Part shown: one piece after another, positions 1-64,000 of the stretch
Numbering within the stretch: position 1 is the stretch's first letter
How the letters are laid out: each line of letters starts with the position of its first letter
From: Tautonia marina
Lineage (GTDB): Bacteria; Planctomycetota; Planctomycetia; Isosphaerales; Isosphaeraceae
Direction: 5' to 3'
Length of the DNA stretch: 64,000 nt
Assembly: GCF_009177065.1 (NCBI RefSeq)
Contig: NZ_WEZF01000006.1
Span: 186,001 to 250,000 of the forward strand
Made by a program: the position numbers and the translations under genes
Notes under the pieces: generated by a model
Seen by the model: only the letters and a program-made list of their open reading frames with translations
Told to the model about the DNA's origin: nothing
The model's database searches: none

Positions 1-46
1 CGCGAGACCGCGAACCATCACGCCGACCGGCAAAGCGTCGATTGTA

Positions 47-1453
47 TCACGAAGACATCCGCTGGTTCAAGCTCCGGAGCCGCTGCGCCACGTCGAGATA
101 ACCAAAGTTGTTGGCGGCGACCTCGTTGTAGTGAGTTTCGGCGTCGTCGAGGTTCCCCATTTGCTCGGCCACCCGGCCGAGGCGGTAATGAAGATCGTTC
201 AGGACCTCGTGGTCTTCCGGGTCCGCGGCCTTCAAGGCTTCGGCGTAGCTGCGTTCGGCGAGTTTGGGGACGCCGCTGGCCTCGAACGAGGCTCCTGCGC
301 CGATGAGGGCCTTGACCTTCAGGGCGGGAGAGGACCGAGCGGCCTGGAACTCGGCGATGGCCGCGTCGTGCTGCCCGGCCGCAGCGAGTCGGCGGCCGAG
401 CTCGAAGCGAAGTTGCAGATCGTCGGGGCGGGATTCGGCGCGACGACGGTACTCGGCGAGTTCGTAATCGGAGAGCTTGGCGTGAAATTTCTCAAGCTTG
501 CTCTGCGCTTCGGTGTCGTCGGGATGGTCACGCAGGCGAGCCTTGATGACTTCGATGGCTTTGCGGAGCCGGGCGATCTGAATTTCGGCGTAGGTGTCTC
601 GGAGCAAGGCGTCGTCGGGAAGGGCTTTCAGGCCGCGAGCCAGCACGTCCCTCGCTTCGTCCAGTCGTTGCTGGAGTCGGTACTGTGAGGCCAGTTCGAG
701 GTAAGGGCCGGGACGGGAGGGGGTCTCCTTGATGTCCCGCTCCATGCGTTCCTCGGGACTCATGGCTTGCTTGCCGCGCAGGGCCTCGGCGTCCTCGTCT
801 GCCTCGGGCAAAGTCGTGGAGGCGGGCGACTCCTGGCGTTTGACCTGGTTGTTCAGGCCGCTGCCGTGAATTGTCTGACTGGCCGACAGGGCGTTGATCT
901 GCCGGGCGGCTTCTTCGTCTCCCGGAGAGAGTTTCTTGATTCGCTCCCAGCAGAGAATGGCTCGGGGGAAGTCTTCGGCAAAGGCATAAACGTGGGCCAT
1001 GTGTTTCCAGAAGCTCACATCCTCGGCCGCCTGGTTCTGGACCGACTCCAGGGCCCAGCGAGCCAGGGCAGGAGCTCCGAGCTGCTCGGCTGCCTCGGCC
1101 AGATCTCGGCTGACGCCGACATCCCAGGGGTTGTGCGCGAACGCTTCTTCGCAATGCTCGATCGCTTCGAGCCAGTGGCTGCGTCCCTTGGAAGCCTTGA
1201 TCCGGAGCCGGATCGGCTGCATCTTGGCCCCCGCAAACATCCCGACCTTCGAGGGATCGTTGTTGAACTTCTTCCGCATGGCGTTCCGAAGGCCCTGACG
1301 GAATTTGAGGTCCAGCGGGGCAATCTTCAGCGCATTTTTGTACATGTCCATCGCGTACGGGAGGTTGCCACGCGCGGTGGCTTCATTCCCGTAGTTGAAG
1401 AACGCCTCGGCTCGTTGGAGGTCCTTCGGATCGGGTTGCGGTGCGGAGTCCAT
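47..1453 (-). CDS. Tetratricopeptide repeat protein
   Basis: A 468-residue protein built of helical TPR units. The first clear unit lies around residues 13-48 (pattern AEAFFNYGNEATARG followed by YAMDMYKNALKIAP). Further units occur near residues 85-200 and 250-460, with a polar, Gln/Glu-rich linker at about 205-245. There is no signal peptide or membrane segment, so a cytoplasmic scaffold for protein-protein contacts is inferred. No enzymatic domain is visible. The ATG at 1453 is preceded on the reverse strand by a purine-rich AGGGGG at about 9 nt. It is transcribed away from the divergent SMP-30 gene, with 265 bp between them. The partner or process cannot be told from sequence. Confidence 0.85.
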   Translation of the reverse strand: MDSAPQPDPKDLQRAEAFFNYGNEATARGNLPYAMDMYKNALKIAPLDLKFRQGLRNAMRKKFNNDPSKVGMFAGAKMQPIRLRIKASKGRSHWLEAIEHCEEAFAHNPWDVGVSRDLAEAAEQLGAPALARWALESVQNQAAEDVSFWKHMAHVYAFAEDFPRAILCWERIKKLSPGDEEAARQINALSASQTIHGSGLNNQVKRQESPASTTLPEADEDAEALRGKQAMSPEERMERDIKETPSRPGPYLELASQYRLQQRLDEARDVLARGLKALPDDALLRDTYAEIQIARLRKAIEVIKARLRDHPDDTEAQSKLEKFHAKLSDYELAEYRRRAESRPDDLQLRFELGRRLAAAGQHDAAIAEFQAARSSPALKVKALIGAGASFEASGVPKLAERSYAEALKAADPEDHEVLNDLHYRLGRVAEQMGNLDDAETHYNEVAANNFGYLDVAQRLRSLNQRMSS

Positions 1454-1718
1454 GAAACGCGACCCCCTGACAGAATGGGGCAGTCACTGCAGACACCGGA
1501 CGCCACTCCGCGCCCGGATCGGTCTCGCCGATCATAACACGCTATCACAACGCCTTCGATGGTCAACCTTCGGCCTTCGGCATCAGAGGTGCGTCCGAGA
1601 GTGACGAGCCCTTGTCAGGGACTCGACGCCTGGCAACCATGCCGAGCACCGGCTTCACTCGATCCCGAGGGTACGCCCGGATTCGCTTCCCGACGATTGA
1701 CGATGGAGATCCTCGACC

Positions 1719-2615
1719 ATGACCACCGCCTCGATCCTGCGAGACGAGGGGTTGATCGACCTGATCGCCGGTCCCCTTGAGACGCTCGCCCAGGGCTTTG
1801 AGTTTACCGAAGGGCCCCTCTGGCTTCCCGATGATTCCTTGATCTGGCAGGACATCAAGGCGGAACGAACCTATCGGCTTCCTCCAGGAGGCGGACCCGC
1901 CGCAGTGCTTCGCGAGCGAACCGGAGCCGCCAACGGTCAGACCTTCGGACCTGACGGCCGCATTGTCTTCTGCGAGCAGAACGGCCGGCGCGTCTCTCGG
2001 ATGAATTCCGACGGGTCGGGCGTCGAGACGGTCGCCGAGCGGTTCGAGGGGAAACGCCTCAACAGCCCGAACGATGTGGTCTGCCGAAGTGATGGCCTGA
2101 TGGTCTTCACCGACCCTCCTTATGGCGTCCCGAGCCCCGAGCAGAAGGAGTTGCCCTATCAGGCTGTCTTCTCCCTGACGACCGACGGAGTCTTGCGCCC
2201 GATTATCCATGAAGGGTTCGAGAAGCCGAACGGCCTGGCCTTCTCGCCGGATGAGCGGACGCTTTACGTCTGCGATACCGCCAAGTACCACATCCGGGCG
2301 TTCCAGATCGACGCGTCCGGCCGGGTCGATCCGGCAAGCGACCGGGTCTTCGCCACGATGGACCCCGAGCAACCGGGAGGCCCGGACGGCCTGAAGGTTG
2401 ACCGGGAAGGTCGCCTTTATGTGGCCGTCGCTCAAGGGATCTGGGTCTATCGGCCCGACGGTACCTTGCTGGGAATCATCGCCACGCCGAAGCGGCCGTC
2501 GAATCTGAACTGGTGGGGGCGCGACGGTCGCTCATTGGCCATCACGGCGGTCGATTCCGTGTACCGCGTTCGGTTGAAGGTGGAGGGCGTGACACCTCCG
2601 TTTCTGCCGGCCTGA
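1719..2615 (+). CDS. SMP-30/gluconolactonase/LRE family protein
   Basis: A 298-residue six-bladed beta-propeller of the SMP-30/gluconolactonase family, whose known members are metal-dependent lactonases acting on sugar lactones. Family landmarks are in order: FTEGPLW (metal-ligand Glu) near residue 30, NGQTFGPDGR near 70, SPNDVV with FTDPPYG around 110-130, EKPNGLAFSPDE near 170, and GGPDGLKVD (catalytic Asp region) near 215. There is no signal peptide, so it is probably cytosolic. The ATG has GGAGAT about 9 nt upstream. The actual substrate is not evident, because planctomycete genomes usually carry many paralogues. It is monocistronic by context. Confidence 0.88.
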   Translation: MTTASILRDEGLIDLIAGPLETLAQGFEFTEGPLWLPDDSLIWQDIKAERTYRLPPGGGPAAVLRERTGAANGQTFGPDGRIVFCEQNGRRVSRMNSDGSGVETVAERFEGKRLNSPNDVVCRSDGLMVFTDPPYGVPSPEQKELPYQAVFSLTTDGVLRPIIHEGFEKPNGLAFSPDERTLYVCDTAKYHIRAFQIDASGRVDPASDRVFATMDPEQPGGPDGLKVDREGRLYVAVAQGIWVYRPDGTLLGIIATPKRPSNLNWWGRDGRSLAITAVDSVYRVRLKVEGVTPPFLPA

Positions 2616-2619
2616 TCGT

Positions 2620-2658
2620 GGGGAATTCCCCGAAGAACCAGGGCGATTCGCCCCTGGT
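2620..2658 (+). terminator. Palindrome plus stem-loop after the SMP-30 gene
   Basis: Four bases after the stop codon there is a perfect 12-bp palindrome GGGGAATTCCCC (2620-2631). It is followed by a stem-loop ACCAGGGCG/CGCCCCTGGT (2637-2658, one bulged base). There is no uridine tract, so an intrinsic terminator is only a possibility. It could instead be a transcript-end stabiliser. Confidence 0.35.
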
Positions 2659-2862
2659 GGAGCGACCCGGGGCAAGACTCCAGAAAAAAACCGGCTGGTT
2701 TGACGGCCGGCTTCGGATAAAATGATCATTGACTCGGGAACGGTTCGCCGCGCAACCGCCAGGCGACCTCCCGGTCGATCGGATCGACCCGGCGATCCGA
2801 CTCCCCCACGACCCCCGGTTTTGCACCGCCGGCGCCGGGATCGGCTGACCCTGGAGGGCCTT

Positions 2863-3081
2863 GTGGCCAAAGAGGAACCGTTACGGACCGAAGGGCGCAT
2901 CGTCGAGGCGCTGCCCAACACACAGTTCATGGTCGAGCTGGAAAATGGCCACCGTGTGCTGGCTCATATCGCCGGAAAGATGCGCAAGAATTTTATCCGC
3001 ATCGTCCCCGGTGACCGGGTGACCGTCGAGATCACCCCGTACGATATCACCAAGGGCCGCATTGTCTATCGAGAGCGCTGA
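2863..3081 (+). CDS. infA: Translation initiation factor IF-1
   Basis: Encodes a 72-residue S1-like OB-fold protein that binds the 30S A site during initiation. The reading frame is open upstream to 2722. The GTG at 2863 is preferred because GGAGGG lies 4 nt upstream and because the resulting length matches the family's usual 71-73 residues. The product reads [19 protein letters not shown] at the start and ends with the conserved RGRIVYR-like segment (KGRIVYRER). The conserved [19 protein letters not shown] core is intact. It stands alone here rather than in a ribosomal-protein operon. Confidence 0.95.
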
Positions 3082-3339
3082 TTCCGACCCCGCCTCGCAA
3101 CGCAGTGCAACGGACCCGCTCCGAACTTGCCGGATCGATTCCCACCGTTTGCCCCCGCTCCAACCCGCGAACCCGACGCAACGGGCGGTCTCCCCCGACG
3201 CCCGCCGGGGACGCATTGCCGCTCGATCTCATCCTCGACCCCGCGCTCAGGATCGCCGAGCAACCCAGCGACAGCTCACGTTGAGGCTTCGATTCGATGG
3301 GGATGACGTCTCGACGTGTGAGTGCGTCTGCATGCGCCG

Positions 3340-3831
3340 TCATGCGTCGCCCCAGGCTCCTAGGAGGCGACGCACACAGACGAGCTGACCGAGGTGGTAG
3401 GCGTTATGGTCGGCCAGCAGCATGGCCTCTCGGGCAATGGACTGGCCGGTTCCCCAGGGAAGGGGCTTGAGCAGGTCGGTTTGAGGGTCGGCGATCAGGT
3501 CGCGCATCGCCTGAGCGTCGGATCGGAAGGAAGCGATCGCGCGGTCCCAGGCGAGGTCGTTCGGGACCGTCTCCTGGTCGGGCCAGTAGTCGTCGGGCCA
3601 CTGAAGCGGGGCGAAGTCGGCCGATCGGCAGAAGTCGAGAATGTCTCGCTGGCAAATCCGGAGATGTTCCAGGAGTTCCCAGGGAGAGTGGGGAAGGCCC
3701 TCGGGGCGAACCCCCCATAAAGCCGGATCGAGTCCGCTGACCGCCGATTCGAAATCGAGGTGCGCCGCCCCGGCATCGAGCAATTCGAGCAGGTGGGCGC
3801 GGAGCAGGGCATCTCGGTCGGTCGTCTCCAA
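3340..3831 (-). CDS. DinB-like (YfiT-type) four-helix bundle protein
   Basis: A DinB/YfiT-superfamily protein. The family's metal-site histidines are suggested by LLEHLRI in the first half and DHNAYHLGQL near the C-terminus. Members include thiol-dependent transferases and many uncharacterised proteins, so a function is not assigned. An ATG at 3909 would give 189 residues but would overlap the upstream gene's end by 47 bp. I prefer the TTG at 3831 (163 residues), which has AAGGAG 9 nt upstream and removes the overlap. It sits directly downstream of the FMN reductase gene and is probably cotranscribed with it. Confidence 0.75.
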   Translation of the reverse strand: METTDRDALLRAHLLELLDAGAAHLDFESAVSGLDPALWGVRPEGLPHSPWELLEHLRICQRDILDFCRSADFAPLQWPDDYWPDQETVPNDLAWDRAIASFRSDAQAMRDLIADPQTDLLKPLPWGTGQSIAREAMLLADHNAYHLGQLVCVRRLLGAWGDA

Positions 3832-3862
3832 GAGGAAGGCTCCTTGAGGGGGAGGGGTTGGT

Positions 3863-4441
3863 TCAGTAAGGGACTCCCGATCCCCGAGCGGCCTTGAGGG
3901 CTTGCGCATACCATTCCAGCTCGTCCAGGAATTTCGAGGCCCTGCGCGGCCAGGCGTCGTTCAGGGGAGAACCGTCCTCCGTAAACACATCCTGGACCTT
4001 CGGAATGGGGAGGAGCGAGGGAATGCTTGGCGTGCCCAGTTCGCAGAGCATCGCCCGGAGCTGCATGGCCGCCCGGACCCCGCCGAAGGCTCCTGCGGAG
4101 TAGCAGACGATCGCCGACGGACGCCAGAACCACTCTTCCAGAAAGTGGCTCAGCAGGTTCGAGAGCGCCGGCGGAATCGAGTGGTTGTATTCTCCAGAGA
4201 CGACGATGAACGCGTCGGCCGCCTTGATCTGCGAGGCGAGGCGTTCGAGCGGTTCGGGAGCCTGGCCAGCCGGATATTCCTTGTACATCCGATCGAGCAG
4301 GGGGAGATCGACCTCTTTCGGATCGATCAAGGTGGCCCGATGGCCCCGAACCTGGCACATCGCTTCGAGGAATCGAGCGGCCTTGATCCCCTGGCGATCG
4401 GAACGGACAGAGCCGTACAGGACGAGCAGGTCGAGGCTCAT
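3863..4441 (-). CDS. NADPH-dependent FMN reductase family flavoprotein
   Basis: A 192-residue flavodoxin-fold protein of the NADPH-dependent FMN reductase family (chromate/azo-reductase-like). The phosphate-binding loop is GSVRSDRQG at residues 10-18, and the isoalloxazine-binding SGEYNHSIPPALSN lies at about 80-95. The family transfers electrons from NAD(P)H to FMN and then to quinones or other acceptors. It is cytosolic. It lies 22 bp downstream of pgi and just upstream of the DinB-like gene, so the three may form one reverse-strand transcription unit. The physiological substrate is unknown. Confidence 0.88.
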   Translation of the reverse strand: MSLDLLVLYGSVRSDRQGIKAARFLEAMCQVRGHRATLIDPKEVDLPLLDRMYKEYPAGQAPEPLERLASQIKAADAFIVVSGEYNHSIPPALSNLLSHFLEEWFWRPSAIVCYSAGAFGGVRAAMQLRAMLCELGTPSIPSLLPIPKVQDVFTEDGSPLNDAWPRRASKFLDELEWYAQALKAARGSGVPY

Positions 4442-4463
4442 CAGGGAGGGTCCTTTCCTCGGA

Positions 4464-6116
4464 TCAAACGCCGAGAAATTTTCGAAGGAGTGCTGTCGTC
4501 GAGGGATTGAATCCCTCGATCGGGGCGGATTCCTTGCGGGTGGCTGAGAGTTGTGCGCGGACCTGTTTCGCCAGGACCTTCCCTAGCTCAACCCCCCACT
4601 GATCGAACGAGTTGATTCCCCAGAGGAAGCCCTGGACCGCGGTTCGGTGCTCGTAAAGCGCGAGCAGCTTGCCGCAGGCTTCGGGATTGAGCCAGCCGTC
4701 GAGAAGCAAGACGTTCGACGGTCGATTGCCGGGAAAGACCTTGTGCGGGACGAGCGCGGCGGGAACCCCTTCGGCCTCGACCTCCTCGCTCGTCTTGCCG
4801 ACGGCCAGCGCATCGGGCTGGGCGAAGAAGTTTGCCATCAACTCATCATGATTCGAAACAGGTTCGCCCTCGACGCTGACTGGCGTTTGGCTTTTGGTGA
4901 AGCCGATGAAGTCGGCCGGCACCACGCGGCCTTGATGCAAGAGCTGATAGAAGCTGTGCTGACCGTTTGTGCCCGGTTCACCGAAGTCGATCTCGCCCGT
5001 CGGGTAAGGTAAGGTTTGGCCGTCGAGCCCAACGCGCTTGCCGTTCGATTCCATGTCCACTTGCTGAATATGAGGAGCCAGCTTCAAGAGTGCCTGGCAG
5101 TAGGGAAGCAAGGCCCGGTCCGGGCGTTGCAGAAACGTCGAGTTCCAGATGCCGAACAGCCCGAGCAGGACCGGCAGGTTGCTCTCGAAGGGGGTTTCGA
5201 GGAAATGACGGTCGATCGCATGAGCGCCCTTTAAAAAGGGCTCGACATGATCCATGCCGTACTGGAGGGCCAGCGGCACGACACCGACGGCGCTGCAGAC
5301 GCTGTAGCGGCCGCCGACCCAGTCCCAAAAGCCGAAGGCGTTCTCCGGGTCGATGCCAAACTCCTTCACGCCATCGAGATTGGTGCTGACGGCGACCATA
5401 TGCTTCGCCACGCTCTCGGAGCCGAGCGAGCCGACCAGCCACTGGCGAACCGTCTTGGCGTTCAGCATCGTCTCGGCCGTTGTGAAGGTCTTAGAGACGA
5501 TCACCACGAGGGTCGTTTCGGGGTTCAGGCCTTCCAGGTTGCGGGCCACGTCGATCGGATCGACATTGGCCAGGAATCGGAGGCGTCGGCCCTGGGCGGC
5601 CCGGGCGCAATCGGGATCGGTGCGAAGGGCTTCGTGGACGAATTCGGGGCCGAGGTAACTGCCACCGATGCCGATCGAGACGACGTCGGTCAGGGGTTTA
5701 CCCGTCGCCCCTTTCCACTCGCCCGATCGGACGCGATCGCTGAACCCCCGGATCTTCTCCAGGACGGAGTGGACCTGATCGACGACGTTTGCGCCGTCCA
5801 CGGTGATCGAGGTTCCCTTCGGCGCTCGCAGGGCAACGTGAAGGACCGCGCGGTCCTCGGTCGTGTTGATCCGATCCCCCCGAAACATGGCCTGGATCGA
5901 GTCTTGGAGCTTCGCCTCCTCGGCCAGATCGAGCAGGAGTTTGAGCGTCTCGGGCGTGGCGTTCTGGCGGGAGAAATCGAGGGTGATTCCCTCAGCCTCG
6001 GCGACCATTGCCCGGCAGCGCACGGGATCGTTGAGGAGGTCGCGGAGGTGGTGCGAGGCGATCGTTTCGGCGTGGGTGGAGAGGGTTTTCCAGGCGGTCG
6101 AGGTGGCGATGGACAT
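4464..6116 (-). CDS. pgi: Glucose-6-phosphate isomerase
   Basis: A full-length 550-residue phosphoglucose isomerase that interconverts glucose-6-phosphate and fructose-6-phosphate in glycolysis and gluconeogenesis. Signatures seen: [12 protein letters not shown] (about residue 152), [10 protein letters not shown] (about 210), [14 protein letters not shown] (first PGI signature, about 267), and [17 protein letters not shown] (second signature, about 382, with the active-site Glu and His). The C-terminal [12 protein letters not shown] segment, carrying the catalytic Lys, is intact. It is the eukaryotic/E. coli long type. The other glycolytic genes of the window (gapA, pgk) lie 25 kb away. Confidence 0.97.
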
Positions 6117-6251
6117 GGTTGCATGGCTCCCGAGAGCCGATCGCTTGGCGAGGCGATGGCGTTGCGGTGTCGTTTGTGTCGGGTTGCCTGCAAGGCTACG
6201 TGATCGACCACCTGATTGCGATGGTCCAGCGGTTGTGGACGTGATCGCGGA

Positions 6252-7055
6252 TCAGGAGGGGCGAGGCGGAGCAACGATCGCGTTCGCCCAGACCATGTCC
6301 GGTTCCGAGAGGGGAGGGAAGGGGGGCTTCTCGTAGTCGAGCCTGCGGAAGAACCGGGCGCGGTCGATCAGGTCGTGCAGGGTGGCGTTGAGGGGGAGGA
6401 TTGGCTCGGCGTCGCCGGGGAGCAGGGGGATGGGAATGTCCGGCAGTGGAGTCCGAAGATTCCAGGCAAAGACCTGAGCCCGGGGGCGTCCGACGCTCCG
6501 ACTGACGAGGACGCGGTAATGGCTGCGGATCGGGGGTGTCGTGGGGGTCACCTCGCCGTCCCGGAGCAGGTCGATCTCGACGAGGTTCGTTTGCGTTTCC
6601 AGCACCTCCTCCCGCTTGGCGAGGTATGCTTCCCGCCCCCGGCCGCTTGATTTGTTGCTCGGGGAGAGGATTTCAAGGATCGTGACCAGCAGATGCGATC
6701 TCGTGTCCCGGATTTCCAGGTAGGTTTCCTCGATCGCCTCCTCCCGAACGGGCAGATCGACCTCGACGACCTCCACTTCCGCCTCAACCTGCTGCGCGAC
6801 CGCGACCCCTCCCCCTCTGGGCGGAGGCATGGGAGCGTCGATCTGCCCCCTTGTGATGGCCAGGTCGGGCCGTGCCCCCCTTGGGTCGTCTGGCGAAGGA
6901 TACAGGACCATCCGGCTCTCGACCCCGACGAAATATCGGGGGTCGACCATCGGCACGAGCACATCGGCGATCGCGGCGATCAGGCGATTATGCACGTCCG
7001 GCCAGATGGTCGGGTGTTCGAGCCAGGGGTCCATGCCGGGAAAGGGTGGTCTCAT
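6252..7055 (-). CDS. DUF4058 family protein
   Basis: A 267-residue cytosolic protein of the DUF4058 family, which is common in planctomycetes and cyanobacteria and has no established function. The family hallmark opening is present: PPFPGMDPWLEHP followed by WPDVHNRLI. The mid-region contains a conserved acidic/aromatic block (YLEIRD, LVTILEILSPSNK), which in related families resembles a Uma2/PD-(D/E)XK-like core. That resemblance is an inference, not a demonstrated homology. It lies 135 bp from the divergent side of pgi. No operon partner is obvious. Confidence 0.8.
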   Translation of the reverse strand: MRPPFPGMDPWLEHPTIWPDVHNRLIAAIADVLVPMVDPRYFVGVESRMVLYPSPDDPRGARPDLAITRGQIDAPMPPPRGGGVAVAQQVEAEVEVVEVDLPVREEAIEETYLEIRDTRSHLLVTILEILSPSNKSSGRGREAYLAKREEVLETQTNLVEIDLLRDGEVTPTTPPIRSHYRVLVSRSVGRPRAQVFAWNLRTPLPDIPIPLLPGDAEPILPLNATLHDLIDRARFFRRLDYEKPPFPPLSEPDMVWANAIVAPPRPS

Positions 7056-7103
7056 GGAGTTGAGTCTACCAGGGAGGATAAGCCGATCGCCACGCAGGAT
7101 AGG

Positions 7104-8222
7104 TCAGGTCGAGGGGGATGAGTCGCCTTCGGACATCATGCGATGATGTTCGGCGAGTCGTTGCTCACGATCGCGTTTCCTCCGCCGCTCAAGGGGAATC
7201 AGAATCAGGATTGTCAGGAGTAAAAGGGTTGATGCCCCGATCAGTTTCGCCGTTTCCGGGTCCGCGAATTGAGGGGCGAAGCGATGCAACGCAAGCAAGG
7301 CCCCGAGGCTCGAAGCGACGACCAGGATGGGGATGAGCAGGATCAAACCCACTCCGACAAGCACCATCTTCGCCAGCATCGCAAGGCAGTCGATCGCCTC
7401 GCGGCGGTGCTCCTCGGGCATAGTCCGTAGCCATTGAAGGCTTCCCGAGGGTGGGAACGACGTCGGGGCAGGCCAAAGGGCCACGAGGGCGACCGGCACG
7501 AAGGCCAGGATCATCCACGACGACGACGGGGGGAGGACATCAACGGCGATCACCTGGAATGAGGCCCCGGTTGCCGCGACATACGGGAAGAGGTGATCCC
7601 ATCGGGCTTGATTGTCAGTCGCATCAGGAGCGGGGATCGGGTCGGGTTCGGCATTTGGTTGAGGGAGCGGGAGTCCCTGGTCGTCCAACCCAGCGAGCAG
7701 GGCAAAGCGGTCCCACGCGCGCTGGATCGACGGGTCGAGATTGCGTCGAAAGGCCGCGACGATGCGATCAGCACACGAGTAGGAATATGGGCTCAGGTCG
7801 ATCGAGAGCGTTGCCCGATCGGACCGAAGGAGCACGCTTGGATATTTCTGGGCACGCCAGACGGCCTCCCGAAGATCGTTCCAGGGGAGATACCGGGTGC
7901 GGAAGATACCCCGAACGGTGAGCCCGTCGGGATCGAACACCAGGGCATGCCTCCGGAAGTGGGCGAGCAGGCCCACGCCCATCAGGCTGAACCCCACGAG
8001 GAAGGCGATCAGGAAGGTGATCACCCAGAAGCCATCGGCCCGCGCGGCCTGGACCGCGAACCCCTCGTTGGGATCGGTCAGAAGCCCAAGGGTCAGAACG
8101 AGCATCATGAGGATCATGGCCGACCCGAGGTTCCGAGACACACGGTTCGCGTGGAAGGTCTGGGAGGGCGTCTCGGGTGGCATGGGGCGGCTCTCGATCG
8201 GCTCCGGGTATCCCATCCTCAA
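7104..8222 (-). CDS. Integral membrane protein with PH-like domain, unknown function
   Basis: A protein of up to 372 residues. Two hydrophobic segments lie at about 31-49 and 68-90, then a soluble segment (ALVFDPDGLTVRGIFRTRY, WNDLREAVW) resembling the small bacterial PH domains found next to membrane helices. A hydrophobic pair follows in the middle (ILAFVPVALVALWP region). Two further hydrophobic helices near the C-terminus end in a basic cytoplasmic tail (RRRKRDREQR). The start is uncertain: the ATG at 8222 has a ribosome site that is too close, and the internal ATG at 8183 is also possible. I do not recognise a named family. Confidence 0.65.
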   Translation of the reverse strand: MRMGYPEPIESRPMPPETPSQTFHANRVSRNLGSAMILMMLVLTLGLLTDPNEGFAVQAARADGFWVITFLIAFLVGFSLMGVGLLAHFRRHALVFDPDGLTVRGIFRTRYLPWNDLREAVWRAQKYPSVLLRSDRATLSIDLSPYSYSCADRIVAAFRRNLDPSIQRAWDRFALLAGLDDQGLPLPQPNAEPDPIPAPDATDNQARWDHLFPYVAATGASFQVIAVDVLPPSSSWMILAFVPVALVALWPAPTSFPPSGSLQWLRTMPEEHRREAIDCLAMLAKMVLVGVGLILLIPILVVASSLGALLALHRFAPQFADPETAKLIGASTLLLLTILILIPLERRRKRDREQRLAEHHRMMSEGDSSPST

Positions 8223-8342
8223 TGATCACGGGATAGGTTGACGGGGACAAGGTCCGGTCGGGCTCCGCGAACGGGCGAGGGTCCCGAGTGGGAACGCTCG
8301 CGGATGCCACGACCGGGCCGGGCACAGCCGATCGGTCACCGG

Positions 8343-9137
8343 TCAGGAGAACCGTCTGAGTGGCAGCGATCCAGGAAAGGCCGGGGGAGCGGGGCGAGGA
8401 AACGCGTTCTGGCGAGCCTCGGCGGCGCGTTGGAGTTGCTTCTGCTGCTGGTGTTGAAACTGCTGACGGGCCTGGGCGAGATTCGCCGAGAGGTCACGGT
8501 TCGGCCGGTGGGCCTGGATCGGGGCCGGTCGATGCGCCTGAAGGGGAGTTGGGCGGTTGAACGCAATGGGAGAAGGACGTCGGGCTGGGGGCGTCGGACG
8601 GGCCTGCGAGGCGGCGACACCAATTTGGATGGTCCGCGGCGGCGATTCGACCCGGTCGATCACGGCACGGACCTCGATGGGGCCGGTCACGGGCCTTCCG
8701 TCTCGCCCTCGACCGTTCCAGGTGGTCGTAACCTGGCGAGACTCGCCCGGTTGCATGGTGACGAGGACGTGAGAGGCGACGACCGGGCCGCGTTGATCGC
8801 TCAGGCGCCAGAGTTCCCGTCCGCGCTGGGAGACGATCACGTCGAAGTTGCCCATCGGACCGGTATTGACTGGAGTGGTGCCGGCGACGGACTGGGTCAG
8901 GGTGAAGGTAATTGGTTCGCCCGGAGCGTAGCTGGGCCGATCGGTCGCAAGGGAAACTCGGGTCGTGAGCGGGCTGGGAGATTGAGGGGCGGGCCGGGCA
9001 TTGTGGAACGACTGGTGGACGATCTCGGCCGCCTTGCCCTGCGCCAAGGGGTTCGCCACGCTGAGCAACTGGCGCGATTCCAACGATTCTACAGCCGGGG
9101 CCTTTGTCCGTCGTCTTCGGGAGAGGGGGCGATTCAT
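8343..9137 (-). CDS. Exported protein with LEPR-XLL-like N-terminus and BsuPI-type domain
   Basis: The frame is open to 9320, but the ATG at 9137 is chosen. It gives a basic N-terminus (MNRPLSRRRRTK) directly followed by VESLESRQLLS, resembling the LEPR-XLL motif that marks many exported planctomycete proteins. GAGGAG lies about 11 nt upstream. The 264-residue product has a beta-sandwich resembling the intracellular proteinase inhibitor BsuPI domain (about residues 60-165: PGEPITFTLTQ, VIVSQRGRELWRL, QPGESRQVTTTW). A Pro/Gln/His-rich tail with HRPAPIQAHRP repeats follows. Cell-surface location is inferred and the function is unknown. Confidence 0.65.
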   Translation of the reverse strand: MNRPLSRRRRTKAPAVESLESRQLLSVANPLAQGKAAEIVHQSFHNARPAPQSPSPLTTRVSLATDRPSYAPGEPITFTLTQSVAGTTPVNTGPMGNFDVIVSQRGRELWRLSDQRGPVVASHVLVTMQPGESRQVTTTWNGRGRDGRPVTGPIEVRAVIDRVESPPRTIQIGVAASQARPTPPARRPSPIAFNRPTPLQAHRPAPIQAHRPNRDLSANLAQARQQFQHQQQKQLQRAAEARQNAFPRPAPPAFPGSLPLRRFS

Positions 9138-9404
9138 GACCGGCGTGACTCCTCGATGGGGGGATGGCGGAGTCGAGCCGTCGGCCCGAGCCCAACCGAG
9201 CGAAACAGAGGAGATCGAACGGCCGATTGTCTGGATTGGATCGGTCGTTCCTGTTGTTTGGAATCGACCGGAGGCAGAGGCGACTTGAACGGTCCTTTCT
9301 GAAATGGCAACGGGGGCCACGACACCATTTGCATCGCGGCCCCCGAGCAGGAATCAGCAACGGAGCATGGCCACCCGATCCTCAAGCGATCGGGTGGGTT
9401 CCGA

Positions 9405-11891
9405 TCAGTGACGGAAGAGGAATTCCTTGGAGTTGATCAGGACCCAGCCGAGGTCCTCGATCGCCTGACGACGATTCTCGGCCCCCTCGATGTGGGCAAT
9501 GGCCGCGGCCTGCTCCGTCTCCGTCGGGGATCGAGAGAGGGAAACGGCGTAGAGTTCGTCGATGATCTCCTTGGCCGACTTGCCCGACTCGGCCAGCAGG
9601 TGCATCCGGCCTCCGTCGGCGCGGAGCTTGTCGTGGACGGTGGAGCCGCCGATTAATTGCAAGGCCTGAGAGAGGTTCGAATCGCTCTCGCGTTCGCACT
9701 CGCAGGCGAGTTCGCGGGCCGGGCGCCCGAAGGTCTTGAGGAACGGGTGATCCATCTGACCATCCGGGATCGAGATGGCCCGGGAGTTGGCCGGCAGGCC
9801 GTTGAACGCGGTCGGCACATCAGCCACGGTCGAGATGGCGTCGAGCAAGACCTCGGCCGAGAGGAGCTTGGTGACGGCGTGCGAGAAATAGACCTCGTCG
9901 TCGGCGTTCAGCTCGTTGCTTCGGGCGCTCAGGCGGTAGGTCCGGCTGTTGAGAATGGTGCGGGCGAGGTGCCGCAGGTCGAACCCGCTGTCGGCGAATT
10001 CGGCGGCAAGGCCGTCGAGCAGTTCGACATTGGATGCAGGATTCGAGTCACGGAAGTCATCGACCGGATCCACGATCCCCTTGCCCATCAGGTGATACCA
10101 GATGCGGTTGGTCATGCTGCGGGCGAAGAAGTCGTTTTCCTCGCTCGTGAGCCACTCGGCCAGACGCAGCTGGCGGTCGGCGGAGGTCTGCGCTTCCTCG
10201 TAAACGGGGCCGCCGAGGGCCTTAGGAGGCATGACCTGATTGGTCCGGGGCTGGCGAACGTCGCCACCGTCGGCCGCGAAGATGATTTCCTCGTCGGGCT
10301 TCATGCCGGGCTTCTGCTTGACCCGGGCAAAGAAGGCGGCGAAGCCGTAGTAATCGTCCTGGGTCCAGCGTTCGAACGGGTGATTGTGGCACTTGGCGCA
10401 GGAAATCCGGACACCGAGGAAGAGCTGGGCGGTGGTCTCGACGGCCTCTTCCGGAGAGCGACTGATTCGGTAGTAGTTCGCCGGCGGGTTGTCGAAGGTC
10501 GAGCCGTCGGCCGTCAGCAGATCACGGACGAACTGGTCGATCGGGGCATTCTGCTCCAGTTGCGAGCGGATCCAGCGATGGAAGGCATAGGCTCCCTTCG
10601 ACTTGATCAGGCGGGAGTTCGACCGAAGGATGTCGGCGAACTTCAAGGCCCAGAACTCGTTGAACTCAGGGCGTTCGAGCAGATCGTCGATCAGCGTTTC
10701 GTAACGCGTGGGCGAGGGATCTTCGAGGAACGCGCGGGCTTCCTCGGAAGTCGGCATGACGCCGATGGTGTCGAGGTAAACGCGGCGGACGAATTCCTCG
10801 TCGCTGCAGGGTTCCGAGGGAGCGATCCGCATGCGGTTGAGCTTGGCGAAGACCGCGGCGTCAACCAGATTATCCTGAGGAACCTCCACCTCGGCGAAGC
10901 CGGGGACCTCGATCAGGTGGGTCAGGCGGACGACGGCGACGAGGTCGAGATAGTGGGCGATGACCGCCACCTCGCCACGCTTCTTGAAGCTGACGAAGCC
11001 GGAGGGGTCGACCTCGGCGATGTCGGTGTTCGATGAGTCGTAGTAGCAGATCGGGGTCACGTCTCGGACCGTGCCGTCGTCGTAACGAACCCGGGCGACG
11101 ATTTGTTGCGAGCGGGCGGGCTCGTTCAGGACGCGGTCGCCGGGGACAATTTCCAGGGCCACGGCTTTGGCGCTCTCGGGGTCGTCCTTGACACCTTCGG
11201 CGATCCAATCTCGCAGGAACTCGAAGGTCTTGGTGTCTCGGAACAGGCGGACGCCACCCTCGTGGGCCAACTCACCGAGTGGCTTGCGGAGGAGCATGCT
11301 GTTGTCAGGGTCGAACGGATCGACGCGGCGGCCGGCGATCTCTCGGCTGAGGGTCTGGTAATCCTCGTCAGGCAGATACCCGCGAAGGCTGAGGCGGAAT
11401 CCTCCCTTGCCCGTCGGGGTGCCGTGGCAGGCTCCCATATTGCAACTGGCCTGGCTGAGGGCCGGCATGACATCCTGACGGAAGCTGACCGGGTGCGGCT
11501 CCGCCATCCGCTCGACGCGGACGGTTGTTTGTGCCTCGACGCTTCCACCGGAGGCGACGATCCGGGCCTCACCATCGCCGACCGGAGTCACGCGGCCCCG
11601 AGCATCAATCAGCGCGATCTCAGGGTCGAGGCTGGTCCACTGAACCAGTCGCGTCAGGTCACGCAGTGCGCCGTTGGGGTCGGTCGCCGTGGCGATCAAC
11701 TGAGCCGAGGCCCGGCGACCGGACAGCAAGACATCGCCAGGGGCGATGGTCAGGCTTGCGGGTGAGCCGATCTCATCGGCCGGCGGAGCCTCCTCGGCCC
11801 GAGCGACCTGAGGGCCGATCAGGGCCAGGGCGGCGACTATGGCAGGCGAAAGCCCCAGCAGAATCCGTCCCGGGTGGTGTCGTCGCAGCAT
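9405..11891 (-). CDS. Exported DUF1549/DUF1553 protein with Big2-like domains and haem-type Cys motifs
   Basis: An 828-residue exported protein with a signal peptide ending near ARAEEA (about residue 33). Order of parts: Big2-like domain (about 45-130), a cytochrome-like segment with CNMGACHG (CX4CH), a second Big2-like domain (about 245-330), DUF1549 (about 340-530, containing CAKCHNHPFERW, a CX2CH haem motif), and DUF1553 (about 575-820, with NRIWYHLMGKGIVDP). These proteins are abundant in Planctomycetota. A redox or polysaccharide-processing role has been suggested for them, but no activity is established. It appears monocistronic, with 536 bp before the next gene. Confidence 0.88.
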   Translation of the reverse strand: MLRRHHPGRILLGLSPAIVAALALIGPQVARAEEAPPADEIGSPASLTIAPGDVLLSGRRASAQLIATATDPNGALRDLTRLVQWTSLDPEIALIDARGRVTPVGDGEARIVASGGSVEAQTTVRVERMAEPHPVSFRQDVMPALSQASCNMGACHGTPTGKGGFRLSLRGYLPDEDYQTLSREIAGRRVDPFDPDNSMLLRKPLGELAHEGGVRLFRDTKTFEFLRDWIAEGVKDDPESAKAVALEIVPGDRVLNEPARSQQIVARVRYDDGTVRDVTPICYYDSSNTDIAEVDPSGFVSFKKRGEVAVIAHYLDLVAVVRLTHLIEVPGFAEVEVPQDNLVDAAVFAKLNRMRIAPSEPCSDEEFVRRVYLDTIGVMPTSEEARAFLEDPSPTRYETLIDDLLERPEFNEFWALKFADILRSNSRLIKSKGAYAFHRWIRSQLEQNAPIDQFVRDLLTADGSTFDNPPANYYRISRSPEEAVETTAQLFLGVRISCAKCHNHPFERWTQDDYYGFAAFFARVKQKPGMKPDEEIIFAADGGDVRQPRTNQVMPPKALGGPVYEEAQTSADRQLRLAEWLTSEENDFFARSMTNRIWYHLMGKGIVDPVDDFRDSNPASNVELLDGLAAEFADSGFDLRHLARTILNSRTYRLSARSNELNADDEVYFSHAVTKLLSAEVLLDAISTVADVPTAFNGLPANSRAISIPDGQMDHPFLKTFGRPARELACECERESDSNLSQALQLIGGSTVHDKLRADGGRMHLLAESGKSAKEIIDELYAVSLSRSPTETEQAAAIAHIEGAENRRQAIEDLGWVLINSKEFLFRH

Positions 11892-12427
11892 ATATGGCTC
11901 CCGAATCTGCTATCGAACGTCGAGGCGGGACCACCCGGCGGGTCGGCGGGGGAATCGGGCCAAACGGATTGGCCTCGATCACGCTCGGGCGGCGAGACGC
12001 GCGTGGTCTCGGGAAAAGAGCGAGTTCAACGTACCTCAATCACAACCGGGGATTCAAGCAAAGTTCCAACAATTTTTTCGAATTCAGGGGAACGGGCCTT
12101 CTGTGGGGGTCGTCGAAGGAAGGGGAATCAGGGGCGGACTTGCAGTCTCGAACAAGATCCTTACAATCGGAACATGGAGCATTACCGACACACGTCGCTC
12201 TGATTGGCCGGTTCTGGCCGCCGCGCTTCTTGTGGCGCATCCTCTGGATCGTCTCGCGGTGTGATAGACTGGTCTCGCAAGCGTCGTTGTGACACGCCGT
12301 CACCGAACGGTCGGCTCTCGGCCATGCCCGGGTCTGGACCTCCTGGAACGCTCGTTTTAACAGGGGCGAGCAGAGGGTTCGGATCAGAACCAGGAGATCG
12401 GGTCGGATCGAGACAAGGAGGTGTGCG
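11892..12427. other. Intergenic region between divergent genes
   Basis: This 536-bp gap separates the divergent DUF1549 gene and the small exported protein. No convincing coding frame was found; the antisense reading frames here are Arg/Pro-rich and lack family features. It should hold the promoters of both flanking genes. The only box-like element noticed is at 12140-12167. Confidence 0.5.
12140..12167 (+). promoter_or_regulatory. Possible sigma-70-type promoter
   Basis: TTGCAG and TACAAT are separated by 16 nt. It lies about 260 nt upstream of the gene at 12428, which would imply a long leader. Support is sequence match only. Confidence 0.25.
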
Positions 12428-12835
12428 ATGGGACCGATCGGGACGACGCCGAAGCGGAGAATCGGGCGAATCTTGGGCTACGGCCTTCCCGGGGCGATCC
12501 TGGGCCTGGCAGTGGCCTGGGTCCTGGGAGTTTCGTCGGCTCGGGGTGTTCACGCAGAAACGGGATCGGCCTCTTCGGCCAATGGACTGATCAGCCTGAC
12601 CATTCCCGCCCCTGCAGACCAGGGAAGCACCCGCCTGATTCTGATTGATCCGCGAAGTCAAGCGATGGCCGTGTACAAGATTGATGGCTTCAAAGGGGGT
12701 TCGATCAAGCTGGAGGCCGCTCGTCAGTTCGGGTCCGATTTGAAGCTTTCGGAGTACAACAACCTTCCCCCGGAGGTTGCGGCGGTCGAGGCCATGGTCG
12801 CCGGCCCTCGTCCTCGGGGAAATTCCGGGCAATAA
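12428..12835 (+). CDS. Small exported or membrane-anchored protein, unknown function
   Basis: A 135-residue protein. The ATG has a near-perfect AAGGAGGTG ribosome site 4-5 nt upstream. A hydrophobic segment at about residues 16-40 (YGLPGAILGLAVAWVLGV) ends near ARGVHAE and looks like a signal peptide or anchor. The remaining 95 residues contain a short beta-rich part (TRLILIDPRSQAMAVYKIDG) and a SDLKLSEYNNLPPEV segment. I do not recognise a family. It lies 127 bp upstream of the helix-turn-helix gene and may be cotranscribed with it. Confidence 0.65.
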   Translation: MGPIGTTPKRRIGRILGYGLPGAILGLAVAWVLGVSSARGVHAETGSASSANGLISLTIPAPADQGSTRLILIDPRSQAMAVYKIDGFKGGSIKLEAARQFGSDLKLSEYNNLPPEVAAVEAMVAGPRPRGNSGQ

Positions 12836-12962
12836 TTCCAGGGGCTCGCGGCCGGAATCCGCCGACGCGACGCTCCTCCCCTCGGATCTCGGCACCGCCG
12901 ACCACTACCGAATCGATTCGAAACGGCCGACCGGCCGAATGCGAAGCGAGGAGCACGTCCCA

Positions 12963-14627
12963 ATGGCTCAGTTTTACACCCTGGAAGAGGCCGCAAACGT
13001 TCTCGGCATGAACGCCGAGGAGTTGAAGCAGAAGGCCCAGCATCGCGAAGTGCGGGCCTTTCTCGACAGCGGCTCTTGGCGTTTTCGAGTCTCTGATATT
13101 GACGAACTGGCACGACGACGAGGGATGGGGAGCGATCCGGAACTCTCGCTCTCGGATCTCGAACTCCCCACCGATCAGGCCGATCAGACCAACGAGTCGG
13201 ATGTGACCGACGACTCGGTCTTCCAACTCGGCGTCGCTCGATCGGACCTCGGTCCGGCGTCGATGGAGTCCTTCCCGTCTCAGGAGTCGGGATCGGACGC
13301 GGATATCCTGCTGGATGACACCTCGCTGCCGTTGGGAGGTGGTTCCAGCTCCCATATCCTGGGCATGGACACTCCCGGCAAGCAGCCGAGCGATTCCGAT
13401 GTTCGCCTGGTTCCGGAAGGACCCAAGGGAGCGAGCGATTCGGATGTCCAACTCTCGGGCGAAATCAATGTTGTTCCTCCGCTGACCCCCGGCGATTCCG
13501 ACGTGACGCTCGTTCACGAGAACACGCAGGAAGCGTTCGAGCCGTTCGGCGCGGCGGACTTCGCCGACGATGACTCCGGTGGGTTTGGCGCTGCGGCAGA
13601 GGGTGGCTCCAGTGATGAAACCACGCTTCGCCCGAGCCCGGTCGGTTCATCCGGTGAGGTCCGAGCTGAGGGGGATCGAGTGGCCGACGAAGAGGATAGC
13701 GATTTCGAGCTGACCCCTTCGAGCGTGATCGACGCCCTGGAGCCCGAATCGGGTAGTGATTTCGAGCTGACGGCCCTCGACGCCAGCGATGAGTTCGAGT
13801 CGGCTGCTCCTCGGCCGAGTGATTCGGACGTCACCGGAGCCGAGCCGTCTTCCTCCGGCGTCAATCTCGGACGTCCGAGCGATTCGGGCATTAACCTGCA
13901 ACAGGTGGGTGGCCTGTCCGGAGACGCCGAATCGATCGAGCTGGCACCTCTGGAGGAGGAGAAGGCGCAGAATCGGCCCGCCGCCTCGAAACCGGCTTCT
14001 CGCCCTGCCGCCGAGCGTCCTGATCCCGGTGCAACGGCCATGCCCGGTCTAGGAGCCGCTGGCGATCCCTCGGCCACCGCGTTGCCGATCCGCGATCAAG
14101 GGCAGAAAGACATCTTCGAGGATACCGACTTCGAGGTTGATGCGCTCGATAGCGGCGAGGATGCGACCATTCAGATCGACGCCAATAGCGACTTCGATCT
14201 CGACGAGAGTGATTCGGCCTCCGAGGTCTTCGCGCTCGATGAGGAGGATGTCGACCAGAGTGCCGCCACCGCCCTCGGGCCGGCGCTTGCCGCCGAGGAC
14301 GCCCTGAGCGGCTCAATGGATGCTGAGGTCTCCGACTCCGAGGAGATGGAAGGTGTCGGCTGGGACGAGGAGCTTGAGCCTTCGGGCGCTGCTGCGGCCG
14401 CGACCGCCGCTCCCGCGACCGGTCGAAAGGCAGGGGGAAGCGCACTGCTCACCGACGCCGGCGGCCCCCCCTGGGGAGGTCTTTGGGTCGGCGTTCTCGG
14501 CGTGACGACCGTTTTGATGATGCTTCTGGCCTTCATCACGATGGATGTCGTCCGGAACCTGAACAGCTATCAAAGTGATACACCGGTCGCTTCCGGCCTG
14601 GTGAATGTCATCGTAGGCGAGAACTGA
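12963..14627 (+). CDS. Putative membrane-tethered helix-turn-helix protein with Asp/Ser repeats
   Basis: The frame opens at 12777. The ATG at 12963 is preferred because GAGGAG lies 9 nt upstream and the product then begins directly with a MerR/excisionase-type winged helix (residues 1-60: YTLEEAANVLGMNAEELKQ, EVRAFLDSGSWRFRVSDID). About 420 residues of acidic low complexity follow, with recurrent units such as PSDSDVRL, ASDSDVQL, PGDSDVTL, SDFELTPSS, SDFELTALD and PSDSGINL. One hydrophobic helix lies near the C-terminus (GLWVGVLGVTTVLMMLLAFI, about 510-530), then about 20 residues. DNA binding and membrane tethering are inferred from this order. Function is unknown. Confidence 0.75.
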   Translation: MAQFYTLEEAANVLGMNAEELKQKAQHREVRAFLDSGSWRFRVSDIDELARRRGMGSDPELSLSDLELPTDQADQTNESDVTDDSVFQLGVARSDLGPASMESFPSQESGSDADILLDDTSLPLGGGSSSHILGMDTPGKQPSDSDVRLVPEGPKGASDSDVQLSGEINVVPPLTPGDSDVTLVHENTQEAFEPFGAADFADDDSGGFGAAAEGGSSDETTLRPSPVGSSGEVRAEGDRVADEEDSDFELTPSSVIDALEPESGSDFELTALDASDEFESAAPRPSDSDVTGAEPSSSGVNLGRPSDSGINLQQVGGLSGDAESIELAPLEEEKAQNRPAASKPASRPAAERPDPGATAMPGLGAAGDPSATALPIRDQGQKDIFEDTDFEVDALDSGEDATIQIDANSDFDLDESDSASEVFALDEEDVDQSAATALGPALAAEDALSGSMDAEVSDSEEMEGVGWDEELEPSGAAAAATAAPATGRKAGGSALLTDAGGPPWGGLWVGVLGVTTVLMMLLAFITMDVVRNLNSYQSDTPVASGLVNVIVGEN

Positions 14628-14665
14628 TCGCCGCGATGAGTTGGCTTCCGGAGCAGCATCATGAC

Positions 14666-14702
14666 GCCCTTCGGCCCGATTCCGGGCCGGAGGGCTTGTT
14701 GC
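14666..14702 (+). terminator. Rho-independent terminator after the helix-turn-helix gene
   Basis: A 13-bp stem GCCCTTCGGCCCG/CGGGCCGGAGGGC with one G-U pair and a 4-nt loop, followed by TTGTTGCT. It lies 39 nt after the stop codon of the preceding gene. Confidence 0.65.
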
Positions 14703-14721
14703 TGAAACCCAAGACCTTTGC

Positions 14722-14751
14722 TTGACGCAACCTCCGGATACGCTTCATAAT
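14722..14751 (+). promoter_or_regulatory. Predicted sigma-70-type promoter of the DUF1326-like gene
   Basis: TTGACG, an 18-nt spacer, then CATAAT. It lies just downstream of a terminator and about 70 nt upstream of the start codon at 14822, so position and match agree. Confidence 0.5.
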
Positions 14752-14821
14752 CGACCGCTCGGAGAGCGGTTCGATGTATCTTTGCCCGTTCGACTCGATC
14801 CGAGCCAAGGAGTTTCACCCG

Positions 14822-15529
14822 ATGCGCACGATCTTCTCCGCACTCTGTGGCGCCCTGATCTGTTCTGCCGCCGTCGCCTCCGAGTCGGTTCAGGTGCACG
14901 GCGATTATCTCGAAGCCCGGACTGCCGACGTCTTTACCGGCCCTTGCTTCTCAAACGCCGAAGTCTTCATCGTCGGTGATCGAGCCGTCATGGCCTGGAA
15001 GGTCAGGGAAGGTTCGTGGGAAGGGGTCGATCTTTCCGGCTTGAGCGTCGCCGCCGCCGTCCGAGGTACCACGACCTTCTCTGAAGATCGGCCGGAACAG
15101 GCTCTTGCCGTCCTGATCGTCGATGAGCGGGCCGACAACCAGCAGCGCGCCGCTCTGGTCAAGATGGCCCAGCGACTGGGAGGCACGCGACTCGGCCAGG
15201 TGGTCGACGTGAAGGTTTCGGCGATCGACCTCGACATTGATGAGCATTGCCATATGGAAGCCGCGGGACCTGCCCACAAGCATCACCTGATGCCGATGGC
15301 ACCCCCGGCGCGGTTTGCGGCCGAGGGCCTGGCCGAAATCTCGACCCGACCGCTCGATGCCAACGATTGCATTTGCGGCAACGAGGTGATTGCCTATCAG
15401 CCTCTGTCCGAAGGGGTCGAGGTGCAGCCGGCGTATACCGTCGCTCACACTTTCCGCGGCACCGGCCTGGGAAGCACCTGGGCGGCTCCGAACGCCCGGA
15501 GCAGTTTCGTCGGGCAGTTCGCGTACTGA
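14822..15529 (+). CDS. Exported DUF1326-like protein
   Basis: A 235-residue protein starting at the ATG at 14822, chosen over the in-frame ATG at 14774. AAGGAG lies about 9 nt upstream, and the product then begins with a good signal peptide (MRTIFSALCGALICSAAVAS). The mature part opens with VHGDYLEARTADVFTGPC, typical of DUF1326-like proteins, and a conserved-type AVLIVDERADNQQR segment follows. His/Cys-rich stretches (EHCHMEAAGPAHKHH and DCICGN) could bind metal, which is an inference. It is probably periplasmic and has no known function. A predicted promoter lies directly upstream. Confidence 0.75.
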   Translation: MRTIFSALCGALICSAAVASESVQVHGDYLEARTADVFTGPCFSNAEVFIVGDRAVMAWKVREGSWEGVDLSGLSVAAAVRGTTTFSEDRPEQALAVLIVDERADNQQRAALVKMAQRLGGTRLGQVVDVKVSAIDLDIDEHCHMEAAGPAHKHHLMPMAPPARFAAEGLAEISTRPLDANDCICGNEVIAYQPLSEGVEVQPAYTVAHTFRGTGLGSTWAAPNARSSFVGQFAY

Positions 15530-15774
15530 TCGAATCACAACCCTCACGATGAATCCTCCACGAGCAGCGATCCGGCAAGGGGAGTTCGATCTCTCGGTCG
15601 GCTTCCCCTCGGATCGCAACTCAAGGAATCCCTCAACACGGCCCGATTACGGGTGAATTCCCTCGATCGACCTGCACGTCATGCCGGGTCTTCGACCGGG
15701 AATTTGCCTCGGACCAACCTGATTGTCCTCACCCGCCCATCCGGACTTGTCTGAATCGAAGGGATCGAAGGCCC

Positions 15775-16464
15775 ATGCGTACGATGTCGATCATCGTCGC
15801 CTCGGCGATTGGAGCGGCTCTGATCGGGCCGTCCGCCTCGGCGCAGGACTCCTACTCCACCGAGGTCCTTTCCGAGGCACCTCCCGAAGACCTGGCTGCC
15901 CCTGTTCGTGAATCGCTCTCCGACGAAGGAATTCGGGTCCTCGATGCCAAGGGGAAACCGTACCTCGACCTCTGGTTGCGCAAATCGTTGCCGACCCAGG
16001 GAGAAATCACGGAACCGACCGGATCGGTCATCTTTCCGTATCTACAGGTCGGTGAACTCGTGGGGGCTGTCCGCCTGGCCGAAGACACGGGCGACTACAA
16101 GGATCAGGTCATCTTGCCCGGTGTCTACACCATGCGATACGGATTGCAGCCGGTCGATGGGAACCACCTGGGGGTGAGTAAGTTTCGAGATTATGTCCTC
16201 CTTTCGCTCCCCGATGAGGACATCGAGCTTGAGCCGATTCCTCAGGACGATCTGAATGCGGTCAGCACCGGCCCCTCCGCGACGAATCACCCTTCGGTCT
16301 TCTTGCTGTCGCCGGCCGAAGCGGATGCAACGGTTCCTTCGATCGTCTCAGAGGAAAGCGAAAAGCGCACCTCGGTCGTTCTGAGGATTCCCCTGGAAAC
16401 CGATCAGGGTGAAGAGAAAACGCTGACCACTCAACTGGTCATTGTGGGGGCCGGGCCGCACTGA
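15775..16464 (+). CDS. Exported protein, unknown function
   Basis: A 229-residue protein with a signal peptide (MRTMSIIVASAIGAALIGPS, cleavage near ASAQD). The mature part contains a beta-rich region (KPYLDLWLRKSLP, GSVIFPYLQVGELVGAVRL, DQVILPGVYTMRYGLQPVDG) recalling small periplasmic proteins of the DUF2911 type. That resemblance is weak, so no family is claimed. It is flanked by its own terminator and is probably monocistronic. A short GAAGG lies 4 nt before the ATG. Confidence 0.65.
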   Translation: MRTMSIIVASAIGAALIGPSASAQDSYSTEVLSEAPPEDLAAPVRESLSDEGIRVLDAKGKPYLDLWLRKSLPTQGEITEPTGSVIFPYLQVGELVGAVRLAEDTGDYKDQVILPGVYTMRYGLQPVDGNHLGVSKFRDYVLLSLPDEDIELEPIPQDDLNAVSTGPSATNHPSVFLLSPAEADATVPSIVSEESEKRTSVVLRIPLETDQGEEKTLTTQLVIVGAGPH

Positions 16465-16506
16465 TCGGATTGGGTTCAAGCGGCTTGCCTTCTTCAGCAC
16501 TCAGAT

Positions 16507-16550
16507 GGAGCCCTCCTTGGCCGTCTCGGTTCAATAGGGCTCCTTGTTGT
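16507..16550 (+). terminator. Rho-independent terminator after the exported protein gene
   Basis: A perfect 8-bp stem GGAGCCCT/AGGGCTCC with a 21-nt loop, followed by TTGTTGT. It lies 42 nt after the stop at 16464. Confidence 0.55.
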
Positions 16551-16721
16551 GGGGCGGAATCGTTCGAGGATGTTGCTGGAGCGTCGAGGAATGGGTGAAG
16601 CCTCGCGCATGATTCCTGTTCGAACGCTCCATTGAGTCTTGGCACAGGCAGACACGATGTCCGCAGCGCGATCGATTTGCGACTGTTCCTTCGGTCCCCT
16701 CGGTGTTGAGAGTCCCGAAGG

Positions 16722-18212
16722 ATGCCCCTTCTCGTCCTGATTGCTTTGTTCGTGGCCTTCTGGTCGCCGATCGTCCCTGAGAACATGGCTGGGCCGACTC
16801 GTCCCGACCCGAGTCTTGCGATGAGCCTCGGGATGATCTTGGCCTCGGTTTTGATGCTGGGGTTTGTCTCGGCAGTGATCGGAAGACGGTTGGCGCGGAA
16901 GGCGTCTCAGGTGGGTCAGACCTTCCGGAACCGTCACCAGTTGGCGCGATCAGCCCAGATTCTGGAAGTGCTCGCGCTGCTGGCCTATGCCGGTTTGATT
17001 TATGTCCCGGAATGGCCGAGGGTTGTTGCGGATCGGTTGAGGCTCCGAGACTGGCTGTTGGTCGAGGAGGCCCTCATCCTGCTGCCGTTTCCCATCATGA
17101 TCCTGACGGTCTGGTGGGGCCTGTTTCCGGCGGAACGATCGTTGAAGGCGGCCCGCGTGAGAATCGGGCAACCGATCCGGCTCGGTGGTCATCTGCTCAT
17201 GAAGGCCCGCCAGGCGTTTGGCCTGGTCTTGCCGGTGGCCGTCCTCTTTGCCCTGATGCTTGAGGTGGATCGGCGGCTTGAATCGATGGTTCAGGTCGGG
17301 GCCTGGGTCCACCTCGGGCTATATGCGGCGCTGGGAGGTCTGATTCTGATCCTCTCGCCGGCCTTCGTGCGGTTGAGCTGGCCGTCTCGACCGTTGCCGC
17401 CCGGTCCCCTCCGTGATCGGCTGGAACACCTCGCGCAACGCTTTGGGTTCGGTTATACCGACATCCTCGTCTGGGATACCGGCGGAACCCTGGTGAATGC
17501 CGGGGTGACGGGGGCGTTACCCTGGTTTCGCTATGTCTTGCTCACAGACGCGATGCTTGAGAATCTTGCTCCTCGGCAGATTGAAGCGGTCTTCGGGCAT
17601 GAGGTGGGGCACATTGCTCACCGCCATCTGACCTACTTCGGCGTCTTTTTTCTCGGCACGATGGGCGTGATGGCCTTGCTCAGCGCCGGGATTGATCAGG
17701 TCCTGACCCTCGACTCTCCCCTCTGGATCTGGGGGCGGAGCCGGTGGGTCGAGTTGCTCTTGCAAGCGGCGGTGGCCCTTGGGTTTGCTCTGGCGTATTT
17801 CTTCGTGATTTTTGGGTTCCTGTCGCGATGGTTCGAACGGCAGGCGGATGTGTTCGGGTGTCGGGTTGTCTCGTGCGGTCTCGCCGATTGCCCCCCTCAT
17901 CGAGACGTCAACGCCGACCCCTCGATGGCGTCGGGCCGAGTTCCCGAGGCGCTTTGCCCGGTCGGAATCGGGATTTTCATCGAGGCGCTGAGCAGCGTGG
18001 CGACGCTCAACGGGCTGGAACCGCGGGCCGCCTCGTGGCGACACGGAAGCATTGCGCGTCGGATCGATTTCTTAAGGCAGTTGGAGGGACGCCCCGAAGT
18101 CGAGCAGCGGTTCCAGACGCAACTGCAACGGCTTCGCCTGGGGCTGGGATTGGTCCTGGCGACGGCAATGCTTCTTGCGATCACGACGGGGGCGATCGAC
18201 TCCTTCCGTTAA
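16722..18212 (+). CDS. M48-family membrane metallopeptidase
   Basis: A 496-residue integral membrane zinc peptidase related to Ste24/HtpX. Hydrophobic helices occur in the first 220 residues (for example VLIALFVAFW, LGMILASVLMLGFVSAVI and the VLPVAVLFALML region). The catalytic HEXXH is HEVGH at residues 293-297, followed by IAHRH, and the third-ligand region is RWFERQADVFG near residue 372. Further helices lie between them (GVFFLGTMGVMALL, VALGFALAYFFVIF). The family degrades misfolded membrane proteins or processes prenylated substrates, but the substrate here is unknown. The ATG at 16722 has GAAGG too close to it, so the start is not certain. Confidence 0.88.
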   Translation: MPLLVLIALFVAFWSPIVPENMAGPTRPDPSLAMSLGMILASVLMLGFVSAVIGRRLARKASQVGQTFRNRHQLARSAQILEVLALLAYAGLIYVPEWPRVVADRLRLRDWLLVEEALILLPFPIMILTVWWGLFPAERSLKAARVRIGQPIRLGGHLLMKARQAFGLVLPVAVLFALMLEVDRRLESMVQVGAWVHLGLYAALGGLILILSPAFVRLSWPSRPLPPGPLRDRLEHLAQRFGFGYTDILVWDTGGTLVNAGVTGALPWFRYVLLTDAMLENLAPRQIEAVFGHEVGHIAHRHLTYFGVFFLGTMGVMALLSAGIDQVLTLDSPLWIWGRSRWVELLLQAAVALGFALAYFFVIFGFLSRWFERQADVFGCRVVSCGLADCPPHRDVNADPSMASGRVPEALCPVGIGIFIEALSSVATLNGLEPRAASWRHGSIARRIDFLRQLEGRPEVEQRFQTQLQRLRLGLGLVLATAMLLAITTGAIDSFR

Positions 18213-18386
18213 TCCGATCCCGTGTCGACCGGTCCGGCGGTCTTCTTGAGAAAAAACGGCTCGCTCCGCCTTCTCAGTCGGGAGGCTTTGTGGTAGGGTT
18301 CCGCACCCCTGGCTCATGGAATTGCCAGACACTCAGTGGTGCTCGGGTCACCGAGCATCCGACAGGCTCGACACGGAGGTCGCCCC

Positions 18387-20300
18387 ATGCCCCGCTGGCC
18401 GATTCGGCTCAAGCTGATCGTCGGCCTGAGTCTGGTTGTTGCCATGATGATGACACTGTTGACCGGTGCCGTCGTCGGCCTTCGAGCCTTTCATCGCAGC
18501 AATCTGACGCTCACCGATCAGCTTCGAGAGTTGGGGGCGTCGAAGGACTTGCTTCAGGCGGTCATGCAGCTCGATCTTGACGATCGGGAACTGGAGCATT
18601 TCCTCTCGGACCAGGGCACGATCCCCAGCCTGTCCGAATCGGCGACCGAGGACCCTCCCGAGCCGGGGGCATTGCGATGGTCGGGGCTGTTGCTTGTCGG
18701 CCTGAGCCGCGGGGAGTCGCATCGTTCGGGAGCTTCCCTCATCGACGATCGGGTTGAGCGAACGTCGGGCCCCTTTGTCACCATCCTCGACCGCGAAGCC
18801 AGACGTCGAGAGTTACTCGATCGGTTGCTCAACCGCCTTCAGACCGCTCGGCAAGCCTTGCTTCGGTATTACTCCGAACTGGAGCGGAACAGCTTGCGAG
18901 GCAATCGTTCCGACGGTCGTGACGAGTTTACCCTGGCCTTTTTGATTGATGACGATCTGACGGGAGTCCTCCGGCAACTGCAGCCGGACGTGCCCATCGA
19001 CCACCTGATCGACCGCACCTCGATCTACCTGACCCGGCATCCCGAAGCGAACTTGCTCAATGCAGGCCCCTGGGAGCCCTTTGCGTTGACGCGGGCCCGG
19101 CTCGATCGGCTGACCGCCTCGGCCGTTGCGTTGCCCGACAAATTGCACAGCGACTTCTTCCTGGTGCTCGAAGCCTCGAAGCGTCATTACCAGTCGAGCC
19201 GGGTGATGATCTGGACGGTGGCGCTCGCGGTGCTGGCAATGCTTTGCGGTCTCACAAAGCTCGTTCATCGCTGGCTGTTCACGCCGATCCGGCTCCTGCA
19301 TCGAGGGGTCCGCCATGTGGCCCGAGGGTCGTTCGACTATCAGATCGAGCTTCAGACCGGGGATGAGATGCAAGCCCTGGCCGAGGCCTTCAACGACATG
19401 ACCACCCGGCTCGGCGCGACGTATGCCGACCTTGAACAACAGGTCTCCGAGCGGAGCCGACAACTAGTCCGCTCCGAGCGGTTGGCAGGGGTCGGGTTCC
19501 TCGCCGCCGGTGTCGCTCATGAGATTAACAACCCGCTGGCCTCGATTGCCTTCTGTGCCGAAGCGCTCGAAGGACGCCTCGAACCCGTGCTCCGGACCAC
19601 CGATCCCGAGGGAACCGGAGACTCTCGGGTCGTGCGTGACTACCTGCGGATGATCCAGGAAGAAGCCTTCCGCTGTAAGCGGATCACCGAGAAACTGCTC
19701 GACTTCTCCCGCTGCGGCGAGATTCAAAGCCAGCGAACGAATCTCGTCGAGCTGATCGATGGCGTCGTCGAGATGATGCGTCACATGGGGAAATACCGCG
19801 ACAAGACCATCATCTTCCAGCCCCGAGAAGCCGTGGTCGCGTTCGTTGATCCCCAAGAAATCAAGCAGGTGATCCTCAATCTCGTCGTCAACGCGCTCGA
19901 CAGCATGGACGCGGGAGGAACCCTGCGGATTGATGCCCGGGTCAGCGGAGGCCGGGCCGAGCTCACCTTCCGAGACGAGGGGTGTGGCATGGCTCCGGAG
20001 GTCCTCGAAAACATCTTCGAGCCGTTCTTCACCCGGCGCAAAGCCGGAAAGGGAACGGGCCTTGGCCTGTCGATTTCTCATCGCATTATCAATCAACACC
20101 ACGGCGAGATCATGGCCATGAGTCCGGGAGAGGGATGCGGATCGACCTTCCTCGTCCGGCTTCCGACTCAGGTTCAGGCCCCACGGCGAGATCGGGGCGT
20201 GACCGAGCCCTCTCGCGGTCGGCACCCGCTTTGCAAGACTGGCATGGCGACAGGGGACGACACTGCGCAAGCGTCCCCCGATCTTCCGATTCAAGGATAA
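18387..20300 (+). CDS. Membrane sensor histidine kinase (HAMP, HisKA, HATPase)
   Basis: The ATG at 18387 (GGAGGT 6 nt upstream) gives 637 residues. Order: transmembrane helix (about 8-33), a periplasmic sensor part of roughly 240 residues with no recognised domain, a second helix (about 273-293), a HAMP linker (PIRLLHRGVRHVARG, TGDEMQALAEAFNDMT), HisKA with phospho-acceptor H378 in GVAHEINNPLAS, then a HATPase with the N box LNLVVNALDSMD, the G1 box FRDEGCGM and GKGTGLGLSI. An NtrB-like partner for the downstream sigma-54 regulator is inferred from gene order. The exported TIGR03067 gene begins 6 bp after its stop. Confidence 0.93.
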   Translation: MPRWPIRLKLIVGLSLVVAMMMTLLTGAVVGLRAFHRSNLTLTDQLRELGASKDLLQAVMQLDLDDRELEHFLSDQGTIPSLSESATEDPPEPGALRWSGLLLVGLSRGESHRSGASLIDDRVERTSGPFVTILDREARRRELLDRLLNRLQTARQALLRYYSELERNSLRGNRSDGRDEFTLAFLIDDDLTGVLRQLQPDVPIDHLIDRTSIYLTRHPEANLLNAGPWEPFALTRARLDRLTASAVALPDKLHSDFFLVLEASKRHYQSSRVMIWTVALAVLAMLCGLTKLVHRWLFTPIRLLHRGVRHVARGSFDYQIELQTGDEMQALAEAFNDMTTRLGATYADLEQQVSERSRQLVRSERLAGVGFLAAGVAHEINNPLASIAFCAEALEGRLEPVLRTTDPEGTGDSRVVRDYLRMIQEEAFRCKRITEKLLDFSRCGEIQSQRTNLVELIDGVVEMMRHMGKYRDKTIIFQPREAVVAFVDPQEIKQVILNLVVNALDSMDAGGTLRIDARVSGGRAELTFRDEGCGMAPEVLENIFEPFFTRRKAGKGTGLGLSISHRIINQHHGEIMAMSPGEGCGSTFLVRLPTQVQAPRRDRGVTEPSRGRHPLCKTGMATGDDTAQASPDLPIQG

Positions 20301-20306
20301 ACAGCC

Positions 20307-20837
20307 ATGCGAATGCTTTCGAGCCTCGGGACTGTCCTGTTCCTGGCCCTTTCCCCGGCCCTGTCTTGGGCCGACGATGATCGGACGCTGGAAGCCAAGT
20401 CGGTCCAGGACCCGTCGTTACCCAAAACGTATGTCGGGTTTTACAAGATTCTTTCAGGAGAGAACGACGGGAAACCGCTTCCTCAGGAGCGTCTCGAATC
20501 TCATGTGGTTCGCATCACGCAGGAGATGATCGTGGTGCTCGATGCCGATGAGAACGAGCTTTATTCCTGCTCGTACACCCTCGACCTTGATGCCAAGCCG
20601 CACCGGATCGACATGGAATCGACCGGTGGACCCTCCGTCTCGGTGGGGCAAACCGCCAAGGGGATTATGACTCAGGGAACGAACGAGCGGGATGAGCCGT
20701 TTGTGATGCTCTGTTACCGATTAGTCGGAGATGAGTATCCCGAAGCATTCCGCACTCGGGCTCAGTCTGAAATGAACCTGTTCGTGCTTCAACCGATTCC
20801 TGACCCGTCTGAGAGGAAGCACGACCCGAGCAACTAG
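20307..20837 (+). CDS. Exported TIGR03067-like protein between kinase and regulator
   Basis: A 176-residue protein with a signal peptide (MRMLSSLGTVLFLALSPALS, cleavage near WADDD). The mature part resembles the planctomycete TIGR03067 family (VGFYKILSGENDGKPLP, YTLDLDAKPHRIDM, KGIMTQG, FVMLCYRL), a small beta-barrel family of unknown function. It starts 6 bp after the histidine kinase stop and precedes the NtrC-type regulator, so it is very likely in the same operon. Location beside the kinase suggests a periplasmic accessory to the sensor, but that is inference only. Confidence 0.8.
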   Translation: MRMLSSLGTVLFLALSPALSWADDDRTLEAKSVQDPSLPKTYVGFYKILSGENDGKPLPQERLESHVVRITQEMIVVLDADENELYSCSYTLDLDAKPHRIDMESTGGPSVSVGQTAKGIMTQGTNERDEPFVMLCYRLVGDEYPEAFRTRAQSEMNLFVLQPIPDPSERKHDPSN

Positions 20838-20850
20838 ACCAGGAGACCTC

Positions 20851-20886
20851 GGTCGGACCGGTCGGATTCGTCCCTCCGGTCCGATC
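20851..20886 (+). other. Stem-loop between TIGR03067 and response-regulator genes
   Basis: GGTCGGACCGG pairs with CCGGTCCGATC across a 14-nt loop (one G-U pair). There is no U tract. It could attenuate or stabilise the transcript between the second and third genes of the module. Confidence 0.4.
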
Positions 20887-20946
20887 GACCCCGATCGACA
20901 CGCGTCGGCGACGGCGCCGGAGACCGCTCAAGGAGGAGACTCGATC

Positions 20947-22356
20947 ATGGAGAAAACGCAACATGGCGGCCTGCGAATCCTCTTCGCCGATGATGAGGAC
21001 TATCTGCGCGACTTGATGGAGCGAGAACTGCCGCGGCTCGGTCATGACGTGACGACTTGCCCCGATGGTCAGGCGGCGATTCGAGCCCTGGAACGAGGCC
21101 GGTTCGATGCGGCCTTGCTCGATATCCAGATGCCGGGCCTGACCGGGATCGAGGTTCTCGAAAAATTTCGCCAGCTCAGCCCTGAGACGCAGGTCATCCT
21201 GATGACCGGTCACGCCACGGTCGATACGGCCGTTCAGGCCCTTCGACTAGGGGCGTTCGACTACCTGACCAAGCCCTGCAAATGGGCCGAACTGGAGGTG
21301 GTCCTCAACCGGATTGCCGAACGGCGATCCTTGACCAACAAGGCCGCCGCCTTGGAGACGCGCCTGAAGGCCGCCGAAGGGGGCACGCCGATGCTCGTCG
21401 GCGAGACGCCGGTGATGCAGGACGTGATGCACTTGATTGACACCGTGGCGCCGACCGAGGCCACGGTCTTGATCCTGGGAGAGACCGGGACCGGCAAGGA
21501 CCTGATTGCCCGGACCATGCACGAGCGGAGCCTCCGGGCCGATCAGGCCTTCGTGCCGGTCAATTGCGGGGCCTTGCCCGAGAACTTGATCGAGAGCGAG
21601 CTGTTCGGCCACCGCAAAGGGGCCTTCACCGGAGCCGAGACGAACCGCAAGGGGCTCTTCGAGGTCGCCAACGGAGGGACTCTGTTCCTCGACGAAGTGG
21701 GAGAGTTGAGCAAGGGACTTCAGGTCAAACTGCTTCGCTTCCTCGAATCGGGTGAGATCCGACGAGTGGGCGAGAATGAGCCGTTCCGCGCCGATGTGCG
21801 GGTCCTCTGCGCCACGAACCGGGATCTGCGCGAGATGGTCGCCGAAGATCAATTTCGTGAAGACCTTTTCTTCCGCATCAACACCTTTGAGATCTACTCC
21901 CCTCCCTTACGCGAACGCAAGGAAGACATCCCGCTGCTGGCCCAGCACATGCTCAAACGGTACGCTGGGCGTCGTCATGGCCCGATTCCGGAACTGGCCG
22001 ACGATGCGATCGAGGCGTTGCTTGCCCACGACTGGCCGGGGAACGTTCGAGAACTGGCCAACGCGATCGAACGCGCCACGATCCTCGCCAGAGGGGGGAC
22101 GATTCACGCCGAACACCTGCCAACGCAGGGAATGAGCCGGCGATCCCCCTCGCCTTCACTTGTGGCAACTCCCGCGTCCAGCGGAGGCCCGCACATTGCC
22201 ATTCCGGAAGGGACTCCGACCCTTCGGGATCTGGAGCTTCACTACATCCAGGTCGTCTTGGAAAAGCATAAGGGGAACAAGCCCGCCGCCAGCAAAGAAC
22301 TGGGGGTGAGCCTGAAGACGCTCTACAACAAGATCAATCAGCTTCAACGGTCTTGA
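20947..22356 (+). CDS. NtrC-family sigma-54-dependent response regulator
   Basis: A 469-residue activator with three parts. The receiver domain (1-125) has the acidic pocket ADDED and phospho-acceptor D59 in LLDIQMPG. The AAA+ sigma-54 interaction domain (about 150-380) has Walker A GETGTGKD (K184), GAFTGA at 225-230, and the Walker B segment [14 protein letters not shown] Fis-type helix-turn-helix lies at the C-terminus ([19 protein letters not shown]). It should activate sigma-54 promoters when phosphorylated, probably by the kinase two genes upstream. An AAGGAGGAG sequence lies just upstream of the ATG. It belongs to the AtoC/ZraR subgroup; its target genes are unknown. Confidence 0.95.
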
Positions 22357-22372
22357 AGAATTGAACCAGGTT

Positions 22373-22431
22373 CGATCGAGCCATCGAAGCCTCGCAAGCG
22401 ATCCGCGGCGACACGTTCGATGGCTCGATCG
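22373..22431. terminator. Perfect 16-bp stem between convergent genes
   Basis: CGATCGAGCCATCGAA (22373-22388) pairs perfectly with TTCGATGGCTCGATCG (22416-22431) across a 27-nt loop. It lies between the convergent regulator gene and DUF2007 gene, so a bidirectional transcription stop is likely even though no U tract follows on either strand. Confidence 0.55.
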
Positions 22432-22437
22432 CTCCGG

Positions 22438-22704
22438 TCAGGCGGAGCCTTGCTGGCGCTTCAGTTCTTCGTCGGCATGGCGCTTCCGGTGCTCCTCGTA
22501 CTCGACGAGCCACTTTTCCGCCCGAGGCAGGTCCACCTTGCGGACATAGACCCGGGGATTGCCTTCCCAGGCGCCGAGAAAGTCTTGCATGTCTTGACCG
22601 TCAGACACCGCCTTGATGCCTTCGGCATTGAGCTGGTCGGCGATGAATTTGGCTTCCATTAAGCTCAGGGCCTGGTAGCACGGGGTCAGTTCGTCTTGAT
22701 CCAT
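22438..22704 (-). CDS. DUF2007 domain protein (putative signal-transducing protein)
   Basis: An 88-residue protein matching the small DUF2007 family: LTPCYQALSLMEAKFIADQLN, GIKAVSDGQDMQDF, PRVYVRKVDLPRAEKWL. Family members are short ferredoxin-like folds, sometimes fused to zinc ribbons. The 'signal-transducing' name is a family annotation without proven activity. It ends in a charged tail (EEHRKRHADEELKRQQ). It is cytosolic and convergent with the sigma-54 regulator. No partner gene is visible. Confidence 0.78.
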   Translation of the reverse strand: MDQDELTPCYQALSLMEAKFIADQLNAEGIKAVSDGQDMQDFLGAWEGNPRVYVRKVDLPRAEKWLVEYEEHRKRHADEELKRQQGSA

Positions 22705-22952
22705 GATGAGCCTCGCGCGTTGCGAACCGGGTAGCGGGTGACTCGCAAAAAGGAATCACCACGGAGCCATCCGGCCAGGATGGGAACGAATCAATGAGGG
22801 TTTGCGTCCTCGCCTGATCGGACGACCGATCGGGACAGCGACGCCATCGAGCCAAATGCCTCCCGAGTCTGCATTTCGGTGAGCCCGACGTGTGATGGCG
22901 ACCAGAAAAAAAGGCCTGGACCGGGGCACGACATGGTGCGATGCCGGGAGCG

Positions 22953-23852
22953 TCAGAGGCAGACGGCCTCAAGCAGCTCCGCTGGTGGAGCAATGAAGCC
23001 GAAGTAGAAAGCACCGAACAGGGCGTATCGCGCCGAGCTCTCGTCGAACCGCATGGTGTAAACGATGTCTTTGAGGTACGCCGGATTGCGAGCCCAAAGC
23101 GTCACCCCCCATTCCCAGTCATCAAGACCGGTTGAGGCGGTGATGACCTGGGTGACTTTTCCCGCGAACTTCATGCCGCTTCGGCCGTGTTCGGCCATCA
23201 TCTGTGAGCGCGGCTCGAACGGAAGCAGGTACCAGTTCTGCTCACCCTGGCGCATTTTGCTCATGGGGTAGAAGCAGAAGCAGGGCCAGTCGGGGAACTC
23301 CGGGTAGAGCCGCTGGCGGTTCATCGGTTCGAGCCGGTTGGTGTAGGCATTGACCTTGGCCTTGTATGCCGGGCTTTCGGGGTCCATGCCTTCGCGATCC
23401 CGGAGAATCGCGCCGTATTGCTCCGCGTCGGGAACGTACTCGGAGACTTCCGTGATCGAATAAAACGAATAGCTCGGAACCAGGGCCGGCCCGATGGCCG
23501 AAGCCTGAAGGGCGGTCTGCACACCGTGGATGGCCCGGAGGTCGGGGCCGGCCATCATGACGCCAAAATCGCTCTTGTGACCAGGAGTCACGAAGCACTG
23601 GCACTGCTCGATTCCCGGAGCGGAGTCGGTCGAGAGCGCCGCCAGGACCTGAGCTCGGCCCTGTTCCCTGGCTTCGGGGCTCAGGCGAGCCAGAGCCTCG
23701 CGGTCGATCCGGTAGAACAGATGCAGGAAATGCCACCCGGCTTCCGGAACCAGGGTCGCCGGCACCTGTTCCGCCGCGGCGGGTCGATGGCCGTGCTGCA
23801 TCGGTTGCGTCCGGAGGCCGATGCCCGATGGTCGTTGCGTCCCCTCGTCCAT
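22953..23852 (-). CDS. hemQ: Chlorite dismutase-family protein, probable coproheme decarboxylase
   Basis: The ATG at 23852 (AGGAAGGA about 9 nt upstream) gives 299 residues. The C-terminal half carries the HemQ hallmark YPMSKMRQGEQNWYLLP, containing the YPMSK Tyr/Lys pair of coproheme decarboxylases, then MMAEHGRSGMKFAGKV and STGLDDWEWGVTLW. HemQ converts coproheme III to protoheme in the coproporphyrin-dependent haem pathway of Gram-positive and some other bacteria. The length includes an N-terminal Clr-like domain (HFLHLFYRIDREAL). An in-frame ATG at 23801 is an alternative start. No other haem-synthesis gene lies beside it. Confidence 0.85.
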   Translation of the reverse strand: MDEGTQRPSGIGLRTQPMQHGHRPAAAEQVPATLVPEAGWHFLHLFYRIDREALARLSPEAREQGRAQVLAALSTDSAPGIEQCQCFVTPGHKSDFGVMMAGPDLRAIHGVQTALQASAIGPALVPSYSFYSITEVSEYVPDAEQYGAILRDREGMDPESPAYKAKVNAYTNRLEPMNRQRLYPEFPDWPCFCFYPMSKMRQGEQNWYLLPFEPRSQMMAEHGRSGMKFAGKVTQVITASTGLDDWEWGVTLWARNPAYLKDIVYTMRFDESSARYALFGAFYFGFIAPPAELLEAVCL

Positions 23853-24143
23853 CGACGATGTCCTTCCTGAAACTGACGTCAAAACCGAATGGATTGTCCT
23901 GTGTTGAGTTGTCTCCATTCTAAGGGGCATCTCATCCCCCCGACAAGCAAACGACCCCCTCGCGCCGCGGAATGCCTCGGCCATCGGGTCCAGTTCGATC
24001 GGTCGCTCGGAAGATTCCCTTCAGACGAATTTCTCTCGGAACAACGATGCTGCTCAAGTTAGCAGTCCGGTTCGTCGATTCGAACTTAAAAGTGATTGTT
24101 CCGCCGGCAGAATCGGCACTCTTAGGCGATGGGAGAGGGGCCA

Positions 24144-25376
24144 ATGAGACGACCAATCGGGGCGTGTCCGGTCCTTGGCCTGCTGGTGCTTGTTCTTTGC
24201 CTGGCCGATTCGGGATCGGGCCGAGCGGGGACCGCAAGCGATTCGATCGGAGATGAGCAGGTTCCTGCGTCGCTGCCTGCCGAGGTGATCGATCCAATTC
24301 GGGAGGATGCGGCTTCTCCCGGCGTGACGGCGCGGGCCGAGGTGGAAGGAGTGGTCGCTCCAGGACTTCGGATCCGGCTTCGAGGAGACGGTTCCTCGGG
24401 GCATGGACTGCAATTCCGATGGCTGCAGACCTGGGGACCGACCGCCGAGCTGGATGATCCGACCTCAAGTACACCGTCCTTGATCGTGCCGAGAGCCACG
24501 GGATCAATGGCTTTCGTGCTGGTTGTGCGCAACGCGGAAGCCGTGGATCTGGTCACCCTCCACGTGCCGATTCAATGGGAAGGCAGAGACGCTGTTCCTC
24601 AGGACCTTGTCGCCGATGCCGGCGACGATCAACTGGCCCTGGTCGGTCGGCAAGTGACCCTCAATGGCATTCGAAGCACGCCGAGGGGAGAGATCGGCTA
24701 TCGATGGCTCCAGGTCGAGGGGCCTCCCGTCGCCCTGGAAATCGAGGATGGGTATGTCTACACCTTCGTTCCTGAGTCGCCGGGGCGGTATCGCTTTGCC
24801 CTGGTGGTCGCCTCGGGCACTGCCATCTCTCGCCCGTCGTTCGTGGCCGTCGACGTGCAATCGGCCGCGCCGATGCGGTCGGAAGCGACGGCAGTGGCAC
24901 CTTCCGAGGCGTCGGGCTCGACAATCGCCACCATCGCCTCGGCGGCGCTTCGAGAGGTCTCGGAGGGGCCTGAGCGGGCCGATCGCGTGGCCGGAGTCTT
25001 CGATGGGGTGGCCGGTCGAATGGAACTCTACGCCTCGGCGGCTGAGGCGTTCCGAGAAATCGCCCTCCGGCTCGATGCCGTCTTGCCGGAGGACCTGGAA
25101 ACCAGACAGCGCTGGAATTCCCAGGTCTTCGAGCCGATCAGCGCCGCTGTGCTGGCCGAGTTCGGCCGCCGGGGAATCGATCTCGCTCGGGCCGAAACAA
25201 TGGCCGCAACACTCGCTCCACCGGCCCGCTCGGCGCTGGCCGAACAGTTTCGAACGATTGCCGAAGGCTTCCGATCCGTTGCTTCGTCGGATCGCCAGAG
25301 TGCGATTTCGAGGGGTGACACACCTCACATCGACCAGATCTCCGCGACACCGGAGCAGGGCAGGGGGATTCGATGA
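24144..25376 (+). CDS. Exported PKD-like domain protein
   Basis: A 410-residue protein starting at the ATG at 24144, where a purine-rich GGAGAGGGG lies just upstream. The signal peptide is MRRPIGACPVLGLLVLVLCL. Two PKD/REJ-like beta-sandwich modules follow, at about residues 55-145 (GDGSSGHGLQFRWLQTWGP) and 150-240 (ADAGDDQLALVGRQVTLNG, YRWLQVEGPPVALE). The C-terminal 150 residues are helical and Ala/Glu-rich (AAEAFREIALRLDAVLP). Such modules usually mediate surface adhesion or substrate contact. Its last 4 bp overlap the start of the next gene (ATGA), indicating translational coupling. Confidence 0.72.
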   Translation: MRRPIGACPVLGLLVLVLCLADSGSGRAGTASDSIGDEQVPASLPAEVIDPIREDAASPGVTARAEVEGVVAPGLRIRLRGDGSSGHGLQFRWLQTWGPTAELDDPTSSTPSLIVPRATGSMAFVLVVRNAEAVDLVTLHVPIQWEGRDAVPQDLVADAGDDQLALVGRQVTLNGIRSTPRGEIGYRWLQVEGPPVALEIEDGYVYTFVPESPGRYRFALVVASGTAISRPSFVAVDVQSAAPMRSEATAVAPSEASGSTIATIASAALREVSEGPERADRVAGVFDGVAGRMELYASAAEAFREIALRLDAVLPEDLETRQRWNSQVFEPISAAVLAEFGRRGIDLARAETMAATLAPPARSALAEQFRTIAEGFRSVASSDRQSAISRGDTPHIDQISATPEQGRGIR

Positions 25377-26764
25377 TCACGTCGACCAGGCACTCGATGG
25401 TTCTCGGGGCGATCGGCCTGATGATCGTCTCGCTGTTGATCCCGGCCTCGCCGGTTATCGCTCAAGGTTCGGGAGCCTCCGCGGCCGGGTTCGTGGACTG
25501 CGCCCAGGCGCTGAACGAGACGATCCGTTCCGGACGGCCGACCGTGGTGGTCATCACCTCCCGAGCCGTTCCCGCCTCGGTTGGCCTGCGTGACGGCATG
25601 GCCAGAGACCTGCTCCACAGTTCGATCGGTCAGAGTGCCATGTTCGCCGAGATGCCCGTCGAACTGTTCGCCGACCGGGTCGCACGACTCGGAGTCGAGC
25701 AATATCCGACCTTGCTTGCCTACGGGAGTCGGGATGGGGCCCTGGTGCGGCTTGGATCGCTCGCCGGTCCAACCGACTCGGCCCAGGTGGCTGCCTGGAT
25801 CGGGTCTCTTGGCCTGACGGGAGGGGGGTATGCGACCCCCAGGACCGATCCGTCGGTGAGTCAATCGGGCTTGCTTCACCGGGATCGGGGGTCGTACGTG
25901 GCCGTCCCGGTGGCATCTCCCCAGCAGCCGGTTCAGGCCCCCCCGCCTCCGACCAAGCCGCAACCGCCCACCTCGGGAATGATCCCGGTGGGGCATGCGG
26001 CTCCTCCGGCCATGTCTCCGGTGGTCATGCAGGAATCCGGGCCTCCGGTGATCGTGCAGCAGCAATCGCCGTCAATCTACATCCAGCCGCAGGCCCCTCG
26101 AATCATGCTCGGGCAGATGCCTCCTCCCGAGATCACGATTGTGCAGGGACCTCAGGCGGCCCCGACGATCAACTATGCGGTGGTGGGGGGGCAACCTCAG
26201 GCGGCTCCGAATCTGTTCGCGGTGCCTCAACCTTCGGTTCCGAATCAGGGTGTTCCCTCTCCGCAAGGACCTGCCGCGGCGCCTCCTGAGATTTCGTATA
26301 GTTACTCGACACCCAACCCTGGGGCGACTCTCATGACCGCCGCTCCGATGTCGGGGTTGGCCGTTGCTCCGCAGCAATCGGTCGTTGGAACGACGGCGGT
26401 GGCGCTCTTGCTTCAGAATCCCGATCTGGTCAATTCCATGATCGGCACACTCGGTAAAGGTTTCTCACGGCTCGGCGAAGCCCTGGAACGGCATGGTCAC
26501 CCTCGGGTCCGGTTGCCTCGTTCCGAACCACCGCAGCAATCTGCCGGAACAATGACCCTGGTTCCCGCCATGTCGCTTCCCGCGTCCTCGACGGTTCCCA
26601 TGATGACCGTGCCGGTTCAAACTGAGGCCCCGCCCAGCATGATTCCCGCGTCCCCTGCCTACCCGACGGCGATTCCCTCGCCTCAGTCGGAATCGGGTCA
26701 CGGACATCCCCCGCATTCCACACCCGGACCTCACGCGCCCAAACGCCCCTGGTGGAAGCGTTGA
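25373..26764 (+). CDS. Exported thioredoxin-like protein with Pro/Gln-rich tail
   Basis: A 463-residue protein. A signal peptide (hydrophobic part about 10-30, cleavage near VIAQ) precedes a thioredoxin-like fold of about 110 residues (TVVVITSRAVPASVG, YPTLLAYGSRDGALVRLG) that lacks the CXXC pair. About 280 residues of Pro/Gln/Val-rich low complexity follow, with recurring phrases (AVPVASPQQP, SPSIYIQPQAPR, EITIVQGPQ), ending in KRPWWKR. The start overlaps the PKD gene by 4 bp, so the two are coupled. The tail resembles that of the exported protein at 29907-30455. Cell-surface location is inferred. Confidence 0.68.
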   Translation: MITSTRHSMVLGAIGLMIVSLLIPASPVIAQGSGASAAGFVDCAQALNETIRSGRPTVVVITSRAVPASVGLRDGMARDLLHSSIGQSAMFAEMPVELFADRVARLGVEQYPTLLAYGSRDGALVRLGSLAGPTDSAQVAAWIGSLGLTGGGYATPRTDPSVSQSGLLHRDRGSYVAVPVASPQQPVQAPPPPTKPQPPTSGMIPVGHAAPPAMSPVVMQESGPPVIVQQQSPSIYIQPQAPRIMLGQMPPPEITIVQGPQAAPTINYAVVGGQPQAAPNLFAVPQPSVPNQGVPSPQGPAAAPPEISYSYSTPNPGATLMTAAPMSGLAVAPQQSVVGTTAVALLLQNPDLVNSMIGTLGKGFSRLGEALERHGHPRVRLPRSEPPQQSAGTMTLVPAMSLPASSTVPMMTVPVQTEAPPSMIPASPAYPTAIPSPQSESGHGHPPHSTPGPHAPKRPWWKR

Positions 26765-26788
26765 TCCAGGAAAAGGTGCCCGCGACAA

Positions 26789-26824
26789 CGGAGCGATGCG
26801 TGCCGAGATTCGGCCATCGCTCCG
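26789..26824 (+). other. Stem-loop after the thioredoxin-like protein gene
   Basis: CGGAGCGATG pairs with CATCGCTCCG across 16 nt, 25 nt after the stop codon at 26764. There is no U tract. It may be a transcription stop or a 3' mRNA stabiliser. Confidence 0.45.
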
Positions 26825-27018
26825 GCAAGAGAAGGCATTTCGTTCGTGCCGTCCGTTCCCCTCGGGTTTCAATCGGAATCGATGCATGGGAGGTCAAGAT
26901 TTTTGGATTTTGTGACTAAGGCCGGCCATTTCTCAGATGATTTCTAAAGAACGAGGTCTCTACGTCCTCGACTGCCTTTGGTTTGCTCCGTTGGTCTCCC
27001 CATTTGGAATCAAGCACC

Positions 27019-28137
27019 ATGGTCGACCTCCTCAATGGCATGCTCCCGGTGCCTTGCACCGCGGAGCATCCGCTCGAACAAATGAGCGCACACGGACAAC
27101 TCCGCGCCGGAGCCCTCACCAGCACCCTCTGGGATCGCCCCAAGCGGGGGCCTTTGCAATTGAACGTCGTGTTCCTCGACGGTCACCCGACGATCCACTC
27201 GCTGGTCAAAACGCACGTTCGGGATTGGGAAGCCGCGGCGAATCTGAAGTTCAACTTCCTCAGTCCGGATCGGTTCGTCGATGCTCACATCCGGATCACG
27301 ATGCCGGCGACCCGGATCTTTCAGTCATACATCGGGACCGGAGCGTTGTTGATTGATCGGCGCTTGCCGTCGATGACGCTCGGCTTCACCGACGACGTCC
27401 TGGCGAACCCAAACGAGGTCAAACGGCTCGTCCTGCACGAGTTCGGCCATGCCCTTGGCCTGATCCACGAGCATCAGAACCCCCGGGGGGGGCTGACCTT
27501 CAAGGTTCCCGAGGTCTACGACTATTTCTGGCAGCATCATCGCTGGGACCAGCGCACCGTCCGTGAACAGGTCATTGAACCGACCCGGATCGAGCTGCTG
27601 CACAACGCCACGCAGTTCGATCCGAAATCGATCATGCTCTACGCTTTCCCGGCCTCGATTATCGCCGGAGGCCCTGTCACCGCGACGCAGCTCAACTACG
27701 AACTGTCTGAGTGCGACCGGCGCTACATCGCCTCGCTGTACCCGAAAGACTCAACGCAACCTCCCCCCTCGGTTCCTGTCGAACCGACCGGCTATTTGCC
27801 GCTGCAACTGGGCAAACCCCTGACCGGAACCCTACCGATCCGAGGGGCGGAAATTCCCTACGGCTTCAAGATCGCAACGCCGGGCCGTTACGTCATGGAA
27901 ACCTTCACGCCGGCGGGAAGTCGGGAGGAATACTGGGTTCTCACCCTGCGAGATGCCCGGCAGCAGGTCGTGGCGGACGACCACCACGGCAGCAGTCCAA
28001 GCGGCCTCAACGCCCTGATCGAATGCGATCTGGCCCCAGGGGCGTATCGCCTTCATCTACGGCACCGCCTTCGCTCAGGACTCGGAACGTACGGAATTGT
28101 CGTGCGCAACGCGCAATCGAGGGATTTGCGCGGGTGA
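27019..28137 (+). CDS. Astacin-like zinc metalloprotease with C-terminal PPC-like domain, no visible signal peptide
   Basis: A 372-residue protein from the ATG at 27019; a TTG at 26983 is the alternative but has no ribosome site. The catalytic motif is HEFGHALGLIHE (zinc ligands H140, H144, H150), and the Met-turn is SIMLYAFP near residue 213, as in astacins (M12A). After about residue 255 there is a beta-sandwich resembling the bacterial pre-peptidase PPC domain (PYGFKIATPGRYVMET, CDLAPGAYRLHLRH). The N-terminus (MVDLLNGMLPVPCTAEHP) does not look like a signal peptide although the family is normally secreted. It sits within a run of exported-protein genes. Confidence 0.82.
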   Translation: MVDLLNGMLPVPCTAEHPLEQMSAHGQLRAGALTSTLWDRPKRGPLQLNVVFLDGHPTIHSLVKTHVRDWEAAANLKFNFLSPDRFVDAHIRITMPATRIFQSYIGTGALLIDRRLPSMTLGFTDDVLANPNEVKRLVLHEFGHALGLIHEHQNPRGGLTFKVPEVYDYFWQHHRWDQRTVREQVIEPTRIELLHNATQFDPKSIMLYAFPASIIAGGPVTATQLNYELSECDRRYIASLYPKDSTQPPPSVPVEPTGYLPLQLGKPLTGTLPIRGAEIPYGFKIATPGRYVMETFTPAGSREEYWVLTLRDARQQVVADDHHGSSPSGLNALIECDLAPGAYRLHLRHRLRSGLGTYGIVVRNAQSRDLRG

Positions 28138-28359
28138 TCGACCGCTCAGGCACTGGGGGACCGGCTCCGAGTCGTCTCGGTGCCTGTCTCCGGTTCCGCC
28201 GGAGGCGGTCCTGTTCCACCAGGACCGCTCGGATCGGCCAAACGATCTCACGCGGCTTGAATTCGCATCGGCTCAATTTGGCTGCTATACTTGCGTGGTT
28301 TGGCTCACAAGAGCCGCTCCTTGAGCCCGATTCCCTGAGCCAGTGGAGCGGCTAGCTAA

Positions 28360-28374
28360 CCTCACCTGGTGAGG
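28360..28374. promoter_or_regulatory. 15-nt palindrome upstream of the four-repeat gene
   Basis: CCTCACC-T-GGTGAGG is a perfect palindrome with a one-base centre, starting 52 nt before the GTG start at 28412. An operator is possible, and a transcript stem is less likely because there is no loop. Confidence 0.3.
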
Positions 28375-28411
28375 TGAGGGGCATTGCATTTCGAACGGGA
28401 GGGGGAACCCC

Positions 28412-29794
28412 GTGAATCGACTCGGCCCGACCTCCTTCTGGATCGTCCTGGTATGTCTGGTTGCGCCGGCCTCGATGGGGCAAGTTGCGGCTCAGGGGCA
28501 AGAGCGCGCGGTCGATCCGGAGGAGGTTTCGCTTGCTCCGGAGCAGTTCGATCTGATCCACCGCACGCTCCAGGGAGTTCACGACGAACTGAAGGCAGCG
28601 GACCCCGACATTGCCGCCGACACCTTGCGGGGACGGTTGTTGATCGAAGCGTATCAACTCATCAACAACGTGATGAACACCGGTCTGTCTGACGACCAAC
28701 TTCTGCTCCTTCCCGACTCGTTGAAAGAGGATGCCGGGCGGCTTGTCTCGATCGTTGTGGAAGATGAGCATTCTGATGCTCCAGGAACGGACCAGGGGCC
28801 GTTGCTGATCGACGATTCGTCCATCCCCGTTCGTCTGCGTCCGTTTCAGCCAATCCTCGCGGAGGTGCTTGCGGATCGCTTCGCGCAACTCAAGGCATCA
28901 AATCTCGATCCAGCAACACTGCGGAAGACGTTTGAGCAAGAGGCGATTGAGATGGCCGCCAGAGCAATCTCTCCCTCAGACGATCCGCGTGATCTGGTTG
29001 AGGCGGAACGGGACTATGTCGTCGCGCTCGCGTCGGGGATCGCCGGAGGGAACCTGAACCCAACGAATGATGCCGACCCTGCCGATGACCTCTTGCTTCA
29101 AGACGAGCTTGATGGAATTGCCGAGCTTCTCAGACGAAAAAACGCCGAGTGGAAGATCTCGGGAGAATGGCCTGCGATCAAGGATCGGATCGACCGGCTC
29201 GAACAGTTTGGAATGGCCCTGCTCGAGGAGAGTCTTCAGCGTCGTGATGCCGAGGCGTCCATCCCCATTTCGGCCCAGAAGCAAATCCGGGCCATGGCGG
29301 AAGTGATCGCTCGGGGCATTCCGCTGGCGCTTCGTCCAGAGACGACGACCCCCATCACTCCCGACGAGCCTTCCGAGCCCGACGAGCCTTCCGAACCCGA
29401 GGAACCGCCGAGCGTCGAGCCGTTTGAACTGGCCCCGGAACAGTTTCAGCGACTGGCGAGACTGGCCAGAGCCGTCGATCAGGGGCTTATCGTCGCCGGG
29501 ATCGACCTGCCCACGCGACGTACCACACTCCGCAAATTTTTCCGAGAGCATGCGGCACACCGTATCGGTCGAACCGTGGAATCCCTTCCCCCGGAGTTTC
29601 TTGAGGCGGTCGATCACGAGGTTGAGCGGATCTTGGCCGAACACTCCGGTGTGATCGATCCTGGGTACCCTCCCGTCATCGTTCAACCTCCGGTGGTCAC
29701 GGTTCCTCCGATCATCGCGGTTCCGACGACGGATCGGCCGATCCGGGTGGGTGTTCCCGACCGTCACTCCCGGTGGTGCTTCCCCTGGAACTGA
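28412..29794 (+). CDS. Exported protein with four internal helical repeats
   Basis: A 460-residue protein beginning at GTG with a GGGAGGGGG ribosome site just upstream. A signal peptide (FWIVLVCLVAPASMGQVAAQ) is followed by about four degenerate helical repeats of roughly 75 residues, at about 40-120, 134-212, 222-305 and 345-420. Compare LAPEQFDLIHRTLQGVHDEL, LRPFQPILAEVLADRFAQL, LQDELDGIAELLRRKNAEW and LAPEQFQRLARLARAVDQGL. Acidic PDEPSEPDEPSEPEEP separates units three and four. The tail is Pro/Val-rich (YPPVIVQPPVVTVPP) and ends in aromatic WCFPWN. I do not recognise the family. Confidence 0.7.
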   Translation: MNRLGPTSFWIVLVCLVAPASMGQVAAQGQERAVDPEEVSLAPEQFDLIHRTLQGVHDELKAADPDIAADTLRGRLLIEAYQLINNVMNTGLSDDQLLLLPDSLKEDAGRLVSIVVEDEHSDAPGTDQGPLLIDDSSIPVRLRPFQPILAEVLADRFAQLKASNLDPATLRKTFEQEAIEMAARAISPSDDPRDLVEAERDYVVALASGIAGGNLNPTNDADPADDLLLQDELDGIAELLRRKNAEWKISGEWPAIKDRIDRLEQFGMALLEESLQRRDAEASIPISAQKQIRAMAEVIARGIPLALRPETTTPITPDEPSEPDEPSEPEEPPSVEPFELAPEQFQRLARLARAVDQGLIVAGIDLPTRRTTLRKFFREHAAHRIGRTVESLPPEFLEAVDHEVERILAEHSGVIDPGYPPVIVQPPVVTVPPIIAVPTTDRPIRVGVPDRHSRWCFPWN

Positions 29795-29906
29795 CACAGT
29801 CTCCCCATCGAGTCCCCGAAGCTCGAATCGGTTGGCTCGACGCGCTCGAAACGCCTTCCGACCTGAACACGGATTGGGTCATTCTTTGTCAACGGAGCGA
29901 ACGACC

Positions 29907-30455
29907 ATGAGGTTGTCCTCGATCAGTGTCCGGTGCCTGACCTTGCTCGGGGTCGTCCTCCTGACACCCGGGCTCATTGAGCAATCTGCCAACGCCGGTG
30001 ATCTCTTTCGAAAAAAAGGGCAGTTGATCGCGGTTCCCGTTGCGCAGCCCGCGGCCTCCCCCTCGATCCTGTACGCCTTGCCGACGCAACCGGCTCAGGT
30101 CAGCGTGCTCCACGTCCCAACGCAACAAGCACTGGTTGCGGTACCGAGCTACGGGAGTGTGGCGAAATCGATGGTCCAGGTTCAGCAGCACGCCCCCCCC
30201 GAGCGAGGCGATTCCCCCTCGATTCAGATCACGGTGATCGAAGGTGATTCGTCCCGGTCGACTCCCTCGCCTCAGGCGTCGGGGCAGTTGCAGGGGAAAT
30301 CTCAGACTCAGGTTCAGTATTTCTCTGTGCAACCGCAGTCGGTGACCTACGTTGCCCCGATCGTCTCGCAAGCCGTCGCGGTGCCGCAGGCGACCCCGGT
30401 GCAGATCTACTACGTGCCCCCGGCTCCCAAGCGGTCCTGGTTCAAGTCGCACTGA
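29907..30455 (+). CDS. Small exported Pro/Gln/Val-rich protein
   Basis: A 182-residue protein starting at the ATG at 29907, with GGAG about 10 nt upstream. A signal peptide (LSSISVRCLTLLGVVLLTPG, cleavage near NANA-like SANAG) is followed by DLFRKKGQLIAVPVAQPAAS and then low complexity to the end, PPAPKRSWFKSH. Phrases shared with the protein at 25373-26764 (AVPVA, SPSI, ITV, and a final KR-W-x-K) suggest the two are related, perhaps a surface-exposed repeat class. No catalytic domain is present. Its own terminator follows at 30493. Confidence 0.6.
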   Translation: MRLSSISVRCLTLLGVVLLTPGLIEQSANAGDLFRKKGQLIAVPVAQPAASPSILYALPTQPAQVSVLHVPTQQALVAVPSYGSVAKSMVQVQQHAPPERGDSPSIQITVIEGDSSRSTPSPQASGQLQGKSQTQVQYFSVQPQSVTYVAPIVSQAVAVPQATPVQIYYVPPAPKRSWFKSH

Positions 30456-30492
30456 CTTGAGTGCGTCTCACGCTTCCGTTGAGAGATCAAGC

Positions 30493-30540
30493 GATCGGAG
30501 CGAGGCCCGGCGACTGGGCGTCGCTCCGATCAGTCGTTTT
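30493..30540 (+). terminator. Rho-independent terminator after the small exported protein
   Basis: A perfect 11-bp stem GATCGGAGCGA/TCGCTCCGATC with a 17-nt loop, followed by the T-containing stretch AGTCGTTTTA. It separates the exported-protein locus from gapA. Confidence 0.6.
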
Positions 30541-30597
30541 ACTGGGTTGCGTGTTGCGAGGCTCGGGAGGAAGGACGGCCCGGTGTCGCGGCTTGGA

Positions 30598-31742
<1,145 letters not shown>

Positions 31743-31783
31743 GCCGAGCCGATCGAGTTCTTCTCGCCACCACGTTTCCTCGC

Positions 31784-31828
31784 GACGACGCCCGGCCGAT
31801 CCCTGGTAAAGGGGGGCCGGGCGTTGTC
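31784..31828 (+). other. Strong stem-loop in the gapA-pgk intergenic region
   Basis: GACGACGCCCGGCC pairs with GGCCGGGCGTTGTC (14 pairs, one G-U, 17-nt loop). It lies 42 nt after the gapA stop and about 115 nt before pgk. The following sequence is not U-rich, so a transcription attenuator, processing site or mRNA stabiliser is as likely as a terminator. Confidence 0.55.
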
Positions 31829-31942
31829 TCATGTCGATTCCGAACACGATCTCGACGCGCCGAGGTCCCGACCCGATTCGAACGGGATCGATCGGCCCGA
31901 CAACCTTGATCCCACACCGAGAGTCATTAAAGGACACCCACC

Positions 31943-33139
31943 TTGGCCAAGCAAACGATCAAGGACCTGGATTTCAAGGGCAAGAAGGCGCTGGTCCGGG
32001 TCGATTTCAATGTCCCCCAGACGAAGGACGGCGAGGTCTCCGACGATCGCCGGATCCGATCGGCCCTGCCGACCCTCACGCACATTCTCGACCAGGGAGG
32101 CTCGCTGATTCTCGTCAGCCACCTGGGCCGTCCCAAGGGGGACCCGGAGGCCGACGCCGCCTTCCGGATGGACAAGGTCGCCGCCCGGCTTCAGGAGTTG
32201 ATCGGCCGCCCCGTGCAGAAGGCCGACGATACGGTCGGCCCCGACGCCCAGGCCAAGTGCGCCGCCCTGAAGCCCGGCGAGATCGTGGTCCTGGAGAACG
32301 TCCGCTTTAACAAAGGGGAGAAGAAAGGGGACCCCGAGTTCGCCAAGCAACTTGCCGGCCTGGCCGATTGCTACGTGAACGACGCCTTCGGCACCTGCCA
32401 CCGCGACGAGGCGTCGATGCTCGCCGTCCCCGAGCAATTCCCGAGCGACCAGCGGGCCATCGGCCTCCTGGTGGAGAAGGAACTGCAGATCCTCGACCAG
32501 CTTCTCGGCCAGCCGAAGCCCCCGATGATCGCCGTGATGGGAGGGGCCAAGGTTTCCGATAAGATCGGCGTGATCGAGAGCCTGCTCAAGAAGGTCGACA
32601 AGCTGCTCATCGGCGGCGCGATGACTTACACGTTCCTCAAGGCCCAGGGGCACTCCATCGGCATGAGCCGTTGCGAGGAGGATCGTCTCGACGTTGCCCA
32701 GCACCTCTTGAAACTCGGCGGCGACAAGATTGTCCTGCCGCAGGACCACCTGGTGACGACCTCGCTCGATCCCAACGAAGCCAAAACGACCGTCATCGAG
32801 GGCTCGGATCTTCCCGAAGGTCAGATCGGGATCGACATCGGACCCAAGACCGCCGAAGCCTACGCCGAGATCATTCGAAACGCCGGAACGGTCGTCTGGA
32901 ACGGCCCGATGGGCAAGTTCGAGGACGAGCCGTTCCGCAAAGGGACCATCGCCGTTGCCGAGGCCATGGCCGCGTCACCCGCGGTCACCGCCGTCGGAGG
33001 AGGCGAAACGGCCGAGGCCGTGGAACAGTTTGGCCTCGCCGACAAGGTCTCGCACGTTTCCACCGGCGGCGGTGCGTTCCTCGAAGCGCTCGAAGGGAAA
33101 TCCTTCAACTCCCTGCGAGTCATTCCGGATCGCGACTGA
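31943..33139 (+). CDS. pgk: Phosphoglycerate kinase
   Basis: A 398-residue enzyme transferring the acyl phosphate of 1,3-bisphosphoglycerate to ADP. It begins at a TTG codon (AAAGGA about 9 nt upstream), giving MAKQTIKDLDFKGKKALVRV and the PGK signature VRVDFNVP. Other landmarks are SHLGRPKGD, LLENVRF-like VLENVRFNKGEKKG, MGGAKVSDKIGV and the nucleotide-binding GGGETAEAVEQFG with STGGGAFLEALEGK at the end. Following gapA it forms the classical pair. The rare start codon may lower its translation relative to gapA. Confidence 0.97.
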   Translation: MAKQTIKDLDFKGKKALVRVDFNVPQTKDGEVSDDRRIRSALPTLTHILDQGGSLILVSHLGRPKGDPEADAAFRMDKVAARLQELIGRPVQKADDTVGPDAQAKCAALKPGEIVVLENVRFNKGEKKGDPEFAKQLAGLADCYVNDAFGTCHRDEASMLAVPEQFPSDQRAIGLLVEKELQILDQLLGQPKPPMIAVMGGAKVSDKIGVIESLLKKVDKLLIGGAMTYTFLKAQGHSIGMSRCEEDRLDVAQHLLKLGGDKIVLPQDHLVTTSLDPNEAKTTVIEGSDLPEGQIGIDIGPKTAEAYAEIIRNAGTVVWNGPMGKFEDEPFRKGTIAVAEAMAASPAVTAVGGGETAEAVEQFGLADKVSHVSTGGGAFLEALEGKSFNSLRVIPDRD

Positions 33140-33719
33140 ATCGGCCCTGGACGCAACGGTGTTCGGAAAGCGTCACCCAGGTCAGCTTCCCGAGCACCGA
33201 GCCCTGGCTCCCGTTCTCGTTCCGGGCTCATGAGGAGACCGCCAGCTGCTGCGATCCATCACGGCTGCGGTGCTCGATCCGAAGGCAGCCCTTGGGTGGC
33301 GCAAGACTTCTGGTCTCCACGTGGGTTTCTCACGCTTCGAATCCGCTCGGAAATGAAACGCGTTGGGGTTTTCGAGCGATTCGAATGCCGTGGATGTCCG
33401 ATGGAACGTGAATGCTACGGACAGAGTCGTCGGTTGGCATCCTCCGCGATCTGATCGATGGCACAAGGAATGCAAGACAAGAAGGCTGGGCAAGTTGGGT
33501 TCGTCTGCCTTTGCGTTCGAACGTTCCTCGATTTTCGGGAGATCGAGAAGAACACGAATGGGGAAACCGGACGGATTCTCTGGACCTTCGCGAGAGGCAG
33601 TGGTATAGAGAAACGATCGATCCCCGGCTCTCGGACGGGAGCAAGCGGGATCGGTCATCGGACTGGGGCGGAGCGATGAGGCCATTGCTCCGAGGCCCGA
33701 GGTCACCCGAGGTGATCCG
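33140..33719. other. Intergenic region upstream of rpe
   Basis: A 580-bp gap with no supported gene. Open frames exist on both strands but give Arg/Ser-rich, family-less products. A short stem GAGCCC/GGGCTC lies near 33202-33230 without a U tract. A weak promoter match is listed separately. A tRNA-like TTCGAATC at about 33337 lacks any cloverleaf. Confidence 0.5.
33581..33609 (+). promoter_or_regulatory. Possible promoter of the rpe gene
   Basis: TGGACC, 17-nt spacer, TATAGA, about 110 nt upstream of the rpe start at 33720. Both boxes are partial matches. Confidence 0.3.
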
Positions 33720-34469
33720 ATGCCGAGCGATCGAACTGAGCGACTGCAAGTCTGGGATCGCGCGTCCGCGCCCGTGATCACGCCGTCGCTTCTGGATTGC
33801 GATTTTGCCAGGGTGGGCCAGGAGATCGCCGCCCTTGAGGCTGCCGGGGTGGTCGCGCTGCACCTTGACGTGATGGACGGGCATTTCGTGCCAAACCTCA
33901 GCTACGGGCCTCCCGTCGTGGCCGACTGGCGTAAGGTGACCTCGCTTCCGTTCGATGTCCACCTGATGATGAGCAATCCGGCCGATTTTCTCGACGCCTT
34001 TGTTGCGGCCGGGGCCGATAGCCTCCTGATTCATGCCGAGGCGGTGCCATCTCCCGCCGACTTGCTCCGGCAGATCCAGCAGCAAGGGTGCCGGGCCGGA
34101 CTGGTGATCAACCCGCCGACCCCCTGGACGGCGGTTGAGCCGTATCTCGATGCGATCGACTCGGTGCTGGTCATGAGTGTCATGCCCGGCTTCGGGGGCC
34201 AATCGTTTCAGGATCATGTCCTGGAAAAAGTTCGGGCGATCCGCCAGGCTCGGCCGAGCCTGCGGATCGCCATCGACGGCGGGATCAATGCCTCGACGGC
34301 CGACCGGGCGACAGCCGCCGGCGCAACTCAGCTGGTCGTCGGTTCAGCCACCTATCGACCCGATGGCAATTACGCGGCGTCGCTGGGCGAGGTGGCCGAG
34401 GCGGCTCGTCGTGGACTCGAACGAGGCGGGGGCGTCCCGGGCGGGGCGGCTCACCCGTCACTCGAATGA
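33720..34469 (+). CDS. rpe: Ribulose-phosphate 3-epimerase
   Basis: A 249-residue TIM barrel that interconverts ribulose-5-phosphate and xylulose-5-phosphate in the pentose phosphate pathway. Landmarks are ITPSLLDCDFARVG, HLDVMDGHFVPNLSYGPPVV (metal-binding His/Asp), FDVHLMMSNPADF, VMSVMPGFGGQSF (catalytic Asp region is AIDGGIN) and VVGSATYRPDGNY. GAGGTGAT lies 5 nt before the ATG. Its 4-bp ATGA overlap with the next gene indicates translational coupling. The C-terminal tail after residue 230 is longer and Gly-rich. Confidence 0.95.
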   Translation: MPSDRTERLQVWDRASAPVITPSLLDCDFARVGQEIAALEAAGVVALHLDVMDGHFVPNLSYGPPVVADWRKVTSLPFDVHLMMSNPADFLDAFVAAGADSLLIHAEAVPSPADLLRQIQQQGCRAGLVINPPTPWTAVEPYLDAIDSVLVMSVMPGFGGQSFQDHVLEKVRAIRQARPSLRIAIDGGINASTADRATAAGATQLVVGSATYRPDGNYAASLGEVAEAARRGLERGGGVPGGAAHPSLE

Positions 34470-35056
34470 CACAGGTGCTTCTGATTCGACCGGGTGCCAC
34501 GGTCTACGACGAGCAAAACCGGGTCCAGGGCATCCTCGACGTCCCGCTGAGCGACCGAGGCCGTGCCGAGGTCGCCGAACTGGCCGATCGGCTCGCGGGA
34601 AACGGCGTGGCCATCTCTGCGCTGTATTGCGGCCCCGGAGAAAGCGTGGTGCGAACCGCCGAGACCGTCGGACGAGCCCTGGGCCTGCGGGTCCGTCGGC
34701 TCGACGAGCTTCGGAACCTCGACCAGGGACTCTGGCAAGGCTTGCAGATCGACGAGATCCGCCGACGCAATCTCAAACTGTTCCGCCAGTGGCAGGAAGA
34801 CCCTCGAACGGTCTGCCCTCCTCAGGGAGAGCCCGTGGAAACCGCCCTGGCCCGAATCACCACGGCCCTTCGCCCGATCCTTCGCAAACACCGAGACGAG
34901 GCCATCGGTCTCGTTGTGGCCGAGCCGATCGCCCGGCTTGTCTCCTGCTTCCTCAGACGCGATGAGAATGTCCTCTTGCTCGAACCGGTCCCGACGGGCG
35001 ATTTTGAACGCATTGAAGTCGTCGCAGAGGGCCGACAGGATCGATCACCCCCCTAA
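34466..35056 (+). CDS. Phosphoglycerate mutase-fold protein lacking both catalytic histidines
   Basis: A 196-residue member of the histidine phosphatase superfamily by fold: LLIRPGATVYDEQNRVQGILD, PLSDRGRAEVAELADRL, ELRNLDQGLWQG. The catalytic RHG motif reads R8-P9-G10, so the phospho-accepting His is Pro. The C-terminal S-H-G is replaced by A152-E153-P154 (VVAEPIARLV), so the second catalytic His is also gone. Phosphatase or mutase activity by the family mechanism is therefore unlikely. It is translationally coupled to rpe. A regulatory or scaffolding role is inferred; the fold assignment is strong, the function unknown. Confidence 0.8.
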   Translation: MTQVLLIRPGATVYDEQNRVQGILDVPLSDRGRAEVAELADRLAGNGVAISALYCGPGESVVRTAETVGRALGLRVRRLDELRNLDQGLWQGLQIDEIRRRNLKLFRQWQEDPRTVCPPQGEPVETALARITTALRPILRKHRDEAIGLVVAEPIARLVSCFLRRDENVLLLEPVPTGDFERIEVVAEGRQDRSPP

Positions 35057-35128
35057 GTCGAGGCGACCCTTAAGATTCCGACAGGGTCCCGACTTCTTTC
35101 GTTTCCCTTCCCCGCGAGCTCGAGATTG

Positions 35129-36055
35129 ATGGAACAACTCACCACCCCTCATGCCGATGTCCGGAGCCCCAGCCCGGCCGTCGCCCCCACCGGAGCGACT
35201 CCGCCCATGGCCTCCAACCGCAGTTCTTCGACCGACGCCGTCCCCTTGCCCGCCGTCAGCAAGAAGGTCCCCGAAGGGGTCTGGATGCGCTGCGACGGCT
35301 GTTCGGCAACCCTCTTCCGGAAGGAAGTCGAGCGCAACCGCCACGTCTGCCCCCAGTGCAATCACCACTTCACCCGATCGGCCCGCGATCGGATCGCCGA
35401 CCTGCTCGACACAGACACCTTCGAGGAATGGTTCCCCAACCTTCGCCCTGGTGACCCCCTGGGCTTCAACGACCGTCGGCCCTACCCGACCCGAGTCGAG
35501 GCCGAACAGCGCCGAACGGGTCTGACCGAGGCCGCCGTGGTGGGTCAAGGATTCATCAAGGGGATCCGGACCGTCTTCGGGATCACGGATTCCGGGTTCA
35601 TCATGGGCAGCATGGGCTCGGTCGTCGGGGAGAAGATCACCCGGGCGATCGAGGAAGCCACCCGTCTGAAGCTCCCGCTGGTCATCGTCTCCGGCTCCGG
35701 TGGCGGGGCTCGGATGCACGAGGGAATTTTCTCCCTGATGCAGATGGCCAAGACCTCTGCCGCCCTGGCACGTTATCATGCCGCCGGGGGCTTTTTCATC
35801 AGCGTACTGACCCACCCGACGATGGGGGGCGTAGCCGCCAGCTTCGCCAGCCTGGGGGACGTGATCCTCGCCGAGCCAAAGGCCCTGATCGGCTTTGCCG
35901 GCCCGAAGGTCATTCAGCAGACGGTCCGGGTGAAGCTTCCCGAAGGATTCCAGCGGAGCGAGTTTCTGCTCGAGCACGGGTTCATCGACCGAATCGTTCA
36001 CCGTCATGACCTGCGGAGCACACTTGCTCAACTGCTCAACTACGTGACCCCCTGA
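35129..36055 (+). CDS. accD: Acetyl-CoA carboxylase carboxyltransferase subunit beta
   Basis: A 308-residue zinc-finger subunit that, with AccA, transfers the carboxyl group from biotin to acetyl-CoA to make malonyl-CoA. The zinc finger is CDGCSATL...CPQCNHHFT (about residues 53-79). The crotonase-fold core follows: [58 protein letters not shown]. The first 40 residues are Ser/Pro/Ala-rich and unusually long for the family. A TTG at 35126 precedes the ATG used here. accA is not in the window. Confidence 0.94.
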
Positions 36056-36176
36056 CGACGATCACCGGGCTCAAGGCGTGAGGATGACGATCAAACCGCC
36101 CTGGCCGCGACCGTTCGGGGAATCTCCGCGCAGACGTTTCCCGCTCCGCCCGATTCATTGACCGCAGGCGAGTCTG

Positions 36177-36839
36177 ATGCCAAGGCCCCGCGCTGTCCTC
36201 TTCGATTTCGATGGTGTTCTCGCCGACACTGAGAATGTTCATGTGGCATCCTGGGAGCGGATCTTCGCCGTGATGGGGCTGGAGGTCACTCCCGAGCAAT
36301 GCTCCCGCGCCGCCGAGATCGACGACCGCGCCTTCTTGACCGAGATTCTCACGGCCAAGAAGATCGAAGACGCCGCGATCGAGGGTTGGGTGGGTCGCAA
36401 GCAGGAGCTGGCCGCGGCGATGCTGGGGGATGAACCCCGCCTCTATCCCGGAGTCGCCGAACTGGTGCGACGGCTCGAACATCAGGTGGTGCTGGCGGTC
36501 GTCACCTCGGCAAGGCGTGAGGATGTCGACAGCGTGCTCCGATCAGGTGGGATTGCCGGTGCATTCAGCACGGTGGTGTCGAAGGAAGACGTGACACGGA
36601 CCAAGCCGGACCCCGAGCCTTACCGCACGGCTCTGGAACGGTTGGGAGTGGCCCGTCAGGAGGCCGTGGTGCTCGAAGATTCGGCGGCAGGGCTGGCCTC
36701 GGCCCGAGCGGCGGGACTTCGAAGCATTGCGATCGGCCACCGTCACACCAAAGGGGTGTGGGTGGGTGAATCGACCTTCCTGGAAGACCTCGCAGACGTG
36801 GACGGAGTCCTGTTCGCCCTGGGATGTGCCGACGAGTAA
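36177..36839 (+). CDS. HAD-superfamily hydrolase, beta-phosphoglucomutase-like
   Basis: A 220-residue HAD-IA protein. Motif I is LFDFDGVLADTEN (nucleophile Asp at about 10, acid/base Asp two later). The helical cap spans about residues 16-85. Motif II is VVTSARRED, motif III TRTKPDPEPY and motif IV VLEDSAAGLASARAAG. The family includes beta-phosphoglucomutase, phosphoglycolate phosphatase and sugar-phosphate phosphatases. The DGVLADTE pattern favours the phosphoglucomutase/sugar-phosphatase branch, but the substrate cannot be assigned. It sits downstream of accD with 121 bp between and is convergent with the epimerase gene. Confidence 0.85.
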   Translation: MPRPRAVLFDFDGVLADTENVHVASWERIFAVMGLEVTPEQCSRAAEIDDRAFLTEILTAKKIEDAAIEGWVGRKQELAAAMLGDEPRLYPGVAELVRRLEHQVVLAVVTSARREDVDSVLRSGGIAGAFSTVVSKEDVTRTKPDPEPYRTALERLGVARQEAVVLEDSAAGLASARAAGLRSIAIGHRHTKGVWVGESTFLEDLADVDGVLFALGCADE

Positions 36840-36859
36840 ATCACAGGAAGCACCCGGTT

Positions 36860-37810
36860 TCAAACAGACCGAAACCAGGAAACGAATTGGGCGAGCCCGA
36901 CCTCGAAAGGGGTCGAGGGATCGTAACCCAGTTCGGTTCGAGCGCGGGAAATGTCGGCGAAGGTTTGTCGCACATCGCCCGGTTGCTCGGGTTGTCGGTC
37001 GATGATCGGTTCCTTACCGAGCGCGCGGCCAAGCGCCGCAATCATCTCACGCAGCTCAATCGGCTCGGAGTGACCAAGATTGTAGATGTGGTGTTTTTTG
37101 CATTTGTCGGCGGCTCGAATGACTCCATCCACAATGTCGCCAACGAAGGTATAGTCCCGTCGGGTCGTGCCGTCGCCGAACATGGGGATGGGGCGATCTT
37201 GCTCGATGAGGTGGGCAAACTTGGAGATCGCCAGGTCGGGGCGGTTCCTGGGGCCGTAGGCGGTGAAGAATCGGAGCCCGGTCACGGGCAAGTCGTAGAG
37301 GTGGTGGAAGGTGTGGGCGATCAGTTCACAGGCTTTCTTGGTCGCCGCGTAGGGGCTGATGGGCGTGTCCACGCGGTCGTCTTCATGGAAGGGCGCATCG
37401 GGTCGATCTCCGTAGACGCTGGAGCTGGACGCGAAGACGAACCGGGGCATGGGGTCGAGCTGTCGGGCGGCTTCCAGCAGTGTGGTCGTGGCGGAGACGT
37501 TGACTTCCGTATAGAGCAGGGGTTGCTCGATGCTCGGCCGGACCCCCGCCCGGGCGGCGAGGTGGAAGATCACCTCGGGGTGCGTCTCCCGGACGAGCCG
37601 GGAGGCGGCCTCGGCATCGCGCAGGTCCAGTTCGACCAGCCGAAAGCCAGGGTGGCTCTGGGCCTGGTCGAGATTGCGACGCTTCAGACGGGGATCGTAG
37701 AACGAATCGAAGTTGTCGACCCCGATCACCTCGACCCCGTCGTCGAGCAAGCGGTCGACCAGATGCGAGCCGATGAAACCGGCCGCGCCGGTGACGAGCA
37801 TCCGAGACAT
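36860..37810 (-). CDS. NAD-dependent sugar-nucleotide epimerase (UDP-glucuronate 4-epimerase-like)
   Basis: The frame opens at 37861. The ATG at 37810 (MSRMLVTGAAGFIGSHLVD) places the NAD-binding Rossmann motif GXXGXXG at residues 8-14 as usual and gives 316 residues. VDNFDSFYDPRLKRRNL is characteristic of UDP-glucuronate 4-epimerase-type enzymes. The catalytic SSSSVYGD and YAATKKACE (YXXXK) are intact, followed by FFTAYGPRNRPDLA and NLGHSEPIELREMI. It should epimerise a nucleotide sugar for cell-surface polysaccharide. The exact substrate is inferred from similarity only. It lies 51 bp downstream of the large exported protein gene and may share its transcript. Confidence 0.9.
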   Translation of the reverse strand: MSRMLVTGAAGFIGSHLVDRLLDDGVEVIGVDNFDSFYDPRLKRRNLDQAQSHPGFRLVELDLRDAEAASRLVRETHPEVIFHLAARAGVRPSIEQPLLYTEVNVSATTTLLEAARQLDPMPRFVFASSSSVYGDRPDAPFHEDDRVDTPISPYAATKKACELIAHTFHHLYDLPVTGLRFFTAYGPRNRPDLAISKFAHLIEQDRPIPMFGDGTTRRDYTFVGDIVDGVIRAADKCKKHHIYNLGHSEPIELREMIAALGRALGKEPIIDRQPEQPGDVRQTFADISRARTELGYDPSTPFEVGLAQFVSWFRSV

Positions 37811-37861
37811 CAGCATCACTTTCGAACACACATTCCATGAAGCCCGACTGCCTCGCCCCAC

Positions 37862-40750
37862 TCAGGGCGAACCGACGGCGAGCTCCCAGTGAAGGTAACC
37901 CTCCCGGCGATCGAGCACAAATCGAAGGCCGTTGCTGGTGGCGGCTCCCTTGACTTCTCCGATGCGACGCCCGGCGCTGTCTAGGGCGAAGAGGGTCACC
38001 GGATCGTCTCGATTCCAGGTGATTGAGGCCCGAATCGGCTCGACTCGGAGCGGGGGACGCCCGGGATCAGCCACCTCGCGTTTCCAGTGATCGACCCAGG
38101 TCAGTCCGGTCGGTTGCACGCGAGCCACCGCGGTGATGAGGAACCGATCGGCCTCGGCGATCGGCTTGCCCAAGACGGTCGAGACGACGACGGCTCCCAG
38201 GGCATCCTCGGATCGAATCGAGAGGCCGTCGCGAGAGGCGGCGGCTCCCTGAAGCAGCCCGGCCACGCCGATGGTGTGAGGAGCATCGATGGTGAAGCGA
38301 CCTATGCGATGGTCCCAGGTTCCGGGCATCCCTGAGGTGTCGGCCCTGGCGGTGTTTCGGAGCAGCAGCGCCGAGGCGTGGGGAAGCAGGCCAAAGACTT
38401 GCGGGTTTCCGTTGACAACGCCGGGCAGGACGAAGACATCCTGACCACCCCCGGTGCCCGAAGCCGCCGCTCCCCAGGGGTCCGGCAGGCGACTGACTGC
38501 CCGGCGGACCAGGGCATCCCACCCTTCGGCCCTGGCCAGAGCGCTGACCAGGAGGAGATCCGGACCCTCAAACGGTAGGGCCCAGGCCCCTTCGGTATAC
38601 GAGGCATACTGGCCGACCACGTACGGTCGATCGGGAGCACTCTTGGCATTGGCCAGGGACGTGAGTTCATCGGTCGGGCGTCGGATCAACGAACGGAGCT
38701 CGGGTGCGGCGAACCGAGGGGGTTGCCAGAACAATCGATCGTCGATGAGTGTGAGGCCTTCGGCCCGCTGAGCCGCGGCAAACTCAGGCTCTCGGCGGAA
38801 GTGAGAGGAGCCGGCAATGGGCACTCGAAGGCCGATCGCTCGGAGGTCGTCGGCCAGGCCCGACCACTGCGCCGCCTCGGTCACCTGCCAGAACGGCCGC
38901 CCTGCGCGACGATCGGTCCGAGCCCGTTCGCGGAGGGCCTCGGCCTGGGCGGGGGGAAGGGCGTCGGGATCGTCAATGAGGTTGAACAGCGAAAGTTCCC
39001 CGGCGAGCGTGACCCAGGCAAGGACCGGATCGTCTCGCAGCGCCAGCCCGGTCTCGGGATTGACCCGGGTCAGCAGTGCCTCGGCCAGTTGTCGTGTTCG
39101 TTCCCGGAGCGTCGGGTCGAACGCGGCAGCGGGGCCGCCTCCCGGAGGAAGGGCACGACCTTCGACAATGGGATCGTCGGCTCGGAAGCGAGCCTGACTT
39201 TGCAGGGTGAGGGCCACATAAATCCCGCGCTCCTTGAACGCCGCGATGAACCGATCGAAGTCGGCCAGGGCGAGCGGGTCGAGCGATCGGGTGTTGTTGG
39301 CGGCATCATCAATCAGGCTGCCCCCGGGACCAAACGGGGCATCCAGGTCGCAGAGATTGACGAGGTTGACACCGGATCGCGCCAGCCGATCGGCGAGTGC
39401 CTCGATCTGATCGGGTGAGGTGAAGGGCAAGGGGGGCATCAGGGAGACGCCGAAGAACCGAGCCGGAGTGCCGTCCTCAAATTGGAGCTGTCCTCCCTTT
39501 GCCGAGACAAAACCATGAGTGCCCGCGGGAGTGTCGAGCAGGCTGGAGAAGTCGAGTGCCGAGCCGGGCTCGATCGTCTCGGCCACGGGGTAGGGGGGCC
39601 AGGCATCTCCTCCGCCATCGACATGGAACGGGGTCCAGGTTCGAGCAACCAGCAAGCCACCTTCCCCAACGACCTCAACCTCATCGACCTGCAGGGTTCC
39701 TCGACGGTCGAGTTTTTCCAGTTGAAGGACCGCGCGCGAGGCGGCTGCCGGGACCCGGATCACCGACCGATCGACCCGCCAGGGGAACGACCCTGCCCAC
39801 CGAACCGCCCGAGCACTTGAGGCCGCTCCCGGAAGGGGGCGTCCGTCGTCTCCGAGGAAGAAGACCACGGCCTGTGCGCCTCCTGCCCCTCGCAAACCAT
39901 TGCCGCGTGCCTTCATCGAGATGGCAAGACCATCAAGTCCTCGAACGGGAAGCCCGATCGGCGCCAGGGCCAGGTCGCCCGTGTTCGAGAGTTCGATGGC
40001 CGCATCGGGACCATGACCCGGATGGAGTCTGCGAGCGTTTCCTTCGACGATCCAGTGATCGGGCGTCAGGCCACCGAGTTCGAAGCCACTGTTGACGATC
40101 AGGTTGGTGGTCGCCTGTCCCCCCACGGGTTCCTGCTCGATGGTCAGGCCGTCGATCTCAAGCGTGCCGGTCCCGCCCAGGAGGCCGACGGTCATGATGG
40201 CGTCTCGCGTGGCGGTCGGGACCGGAACGCGAGTGACCCAGCGGACCCAACGACCTTCGGGCAGGGTATCCCAGGGACCGAGAAGCCCCCGAGAGGTCGA
40301 TCGGAGGTTCTCGTCGAGCAGGTCGATCAGGAGGGCCGGTTCCTCGCCGATCCGTTCGCCCGGCAAGAGGCGATCGCCGATCCGTCGCACCCAGAGGCCA
40401 AGGATCAGGGCGTCGGTCTGGCGACCATCGACCCCGAACCCTCGGCTGATCCGGGCCGGTTGGGAGGGTTGATCGGCCTCAAATCGCAGCAAGGTCGGGC
40501 CAACGATGCCGCCTTCAGGAACGAGGGTCGCATCCCGCAGGTTGTACCACCCATCGGGGGTGCCGTCGCCGTCGGTGTCCGTCTCGAAGTCATCCAGGGC
40601 AGGGGGACCAGGACGGACAATCAGCGTCTCGGCATCCTGGGCGAGCAACGCTCCAGGCATGCCGATCACCATCGTGGCCAGGAACCTGACGATCCCCTGG
40701 AATCGTCGACCCGAGACGTTCTCAAGCAAAGAAATCATGAACTGGCTCAC
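37862..40750 (-). CDS. Large exported protein with TIM-barrel-like glycosidase features
   Basis: A 962-residue protein. The GTG at 40750 overlaps the pcm stop (GTGA); an ATG at 40738 is the alternative. A signal peptide (FLATMVIGMPGALLAQ) is followed by two carbohydrate-binding-like beta-sandwich parts (about 45-210 with DDFETDTDGDGTPDGWYNL; about 215-365 with NLIVNSGFELGGLTPDHW). A region then recalls the start of clan-A glycoside hydrolases: RFFGVSLMPPLPF, LADRLARSGVNLVNL, ALADFDRFIAAFKERGIYVAL, DDPVLAWVTLAGEL. An extracellular polysaccharide-active enzyme is inferred. The acid/base residues cannot be fixed by eye. Confidence 0.7.
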   Translation of the reverse strand: MSQFMISLLENVSGRRFQGIVRFLATMVIGMPGALLAQDAETLIVRPGPPALDDFETDTDGDGTPDGWYNLRDATLVPEGGIVGPTLLRFEADQPSQPARISRGFGVDGRQTDALILGLWVRRIGDRLLPGERIGEEPALLIDLLDENLRSTSRGLLGPWDTLPEGRWVRWVTRVPVPTATRDAIMTVGLLGGTGTLEIDGLTIEQEPVGGQATTNLIVNSGFELGGLTPDHWIVEGNARRLHPGHGPDAAIELSNTGDLALAPIGLPVRGLDGLAISMKARGNGLRGAGGAQAVVFFLGDDGRPLPGAASSARAVRWAGSFPWRVDRSVIRVPAAASRAVLQLEKLDRRGTLQVDEVEVVGEGGLLVARTWTPFHVDGGGDAWPPYPVAETIEPGSALDFSSLLDTPAGTHGFVSAKGGQLQFEDGTPARFFGVSLMPPLPFTSPDQIEALADRLARSGVNLVNLCDLDAPFGPGGSLIDDAANNTRSLDPLALADFDRFIAAFKERGIYVALTLQSQARFRADDPIVEGRALPPGGGPAAAFDPTLRERTRQLAEALLTRVNPETGLALRDDPVLAWVTLAGELSLFNLIDDPDALPPAQAEALRERARTDRRAGRPFWQVTEAAQWSGLADDLRAIGLRVPIAGSSHFRREPEFAAAQRAEGLTLIDDRLFWQPPRFAAPELRSLIRRPTDELTSLANAKSAPDRPYVVGQYASYTEGAWALPFEGPDLLLVSALARAEGWDALVRRAVSRLPDPWGAAASGTGGGQDVFVLPGVVNGNPQVFGLLPHASALLLRNTARADTSGMPGTWDHRIGRFTIDAPHTIGVAGLLQGAAASRDGLSIRSEDALGAVVVSTVLGKPIAEADRFLITAVARVQPTGLTWVDHWKREVADPGRPPLRVEPIRASITWNRDDPVTLFALDSAGRRIGEVKGAATSNGLRFVLDRREGYLHWELAVGSP

Positions 40751-41544
40751 GGGACGTTCGGCTCCGGGGCTTCGCCTCGTGCGCGACGTTCGGCAGCCTC
40801 TCGCTGGGCGCGGCCGGTCATCGGTACAAAGAGGGTCGGTCGGACCGCATCGCCCACGAGCTTGCCGTCGATCTTGTCAAAGACGTAAACCTTTTGATCA
40901 AACCGCGAGCCGATCGGGATCACAATGCGTCCCCCTTCCTTGAGTTGCTCCACCAAAGGGGGTGGGATCGACTCTGGAGCACAGGTGACGATGATCTTGT
41001 CGAACGGGGCTGCTTCGGGCCATCCGAGGTATCCATCGCCGTGGCGAGTATGGATGTTGTCGTACCCGAGTTCCTTGATGACCTTGGCCGCCTGCGTCGC
41101 CAAGGGCTCGTGGATCTCGACCGAGTAGACCTCGGCGACGAGCTGGCCGAGGATCGCCGCCTGGTAGCCCGATCCGGTGCCGACCTCGTAGACGATGTCC
41201 GTCGGTACCGGCTTCAATACGTCGGTCATGAAGGCCACGTCGAAGGAGGCGGTGATGGTTTGCCCCTCACCGATCGGGATCGACTCATCTTCATACGCGA
41301 GCCGCTGGTATGCCTCGGGCACGAACTTGTGCCGGGGGACGGTGCGGAAGGCGTCGAGCACGCGATCGTCCTTGATCCCACGTCCATCAAGATGCCGCTC
41401 GACCATGCGGGCCCGAGCTGGGGCGAACGGATCGGTCGTGTCGGCGGGTTCGTCCGACCGGGCGCCACCTGCGAAGGCGAAGGTCAGGCAAATCAGCAGG
41501 ACGCTGCGGGTTCGATGGATGTGGCGATTCCTTGATCTGGGCAT
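40747..41544 (-). CDS. pcm: Exported protein-L-isoaspartate O-methyltransferase
   Basis: A 265-residue protein with a plausible signal peptide (basic start, then SVLLICLTFAFAGGARSDEP, cleavage near residue 30) ahead of a complete PIMT fold. The fold shows RHKFVPEAYQRLAYEDESIPIGEGQTI, the SAM-binding VYEVGTGSGYQAAIL (about residues 117-131) and GRIVIPIGSRFDQ. The usual GQTISQP reads GQTITAS. PIMT repairs isoaspartyl residues using S-adenosylmethionine, which is a cytoplasmic cofactor, so an exported form is puzzling. Its stop overlaps the start of the large exported protein (GTGA), coupling the two genes. Confidence 0.88.
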   Translation of the reverse strand: MPRSRNRHIHRTRSVLLICLTFAFAGGARSDEPADTTDPFAPARARMVERHLDGRGIKDDRVLDAFRTVPRHKFVPEAYQRLAYEDESIPIGEGQTITASFDVAFMTDVLKPVPTDIVYEVGTGSGYQAAILGQLVAEVYSVEIHEPLATQAAKVIKELGYDNIHTRHGDGYLGWPEAAPFDKIIVTCAPESIPPPLVEQLKEGGRIVIPIGSRFDQKVYVFDKIDGKLVGDAVRPTLFVPMTGRAQREAAERRARGEAPEPNVP

Positions 41545-41582
41545 GATGCGGCTCCCCTCCCTGTGGTTCAGGATGACTCAGC

Positions 41583-41611
41583 ATTGTACGGGGCGATCCT
41601 CCGTGGGTGAA
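41583..41611 (-). promoter_or_regulatory. Predicted promoter of the pcm operon
   Basis: On the reverse strand TTCACC (41611-41606), a 17-nt spacer and TACAAT (41588-41583) lie about 40 nt upstream of the pcm ATG at 41544. Position and spacing are good, and the -35 box is a partial match. Confidence 0.45.
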
Positions 41612-41630
41612 GCGACTCGCCCGCCACGAC

Positions 41631-43115
41631 TCAGGCGAGGATCGACTGGAGTACCTGGCCGTGAACGTCGGTCAGCCGACGGTCGAGCCCGTTGTGGTAA
41701 TAGGTGAGTTTCGTGTGATCGAAGCCGAGCAGGTGGAGGACGGTGGCGTAATAATCCCAGACGGTGACCGGATCAACCTCGGCGCGGCGGCCGAAGGGGT
41801 CGGTGGCGCCGTGCGAAGCGCCGCCGCGGACGCCGGGGCCCATCATCCAGCAGGTGAAGCCGTCGGGGTTGTGGTCGCGGCCGGTCGTACCCTGTTGATG
41901 GGTGGGCATGCGGCCGAACTCGGTCGTCCAGAGGACGAGGGTTTCATCGAGCAGGCCGCGGGCCTTCAGGTCGGAGAGCAGGGCGGCGGTCGGCTGGTCG
42001 AAGATGGGAACGTGGCGTTCGTAGTCAGGTTTGAGGGTGCGGTGAGCGTCCCAGTTCAGGAGGCCGTCGACGCCTGAGGCACGGCTGGCGCAGTAGAGGT
42101 TGACGCATCGGACGCCGCGTTCGAGCATCCGGCGGGCGAGCAGGCAGTTGCGGGCGTAAGCGGCCTTGAGCGGGTTCGGGTCATCGGTGCCATAGAGGCG
42201 ATGGATCGAGGAGGGCTCGGAGCCGAGGTCGGTGACTTCGGGGGCCGAAACCTGCATCCGGCCGGCCAGCTCGTAGGCGGCGATCCGGGCGCGGAGTTCC
42301 TCATCGCCGGGGCGAGCGTCGGCATGTCGGGTGTTGAGCGTGTTGAGGAAATCGAGCGTGTCGGCCTCGGTTTCGAGGGAGATGTCGTCGGGACGTTCGA
42401 GGTTTCGGATCGGCTGGTGATCGGCCAGGACGATCGCCTGATGTCGCGCCGGGAGAAAGCCGTTCGACCAGTTCGCCTTGCCGTTGGGGGGCTCGCCGCG
42501 CACGTCGGGCAGGGCGACATAGGCGGGCAGGTCCTCGTTCTCTCGACCGAGTGCATAGCTGAGCCAGGCCCCGGTGGCGGGGAAGCCCTCGGTGTCGTGT
42601 CCGGTGTTCATGAAGACGCAGCCGGGGCCGTGGGTGTTCGTCTTCGAGGTCATCGAGTGGACGAATGCGATATCGTCGACGTGTTTCGCCAGGTGCGGCA
42701 GCATGGATGAGATCATCTTGCCGCTCTCGCCCCGAGGGACGAACGGCCAGGGGCTGCGCATCAGGTTGCCGTTCTTGCCCTGGAACGAGAGGAAATCTTC
42801 CTCGCCGGGTAAGGGATTGCCGTGGCGGCGTTCGAGCTCGGGCTTGTGTTCCCAGAGGTCGAGGTGGGAGACGCCCCCCGGACAGAAGACCTGAAGGATG
42901 CGTTTTGCCTTCGCCGGGAAGTGGGTCATGCCCTGACCCGGAATCCAACGAGCAGAACGATCGGCATCATTCGATCGCGCCGAGAGATCCTCCGCGAGCA
43001 GACCCGCAAGGCCGATGCCCGCCAGCCCGCTGAACGCGTTGCCGAGAAACCCGCGCCGGGACACGACTCGACCGAGCAGCAATCGGGCTCTCTCGTCGTC
43101 GCTGGGGAAGGACAT
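41631..43115 (-). CDS. DUF1501 protein with Tat signal
   Basis: A 494-residue protein of the planctomycete-abundant DUF1501 family, which has a sulfatase/alkaline-phosphatase-like fold. The N-terminus carries a twin-arginine signal (SRRGFLGNAFSGLAGIGLAG). Family landmarks are FCPGGVSHLDLWEHKP, HSMTSKTNTHGPG, WTTEFGRMPTHQQGTTGRDHN and GGASHGATDPFGRRAEVDPV near the C-terminus. DUF1501 genes usually sit next to DUF1549/DUF1553 genes. Here the nearest such gene is about 2.8 kb away, with a Rieske gene and two amidohydrolase genes between. Enzyme activity is unproven. Confidence 0.92.
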   Translation of the reverse strand: MSFPSDDERARLLLGRVVSRRGFLGNAFSGLAGIGLAGLLAEDLSARSNDADRSARWIPGQGMTHFPAKAKRILQVFCPGGVSHLDLWEHKPELERRHGNPLPGEEDFLSFQGKNGNLMRSPWPFVPRGESGKMISSMLPHLAKHVDDIAFVHSMTSKTNTHGPGCVFMNTGHDTEGFPATGAWLSYALGRENEDLPAYVALPDVRGEPPNGKANWSNGFLPARHQAIVLADHQPIRNLERPDDISLETEADTLDFLNTLNTRHADARPGDEELRARIAAYELAGRMQVSAPEVTDLGSEPSSIHRLYGTDDPNPLKAAYARNCLLARRMLERGVRCVNLYCASRASGVDGLLNWDAHRTLKPDYERHVPIFDQPTAALLSDLKARGLLDETLVLWTTEFGRMPTHQQGTTGRDHNPDGFTCWMMGPGVRGGASHGATDPFGRRAEVDPVTVWDYYATVLHLLGFDHTKLTYYHNGLDRRLTDVHGQVLQSILA

Positions 43116-43379
43116 GGCGGCGACTCCTGCACCTCAGGAAGTGATCTCGGTGGATTGCCTCAATCGTGGAAGACCTGATGATAACCGCTCTCAGGACAGA
43201 TCGCACGAGGGATGGTTCGGCGTTCACGCTTGGCAAGTGAGTTGCTGTCTCATCTCGGACGAGTCTCGGTGTCGGCGATCGGCACGGAGCCGATCGGACG
43301 CAAGATGACTCGAATTTCGAACGGGAGGAACCTTGACTGCACGAGGTGTTCTCCCTCCACACGATCCGAGGAACACCCG

Positions 43380-44174
43380 ATGCGCAGTCGAGCCCATTTC
43401 AAGACACACCCGATTCATCCCATGCTCATCCCGTTTCCGATCGCATTCATTATGGGAGCGTTCGTCTTTGATCTTGTTGGTCGGCTCGGGGGTGGAGCAG
43501 CCTGGTGGACGACGGGAGGATTCCTGAACCTCGGGGCGCTAATCACAGGTCCGCTGGCCGGAGTGTTTGGATTCATCGACTACCTGTACGCGGTGCCTCC
43601 ACGCAGCTCGGGGAAGAAACGGGCAACGAATCACATGATGATCAATGTGGGGACGTTGGCGGTTGTGGCGGCATCGTGGTTCTTCCGTGATCTGAACGAC
43701 TGGCAGCCAGGTTGGCTGGTCGTGGGCCTGGAGGGGATTGCCGTCGGGCTGGTGATGTGGGGAGGTTGGCTGGGCGGAACGCTCTCATTCCAGAACCAGA
43801 TTGGAGTCGACCACCGGTATGCAAACGCGGGTCGATGGTCCGAGATCGCCGTGGACGCGAAACCCGGCGAGCCGGTCACGGTGGCGAAGTCCGACGAGCT
43901 TGAGGTCGATCAGATGAAGCTGATCCGCCTTCCCGATGGCAAGCGCCTGGTGCTGGGAAGAACCGAGGCGGGCTATGCTGTCTTCGACGACCGATGCCCT
44001 CACAAAGGAGGTTCGCTCGCCGGGGGGCTGATGACCTGCGGTGTGGTGACATGCCCCTGGCACGGCTCGCAGTTTTCGGTCAGGGACGGATCGGTCAAGG
44101 TGGGGCCCGCTCACTCTCCGATTGAGACCTATCGCGTGGAGCAGTCCGCCGGCGAGATTCGGTTGACCCTCTGA
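43380..44174 (+). CDS. Membrane Rieske iron-sulfur protein (DUF2231-Rieske fusion)
   Basis: The ATG at 43380 gives 264 residues. The N-terminal half resembles DUF2231 (THPIHPMLIPFPIAFIMGAFVFD, then GGFLNLGALITGPLAGVFGFIDY) with four hydrophobic segments up to about residue 135. The C-terminal half is a Rieske [2Fe-2S] domain with ligands C206/H208 (CPHKGGSL) and C225/H228 (CPWHGSQF), and a conserved-type RDGSVKVGPAHSPIETY. An electron-transfer role at the membrane is inferred, but no partner oxidase or dehydrogenase is next to it. The gene stands alone among reverse-strand neighbours. Confidence 0.85.
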   Translation: MRSRAHFKTHPIHPMLIPFPIAFIMGAFVFDLVGRLGGGAAWWTTGGFLNLGALITGPLAGVFGFIDYLYAVPPRSSGKKRATNHMMINVGTLAVVAASWFFRDLNDWQPGWLVVGLEGIAVGLVMWGGWLGGTLSFQNQIGVDHRYANAGRWSEIAVDAKPGEPVTVAKSDELEVDQMKLIRLPDGKRLVLGRTEAGYAVFDDRCPHKGGSLAGGLMTCGVVTCPWHGSQFSVRDGSVKVGPAHSPIETYRVEQSAGEIRLTL

Positions 44175-44209
44175 CGGGACGGGGCAGGAGCCTGAGAAGA
44201 TCGACCGGC

Positions 44210-44992
44210 TCAAGAGATGGGAGGATCGAGCCACTCGGCGGCGTTTTGATAAAGGAGCTGGGCTTTCAGAACGTCGTCGGGGGCAAGGACCTCGATCTTG
44301 GCCAGGGCGGGATCGGGGTACTGGAAGGGCATGCCGGTCCCGAAGAGGAGGCGATCGGGGCCGAGGTTGGCGATGAGGGTTTCGACCTCGTCGTTCAGGT
44401 GGACGTTGAGCAGCGAAATTTCGATCCGATAGTTCGCGGGCAGGCCGTTCTCTGGCTGCCCGAGAACCGAGCCGGTAAAGCCTCGGCCGTTGACGAAGTG
44501 GAACCGGGCCTTCGGCCGGGCGGCCACGAGGTCAGCCAGTTCGGTCAGAGGCACGTTGGGAACGTCGACGAGCCAGCTCCGTTGGCGAGGGTCTTCGACA
44601 CGCATCGGGATGGAAATGATCATGCCACGATCGGTAGCCCGATCGATGAGGTCGAGACAAAGACCTGACATGAGTTCATAATTGTGCCACTTGGGATAGA
44701 GGCGAAGGCCGCGGAAGCCCAGGTCGATGCAGGAGGCGAGGTCGTCGGCCCAGCCGGCATAGGCGGGGTTGATCACCGCGAACGGGATGAAACGATCGGG
44801 GTGGTGGGCGACCTCGGCGGCGAGGTCGGTGTTGGCCGGGTGGGGGTTCCGGTAGGTGATGGCGGCGGCACTGGAGACGATGGCGCGGTCGATCCCTCGG
44901 GAGTCCATGAGCGTGAGCAGTTGGTCGGCCGCCTGATACCGGAGGTGTCGGAACGCAAAGGGGCCGAGATAGGCGTTGACATCGATGATCAT
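44210..44992 (-). CDS. Amidohydrolase-fold protein without metal ligands
   Basis: A 260-residue protein of the amidohydrolase_2 type by fold (GFRGLRLYPKWHNYEL, RPKARFHFVNGRG, LGPDRLLFGTGMPFQYPDPA). The first metal motif DXHXH reads D4-V-N6-A-Y8, and the final Asp of the usual LFGSD is Gly (LFGTG). The hydrolytic metal site is therefore absent. The start overlaps the upstream gene's stop by 4 bp, so it is translationally coupled to the intact paralogue. A pseudo-enzyme acting as a partner subunit or ligand-binding protein is inferred. There is no signal peptide. Confidence 0.82.
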   Translation of the reverse strand: MIIDVNAYLGPFAFRHLRYQAADQLLTLMDSRGIDRAIVSSAAAITYRNPHPANTDLAAEVAHHPDRFIPFAVINPAYAGWADDLASCIDLGFRGLRLYPKWHNYELMSGLCLDLIDRATDRGMIISIPMRVEDPRQRSWLVDVPNVPLTELADLVAARPKARFHFVNGRGFTGSVLGQPENGLPANYRIEISLLNVHLNDEVETLIANLGPDRLLFGTGMPFQYPDPALAKIEVLAPDDVLKAQLLYQNAAEWLDPPIS

Positions 44993-45888
44993 GAGGCTCG
45001 CCGTTGCAGAAGTGATCGCATGTTCGTTCCAAGGATTCGAGTCTTGGCCTCGTCGTCGAGATGGGCTGCCCGGATGCGGCCGACCCCGGCGGTCATCGAC
45101 ATGTCGCAGCCAAAGAGCAGCCGATCGACACCGAGGACCTCCGCCGCCATCTCGACAACGCCGTCGTCAATCACGCTCCCACTGAGGTCGAGCATGACGT
45201 TCGGGGCGTGTCGCAGGGACTTGATGGTCCATTCCCAGTCGCCACCACCACAGACATGAGCGCAAATGAGCATGGCTTCAGGATAGCGTCGGGCGAGCTC
45301 GGCCAGGTGGCCGCCATCGGAGATGAGGGGTTGCTCCGGAGGGACGTAGTGCATGTGTCCGGCGTGGTGAAGGATCGGGACACGAAGCTCGATGGCCAGC
45401 TCAATGATCGGGACCACGACAGGATCGGTGCAGCGATGTTCGTTGTACAGTTTCACACCGATAAAGCCGCGGTCCTCGACGCATCGGCGGATCTCATCGA
45501 TCGCCTCGGCCTGATGGCCAGGATTGACGTAGGAGTATCCCAGCACACGATCGGGAAAGCGGTTGATGGCCTCGGCTACCCAGGCATTGCACTGTCGGAA
45601 ACCTTCGGGAGTCGCCGGGCGCCGGGGAGTGAGCATCGAGCAACAAAGCTGATCAATTCCGAGCCGGTCGGCAACCTCGATCAGATTGCGATCCCGCCGT
45701 TCCCAGTCGTCCTGGCTGTGATGGTGGAGGTGAGCATGGCAGTCGATCACGATGTCTGTACGTTTTGGAGGTTCGTGCGCTGAGGTAAGGCGAGGGGTGT
45801 GCTTTGATGCGCCGACGACTGCGAGGACGGAGCCCTGGAGGAGCGACCTTCGGGAAATGCGTGGAGCGGAGTGATCGTCGGGTGGCAT
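44989..45888 (-). CDS. Tat-exported amidohydrolase
   Basis: A 299-residue protein. A twin-arginine signal (SRRSLLQGSVLAVVGASKH) is followed by the amidohydrolase_2 fold with an intact metal site: VIDCHAHLHH (HXH), VKLYNEHR, PILHHAGHMH, LICAHVCGGG and LLFGCDMSM. Members include decarboxylases such as the ACMSD type and various hydrolases, so the substrate is not assigned. It overlaps the degenerate paralogue downstream by 4 bp and lies 67 bp downstream of the large DUF1549/DUF1553 gene, probably in one operon. Confidence 0.88.
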   Translation of the reverse strand: MPPDDHSAPRISRRSLLQGSVLAVVGASKHTPRLTSAHEPPKRTDIVIDCHAHLHHHSQDDWERRDRNLIEVADRLGIDQLCCSMLTPRRPATPEGFRQCNAWVAEAINRFPDRVLGYSYVNPGHQAEAIDEIRRCVEDRGFIGVKLYNEHRCTDPVVVPIIELAIELRVPILHHAGHMHYVPPEQPLISDGGHLAELARRYPEAMLICAHVCGGGDWEWTIKSLRHAPNVMLDLSGSVIDDGVVEMAAEVLGVDRLLFGCDMSMTAGVGRIRAAHLDDEAKTRILGTNMRSLLQRRAS

Positions 45889-45955
45889 CGGCTCGTCCTG
45901 TGAGTTCGCGTGCCAGGGTGGCGTGTCGTGTTCGTCGGTCCCTTGGTTTGCAAGC

Positions 45956-48832
45956 TCAGTCGATGTAAATAAACTCGTTCGTGTTCAGCAAGGCTCGGCA
46001 GAACGCATCAAGACCGTGACGATCAATTAATACGAGAGAAGACGATCGCTCGGCTTCCTCTGGCACTCGCGAGAACGCAAGCGCGAAGGCCAGGTCGACC
46101 TGAGCGGCCGGGTCGTCGCCGCCTTCTCGGCGGAGGCGATCTGCGAGCGCCGAGGCCATGTCGAGGGTAAAGCGGTGATTGAGCAGGGTCAGGGCCTGGA
46201 GCGGGGTGGTGGTGGCGTCGCGGCGGGGGGCGGCGGAGGCGGGGTCGGGGCAGTCGAAATCGGTCAAAACATCGACCCGCATGGCCCGGGCGTTCTGGTG
46301 ATAGACTGCTCGGCGATAGGTCTCGGGGCCGGGATCATCGAGCGGAACGTAGGTGGCGACATTGTCCTGGATGTATCGGTAGAGACGGAAGCCGGGTCCT
46401 CCCATCGTTGGATCGAGGGCACCGGCGATCTGAAGCGTGGCATCGCGAACCTCCTCTCCGGAAAGCCGGCGGGCGGGGTACCGCCAGAGTAGGCGAGAGT
46501 CGCCATCGAGGGAGGCGGCCTCGGGACGATAGGCTGAGGATTGCTGATAGGCCTGTGAGGTCATGATAAGGCGATGCAGTGGTTTCAGCCGCCAGCCTTC
46601 GTCCAGAAGCCGGAGAGCCAGCCAGTCGAGAAGCTCGGGGTGAGTCGGACGGCCCCCCATCACCCCGAAGTCGCTGGGAGTGTCGACGATCCCCGTGCCG
46701 AAGTGGTAGTGCCAGAGGCGATTGGCCAGAACTCGGGGGGTGAGGGGGTTGTCCTCGGCCACGATCCAGCGGGCGAGGGCCAGCCGGCGATCGGCCTCGG
46801 GGGCATCGAGCGGAAGGGAAAAGCTGGATTCGAGCCCCGAAAGGGCGGAGAGACTGCTGGCGGAGACCGGATCGCCCCGGCGCTGGGGATCACCGCCGAT
46901 CAAGAGATACGCAGGCTCATCTGGCTGTCGGAACGATCCGACCCACCAGTTCGGCAGGGGCTCGATGGCGGCCAGCGCCGCATTCGCCTCGTCTCGTTGA
47001 CGGGCGAGGCTGGCGAGCTGGGCGAGGTCGTCGGTGGTGGCTTCACGATCAAAGAGCCGCTTCTGGCGGTGGGCCTCGTTGACGGGGAGGCGGTCGCGCG
47101 AATTGGCGACCTCAACCCACGAATCGCCGTCAGAAGAAATCTCGATGCGATACTCGCTCACGAACGTCGCTTCGCCCAGCCCTGCCGCGGCACCGGCCTT
47201 GTCGCTGCTGAACCAGACGCGGTCGATGGTTCGGGTGTCTGCCAGGCGGATCGTTAAGGTCGTGCCGCCTGAGATCCATCGGGAACCGAAGCGGCCATCG
47301 ATGGTCAGGTCGGCGCTGTAGGCATCGGCAAAGTCTTCGGCAACGCGACTCGGTCCATCGGCCTGGCCACCATTGGCGGCGAGGGCGACGTTGCGGGGTG
47401 CTTCTCCGGCGGTCCAGACCTCGAATTCTTCCAGGCGGCAGCCGACCGGCTGATCCGGGTTCGTGTCGAGCCCCTCGATGATGAGACGAACAAAGCGGGC
47501 CTCGACCGGCTCGAAACGTTCCTCGGTTCCAGTTCGGGAGACGGTGGGGCGGGTCCAGGAGGCCTCGATCTCGGCGGCACTGGCCTCGGCCCGCGATCGG
47601 ATCGCCTCGCGGAGTGAAGCGATTTCGGCATTCAGGTGGTCACGCTCGGCGATCAAGGGGGCCCGACGTTCGGCGTCGAGGCGGCGCTGTTCCTCGGTGG
47701 CGACGACTCGACCGCCGTGGTGGACGCCGGCGACCGCAGACGAGAAGGCGTAGTAATCGCGCTGGAGGATGGGGTCGAACTTGTGGTCGTGACAGCGGGC
47801 GCAGCCGATCGTCAGGCCGAGGAACGATTCGCTGGTCGCGCGGATCATATCGTCGAGGGCATTGGCCCGGATTTGAGCGGCCTGGACCGGGTCCTGATTC
47901 CCGACATCGTCGTAAGGGCCGCAGACCAGGAACGCGGTGCCGATCTCGCGGTTCGGATCGCCTGGACCGATCACGTCGCCGGCAAGATGTTCGAGCACCA
48001 GGCGGTTGAAGGGGACGTCGTCATTGAAGGATCGGATGACGGCGTCGCGGAAGGGCCAGACATTATTGATCAAGACGTTGCGCTCGTATCCGTTACTCTC
48101 TCCAAAGCGGACGACATCGAGCCAGTGACGGCCCCAGCGTTCGCCGTAATGGGGAGAGGCGAGCAATCGGTCGATCAGGCGTTCGAAGGCATCGGGGGCA
48201 TCATCATCGAGAAAGGCTTGAACCTCCTCGGGGGTCGGCGGCAGGCCAAGCAGATCGAAGGTTGCCCGACGGATCAAGGTTCGTCGATCGGCAGGAGGTG
48301 ATGGAGTAAGCCCTTCCTCGGCAAGCCTGGCGAAGAGAAAGCGGTCGATCGGATGAGTTCGCCAGGCTTCAGGGATTGCCGGAGGGTTTGGGGGGGCAAC
48401 CGGAGCGATCGGGCGGAAGGACCACCAGATCGAATCGTCATCGGGTGACAGGACGAGCCCTTTGGGCCAATCGGCCCCTTCGGTGATCCAGCGACGGAGC
48501 GTGTCGACCTGATCAGGGGTGAGCGGGTCACCCTTGATCGGCATGCGGGGGCGTTCCCCCTCGGCCTCGGGAGTGACCAGAGTGAGCAGATCGCTTGCGT
48601 CGGGATCATCTCGATCGAGGTATGCGAGATCAATGAGATCTTCGCTTGTTGTGAGATTGATTCCACCCTTGCGATTGTCTGGCGAGTGGCAGGAGAGGCA
48701 ATGCCGTTCGAAGATCGGGGCGACATCTCGCACAAAGTCGATCGACGGCCGATCGTCACCAGGATCAGGAACCGAGGTCAGAAGGAGTGTGGCCCAGGTC
48801 CAGCAGGCGATCGAGGTGGCGACCGTCGTCAT
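45956..48832 (-). CDS. Exported DUF1549/DUF1553 protein with PSCyt1-like and discoidin-like domains
   Basis: A 958-residue protein with a signal peptide-like start (VATSIACWTWATLLLTS). Order: planctomycete cytochrome-like domain (FERHCLSCHSPD, CX2CH, about residues 40-100), DUF1549 (about 160-370, containing GCARCHDHKFDP, a second haem motif), a coiled region, an F5/8 (discoidin)-like module (about 430-590: ARFVRLIIEGLDTNPDQP, FGSRWISGGTTLTI), and DUF1553 (about 690-950 with NRLWHYHFGTGIVDTPSDFG). A role in the planctomycete surface or polysaccharide metabolism is commonly proposed but unproven. It heads the amidohydrolase genes. Confidence 0.9.
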   Translation of the reverse strand: MTTVATSIACWTWATLLLTSVPDPGDDRPSIDFVRDVAPIFERHCLSCHSPDNRKGGINLTTSEDLIDLAYLDRDDPDASDLLTLVTPEAEGERPRMPIKGDPLTPDQVDTLRRWITEGADWPKGLVLSPDDDSIWWSFRPIAPVAPPNPPAIPEAWRTHPIDRFLFARLAEEGLTPSPPADRRTLIRRATFDLLGLPPTPEEVQAFLDDDAPDAFERLIDRLLASPHYGERWGRHWLDVVRFGESNGYERNVLINNVWPFRDAVIRSFNDDVPFNRLVLEHLAGDVIGPGDPNREIGTAFLVCGPYDDVGNQDPVQAAQIRANALDDMIRATSESFLGLTIGCARCHDHKFDPILQRDYYAFSSAVAGVHHGGRVVATEEQRRLDAERRAPLIAERDHLNAEIASLREAIRSRAEASAAEIEASWTRPTVSRTGTEERFEPVEARFVRLIIEGLDTNPDQPVGCRLEEFEVWTAGEAPRNVALAANGGQADGPSRVAEDFADAYSADLTIDGRFGSRWISGGTTLTIRLADTRTIDRVWFSSDKAGAAAGLGEATFVSEYRIEISSDGDSWVEVANSRDRLPVNEAHRQKRLFDREATTDDLAQLASLARQRDEANAALAAIEPLPNWWVGSFRQPDEPAYLLIGGDPQRRGDPVSASSLSALSGLESSFSLPLDAPEADRRLALARWIVAEDNPLTPRVLANRLWHYHFGTGIVDTPSDFGVMGGRPTHPELLDWLALRLLDEGWRLKPLHRLIMTSQAYQQSSAYRPEAASLDGDSRLLWRYPARRLSGEEVRDATLQIAGALDPTMGGPGFRLYRYIQDNVATYVPLDDPGPETYRRAVYHQNARAMRVDVLTDFDCPDPASAAPRRDATTTPLQALTLLNHRFTLDMASALADRLRREGGDDPAAQVDLAFALAFSRVPEEAERSSSLVLIDRHGLDAFCRALLNTNEFIYID

Positions 48833-48875
48833 GAGAAAGTTCCTCTGCGGTCAAAGGGCGATCCGAGGAGGGCCG

Positions 48876-49706
48876 TCACGGAGTCGTCGGCGATCCGGCT
48901 GTTTGCGGGAGCCAATCGAGGATGAGCAGGATGGGACGATGGTCCGAGGCCTCAGGAGCGTCGAGAACGCGAACCTCAACGATCGACCAGCGATCGGCGG
49001 GAGTGACGAAGACCTGATCAAACGCGGCCCGAGGGGCGTTGGCCGGGACGGTTGCCTGAGCCTCAGGGCTGGCCGGAGTCCATCGGTTGCCGAGCTTGCG
49101 GACGGCCGAACTGGTGGGGCTCGTATTCAAATCACCGGCGAGAACTGCAGGAGGGGAGTCGAGGCTGTCGGGCATCGTGGCGAGCCAATCGGCCGCAGCG
49201 AGGCGGTTGCGATCGTCTTGACGATGATCGAACTGGGTACTGATGAGTTGGATCGTTGGCCCATCGTCCGACACCGAAATCGTTGCGTGCAGCGCTCCAC
49301 GCGGCTCACCGCCCGCGGGAGCGGGAAGCAGGTGATTCTGATGCTCGGTGATTGGGTAGCGAGACAGGACGGCGTTGCCGAACGATCCACCGAGAAACTC
49401 GAAGTTCTCACCAAAGGCGTGTTCCATTCCAAGCCGACCGGCAAGCAACTTCGCCTGATCGAGTCGTCCGGTCCTGGCCATGCCGCGATCCACTTCCTGA
49501 AGCGCGACAAGATCGGGCTCCGCGTTCCGAATCACCGAGGTGATGCGGTTCAGGTCGATCCGAGCGTCGATTCCCTCACCATGATTGATGTTATAGCTGA
49601 GAATCCGAAGCCGGATCGGCTCCTCGGCCTTGCCTGGAAGGGCAGAAAGAAGGAAACCAAGGAAGACGATCGGCGCAAACCAGAACCGGGGAATCTGATC
49701 GAACAC
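48876..49706 (-). CDS. Exported endonuclease/exonuclease/phosphatase-family protein
   Basis: A 276-residue EEP-fold protein with an N-terminal signal peptide (FAPIVFLGFLLSALPGKAEE). Catalytic landmarks are all present: ILSYNINHGEG (Asn), LVALQEVDRG (metal Glu), VLAGDLNTSP (Asp/Asn) and ASDHRPILL (Asp-His). The family spans nucleases, inositol phosphatases and sphingomyelinases. An exported member most likely hydrolyses extracellular phosphodiesters or nucleic acid, an inference. It lies 43 bp upstream of the DUF1549/DUF1553 gene, so it may head a four-gene reverse-strand operon. Confidence 0.88.
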   Translation of the reverse strand: MFDQIPRFWFAPIVFLGFLLSALPGKAEEPIRLRILSYNINHGEGIDARIDLNRITSVIRNAEPDLVALQEVDRGMARTGRLDQAKLLAGRLGMEHAFGENFEFLGGSFGNAVLSRYPITEHQNHLLPAPAGGEPRGALHATISVSDDGPTIQLISTQFDHRQDDRNRLAAADWLATMPDSLDSPPAVLAGDLNTSPTSSAVRKLGNRWTPASPEAQATVPANAPRAAFDQVFVTPADRWSIVEVRVLDAPEASDHRPILLILDWLPQTAGSPTTP

Positions 49707-49814
49707 AATGGGCCTCCGAAGAATCGACGGGATTTCTCGATGATCCCGGACTCCCGAGGCGTCGTCAAGAATGGAGGACCGATTGGAGCGGGAGACACCC
49801 GAAGGAAAATCCTG

Positions 49815-50372
49815 TCAGTCGAGTCGGCCGGCGGCGGTCAGCGACTTGATGGCCGCGACGGCGAGGCGATCGACGGCCTCATTCTCGGGATGGCCGCGAT
49901 GACCCAGGACGTGCTCGACCCGAACCTCGTGAGCCGCCACGAGTTCATCGATCCGACGCCAGAGATCTTCGTTGCTAACAGGTTTGAACTGACCCCGTTC
50001 CTTACGTCGCCAACCGTTGCGTTTCCAGTTGGGCATCCACTCGGTAATTCCCTTGGCGACGTACTGGCTATCGGTGACGAGGGCGACGGAGCAGCGGCCT
50101 TGAAGGCTTTCCAATCCTCGGATCGCCCCCATCAACTCCATGCGATTGTTGGTGGTCCGGGGCTCGGCGCCCGAATCGCAACGAACGGTTCCGCTCGCGG
50201 GGTGTCGAAGCAAAAACCCCCAGCCGCCAGGGCCGGGATTCCCACTACACGCCCCATCGGTAAACAGTTCGACAAATTCCTCCGGAGCCTGAGGATTCAC
50301 CGCGTTCGGATCGGTCGAGATGGTGACCAGGTCATCCGAGGAGAGTGCGAAGGGGACCATCCGTTTCCTCAA
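49815..50372 (-). CDS. rnhA: Ribonuclease HI
   Basis: A 185-residue RNase HI that cleaves RNA in RNA-DNA hybrids. The acidic catalytic set is intact: FTDGACSGNPGPGGWG (first Asp), NNRMELMGAIRGL (Glu), ALVTDSQYV (second Asp) and GHRGHPENEAVDRLA (His and last Asp). The basic protrusion PNWKRNGWRRKE is present. It carries about 30 extra N-terminal residues compared with E. coli RnhA. The ATG at 50372 or the next ATG, four codons later, could be the start. lexA lies 148 bp upstream in the same direction. Confidence 0.94.
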   Translation of the reverse strand: MRKRMVPFALSSDDLVTISTDPNAVNPQAPEEFVELFTDGACSGNPGPGGWGFLLRHPASGTVRCDSGAEPRTTNNRMELMGAIRGLESLQGRCSVALVTDSQYVAKGITEWMPNWKRNGWRRKERGQFKPVSNEDLWRRIDELVAAHEVRVEHVLGHRGHPENEAVDRLAVAAIKSLTAAGRLD

Positions 50373-50520
50373 CGCCAGACGAAAAACAAGACGAGCGAAC
50401 TCGGAACACGATCACAATTCGATCGCCAGGGACCGAGGATAACCTGCGGACCTCGGCGCGGACAGGCGAATCCGGTCGATCCGCTCCGAGGTCGGGATCA
50501 GTGGGGCGGGTGGGAATCAA

Positions 50521-51138
50521 TCAGTACTTGCGAACAACACCGACCAGGACGCCGAGGATGTTCACCTTGGTTCGGTAGATCGGCTTCATGGCGCTGTTGG
50601 CAGGTTCCAGGCGAACGCGGTTCTTCTCCTTGAAGAGGCGTTTGAGGGTCGCTTCGCCGTCGTCGTCCCGGACGGCGACGATCTGGCCGTCTCGGGCGGT
50701 CTCGGCTTTCTTGATGATCACATAATCGCCGTCGGCGATATGTTCCTCGATCATCGATTCGCCGGTGACCCGAAGGGCGAACTTGTCGTCGGTCCCTTCC
50801 CAGTCTTCGAAGTCGACGACCTCATCGGCCTGTTCAATGGCCTCGATGGGGGCACCGGCGGCGATCCGACCGAGCAAGGGAACGCCTCCACCGCCGGATC
50901 GAGGGGCGGTTGCCGACTCTTGAAGCAACTGAATGGCCCGAGACATGTTCGGTTCTCGGGAGATCAGCCCCTTCTTTTGAAGAGCCTTGAGGTGGCACAT
51001 GACCCCGTTGGGACTTTTAATCTCGAAGGCTTCGCCGATTTCCCGGACGGTTGGGCCGTAGCCTCGGCCGTGGATCTTGCTGCGAATAAAATCGTAAATC
51101 TCGCGCTGGCGAGGAGTCAGGGAGTCGAGATCGGCCAT
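50521..51138 (-). CDS. lexA: LexA repressor
   Basis: A 205-residue SOS repressor from the ATG at 51138 (MADLDSLTPRQREIYDFI), preferred over the ATG at 51153 because it matches the family N-terminus. The winged helix spans residues 1-65 (GYGPTVREIGEAFEIKSPNG). The self-cleavage Ala-Gly is in GRIAAGAPIEAIE. The catalytic Ser is in TGESMIEEHI and the Lys in GEATLKRLF. RecA-stimulated autocleavage would derepress the SOS genes. No clear palindromic LexA site was found upstream by eye, so autoregulation is not shown. uvrB, also in the window, is a possible target. Confidence 0.94.
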   Translation of the reverse strand: MADLDSLTPRQREIYDFIRSKIHGRGYGPTVREIGEAFEIKSPNGVMCHLKALQKKGLISREPNMSRAIQLLQESATAPRSGGGGVPLLGRIAAGAPIEAIEQADEVVDFEDWEGTDDKFALRVTGESMIEEHIADGDYVIIKKAETARDGQIVAVRDDDGEATLKRLFKEKNRVRLEPANSAMKPIYRTKVNILGVLVGVVRKY

Positions 51139-51452
51139 CGCTAATGCCTCCACTCGCGAAAAGGGGCGCGTCCTGCCAGGATCGTTGAGGCCGGTCGGAC
51201 CGTCCTTGCGCCCGCGAGGGGGTGGCGGCGATCACGACAAAGCGTGTGGCAGCGACCACGACACGGACGATCACCAACTGAGCCTTTGAATGGCAAGTGT
51301 ACAATGGTCGTCTAGCGCACGCGAGAACATTTTCCCGATTTTTTTACGGGGCCTTACAGGAATCTCTGGCGTCCCTGTCGAACATCAGTCAGGATCATGG
51401 GAACACGACGGCTTATGCCGTCTCTCACGCCTTTCGGAGTTGGACCTCAATC
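51139..51452. other. Divergent intergenic region lexA / LmbE-type gene
   Basis: A 314-bp region that must carry both promoters. A TACAAT box at 51301-51306 could serve the plus-strand gene, but its -35 region is poor. No coding frame or inverted repeat of note was seen. Confidence 0.4.
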
Positions 51453-52253
51453 ATGGCCGAAGCACCGGTTCGCGTCCTGGCAATCCATGCCCATCCGGAC
51501 GACATCGAATTTCAGTGCGCTGGCACGCTTGCCCTTCTCGGGAAAGCGGGTTGTCATCTGACCCTCGCGACGATGACGCCTGGGGATTGTGGTTCGGTCG
51601 AGCACGATGCCGAAGCGATTGCCGCGATCCGGCGCCGAGAAGCGAAGGAAGCCGCGGATCTGCTGGGGGCCGGCTATCATTGCCTGGAGTTCCGCGATCT
51701 CTCGATCTTCAACGACGATCTGTCGCGCCGACGAGTCGTCGAATTTCTGCGGAAAGTTCGTCCCGACCTGATTCTGACGGCTCCCCCGGCCGATTACCTG
51801 GCCGATCACGAAGCCACGCACTTGCTGGTTCGCGATGCGTGTTTCATCGCTCCGATCCCCAACTATGCGACTCGGCAATGGGAACCGGCCCCGGCACTTG
51901 ATCGAATTCCGCATCTCTATCTGGTCGATCCGATCGACGGCCGTGATCGTGACGGCAACCCGGTGACCCCGCACTTCTCAGTAGATATTACCGAGTTCTG
52001 GAGCCTGAAGCAGCAGATGCTCGAATGCCACGCGAGCCAGCGGAACTGGCTGATGCGTCAGCACGGCATCGACGAGTATATGAGTATCCAAGAGAAGTGG
52101 TCCACGCACCGAGGCAAGGAAATCGGTGTTGCCTATGCCGAGGGGTTCCGTCAGTACACCGTGCATCCCTATCCCCACGAGAATCTGCTGCTGGAGTTGA
52201 TTGGCCAGGATGGGCGGGGGAAGGCGACGGCTCCGAGAGATACGCTCGGATGA
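51453..52253 (+). CDS. PIG-L/LmbE-family deacetylase (cytosolic)
   Basis: A 266-residue zinc-dependent N-acetylglucosamine deacetylase-fold protein from the ATG at 51453; the frame runs open to 51297 but lacks support there. The metal motif is AIHAHPDDIEFQCAGTL, and ADYLADHEATHLLVRDA provides the third-ligand His region. Members deacetylate GlcNAc-inositol, bacillithiol precursors or other amino sugars. There is no signal peptide, unlike the second LmbE-type protein in this window (62321-63244). It is divergent from lexA. The substrate is not assignable; a BshB-like role in low-molecular-weight thiol synthesis is one option. Confidence 0.9.
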   Translation: MAEAPVRVLAIHAHPDDIEFQCAGTLALLGKAGCHLTLATMTPGDCGSVEHDAEAIAAIRRREAKEAADLLGAGYHCLEFRDLSIFNDDLSRRRVVEFLRKVRPDLILTAPPADYLADHEATHLLVRDACFIAPIPNYATRQWEPAPALDRIPHLYLVDPIDGRDRDGNPVTPHFSVDITEFWSLKQQMLECHASQRNWLMRQHGIDEYMSIQEKWSTHRGKEIGVAYAEGFRQYTVHPYPHENLLLELIGQDGRGKATAPRDTLG

Positions 52254-52320
52254 TTGTCTCGCACGAAGATTGAAGGTAGCGAAACTCAAAGCGAGATGCC
52301 CGGGAATCGAGGGCTGACGG

Positions 52321-53301
52321 ATGATCGGGGCGTGGGTCTTTGGGAGTGTGATGAGCGTTCTGCTCATTCAGGAGCCGGAGCCCGCGTCCGCTCGGATCGA
52401 GTTCGAGGAGATTGTTCGACGATCGCCGGTGGTCCTCTCGGTCGACCCTGAGATTTCGAGGGTCGAGCTTCGGGTGAGCCTCACGGTGGCGGGCGTGGCG
52501 ATTTCGACGCGGGGACTGTTCCGGACGTCCGGTGACGTCGTTCTGATGGTCGTCGATGACTTCGATACCACTCCCATCGCCTGGTCCGATGGCAAGACCG
52601 TGACGGTTTACGACCCGATCGGTCAGCGCCTTCTGCGGGGAGCGACCGCGGGTGTGGCGGTTCGGATGCTCCAACTCGGTGATCAAGGGACGCTCGACAT
52701 CATCGTCTCGGCGACTCCCGAAACTCATGATGAGCGGATGGCCGAGCAGGGAGGACCTTTCCTGTTCGATCTGCGATCGATCGTTGAGGCGGATCGCAGG
52801 GAGCGAAAGGATGCCGAACGCGCCCCGGACGGATCGATCCGGACGCAGATTCTTGCCCCGTCTGGCCAGCGACTCGATGTCACGATCGACGAGGTGGCCG
52901 GCTCAACGCGATGGACCGCCCGATCGGTTCCCAGGGCCGACGGCTCGGCCGTGACTCTTTCGGTCCTGGTCAACGGTCCCCCCGAGGATCGGCTGTTTGA
53001 GCGTTCTCGGACGCGTCCCGTGATCGCAGGGCTTCCCCTGGTCGAACGTGTCAATGCGATTCGACCCGGGGGTCGAACGCCGGGGGAGAGACTCTTGCCG
53101 TTCGAGGACCTGGATCAAGTTGTGCGTCAGGTTGTTGAGGCTCGGGCCGCGATTCGACAAGAGAGAAACCGCGATCCGCTCACCCCGATCATCGGTGACC
53201 TGGGAACGCAAGGAGGACGGCTCTTACTGCAGGATCAACGGGCCGCGGCACAGCTTCGAGCTTTCTGGGGGATCACCTCGGGCGGTGACGCGATTCCATA
53301 A
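52321..53301 (+). CDS. Protein of unknown function, possibly exported
   Basis: A 326-residue protein. The short hydrophobic start (GAWVFGSVMSVLLIQEPEP) could be a weak signal peptide. The centre is beta-rich and contains VVLMVVDDFDTTPIAWSDGKTVTVYDP, a pattern seen in outer-membrane lipoprotein-carrier-like folds; this is a resemblance, not an assignment. The C-terminal 90 residues are charged and helical (EDLDQVVRQVVEARAAIRQERN). No ribosome site is obvious before the ATG. It ends only 7 bp from the convergent hrpB stop. Confidence 0.6.
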   Translation: MIGAWVFGSVMSVLLIQEPEPASARIEFEEIVRRSPVVLSVDPEISRVELRVSLTVAGVAISTRGLFRTSGDVVLMVVDDFDTTPIAWSDGKTVTVYDPIGQRLLRGATAGVAVRMLQLGDQGTLDIIVSATPETHDERMAEQGGPFLFDLRSIVEADRRERKDAERAPDGSIRTQILAPSGQRLDVTIDEVAGSTRWTARSVPRADGSAVTLSVLVNGPPEDRLFERSRTRPVIAGLPLVERVNAIRPGGRTPGERLLPFEDLDQVVRQVVEARAAIRQERNRDPLTPIIGDLGTQGGRLLLQDQRAAAQLRAFWGITSGGDAIP

Positions 53302-53308
53302 GCTCGAC

Positions 53309-55885
53309 TTAGGAGCGGCGGCGCCCCCCCTTGGCTTCAGGGGCGGCGGTCCACGGGTCGTCGGGCCAGGAATGGCGGGGGTATCGGTTCCGCAGATCCT
53401 TGCGAACCTGGTGGTAGGTGGTCGTCCAGAAGCTGTGGAGGTCGTCGGTTACCTGGACCGGGCGGAAGTTCGGCCCGAGCAGGTGGAGCAGGACGGGCAC
53501 CCGGCCTCGGGCGAGTCGGGGAGTCTCCGCGAGCCCGAACATCTCCTGAAGGCGGACGGCAAGAACCGGGGGGCCTTCGGCGTCGTAACTGAGCCGGAGC
53601 CGGTTGCCGCTTGGTACGAGAAGGGTGTCGGGAGCCTCGGTGTCGAGCAGGCGAAGCTGATCCGGCGTGAGACGCCCCTGGAGCAAGGGGACAAACGCCG
53701 ATCGGCGCACCTCGTCCTCGGTGCGCTTGCCGAGGCAAGCGAAGCGGAGGACCTCGGCGTACGCTTCGGGCTCGAACTTCGGGAGATCCAGGTCTGGAAG
53801 GGATCGACGGAGAAACGCCAGGCGGTCGAGCCATCGGGCGGCGGATTCGTCCGCGCGGAGCATCGCCTCGGCGCGGGGTGAGAGGGCGTCGGCAAGGGCG
53901 TCGGCCGCGCGCTCGGGGTCGATCGAACCGGTCGGGGCTTCGCGGAGGGAGAGGTCGTGATAGGTCCTGGTCGTCAGGCCGACGACGCGACCGGAAGCGG
54001 GGTCAAACCGAACCACCTCGGATCGTTGGAGGGCGTCGGGAAAGGACTCCTGAAGCCAATCGGGCTCGATGGCGCTGGCGATCCGAACCCGGAGTTCCCG
54101 AGGTCCGGATCCTCGCCGGTCGTCTCGGGCATCGAGTGCCACGAACAGCTCGGCCTCCTGAACGGCCGATTCCGGGTCGAGTCGGAGCCCTCCGCCGCCG
54201 ACCATTCGGGCCGTGGGATCGCCGGGGCTTCGGCGTCGGGCGACGCGATCGGGATAGGCGAGCAACACGGAGCGCAGCAAGGCGGATTCGGGGTCACTCG
54301 TGGTTTGAGGAGATTCCGGATTGATCACCCGGCGGGTGACTCGAATCAGGTCGTCTCGAACACGGACGACCGTTCGGGCGACCCTGGGATCAACTCGAGG
54401 ATCGATTCGACCACGGGCGAAGCCATTGCGCTCGGCCTCAGCGAGGAGGTCGATCCGGACGAGGAGATCGGAGCGGGAGTGGACCTCAGGCGATCGGTCG
54501 CGGCGATCGGAGCTGCGAGGAGACGCAAGAAGGTCCTTTTCCGAAAGCAAGGCTGCCGCGGTGGCTCCCAGTTCCAGGGCTCCACCATCCGCGGCGGCGA
54601 GGATCAGGCGAGCCAGTCGAGGATGAACTGGAAGCGCGAGCATGGCCTCGCCAAGGGGAGTGATCCGGCCGGACGATGGATCGATCGCCCCGAGTTGCTT
54701 GAGCAACGCCTCGGCCGCCGCGAGGCTGTCGGGGTCGGGGGCTTCAAACCAGGAGAAGGCAGGGAGGTCGCCGGCCCCCCAGGCATGGAGGGTCAGCACT
54801 GTTGAGGAGAGGTCCACCCGATGAATTTCGGGAGGATCGAACGGGGCCATCCCGCGCGTCTCTCGCTCGGCCCAGAGTCGCACGCAACGGCCGGGGGCGG
54901 TGCGCCCGGCCCGGCCAGTGCGTTGGTCGGCCGAGGCTCGGCTGATCCGTCTCAGCTCCAGGCGATCGAGGCCGCGAGCCGGATCGGACGAGGCCTGGCG
55001 TGCAAAGCCGCTGTCGATCACCGTGCGAATGCCGTCGATGGTCAGAGAGGTCTCGGCGAGATTCGTTGCCAGGACGATCTTGCGGCGGGGGCATGGCGCC
55101 AGAGCCCGATCTTGCTCGATGCTCGACAGGGAACCGTGGAGCGGGAGCACCTCAATTCCGAGACGATCCGCCGTTGGAGCGAGGGCCTGAGCGGTTCGGC
55201 GTATCTCCTCGGCTCCGGGAAGGAAGACGAGCAGGTCGCCGGGGTCTTCGGGATCATCGAGCATGTCCCGGACGGAACTTGCGACACGATCGGGCAGGGG
55301 AGTGCCGTCGGACGGGCGATATGAGAGGGCAACGGGGAACCTGCGCCCTTCGACCGAGACGATCGGGGCATCGAGAAACCGGGCAACGGGTTCGGCGTCG
55401 AGCGTGGCCGACATCACAACCAGGATCAAGTCGTTTCGGAGCGCGTCCCGGACCTCTCGGAGCAGGGCCAAGGCCAGGTCGGTATGGATGCTCCGTTCAT
55501 GGAACTCGTCGAGCACGACCGCGCCGATCCCGTCGAGGCTCGGGTCGTTCAGCAGGTGACGGGTCAACACCCCTTCAGTTACCACGCGAAGACGGGTCCG
55601 TGGGCCAATCCGACGCTCGAAGCGGACGAGGTAGCCGACTTCCTCGCCGAGGCTCCCGCCGCGTTCCTGGGCGATTCGAGCAGCCGAGGCCCGCGCGGCC
55701 ACCCGTCGCGGTTGAAGCACCATCAGGTTGGGATGGTCCGGATCAAGCAAGCCCGCGTCGAGCAGGGCGGGTGGTACGCGGGTGGTCTTGCCCGCGCCGG
55801 GCTCGGCGACGAGCACAAGCGATCGATGCTGTCGAATCGCGTTGAGGATCTCGGGCAAGCGCGAGTCGATCGGCAGGGGGAGCAT
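53309..55885 (-). CDS. hrpB: ATP-dependent helicase HrpB
   Basis: An 858-residue DExH-box helicase of the HrpB type. Walker A is AEPGAGKTTRVPPA (about residue 28), the DEAH-like box is LDEFHERS, motif III is VMSATLDAEP, and motif VI is ADQRTGRAGRTAPG. The HA2 domain and the HrpB-specific C-terminal region (RDDRRGSGPRELRVRIA, PPVLAVRLQEMFGLAETP, FRPVQVTDDLHSFW) are intact. It presumably unwinds structured RNA; its role in bacteria is poorly known. Length is normal for the family. It is convergent with the unknown gene at 52321 and shares no terminator. Confidence 0.95.
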   Translation of the reverse strand: MLPLPIDSRLPEILNAIRQHRSLVLVAEPGAGKTTRVPPALLDAGLLDPDHPNLMVLQPRRVAARASAARIAQERGGSLGEEVGYLVRFERRIGPRTRLRVVTEGVLTRHLLNDPSLDGIGAVVLDEFHERSIHTDLALALLREVRDALRNDLILVVMSATLDAEPVARFLDAPIVSVEGRRFPVALSYRPSDGTPLPDRVASSVRDMLDDPEDPGDLLVFLPGAEEIRRTAQALAPTADRLGIEVLPLHGSLSSIEQDRALAPCPRRKIVLATNLAETSLTIDGIRTVIDSGFARQASSDPARGLDRLELRRISRASADQRTGRAGRTAPGRCVRLWAERETRGMAPFDPPEIHRVDLSSTVLTLHAWGAGDLPAFSWFEAPDPDSLAAAEALLKQLGAIDPSSGRITPLGEAMLALPVHPRLARLILAAADGGALELGATAAALLSEKDLLASPRSSDRRDRSPEVHSRSDLLVRIDLLAEAERNGFARGRIDPRVDPRVARTVVRVRDDLIRVTRRVINPESPQTTSDPESALLRSVLLAYPDRVARRRSPGDPTARMVGGGGLRLDPESAVQEAELFVALDARDDRRGSGPRELRVRIASAIEPDWLQESFPDALQRSEVVRFDPASGRVVGLTTRTYHDLSLREAPTGSIDPERAADALADALSPRAEAMLRADESAARWLDRLAFLRRSLPDLDLPKFEPEAYAEVLRFACLGKRTEDEVRRSAFVPLLQGRLTPDQLRLLDTEAPDTLLVPSGNRLRLSYDAEGPPVLAVRLQEMFGLAETPRLARGRVPVLLHLLGPNFRPVQVTDDLHSFWTTTYHQVRKDLRNRYPRHSWPDDPWTAAPEAKGGRRRS

Positions 55886-55928
55886 GGGGGCGGGTGTTCG
55901 GAAAGAGGTGGGGGAACAGGGCTCGCGC

Positions 55929-56582
55929 TCACGATCGATCGGCTTCGAGCGCCTCGATCAGGCGTTTCAAACCTTCGTCGTGAGGCTGGATTGTGAGGGA
56001 CCGTCGATAAGTTTCCAGCGCCAGATCGGGCCGACCGAGTTTCAGATAGCACTGCCCGAGGCCACCGAAGGCACCAAAATGATAGGGGTTCAGTTCCAGC
56101 ACTCGCTTGCAGTCGGCGGCGCTTTCGACGAACTCTCCGAGGACGAACGACGCGATGGCCCGCTGGTTGTATGCCTCGGCGAAGTTGGGGGCCTCGGCAA
56201 TCAATCGGGTGGCCTGACGCTGGGCTTCTCGGGTAAGACCCCGGTTATTCAACTCGACGACCAGGCGGAGCGTCTCGTTCTGCTCATCGGTTCCGGCTCG
56301 GAACCAGATGGACCAGAGCGACTGGGAGGCGAGTTGGCGGACGGTCGGGTCCTCGTCGGCAAGGGCCGGGCCGAGCGCGTCGTTGCAGCCGAAATCGCCG
56401 ATCAGGCCGAGGGCGGTGACGGCTCCCCGGCGCGCTTGAACATCGGCGGACGACACCAGACGACGGAGGGTGGTCTCGGAATATCGAGCGTCCACGCGAT
56501 TCTGAAAGGAGTCGAGATCACCGTCACGGTTCAGCTGTTCGTAGTAAAAGGCCAGCAAGGGTTGCCGACCAGGCTCATTCAT
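55929..56582 (-). CDS. HEAT/TPR repeat protein
   Basis: A 217-residue product from the ATG at 56582, chosen because GAGG lies 10 nt upstream. The frame is open to 56972. Longer starts (GTG 56735, ATG 56654) would add a hydrophobic segment (RVVAMMITLIVSPIASGF) that might be an anchor, so an exported form cannot be excluded. The first half is HEAT-like (RRLVSSADVQARRGAVTALG, DEDPTVRQLASQSLW). The second half has three TPR units (AEAYNQRAIASFVLGEFVES, FGAFGGLGQCYLKLGRPDLA). A protein-interaction scaffold is likely. It lies just upstream of hrpB on the same strand. Confidence 0.75.
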   Translation of the reverse strand: MNEPGRQPLLAFYYEQLNRDGDLDSFQNRVDARYSETTLRRLVSSADVQARRGAVTALGLIGDFGCNDALGPALADEDPTVRQLASQSLWSIWFRAGTDEQNETLRLVVELNNRGLTREAQRQATRLIAEAPNFAEAYNQRAIASFVLGEFVESAADCKRVLELNPYHFGAFGGLGQCYLKLGRPDLALETYRRSLTIQPHDEGLKRLIEALEADRS

Positions 56583-57012
56583 CGAAGGATCGCCTCGATC
56601 GGGACCAGGAGCGAAGCCGGACGCAATCGGGGAGACGATCAGGGTGATCATCATCGCCACGACCCGGGCCGGGACGATCGGGCAACCGATCAGACAGGGG
56701 GGAGATGCGGGGGAGATCACGAGGGGCTCCGTCACGAGTTCGGGGCCGGGCCCGTCACCGTCGTGATCGAGTCTATCAAGCGGGCTCGTCCGGTCCAAGT
56801 CCCAGGACAAGACGAAGGGGGCGGGGGCCCCTCGGCACACTCCGTGCGCCTCCCCCACCCCCTCACAAGTGCGACGACACCCCTCCCCAAAGGTGCCGTC
56901 ACCGATGCGTCTCGCCGGCAGGAGCCGACGATACCCGGAGCGGCGAACCGCTTCAGGGTCGGGGGCAACCAATGTCCCCGGCGACAGAACCCTAGGCCGT
57001 CGCTCTCATCTG
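56583..57012. other. Gap between the HEAT/TPR gene and nadC
   Basis: If the ATG at 56582 is right, this 430-bp stretch has no gene. Open frames here are Arg/Pro-rich. A longer form of the HEAT/TPR protein could start inside it. No terminator or promoter of quality was seen. Confidence 0.4.
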
Positions 57013-57930
57013 TCAACACGACCGATGAGAATCTCGGACAATTTCTTCGTCCAGTCCAATGTCGAGCGACGGAGCCGAGTGGGTGATCGCCCCGACGCTG
57101 ATCCGATCGACCCCGGTTCGCGCGACTTCGGCGACCGAAGCGAGATCGATTCCTCCCGAAGCTTCGAGCAAAACGGTCGAGGACGAAGCGTCACGACGGC
57201 GAACGGCTTCGGCCAAATCGTGATGTGTAAAATTATCAAGCAAGACAATGTCAGGCCGACAGGACAGAGCTCGATCGAACTGGTCGAGGGTGTCCACTTC
57301 GACCTCGACAGTGGTTCCCGGGGGGGCAAGCTGACGCGCCGCGGTGATCGCCCGACCGATCGGATCTCCCGAGGAAGCAAGCCAGGCGAGATGGTTGTCC
57401 TTGATGAGAACCGCGTCAAAGAGGCCGATCCGGTGGTTCGCTCCGCCGCCGCATCGCACCGCGTACTTTTCCAGCCAACGCCAGCCGGGGGTTGTTTTTC
57501 GGGTGTCGAGGATGGCCGCGTGGGTGCCTTCAACCGCCAGGACGAACCGATGAGTCTGCGTGGCAATCCCAGACAGCCGCTGAAGGAAATTCAACGCCGT
57601 TCGTTCCATCGATAGAATGGCTCGCATTGGTCCGGAAACCCGAGCGATGAGCGTTCCCGGTTCGAGCGGGTCACCATCGGATCGCTCTGGGACAAAACCT
57701 TGAGCCAGTCCAAACCGTTGGGCGATCAGGGCCACGACGGGCAATCCGGCAAGGATCCCCGATTGCCGAGCAACGAAGCGAGCTGCGCCGGTCGCTTCGG
57801 AGGGAATGGTCGCTTCGGCGGTGAGATCACCGCGCTGACCCAGGTCCTCGGAGAGGGCCAGCGCGATCAGGGCCTCTGCATTGTTATGTTCAGCGGAACC
57901 AAATTCGTACGGCGGATGCTGCAAGGTCAT
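57013..57930 (-). CDS. nadC: Nicotinate-nucleotide pyrophosphorylase (carboxylating)
   Basis: A 305-residue quinolinate phosphoribosyltransferase that makes nicotinic acid mononucleotide from quinolinate and PRPP in de novo NAD synthesis. Landmarks are EDLGQRGDLTAEA at the start, ERTALNFLQRLSGIAT, the signature RKTTPGWRWLEKYAV with RCGGGANHRIGL, IKDNH, and VEVEVDTLDQFDRAL with LLDNF. The C-terminal EASGGIDL and ISVGAITHS are intact. nadA and nadB are not in the window. The gene is probably monocistronic or follows the DUF4174 gene 56 bp upstream. Confidence 0.95.
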   Translation of the reverse strand: MTLQHPPYEFGSAEHNNAEALIALALSEDLGQRGDLTAEATIPSEATGAARFVARQSGILAGLPVVALIAQRFGLAQGFVPERSDGDPLEPGTLIARVSGPMRAILSMERTALNFLQRLSGIATQTHRFVLAVEGTHAAILDTRKTTPGWRWLEKYAVRCGGGANHRIGLFDAVLIKDNHLAWLASSGDPIGRAITAARQLAPPGTTVEVEVDTLDQFDRALSCRPDIVLLDNFTHHDLAEAVRRRDASSSTVLLEASGGIDLASVAEVARTGVDRISVGAITHSAPSLDIGLDEEIVRDSHRSC

Positions 57931-57986
57931 GGGAGATCGACTCGGAAGGGAGGCGCGTCGGAACTCGACGGGGGCTCCCTGAGAGC

Positions 57987-58487
57987 TTACTCCGGATGGG
58001 CGTCCTGCTGCGATCGGATTTCCCGCTGACGCATGGGCATAGTGTCGATCAGGTCATAGATGTCTTGCAAGGGAGGCAGTTGATTCCATCGACCCTTTTC
58101 GGAACCATCCTTGCCCACCAGAAGAATGGTCAAGTCCCCGTCTTCGACCTGGAATCGCTCGCGGAGGTGAGTCGCGGACTCCTGCGGGATTTCCCGACCG
58201 TCGGCGCGACTCACTCCGTCCTCGAAGACCTCAAGCAGCACGAGGTCGTACTCGTCGAGTTTCGGTCCGTTGCGATTCCAGATAATCATGGTTTCGCAAT
58301 AGGCCTGGTCGTCTCTCGAAGGCGCGAAGACGAGGAGCGGTCGCTCGTTCCACTGATATCGCTTCATGGAGAAGTTGTACATGGGCCCAGTGTCTTGCGC
58401 TCGGGGTTCCTCGGGAAGTCTGACGGCTCGACCCAGAATCACGGCAAGCACAAAGGGACTGAGCAGGATCAAGGTGCGCAATGACAC
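57987..58487 (-). CDS. DUF4174 domain protein with N-terminal anchor
   Basis: A 166-residue protein beginning at a GTG with GAGGAG about 9 nt upstream. The hydrophobic start (MSLRTLILLSPFVLAVILG) is a signal peptide or anchor. The rest fits DUF4174: KRYQWNERPLLVFAPSRDD, LVLLEVFEDGVS, ILLVGKDGSEKGRW, LQDIYDLIDTMPMRQRE. The domain has a thioredoxin-like fold and no CXXC. Function is unknown. It lies between uvrB and nadC, with a palindromic hairpin on the uvrB side. Confidence 0.82.
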   Translation of the reverse strand: MSLRTLILLSPFVLAVILGRAVRLPEEPRAQDTGPMYNFSMKRYQWNERPLLVFAPSRDDQAYCETMIIWNRNGPKLDEYDLVLLEVFEDGVSRADGREIPQESATHLRERFQVEDGDLTILLVGKDGSEKGRWNQLPPLQDIYDLIDTMPMRQREIRSQQDAHPE

Positions 58488-58510
58488 GACTGAGACTCCT
58501 CTCGGAACGA

Positions 58511-58540
58511 TTCAAAGACGCCCACGCGTCTGGATTTGAA
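58511..58540 (-). terminator. Hairpin downstream of uvrB
   Basis: Inner stem AGACGC/GCGTCT (loop CCAC on the plus strand) is flanked by outer arms TTCAA/TTGAA. It lies about 90 nt after the uvrB stop on the uvrB-coding strand, and a short TTTGAATCGTT follows, so it may terminate uvrB. Confidence 0.45.
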
Positions 58541-58628
58541 TGCGTGCTTCATTGAAAAAGATAGGTTATGACCGTGGTCAAGAGCAGGAGTTTTGCCAGG
58601 GGAACGGCGGGCTCAACCGAGGGCCGGT

Positions 58629-60692
58629 TCAACCAGGTTTCGGACGGCTTCGCCCTTTTTTTCCGCCCCCGCGACGACGAGCCCCCACGGCCTGAGGAGT
58701 TGCCAGAGGGCGTTCCGGTCCCCCGTCAATTTGGGATCGCAATTGCACGATCCGATCGCGCAGGGCCGCGGCTCGTTCGAATTCGAGTGATTCCGCGGCC
58801 TGAAGCATTTCACCTTCCAACTCGTTGAGGTATTCCTCGGTAATCGCGGCTTCTTCGTTCTTGCCGACGGCCTTGCGGGCGATCGACCGGGCCTGAATTT
58901 CCTCTTCAATCCCGCGTCGGATTGCTTTGCGAATGGTTTCCGGGGTAATACCGTGTTCTGAATTGTAGGCCAGTTGCTTGGCTCGTCTACGGCTCGTTTC
59001 ATCGATTGCGTTTTGCATGGAGCGGGTGACGGTATCGGCGTAGAGAACGACCTCGGCGTTGACGTTGCGGGCGGCTCGACCGATGGTCTGAATCAGGCTT
59101 GTTTCGCTGCGGAGGAAGCCTTCTTTGTCGGCGTCGAGGATGCAGACCATCGACACCTCGGGAAGGTCGAGCCCTTCCCGCAGGAGGTTCACGCCGACAA
59201 GGGCATCGAAGGCCCCTTCACGAAGCTCTCGAAGGATCTGAACCCGTTCGAAGGCATCGAGCTCGGAGTGGAGCCACTTGGTCCGGGTGCCTTGTTCCTT
59301 GAGGTATCGAGAGAGTTCCTCGGCAAGTCGCTTGGTCAGGGTGGTGATGAGGATGCGCTCACCTCGCTCGGCCCGTCGGCGTACCTCTTCGAGTAGGGCC
59401 GGGACCTGTCCTCTCGCGGGTTCGACGCGAACGACTGGGTCAACCAGCCCGGTCGGTCGGATGACCTGTTCAACCACTTCGCCACCGGACATGGTGATTT
59501 CATAGTCGCTTGGTGTGGCGGAAACATAGATCCGAGCGCCGAGCTTCGTTTCCCATTCGTCGAATCGCAACGGACGGTTATCGAGCGCACTTGGCAGGCG
59601 GAACCCGTGCTCGACGAGGGTGCTTTTGCGACTGAAGTCTCCAGCAAACATACCCCGGACTTGTGGGATTGTGACGTGAGACTCGTCAATGAACATCAAG
59701 GCATCGTCCGGGAAAAAGTCGAGCAAGGTGTTCGGTGTTTCCCCGGCCTTGCGACCGGAAAGATGGCGGCTGTAGTTCTCGATTCCCTGGCAGTAGCCGA
59801 CTTCGAGCAGCATTTCCATGTCGTAACGGGTTCGGGCGGAGAGGCGCTGGGCTTCGAGCAGCTTGCCGTGTTCCTTGAGCTGGGTCAGACGCTGATCGAG
59901 TTCTTCCTTGATGGCATCGACGGCCCCCTTGATCCGTTCTTCGGGAAGGACGAAGTGCTTGGCCGGATAGATGTAAAGATCCGGACGTTTTTCGATGACG
60001 GCTCCCGAGATGGGGTCGATCTCGGCCAGGGTCTCGACCTCGTCGCCGAACAGCTCAATGCGGACGGCGGTTTCTTCGTAGGCGGGCCAGACCTCGACCA
60101 CGTCGCCTCGAACGCGGAACTTGCCGCGCTCGAAGGAGATGTCGTTGCGGTCGTACTGAATGTCAACGAGTTTCAGGAGCATCTCGTCGCGGTCGATGAT
60201 GTCGCCGAGGCGGAGGTGAACCATCATCTTCCGGTAGTCATCCGGAGAACCGAGGCCGTAGATCGAGGAGACGGAGGAGACGACGATCGTATCGCGGCGG
60301 CTCACAAGGGCACTGGTGGCGGCCAGGCGGAGGCGTTCAATCTCCTCGTTGATCGACGCATCCTTTTCAATGTAGATGTCGCGCTGGGGGATATAAGCTT
60401 CGGGCTGGTAGTAATCGTAGTAACTGACGAAATAGCGAACGGCGTTGTGGGGGAAGAAGTCGCGAAACTCAGCGTAGAGCTGAGCGGCAAGGGTCTTGTT
60501 ATGGGAAAGAATCAACGCTGGCCGGCCTAACTGGGCAATCACGTTGGCCATCGTGTAGGTTTTGCCGGAGCCGGTCACGCCGAGCAAGGTCTGGTGTCCC
60601 TTGCCCTCGGTCACTCCCGAAACGAGAGCCTCGATCGCCGCCGGTTGATCGCCGGCTGGGGGAAATGGACGTTCGATCCGAAACTCGGACAT
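58629..60692 (-). CDS. uvrB: Excinuclease ABC subunit B
   Basis: A 687-residue helicase-like damage-verification subunit of nucleotide excision repair. The Walker A is [16 protein letters not shown] (about residue 38). The damage-probing beta-hairpin region is [15 protein letters not shown]. The helicase motifs are [18 protein letters not shown] and [15 protein letters not shown]. The C-terminal UVR motif binds UvrC ([20 protein letters not shown]). Length matches the family. UvrB loads with UvrA and recruits UvrC; neither gene is in the window. A basic tail ([16 protein letters not shown]) ends it. Confidence 0.97.
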
Positions 60693-60761
60693 GGCGGCCT
60701 CGATGGATTGACGCGATCAATAGGGCAGGGCAGCGCGAGAGGAGTCGACAGTTGCCGGAGA

Positions 60762-61136
60762 TCAAGGTGACGCCGGTATCGCTCGGTCGTCACGCGAGGG
60801 GATGCCGACTCGAACGAAGGGGCGGATTCCTTCGATGGTTGCCGGGCCGATCCCCTTGACCCGATGGGCGAGGTCGTCGAGCGACTTGATCGGCACTTCC
60901 TCGCGAGCCGAGAGAATTCGATCGACGCGAGTCGGCCCGAGGCCCGGCAAGGCGAGCAAGGCCATCGGCGGGGCGGAATTGAGTTCGACAACCATCGACG
61001 ACGGAGGCAACTGGTCGGGGGTTGGCTCAGTCTTCGGGGAAAGGAGCCCGAGCAGGCTCGCCGGCAATCCGACCAGGGCGGCGAGGACGCCTCGATGCCA
61101 CACCCCCCATCCCCAGAGCGGCCGAGTTGGTGGCAT
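60762..61136 (-). CDS. ComEA-like helix-hairpin-helix protein, membrane-anchored
   Basis: The frame is open to 61829, but the ATG at 61136 (GGGAGGGG 5-7 nt upstream) gives the expected 124-residue product. A hydrophobic segment (about 15-33: GVLAALVGLPASLLGLL) anchors it. A helix-hairpin-helix pair follows (VVELNSAPPMALLALPGLGP, VDRILSAREEVPIKSLDDL, VKGIGPATIEGIRPF), as in the ComEA family that binds DNA during uptake or at the envelope. No other competence gene is nearby, so natural transformation is not claimed. A TTGAGT-N18-TAAACT promoter-like pair lies upstream on the same strand. Confidence 0.85.
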   Translation of the reverse strand: MPPTRPLWGWGVWHRGVLAALVGLPASLLGLLSPKTEPTPDQLPPSSMVVELNSAPPMALLALPGLGPTRVDRILSAREEVPIKSLDDLAHRVKGIGPATIEGIRPFVRVGIPSRDDRAIPASP

Positions 61137-61552
61137 GAAATCCCCTCCCTGAGGGCTTCGGACGTTTCGACGACGAACAGGGTGATAATCGACAGAATTA
61201 CAGTTTAGGACCGAGGGGATGGCAGACTCAAGCCGAGTCTTTCCGCAGAGAGGTCCGGCAGGGCTCAAGATCAAATGCCGGTTGGACCGATCCTTCCGTT
61301 GGAAACGCTCGATCGATCCTAAAATCGGGATTGACCGGGGAACCGCGGCCTCCACCGGCGTCGCGGAATTTCTCACAGCCGGAGCGATCTTGGTTCGATA
61401 ATCGTTACGAGCCAGGAACCTGGGCCGGCCTCTCGCCGGAACCGACGGGGATCGTCGGAGTCCATCAGGCGAGAGTGGTCCCGGCGCCGGAGTCGGAGGG
61501 GTGGAGGGCCCCCCGAACGGATGGCGATTGATCCCAAGGAGGGGAAGACACA
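61137..61552. other. Divergent intergenic region
   Basis: A 416-bp region between the ComEA-like gene and the lipoprotein gene. It contains a possible reverse-strand promoter (TTGAGT, 18 nt, TAAACT) for the HhH gene. Nothing recognisable serves the lipoprotein gene beyond its AAGGAGG ribosome site. No supported coding frame. Confidence 0.4.
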
Positions 61553-62167
61553 ATGACCCGTTCCGCGCGGCACCGGGGCCCGCACACCCCGAAATGGGTT
61601 CGCGGCCTGTTGACGGGTGCCCTATTTTTGACAATGTCCGCCGGCATTGGCGGATGTGGCATCCCGTACGTGTTCCGAAATATTTCGCCGCTTCACCCGA
61701 CCGGCTGGTCGTTTGCCTGGCCGATCTTGCCTTCCCAGTCTCAGCGACTGGAAGAAGATATCGCCAAGGAAGAACTGGACCGCGTGCCGATTCTCGACCC
61801 GGTCCCCGGCGAATTCGCACCGCCCCCATGCCTGGATCCGCCGAGCGAGGCGGAAATCTGGGCCAAAGTTCCCAAGTTCCGGGCTGGAATGGACCCGTTC
61901 TACACGGTTCAGCGGAACAACGCTCGCTTCGTGATCGAGAAGATCGGCGAGTCGGTCGATCCGTGCAAGGTCTATCCTCTGGCCGGACCTTGCCAGCTGA
62001 TCCACTGTCACTACAAGTGCACCGTCTACTTCGACGAGTTGTACTGGTCTGACTATCCGATTCCGTTCAATCACCGCGACGCTCGCGTCGAAGTGATTTA
62101 CATCGACAAGGATTACCTCCGCCGTTGCGGTGGTCCCGACGTCGGAACGGTTCCCGGAGGCGGTTGA
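61553..62167 (+). CDS. Predicted lipoprotein, unknown function
   Basis: A 204-residue protein starting at the ATG at 61553 with AAGGAGG about 10 nt upstream. A hydrophobic region (VRGLLTGALFLTMSAG) ends in a lipobox IGGC with the lipid-acceptor at C35. The mature part has a Cys-rich stretch (GPCQLIHCHYKCTVYFDELY) and EVIYIDKDYLRRC near the end. I do not recognise a family. It is probably anchored to a membrane facing the periplasm. It is followed by a strong terminator and is therefore monocistronic. Confidence 0.72.
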   Translation: MTRSARHRGPHTPKWVRGLLTGALFLTMSAGIGGCGIPYVFRNISPLHPTGWSFAWPILPSQSQRLEEDIAKEELDRVPILDPVPGEFAPPPCLDPPSEAEIWAKVPKFRAGMDPFYTVQRNNARFVIEKIGESVDPCKVYPLAGPCQLIHCHYKCTVYFDELYWSDYPIPFNHRDARVEVIYIDKDYLRRCGGPDVGTVPGGG

Positions 62168-62231
62168 TCGTCGGGAGGGCCGGACCCCCTGCACCGGCCC
62201 TCTCTCCGCGAGCATCCTTCCTTCCCTCAAT

Positions 62232-62281
62232 CCCCGAACATCGGCGCCGACGTGGTGGCGGCTCGATGTTCGGGGATTTTT
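62232..62281 (+). terminator. Rho-independent terminator after the lipoprotein gene
   Basis: A perfect 12-bp stem CCCCGAACATCG/CGATGTTCGGGG with a 20-nt loop, followed by ATTTTT. It lies 65 nt after the lipoprotein stop and faces the convergent LmbE-type gene, making it the best terminator in the window. Confidence 0.85.
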
Positions 62282-62320
62282 CATTAGATGACCACTCGCG
62301 ACGACTCGACGAGCGCTTTG

Positions 62321-63244
62321 TTACTTCTGCTCACCGAAGAAGGGGAAGAGCTTGGCCAGTTCCTCTTTTGAGGGTTGAGAGCCGTACTCACAGATCTCAA
62401 AGGCTTCGGCCACCTTCACCTTTTCGGCGGCATCGGCACCGACCCAATCGGCCAGTTCCTCGCGGAACCGATCGGCCACGCCTCCCCAGCGCCGGAGCGC
62501 TCGTTCGCGAGTCCATTCGAGCCGACCTTCGGGCGACTCAGGCACCTCGTCCAGGTAGCCGAACAGCCAGGGGTTCCACTCGTAAAATTGCGAGCCGAGG
62601 GCGTCGATGGCGGCGACCTTCTGGTCGAGCACCTCATCGATGGGCACGACGACATCGGGTGTAAACGGGTTCGGCTTCTGGAAACCGTCTTCGGAGTACA
62701 TGAAGACTGGATTCTTCCGAAGGGCCGGCACATCGGGGCAGAAGTAAGGAACGATGACCATGAAGGCCGCGTCCTGCACGAGGATGCCGGTATAGCGGTG
62801 GTCGGGGTGGTAATCGTTGGGTCGGTGAGAGATGACGAGGTCGGCCTCCCATTCTCGGATCAATCGGGTGATGGTCCGGCGGTTTTCGAGCGTCGGCATC
62901 AGCTCGCCATCATGGATGTCGAGCACTTCGGTTTCGATTCCGAGGATTTCGGCACATCGTTCGACCTCGGCGGTGCGGCGCTGGGCGAGCGCACCACCGG
63001 CCATTTCATGATGGCCAATGTCGCCGTTGGTGGTACTGACGAACTTGACCTTATGGCCGAGCTTGGCCCATCGGGCGGCGGTGCCTCCCGCCTTCAGTTC
63101 GCAATCGTCCGGGTGCGCGCCGAAGACGATAATCCGGAGCGGTCGATCGGCGTCGGTGGCCTCGTCCTGGGCAAAGACCACATGGGACCATGGCAGCACG
63201 AGGATCATCGAAAGCAGAGCAAGGCGACGAGCAATTGAAGTCAT
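62321..63244 (-). CDS. Exported PIG-L/LmbE-family deacetylase
   Basis: A 307-residue zinc-dependent deacetylase-fold protein with a signal peptide (LALLSMILVLPWSHVVFAQD). The metal motif is FGAHPDDCELKAGGTA, and HRPNDYHPDHRYTG provides the further His ligands. Compared with the cytosolic paralogue at 51453, it acts outside the cytoplasm, probably on amino-sugar-containing polymers or compounds; the substrate is inferred only. The C-terminal region is acidic and helical (KVKVAEAFEICEYG). The lipoprotein gene converges on it. Confidence 0.88.
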   Translation of the reverse strand: MTSIARRLALLSMILVLPWSHVVFAQDEATDADRPLRIIVFGAHPDDCELKAGGTAARWAKLGHKVKFVSTTNGDIGHHEMAGGALAQRRTAEVERCAEILGIETEVLDIHDGELMPTLENRRTITRLIREWEADLVISHRPNDYHPDHRYTGILVQDAAFMVIVPYFCPDVPALRKNPVFMYSEDGFQKPNPFTPDVVVPIDEVLDQKVAAIDALGSQFYEWNPWLFGYLDEVPESPEGRLEWTRERALRRWGGVADRFREELADWVGADAAEKVKVAEAFEICEYGSQPSKEELAKLFPFFGEQK

Positions 63245-63574
63245 CGGGGGCGGTCTCCTGGTGAGAACAGATCGTGATTCCTGAAGGATTGGTTCTATCG
63301 CGGTTCACGTTCCGGGTCGAGGACTCGCTGCCGGGCGCCGACAGAAGCGAGCGATCCCGGTACACTAAACGCCTCAGGGAAGGGGGGAGCCTGCACGGGC
63401 CTCTCGTCCCTTCGCTTGGAGCCGATCGCCACAGGGAATCGGCCGCGCGATCGCTTGAAGTGCCGCCCGTCGCACTCCGCTCCGAAACGGATCGCGGCAC
63501 GAACCGGCGCGGTGCGGCGCGAGAGACCGATCGGTTGGCCGCTCGACGAACCCCAACGGCCCGGAGGTCGCACC
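63245..63574. other. Intergenic region upstream of the truncated gene
   Basis: A 330-bp divergent region. A weak promoter-like pair CCGACA, 17 nt, TACACT (63338-63366) points toward the right-hand gene. No supported coding frame. Confidence 0.4.
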
Positions 63575-64000
63575 GTGATTGCCCGGAGAATGCCTTCGTA
63601 CAGACTGGCGCTCTGCTTCTGCGGCCTCGGCCTGCTCTCACTGGTTCCAATGGGACTTCAGGGCAGCCAGCGATCGGTGATGATGCGGCAGGTCGCCGAA
63701 CTGCGGGACGGACAGCGCGTCGTCGGGCATTTGGCCGGCTCGCCCGACGGCTCGATCACGTTCGAAACCGACTCGGGATCACCGCCGAGGATTCCCCTGG
63801 ACCAGATCGCACGACTTCTACGCCTCGACGGGGACAATGAGGACGCGCCGCGAGCCGAAGCTCAGCCGTTTCTGCTCGCGTTTGGATTCGATCAGCGGCT
63901 TTCCGGACGACTGGTTTCCGTCGACGACGAGACGATCCGGATGAGGCTGGGCTCCGACGCCCAGCCCGTGACCATCGACCGTCTCGCCGTTGCTTCACTC
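63575..64000 (+). CDS. Exported protein, cut by the right edge
   Basis: A frame starting with GTG, with GGAGGT 6 nt upstream, runs open for 142 codons to the end of the window with no stop. The first residues (IARRMPSYRLALCFCGLGLL) form a signal peptide or anchor. A beta-rich part follows (VAELRDGQRVVGHLAGSPDG, SGRLVSVDDETIRMRLG) with repeated short strand patterns, suggesting a domain duplicated about 55 residues apart. The family is not recognised. The 3' end lies outside the window. Confidence 0.65.
   Translation, partial: MIARRMPSYRLALCFCGLGLLSLVPMGLQGSQRSVMMRQVAELRDGQRVVGHLAGSPDGSITFETDSGSPPRIPLDQIARLLRLDGDNEDAPRAEAQPFLLAFGFDQRLSGRLVSVDDETIRMRLGSDAQPVTIDRLAVASL

Follow-up and report, generated by a model that had tools for sequence, protein, structure and literature searches.

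A family-specific gene pair for predicted exported proteins in Isosphaeraceae, with proteases of varying families encoded beside it

This study focused on a five-gene locus of Tautonia marina, and its main finding concerns the first two genes, P0001 and P0002. The data support a tight gene pair specific to Isosphaeraceae, present in roughly half of the genomes examined from that family, and the sequence comparisons also support a protease beside this pair that is usually present and apparently exchangeable. The reading preferred here, held tentatively (probability about 0.4), is that the pair belongs to a surface or matrix assembly that would be remodelled by an interchangeable, co-encoded protease. 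No description of a P0001-P0002 module was found in the literature searched, whose coverage left most subscription journals outside.

The genes lie at positions 24144-30455 of the window (the whole stretch of T. marina DNA analysed, 64,000 nucleotides). The list of open reading frames and their translations bore out five consecutive plus-strand genes, as the initial annotation had claimed: P0001 at 24144-25376, P0002 at 25373-26764, P0003 at 27019-28137, P0004 at 28412-29794 and P0005 at 29907-30455, P0001 having been given too short by the gene caller. P0001 and P0002 overlap by 4 bases, with the start codon of P0002 on the stop codon of P0001 (ATGA), and gaps of 254, 274 and 112 bases separate P0002 from P0003, P0003 from P0004, and P0004 from P0005. 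By eye, the 5' neighbour was named as a HemQ/chlorite-dismutase-like gene on the minus strand, and gapA and pgk lie on the 3' side. Promoter and terminator scans of the locus were uninformative and gave no clear operon. A crude home-made rule, together with inspection by eye, recognised signal-peptide-like N-termini in P0001, P0002, P0004 and P0005, the same number as first annotated, and none in the protease. None of these four proteins matched Pfam or NCBIfam above the curated cut-offs.

Relatives of P0001 were found at 25 places in 21 of the 45 Isosphaeraceae genomes, while those of P0003, P0004 and P0005 occur in 13, 4 (one weak) and 2 of the 45, and relatives of P0002 recognised by sequence came to 8 of 40. 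At 23 of the 24 readable P0001 loci the next gene, on the same strand, is of the P0002 type; 22 of these partners were called, and one, missed by the gene caller, was read by hand in genome G022 (L069). The single exception is G010 C60 (L083). The P0001 locus of G059, on a 3-kb contig, was left out of context counts, and at L077 the caller shortened the P0002-type gene and a second gene call lost its P0001 gene. Profiles of the two P0002 signature helices gave 10 and 12 matches in Isosphaeraceae, all beside a P0001 relative, one of them weak (E 0.002), and outside the family a single weak match of 25 residues appeared among the matches listed (best 14 stretches or fewer per genome). The P0001 profile matched 28 of 397 genomes of the class (best five candidate stretches or fewer per genome), and 21 of these were Isosphaeraceae; in the other seven the matches were confined to the area around the PKD part, and no full-length P0001 was found outside the family among the stretches listed. 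In a scan of named genomes, a smaller P0001 alignment picked out ten loci in Isosphaeraceae and a further eleven that match in parts only. The absence of both signatures outside Isosphaeraceae is a first look, since only the best five (P0001) or 14 (P0002) stretches at most were scored per genome.

Conservation did not extend to the locus as a whole. The initial annotation had proposed a comparison of gene order across Isosphaeraceae, and here the result was divided: the P0001-P0002 core recurs widely, but the complete five-gene order was present in only one of the three other Tautonia genomes (G003). In T. sociabilis (G001), P0003 and P0004 occur without P0001 and P0002, still at the HemQ-like gene, and a P0001 relative lies on a different contig, beside a subtilase. 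The gene content flanking the pair varies between genera.

P0001, the first gene of the pair, specifies a predicted exported protein. It had been described as PKD-like, and its structure model (mean pLDDT 77, from 11 sequences) and a structure search now point to two PKD/Ig-like beta-sandwich domains followed by a C-terminal helical domain. The first of these domains (about residues 60-145; 24321-24578) is variable, and absent from some relatives, while the second (about residues 153-240; 24600-24863) is the best conserved part of the protein (DAGDDQ..VGR.VTLNG). Residues 149-247 fit the PKD fold (Z 10.9, rmsd 4.7 over 99 residues), with other Ig-like chains scoring nearly equally against the second sandwich. 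P0001 differs from known PKD/Ig-like domains in having no Pfam match, and in NCBIfam it aligned, well under the cut-off, with that portion of an M36 model which contains PKD. It also differs in that the sandwiches are joined to the predicted helical domain (about residues 260-390; 24921-25313), which was barely probed by the structure search and was found nowhere outside Isosphaeraceae among the candidate stretches listed (best five or fewer per class genome).

P0002 is likewise a predicted exported protein, and its earlier description, thioredoxin-like with a Pro/Gln tail, agrees with a predicted thioredoxin fold at residues 37-150 (25481-25822; Z 14.9, rmsd 1.8 over 105 residues against thioredoxin). 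The structure model is confident at about residues 40-150 only. Unlike thioredoxin, P0002 has no CxxC anywhere in its sequence, is probably exported, and carries 300 residues of Pro/Gln-rich sequence after the domain; no structure is predicted beyond a helix at residues 350-373 (26420-26491), which is the signature helix of P0002-type proteins. These proteins resemble one another little in sequence, and what they have in common is a plan: often a thioredoxin domain, then a stretch rich in Pro and Gln, a helix of either of two types, an SPQ-like motif and a basic, frequently aromatic end. Several relatives lack the thioredoxin domain, some lack the tail, and the G022 partner lacks PSPQ.

The tail of P0002 comprises PSPQ and a basic-aromatic C-end, KRPWWKR (26675-26764). 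SPQ, SSQ or TPQ stands 8-40 residues before the end in all 22 called P0002-type proteins (strict SPQ in 19, SSQ or TPQ in the remaining three), and the hand-read G022 partner has none of the three; in the last 50 residues of 925 control proteins, strict SPQ occurred in 2 and the relaxed set in 17. A basic-aromatic C-end was present in 13 of the 22 against 41 of the 925, with the reservation, for both motifs, that the rules were fixed after the proteins had been inspected and that the P0002-type relatives are not independent. In LPXTG and PEP-CTERM sorting signals, too, a short conserved motif near the C-terminus precedes basic residues. P0002-type tails resemble them in this respect, but those signals have a hydrophobic transmembrane stretch ahead of the basic end, and inspection by eye found none downstream of PSPQ in any of the 22 tails. 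The phrases that had been noted as common to two of the proteins, AVPVA, SPSI and the related endings KRPWWKR and KRSWFKSH, are present in P0002 and P0005.

Proteases cluster around the pair. At 18 of the 25 places, a gene for one of three kinds of protein (papain, metzincin or large HExxH-motif protein) lies within 8 kb of the P0001 relative, a count that leaves out three further neighbours, a subtilase (G001), an M49 peptidase (G008) and a weak NAL1-like match (G004). Papains occur near P0001 in G002, G014, G041, G020 and G007; astacin-family or P0003-type metzincins in G000, G003, G016, G051, G053, G050, G055 and G007; and the HExxH-motif family (F9) in G054, G058, G016, G041 and G023. No protease of the tested kinds was found near the P0001 relative of G022, and at three places (two in G010, one in G059) the contig is too short to judge. 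In P0001-bearing genomes, 5 of 13 papain matches (PF00112) fall no more than 8 kb from P0001, with 0.037 expected, as do 6 of 12 PF01400 matches (0.030 expected), 6 of 17 P0003-type matches (0.042) and 5 of 6 F9 matches (0.016); pooling the metzincins (PF01400 and P0003-type) gives 9 near P0001 against 0.05. These expectations, calculated from the size of each genome and its genome-wide number of matches, are too favourable and overstate significance, because related loci are not independent. Sixty random 20-kb regions (925 genes, from eight P0001-bearing genomes) were searched for the protease types found at the loci, each represented by a profile or a single sequence, and contained no papain, metzincin or F9 protein. 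F9 comprises predicted exported proteins of 1200-1700 residues with a conserved HExxH motif, and was found in no Isosphaeraceae genome without P0001. A CLCA-like identity was unsupported by a PDB profile search and the match to M6 was weak, so the family is named by its motif alone; the motif and the M6 match make it a putative protease. At four of the five papain loci a chagasin-like gene, in each case below the Pfam cut-off, adjoins the papain.

The distribution of these proteases on the P0001 tree was clustered but not fixed, since the protease labels require at least 12 changes, compared to a possible minimum of 9 and an average of 16 in shuffles. One label was given per locus, though G055 has both a metzincin and an M49 peptidase, and caspases also occur at two loci. 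G050, sister to three astacin loci (G051, G016 and G053; support 100/98), carries caspase-like and metzincin genes and no astacin where the sister lineages carry astacin, and retains a short exported gene common to all three sister loci as well as the F21 gene of two. Four genomes (G041, G016, G007 and G010) have two copies of P0001, one on each side of the tree and with different neighbours, the deepest split of the tree being weak (76/12).

In the T. marina window the neighbouring protease is P0003, a myroilysin-like metzincin peptidase. Its zinc-binding motif, HEFGHALGLIHE (residue 140; 27436-27471), satisfies the HExxHxxGxxHE pattern of M12A/astacin-like metzincins, the Met-turn SIMLY lies at residue 204 (27628-27642), and the closest solved relative is myroilysin (E 4.5e-26, over residues 33-244). 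This bears out the astacin-like protease of the initial annotation, although the score against Pfam Astacin, 15.7 bits, is below the cut-off of 22.5. A passage of PMC9848320 describes a cysteine switch in myroilysin. Cys13 of P0003 (27055-27057), with an equivalent Cys in 7 of 9 aligned relatives, is at a plausible place for one and may, by analogy, be a candidate cysteine switch. P0003 resembles myroilysin, a bacterial M12A metzincin, in zinc motif, Met-turn and a plausibly placed N-terminal Cys, but has an additional C-terminal beta-rich part and no signal peptide, and its activity is predicted from sequence. The crude rule and inspection by eye found no signal peptide in P0003, any upstream reading frame has at most 12 residues, and none was seen by eye in its relatives in G003, G001 and G050. 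The NCBIfam name beta-glucuronidase AbsR1 was dropped for this protein (65.7 bits against a cut-off of 650).

The last two genes specify predicted exported proteins. P0004 has helical segments and a V/P-rich C-end with RHSRWCFPWN, and had been called a four-repeat protein; this description did not survive, as only one of six segment pairings was convincing by hhalign (segments 1 and 4; E 1.3e-5, probability 59%). P0005 is Pro/Gln/Val-rich and ends in KRSWFKSH. Low-complexity proteins other than the P0002 types, defined by a length of 120 residues or more and a combined P, Q, A, V, S and T content of 55% or above, occur at 18 of 24 P0001 loci compared to 4 of 60 random regions. Five loci that have a papain or astacin and lack P0001 contained no such protein. 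A strict basic-aromatic end was present in 6 of the 18, P0005 included. Some of these proteins are related across genera (F20 with L072_2 and L079_4, F29 with L073_11, and F21 with L081_4), and profile comparison of P0004 with L072_2 gave a weak match (probability 33%). Profile comparison also tested whether helical regions of three origins (the C-terminal domain of P0001, the segments of P0004 and those of the low-complexity proteins) make up a single family; most pairs failed, and the idea was rejected.

The preferred, though tentative, explanation is that P0001 and P0002 form the conserved core of an exported assembly particular to Isosphaeraceae, which probably belongs to a cell-surface or extracellular-matrix structure. 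P0001 would give Ig-like binding domains, and P0002 a redox-dead thioredoxin domain followed by a long Pro/Gln-rich arm that is disordered and closes with the conserved PSPQ and the basic-aromatic residues, while P0005 and, less surely, P0004 would be low-complexity exported co-polymers. A co-encoded endopeptidase would trim or remodel the disordered arms, a role that the metzincin P0003, presumably after leaving the cytoplasm, would fill in the T. marina window. Cutting a disordered arm would need little specificity, so that one protease could be replaced by an unrelated one, as the loci show; conversely, the unrelatedness of the protease families near P0001 argues against one conserved cleavage site or step. 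Biofilm and matrix loci of other bacteria encode exported structural proteins together with a processing enzyme. The module would resemble them in its predicted exported structural proteins and co-encoded protease, but its protease family varies by locus, and the likeness is one without demonstrated sequence relation. Passages of PMC7716859 describe much extracellular matrix, and adhesion to plastic, in Tautonia plasticadhaerens, which fits a surface or matrix role as background only and proves nothing.

The initial annotation had thought possible an undescribed exported assembly with its own maturation protease. The recurrence of the pair, its companions and a nearby protease favours the assembly, but a specific maturation protease is not the sole reading, since the nearby proteases are unrelated while the PSPQ tail is constant. 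The lack of a signal peptide in P0003 and its relatives, and the occurrence of P0003-P0004 without the core in G001, count against a surface assembly and are the main facts against the earlier account of P0003. They also fit a reading in which P0001-P0002 and P0003-P0004 (perhaps with P0005) are two adjoining, separate units, the protease being intracellular. The P0001 relative beside a subtilase elsewhere in G001 and the gaps of 254, 274 and 112 bases following the pair agree with such a division, which is nevertheless quite unlikely, as P0003-type metzincins also lie near P0001 in G050, G055 and G007 C162, far above expectation.

The main rival, a somewhat doubtful one, is that the protease is itself the payload, with P0001, P0002 and the low-complexity proteins serving to tether or deploy an extracellular enzyme for feeding or antagonism. 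Unrelated proteases could then occupy the slot, in keeping with at least three unrelated families at the same kind of locus and with the at least 12 label changes (minimum 9) on the P0001 tree, and the chagasin-like neighbours at four of five papain loci (below the Pfam cut-off) would be expected if a dangerous enzyme needs restraint. On the other hand, no protease was seen fused to the module, no immunity-like gene was identified at metzincin loci, and P0003 has no export signal. That the locus is an ordinary island of secreted-protein genes, with a functional link limited to P0001-P0002, is very improbable: gene content around the pair does differ among genera, and all module functions are predicted, but the co-location is strong compared to both random regions of the same genomes and protease loci without P0001.

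A bolder form of the preferred surface or matrix reading, itself unlikely, would make the locus an undescribed exported platform of Isosphaeraceae, built of P0001-type, P0002-type and low-complexity proteins. It would combine an endopeptidase slot, occupied according to lineage by metzincins, by astacins, by papains together with a chagasin-like inhibitor, by HExxH giants and perhaps by subtilases or M49 peptidases, with a PSPQ/basic-aromatic end acting as a new C-terminal signal for attachment or assembly of the platform's proteins. If true, it would provide a defined and testable gene set for the surfaces and matrices of Planctomycetes, which are poorly known molecularly, and a series of natural experiments in which the same exported proteins are accompanied by proteases of unrelated families, as well as a candidate C-terminal signal to search for.

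A search of P0001-P0005 against the PADLOC defence models gave no matches. The caspase-like neighbour in G050 matches PADLOC model PDLC02987.

The myroilysin-like metzincin P0003 (window 27019-28137) matched the NCBIfam model for beta-glucuronidase AbsR1 with an E-value of 3.6e-18, at a score only 1/10 of the cut-off. At L075 (12442-16437), L081 (3485-17215), and L089 (9151-12746), the gene for a metzincin of the P0003 type is paired with one encoding a caspase-like protein, and the caspase-like protein of L075 matched a PADLOC caspase model (E-value 3e-27).

Papain family (PF00112) genes near Isosphaeraceae relatives of P0001, a PKD/Ig-like protein, were adjoined by genes for putative exported, chagasin-like (I42) proteins at L065 (5635-6171), L070 (12659-13285), L073 (13288-13779), and L080 (7929-8387), all four of these matches being below the Pfam cut-off. 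In G041, a second, shorter copy resembling F9 (the family of large HExxH-motif proteins) lies at C266, 116188-119004, in tandem to the first.

Upstream of P0001, two adjacent genes (window 14774-15529 and 15784-16464) have relatives in the distant genome G054 (L066, 18217-19673), 8-11 kb from its P0001 relative but on the opposite side of it compared with the window. A promoter scan detected a perfect promoter-like sequence, TTGACA-18-TATAAT (window 30598-30627), upstream of a gapA-like gene.
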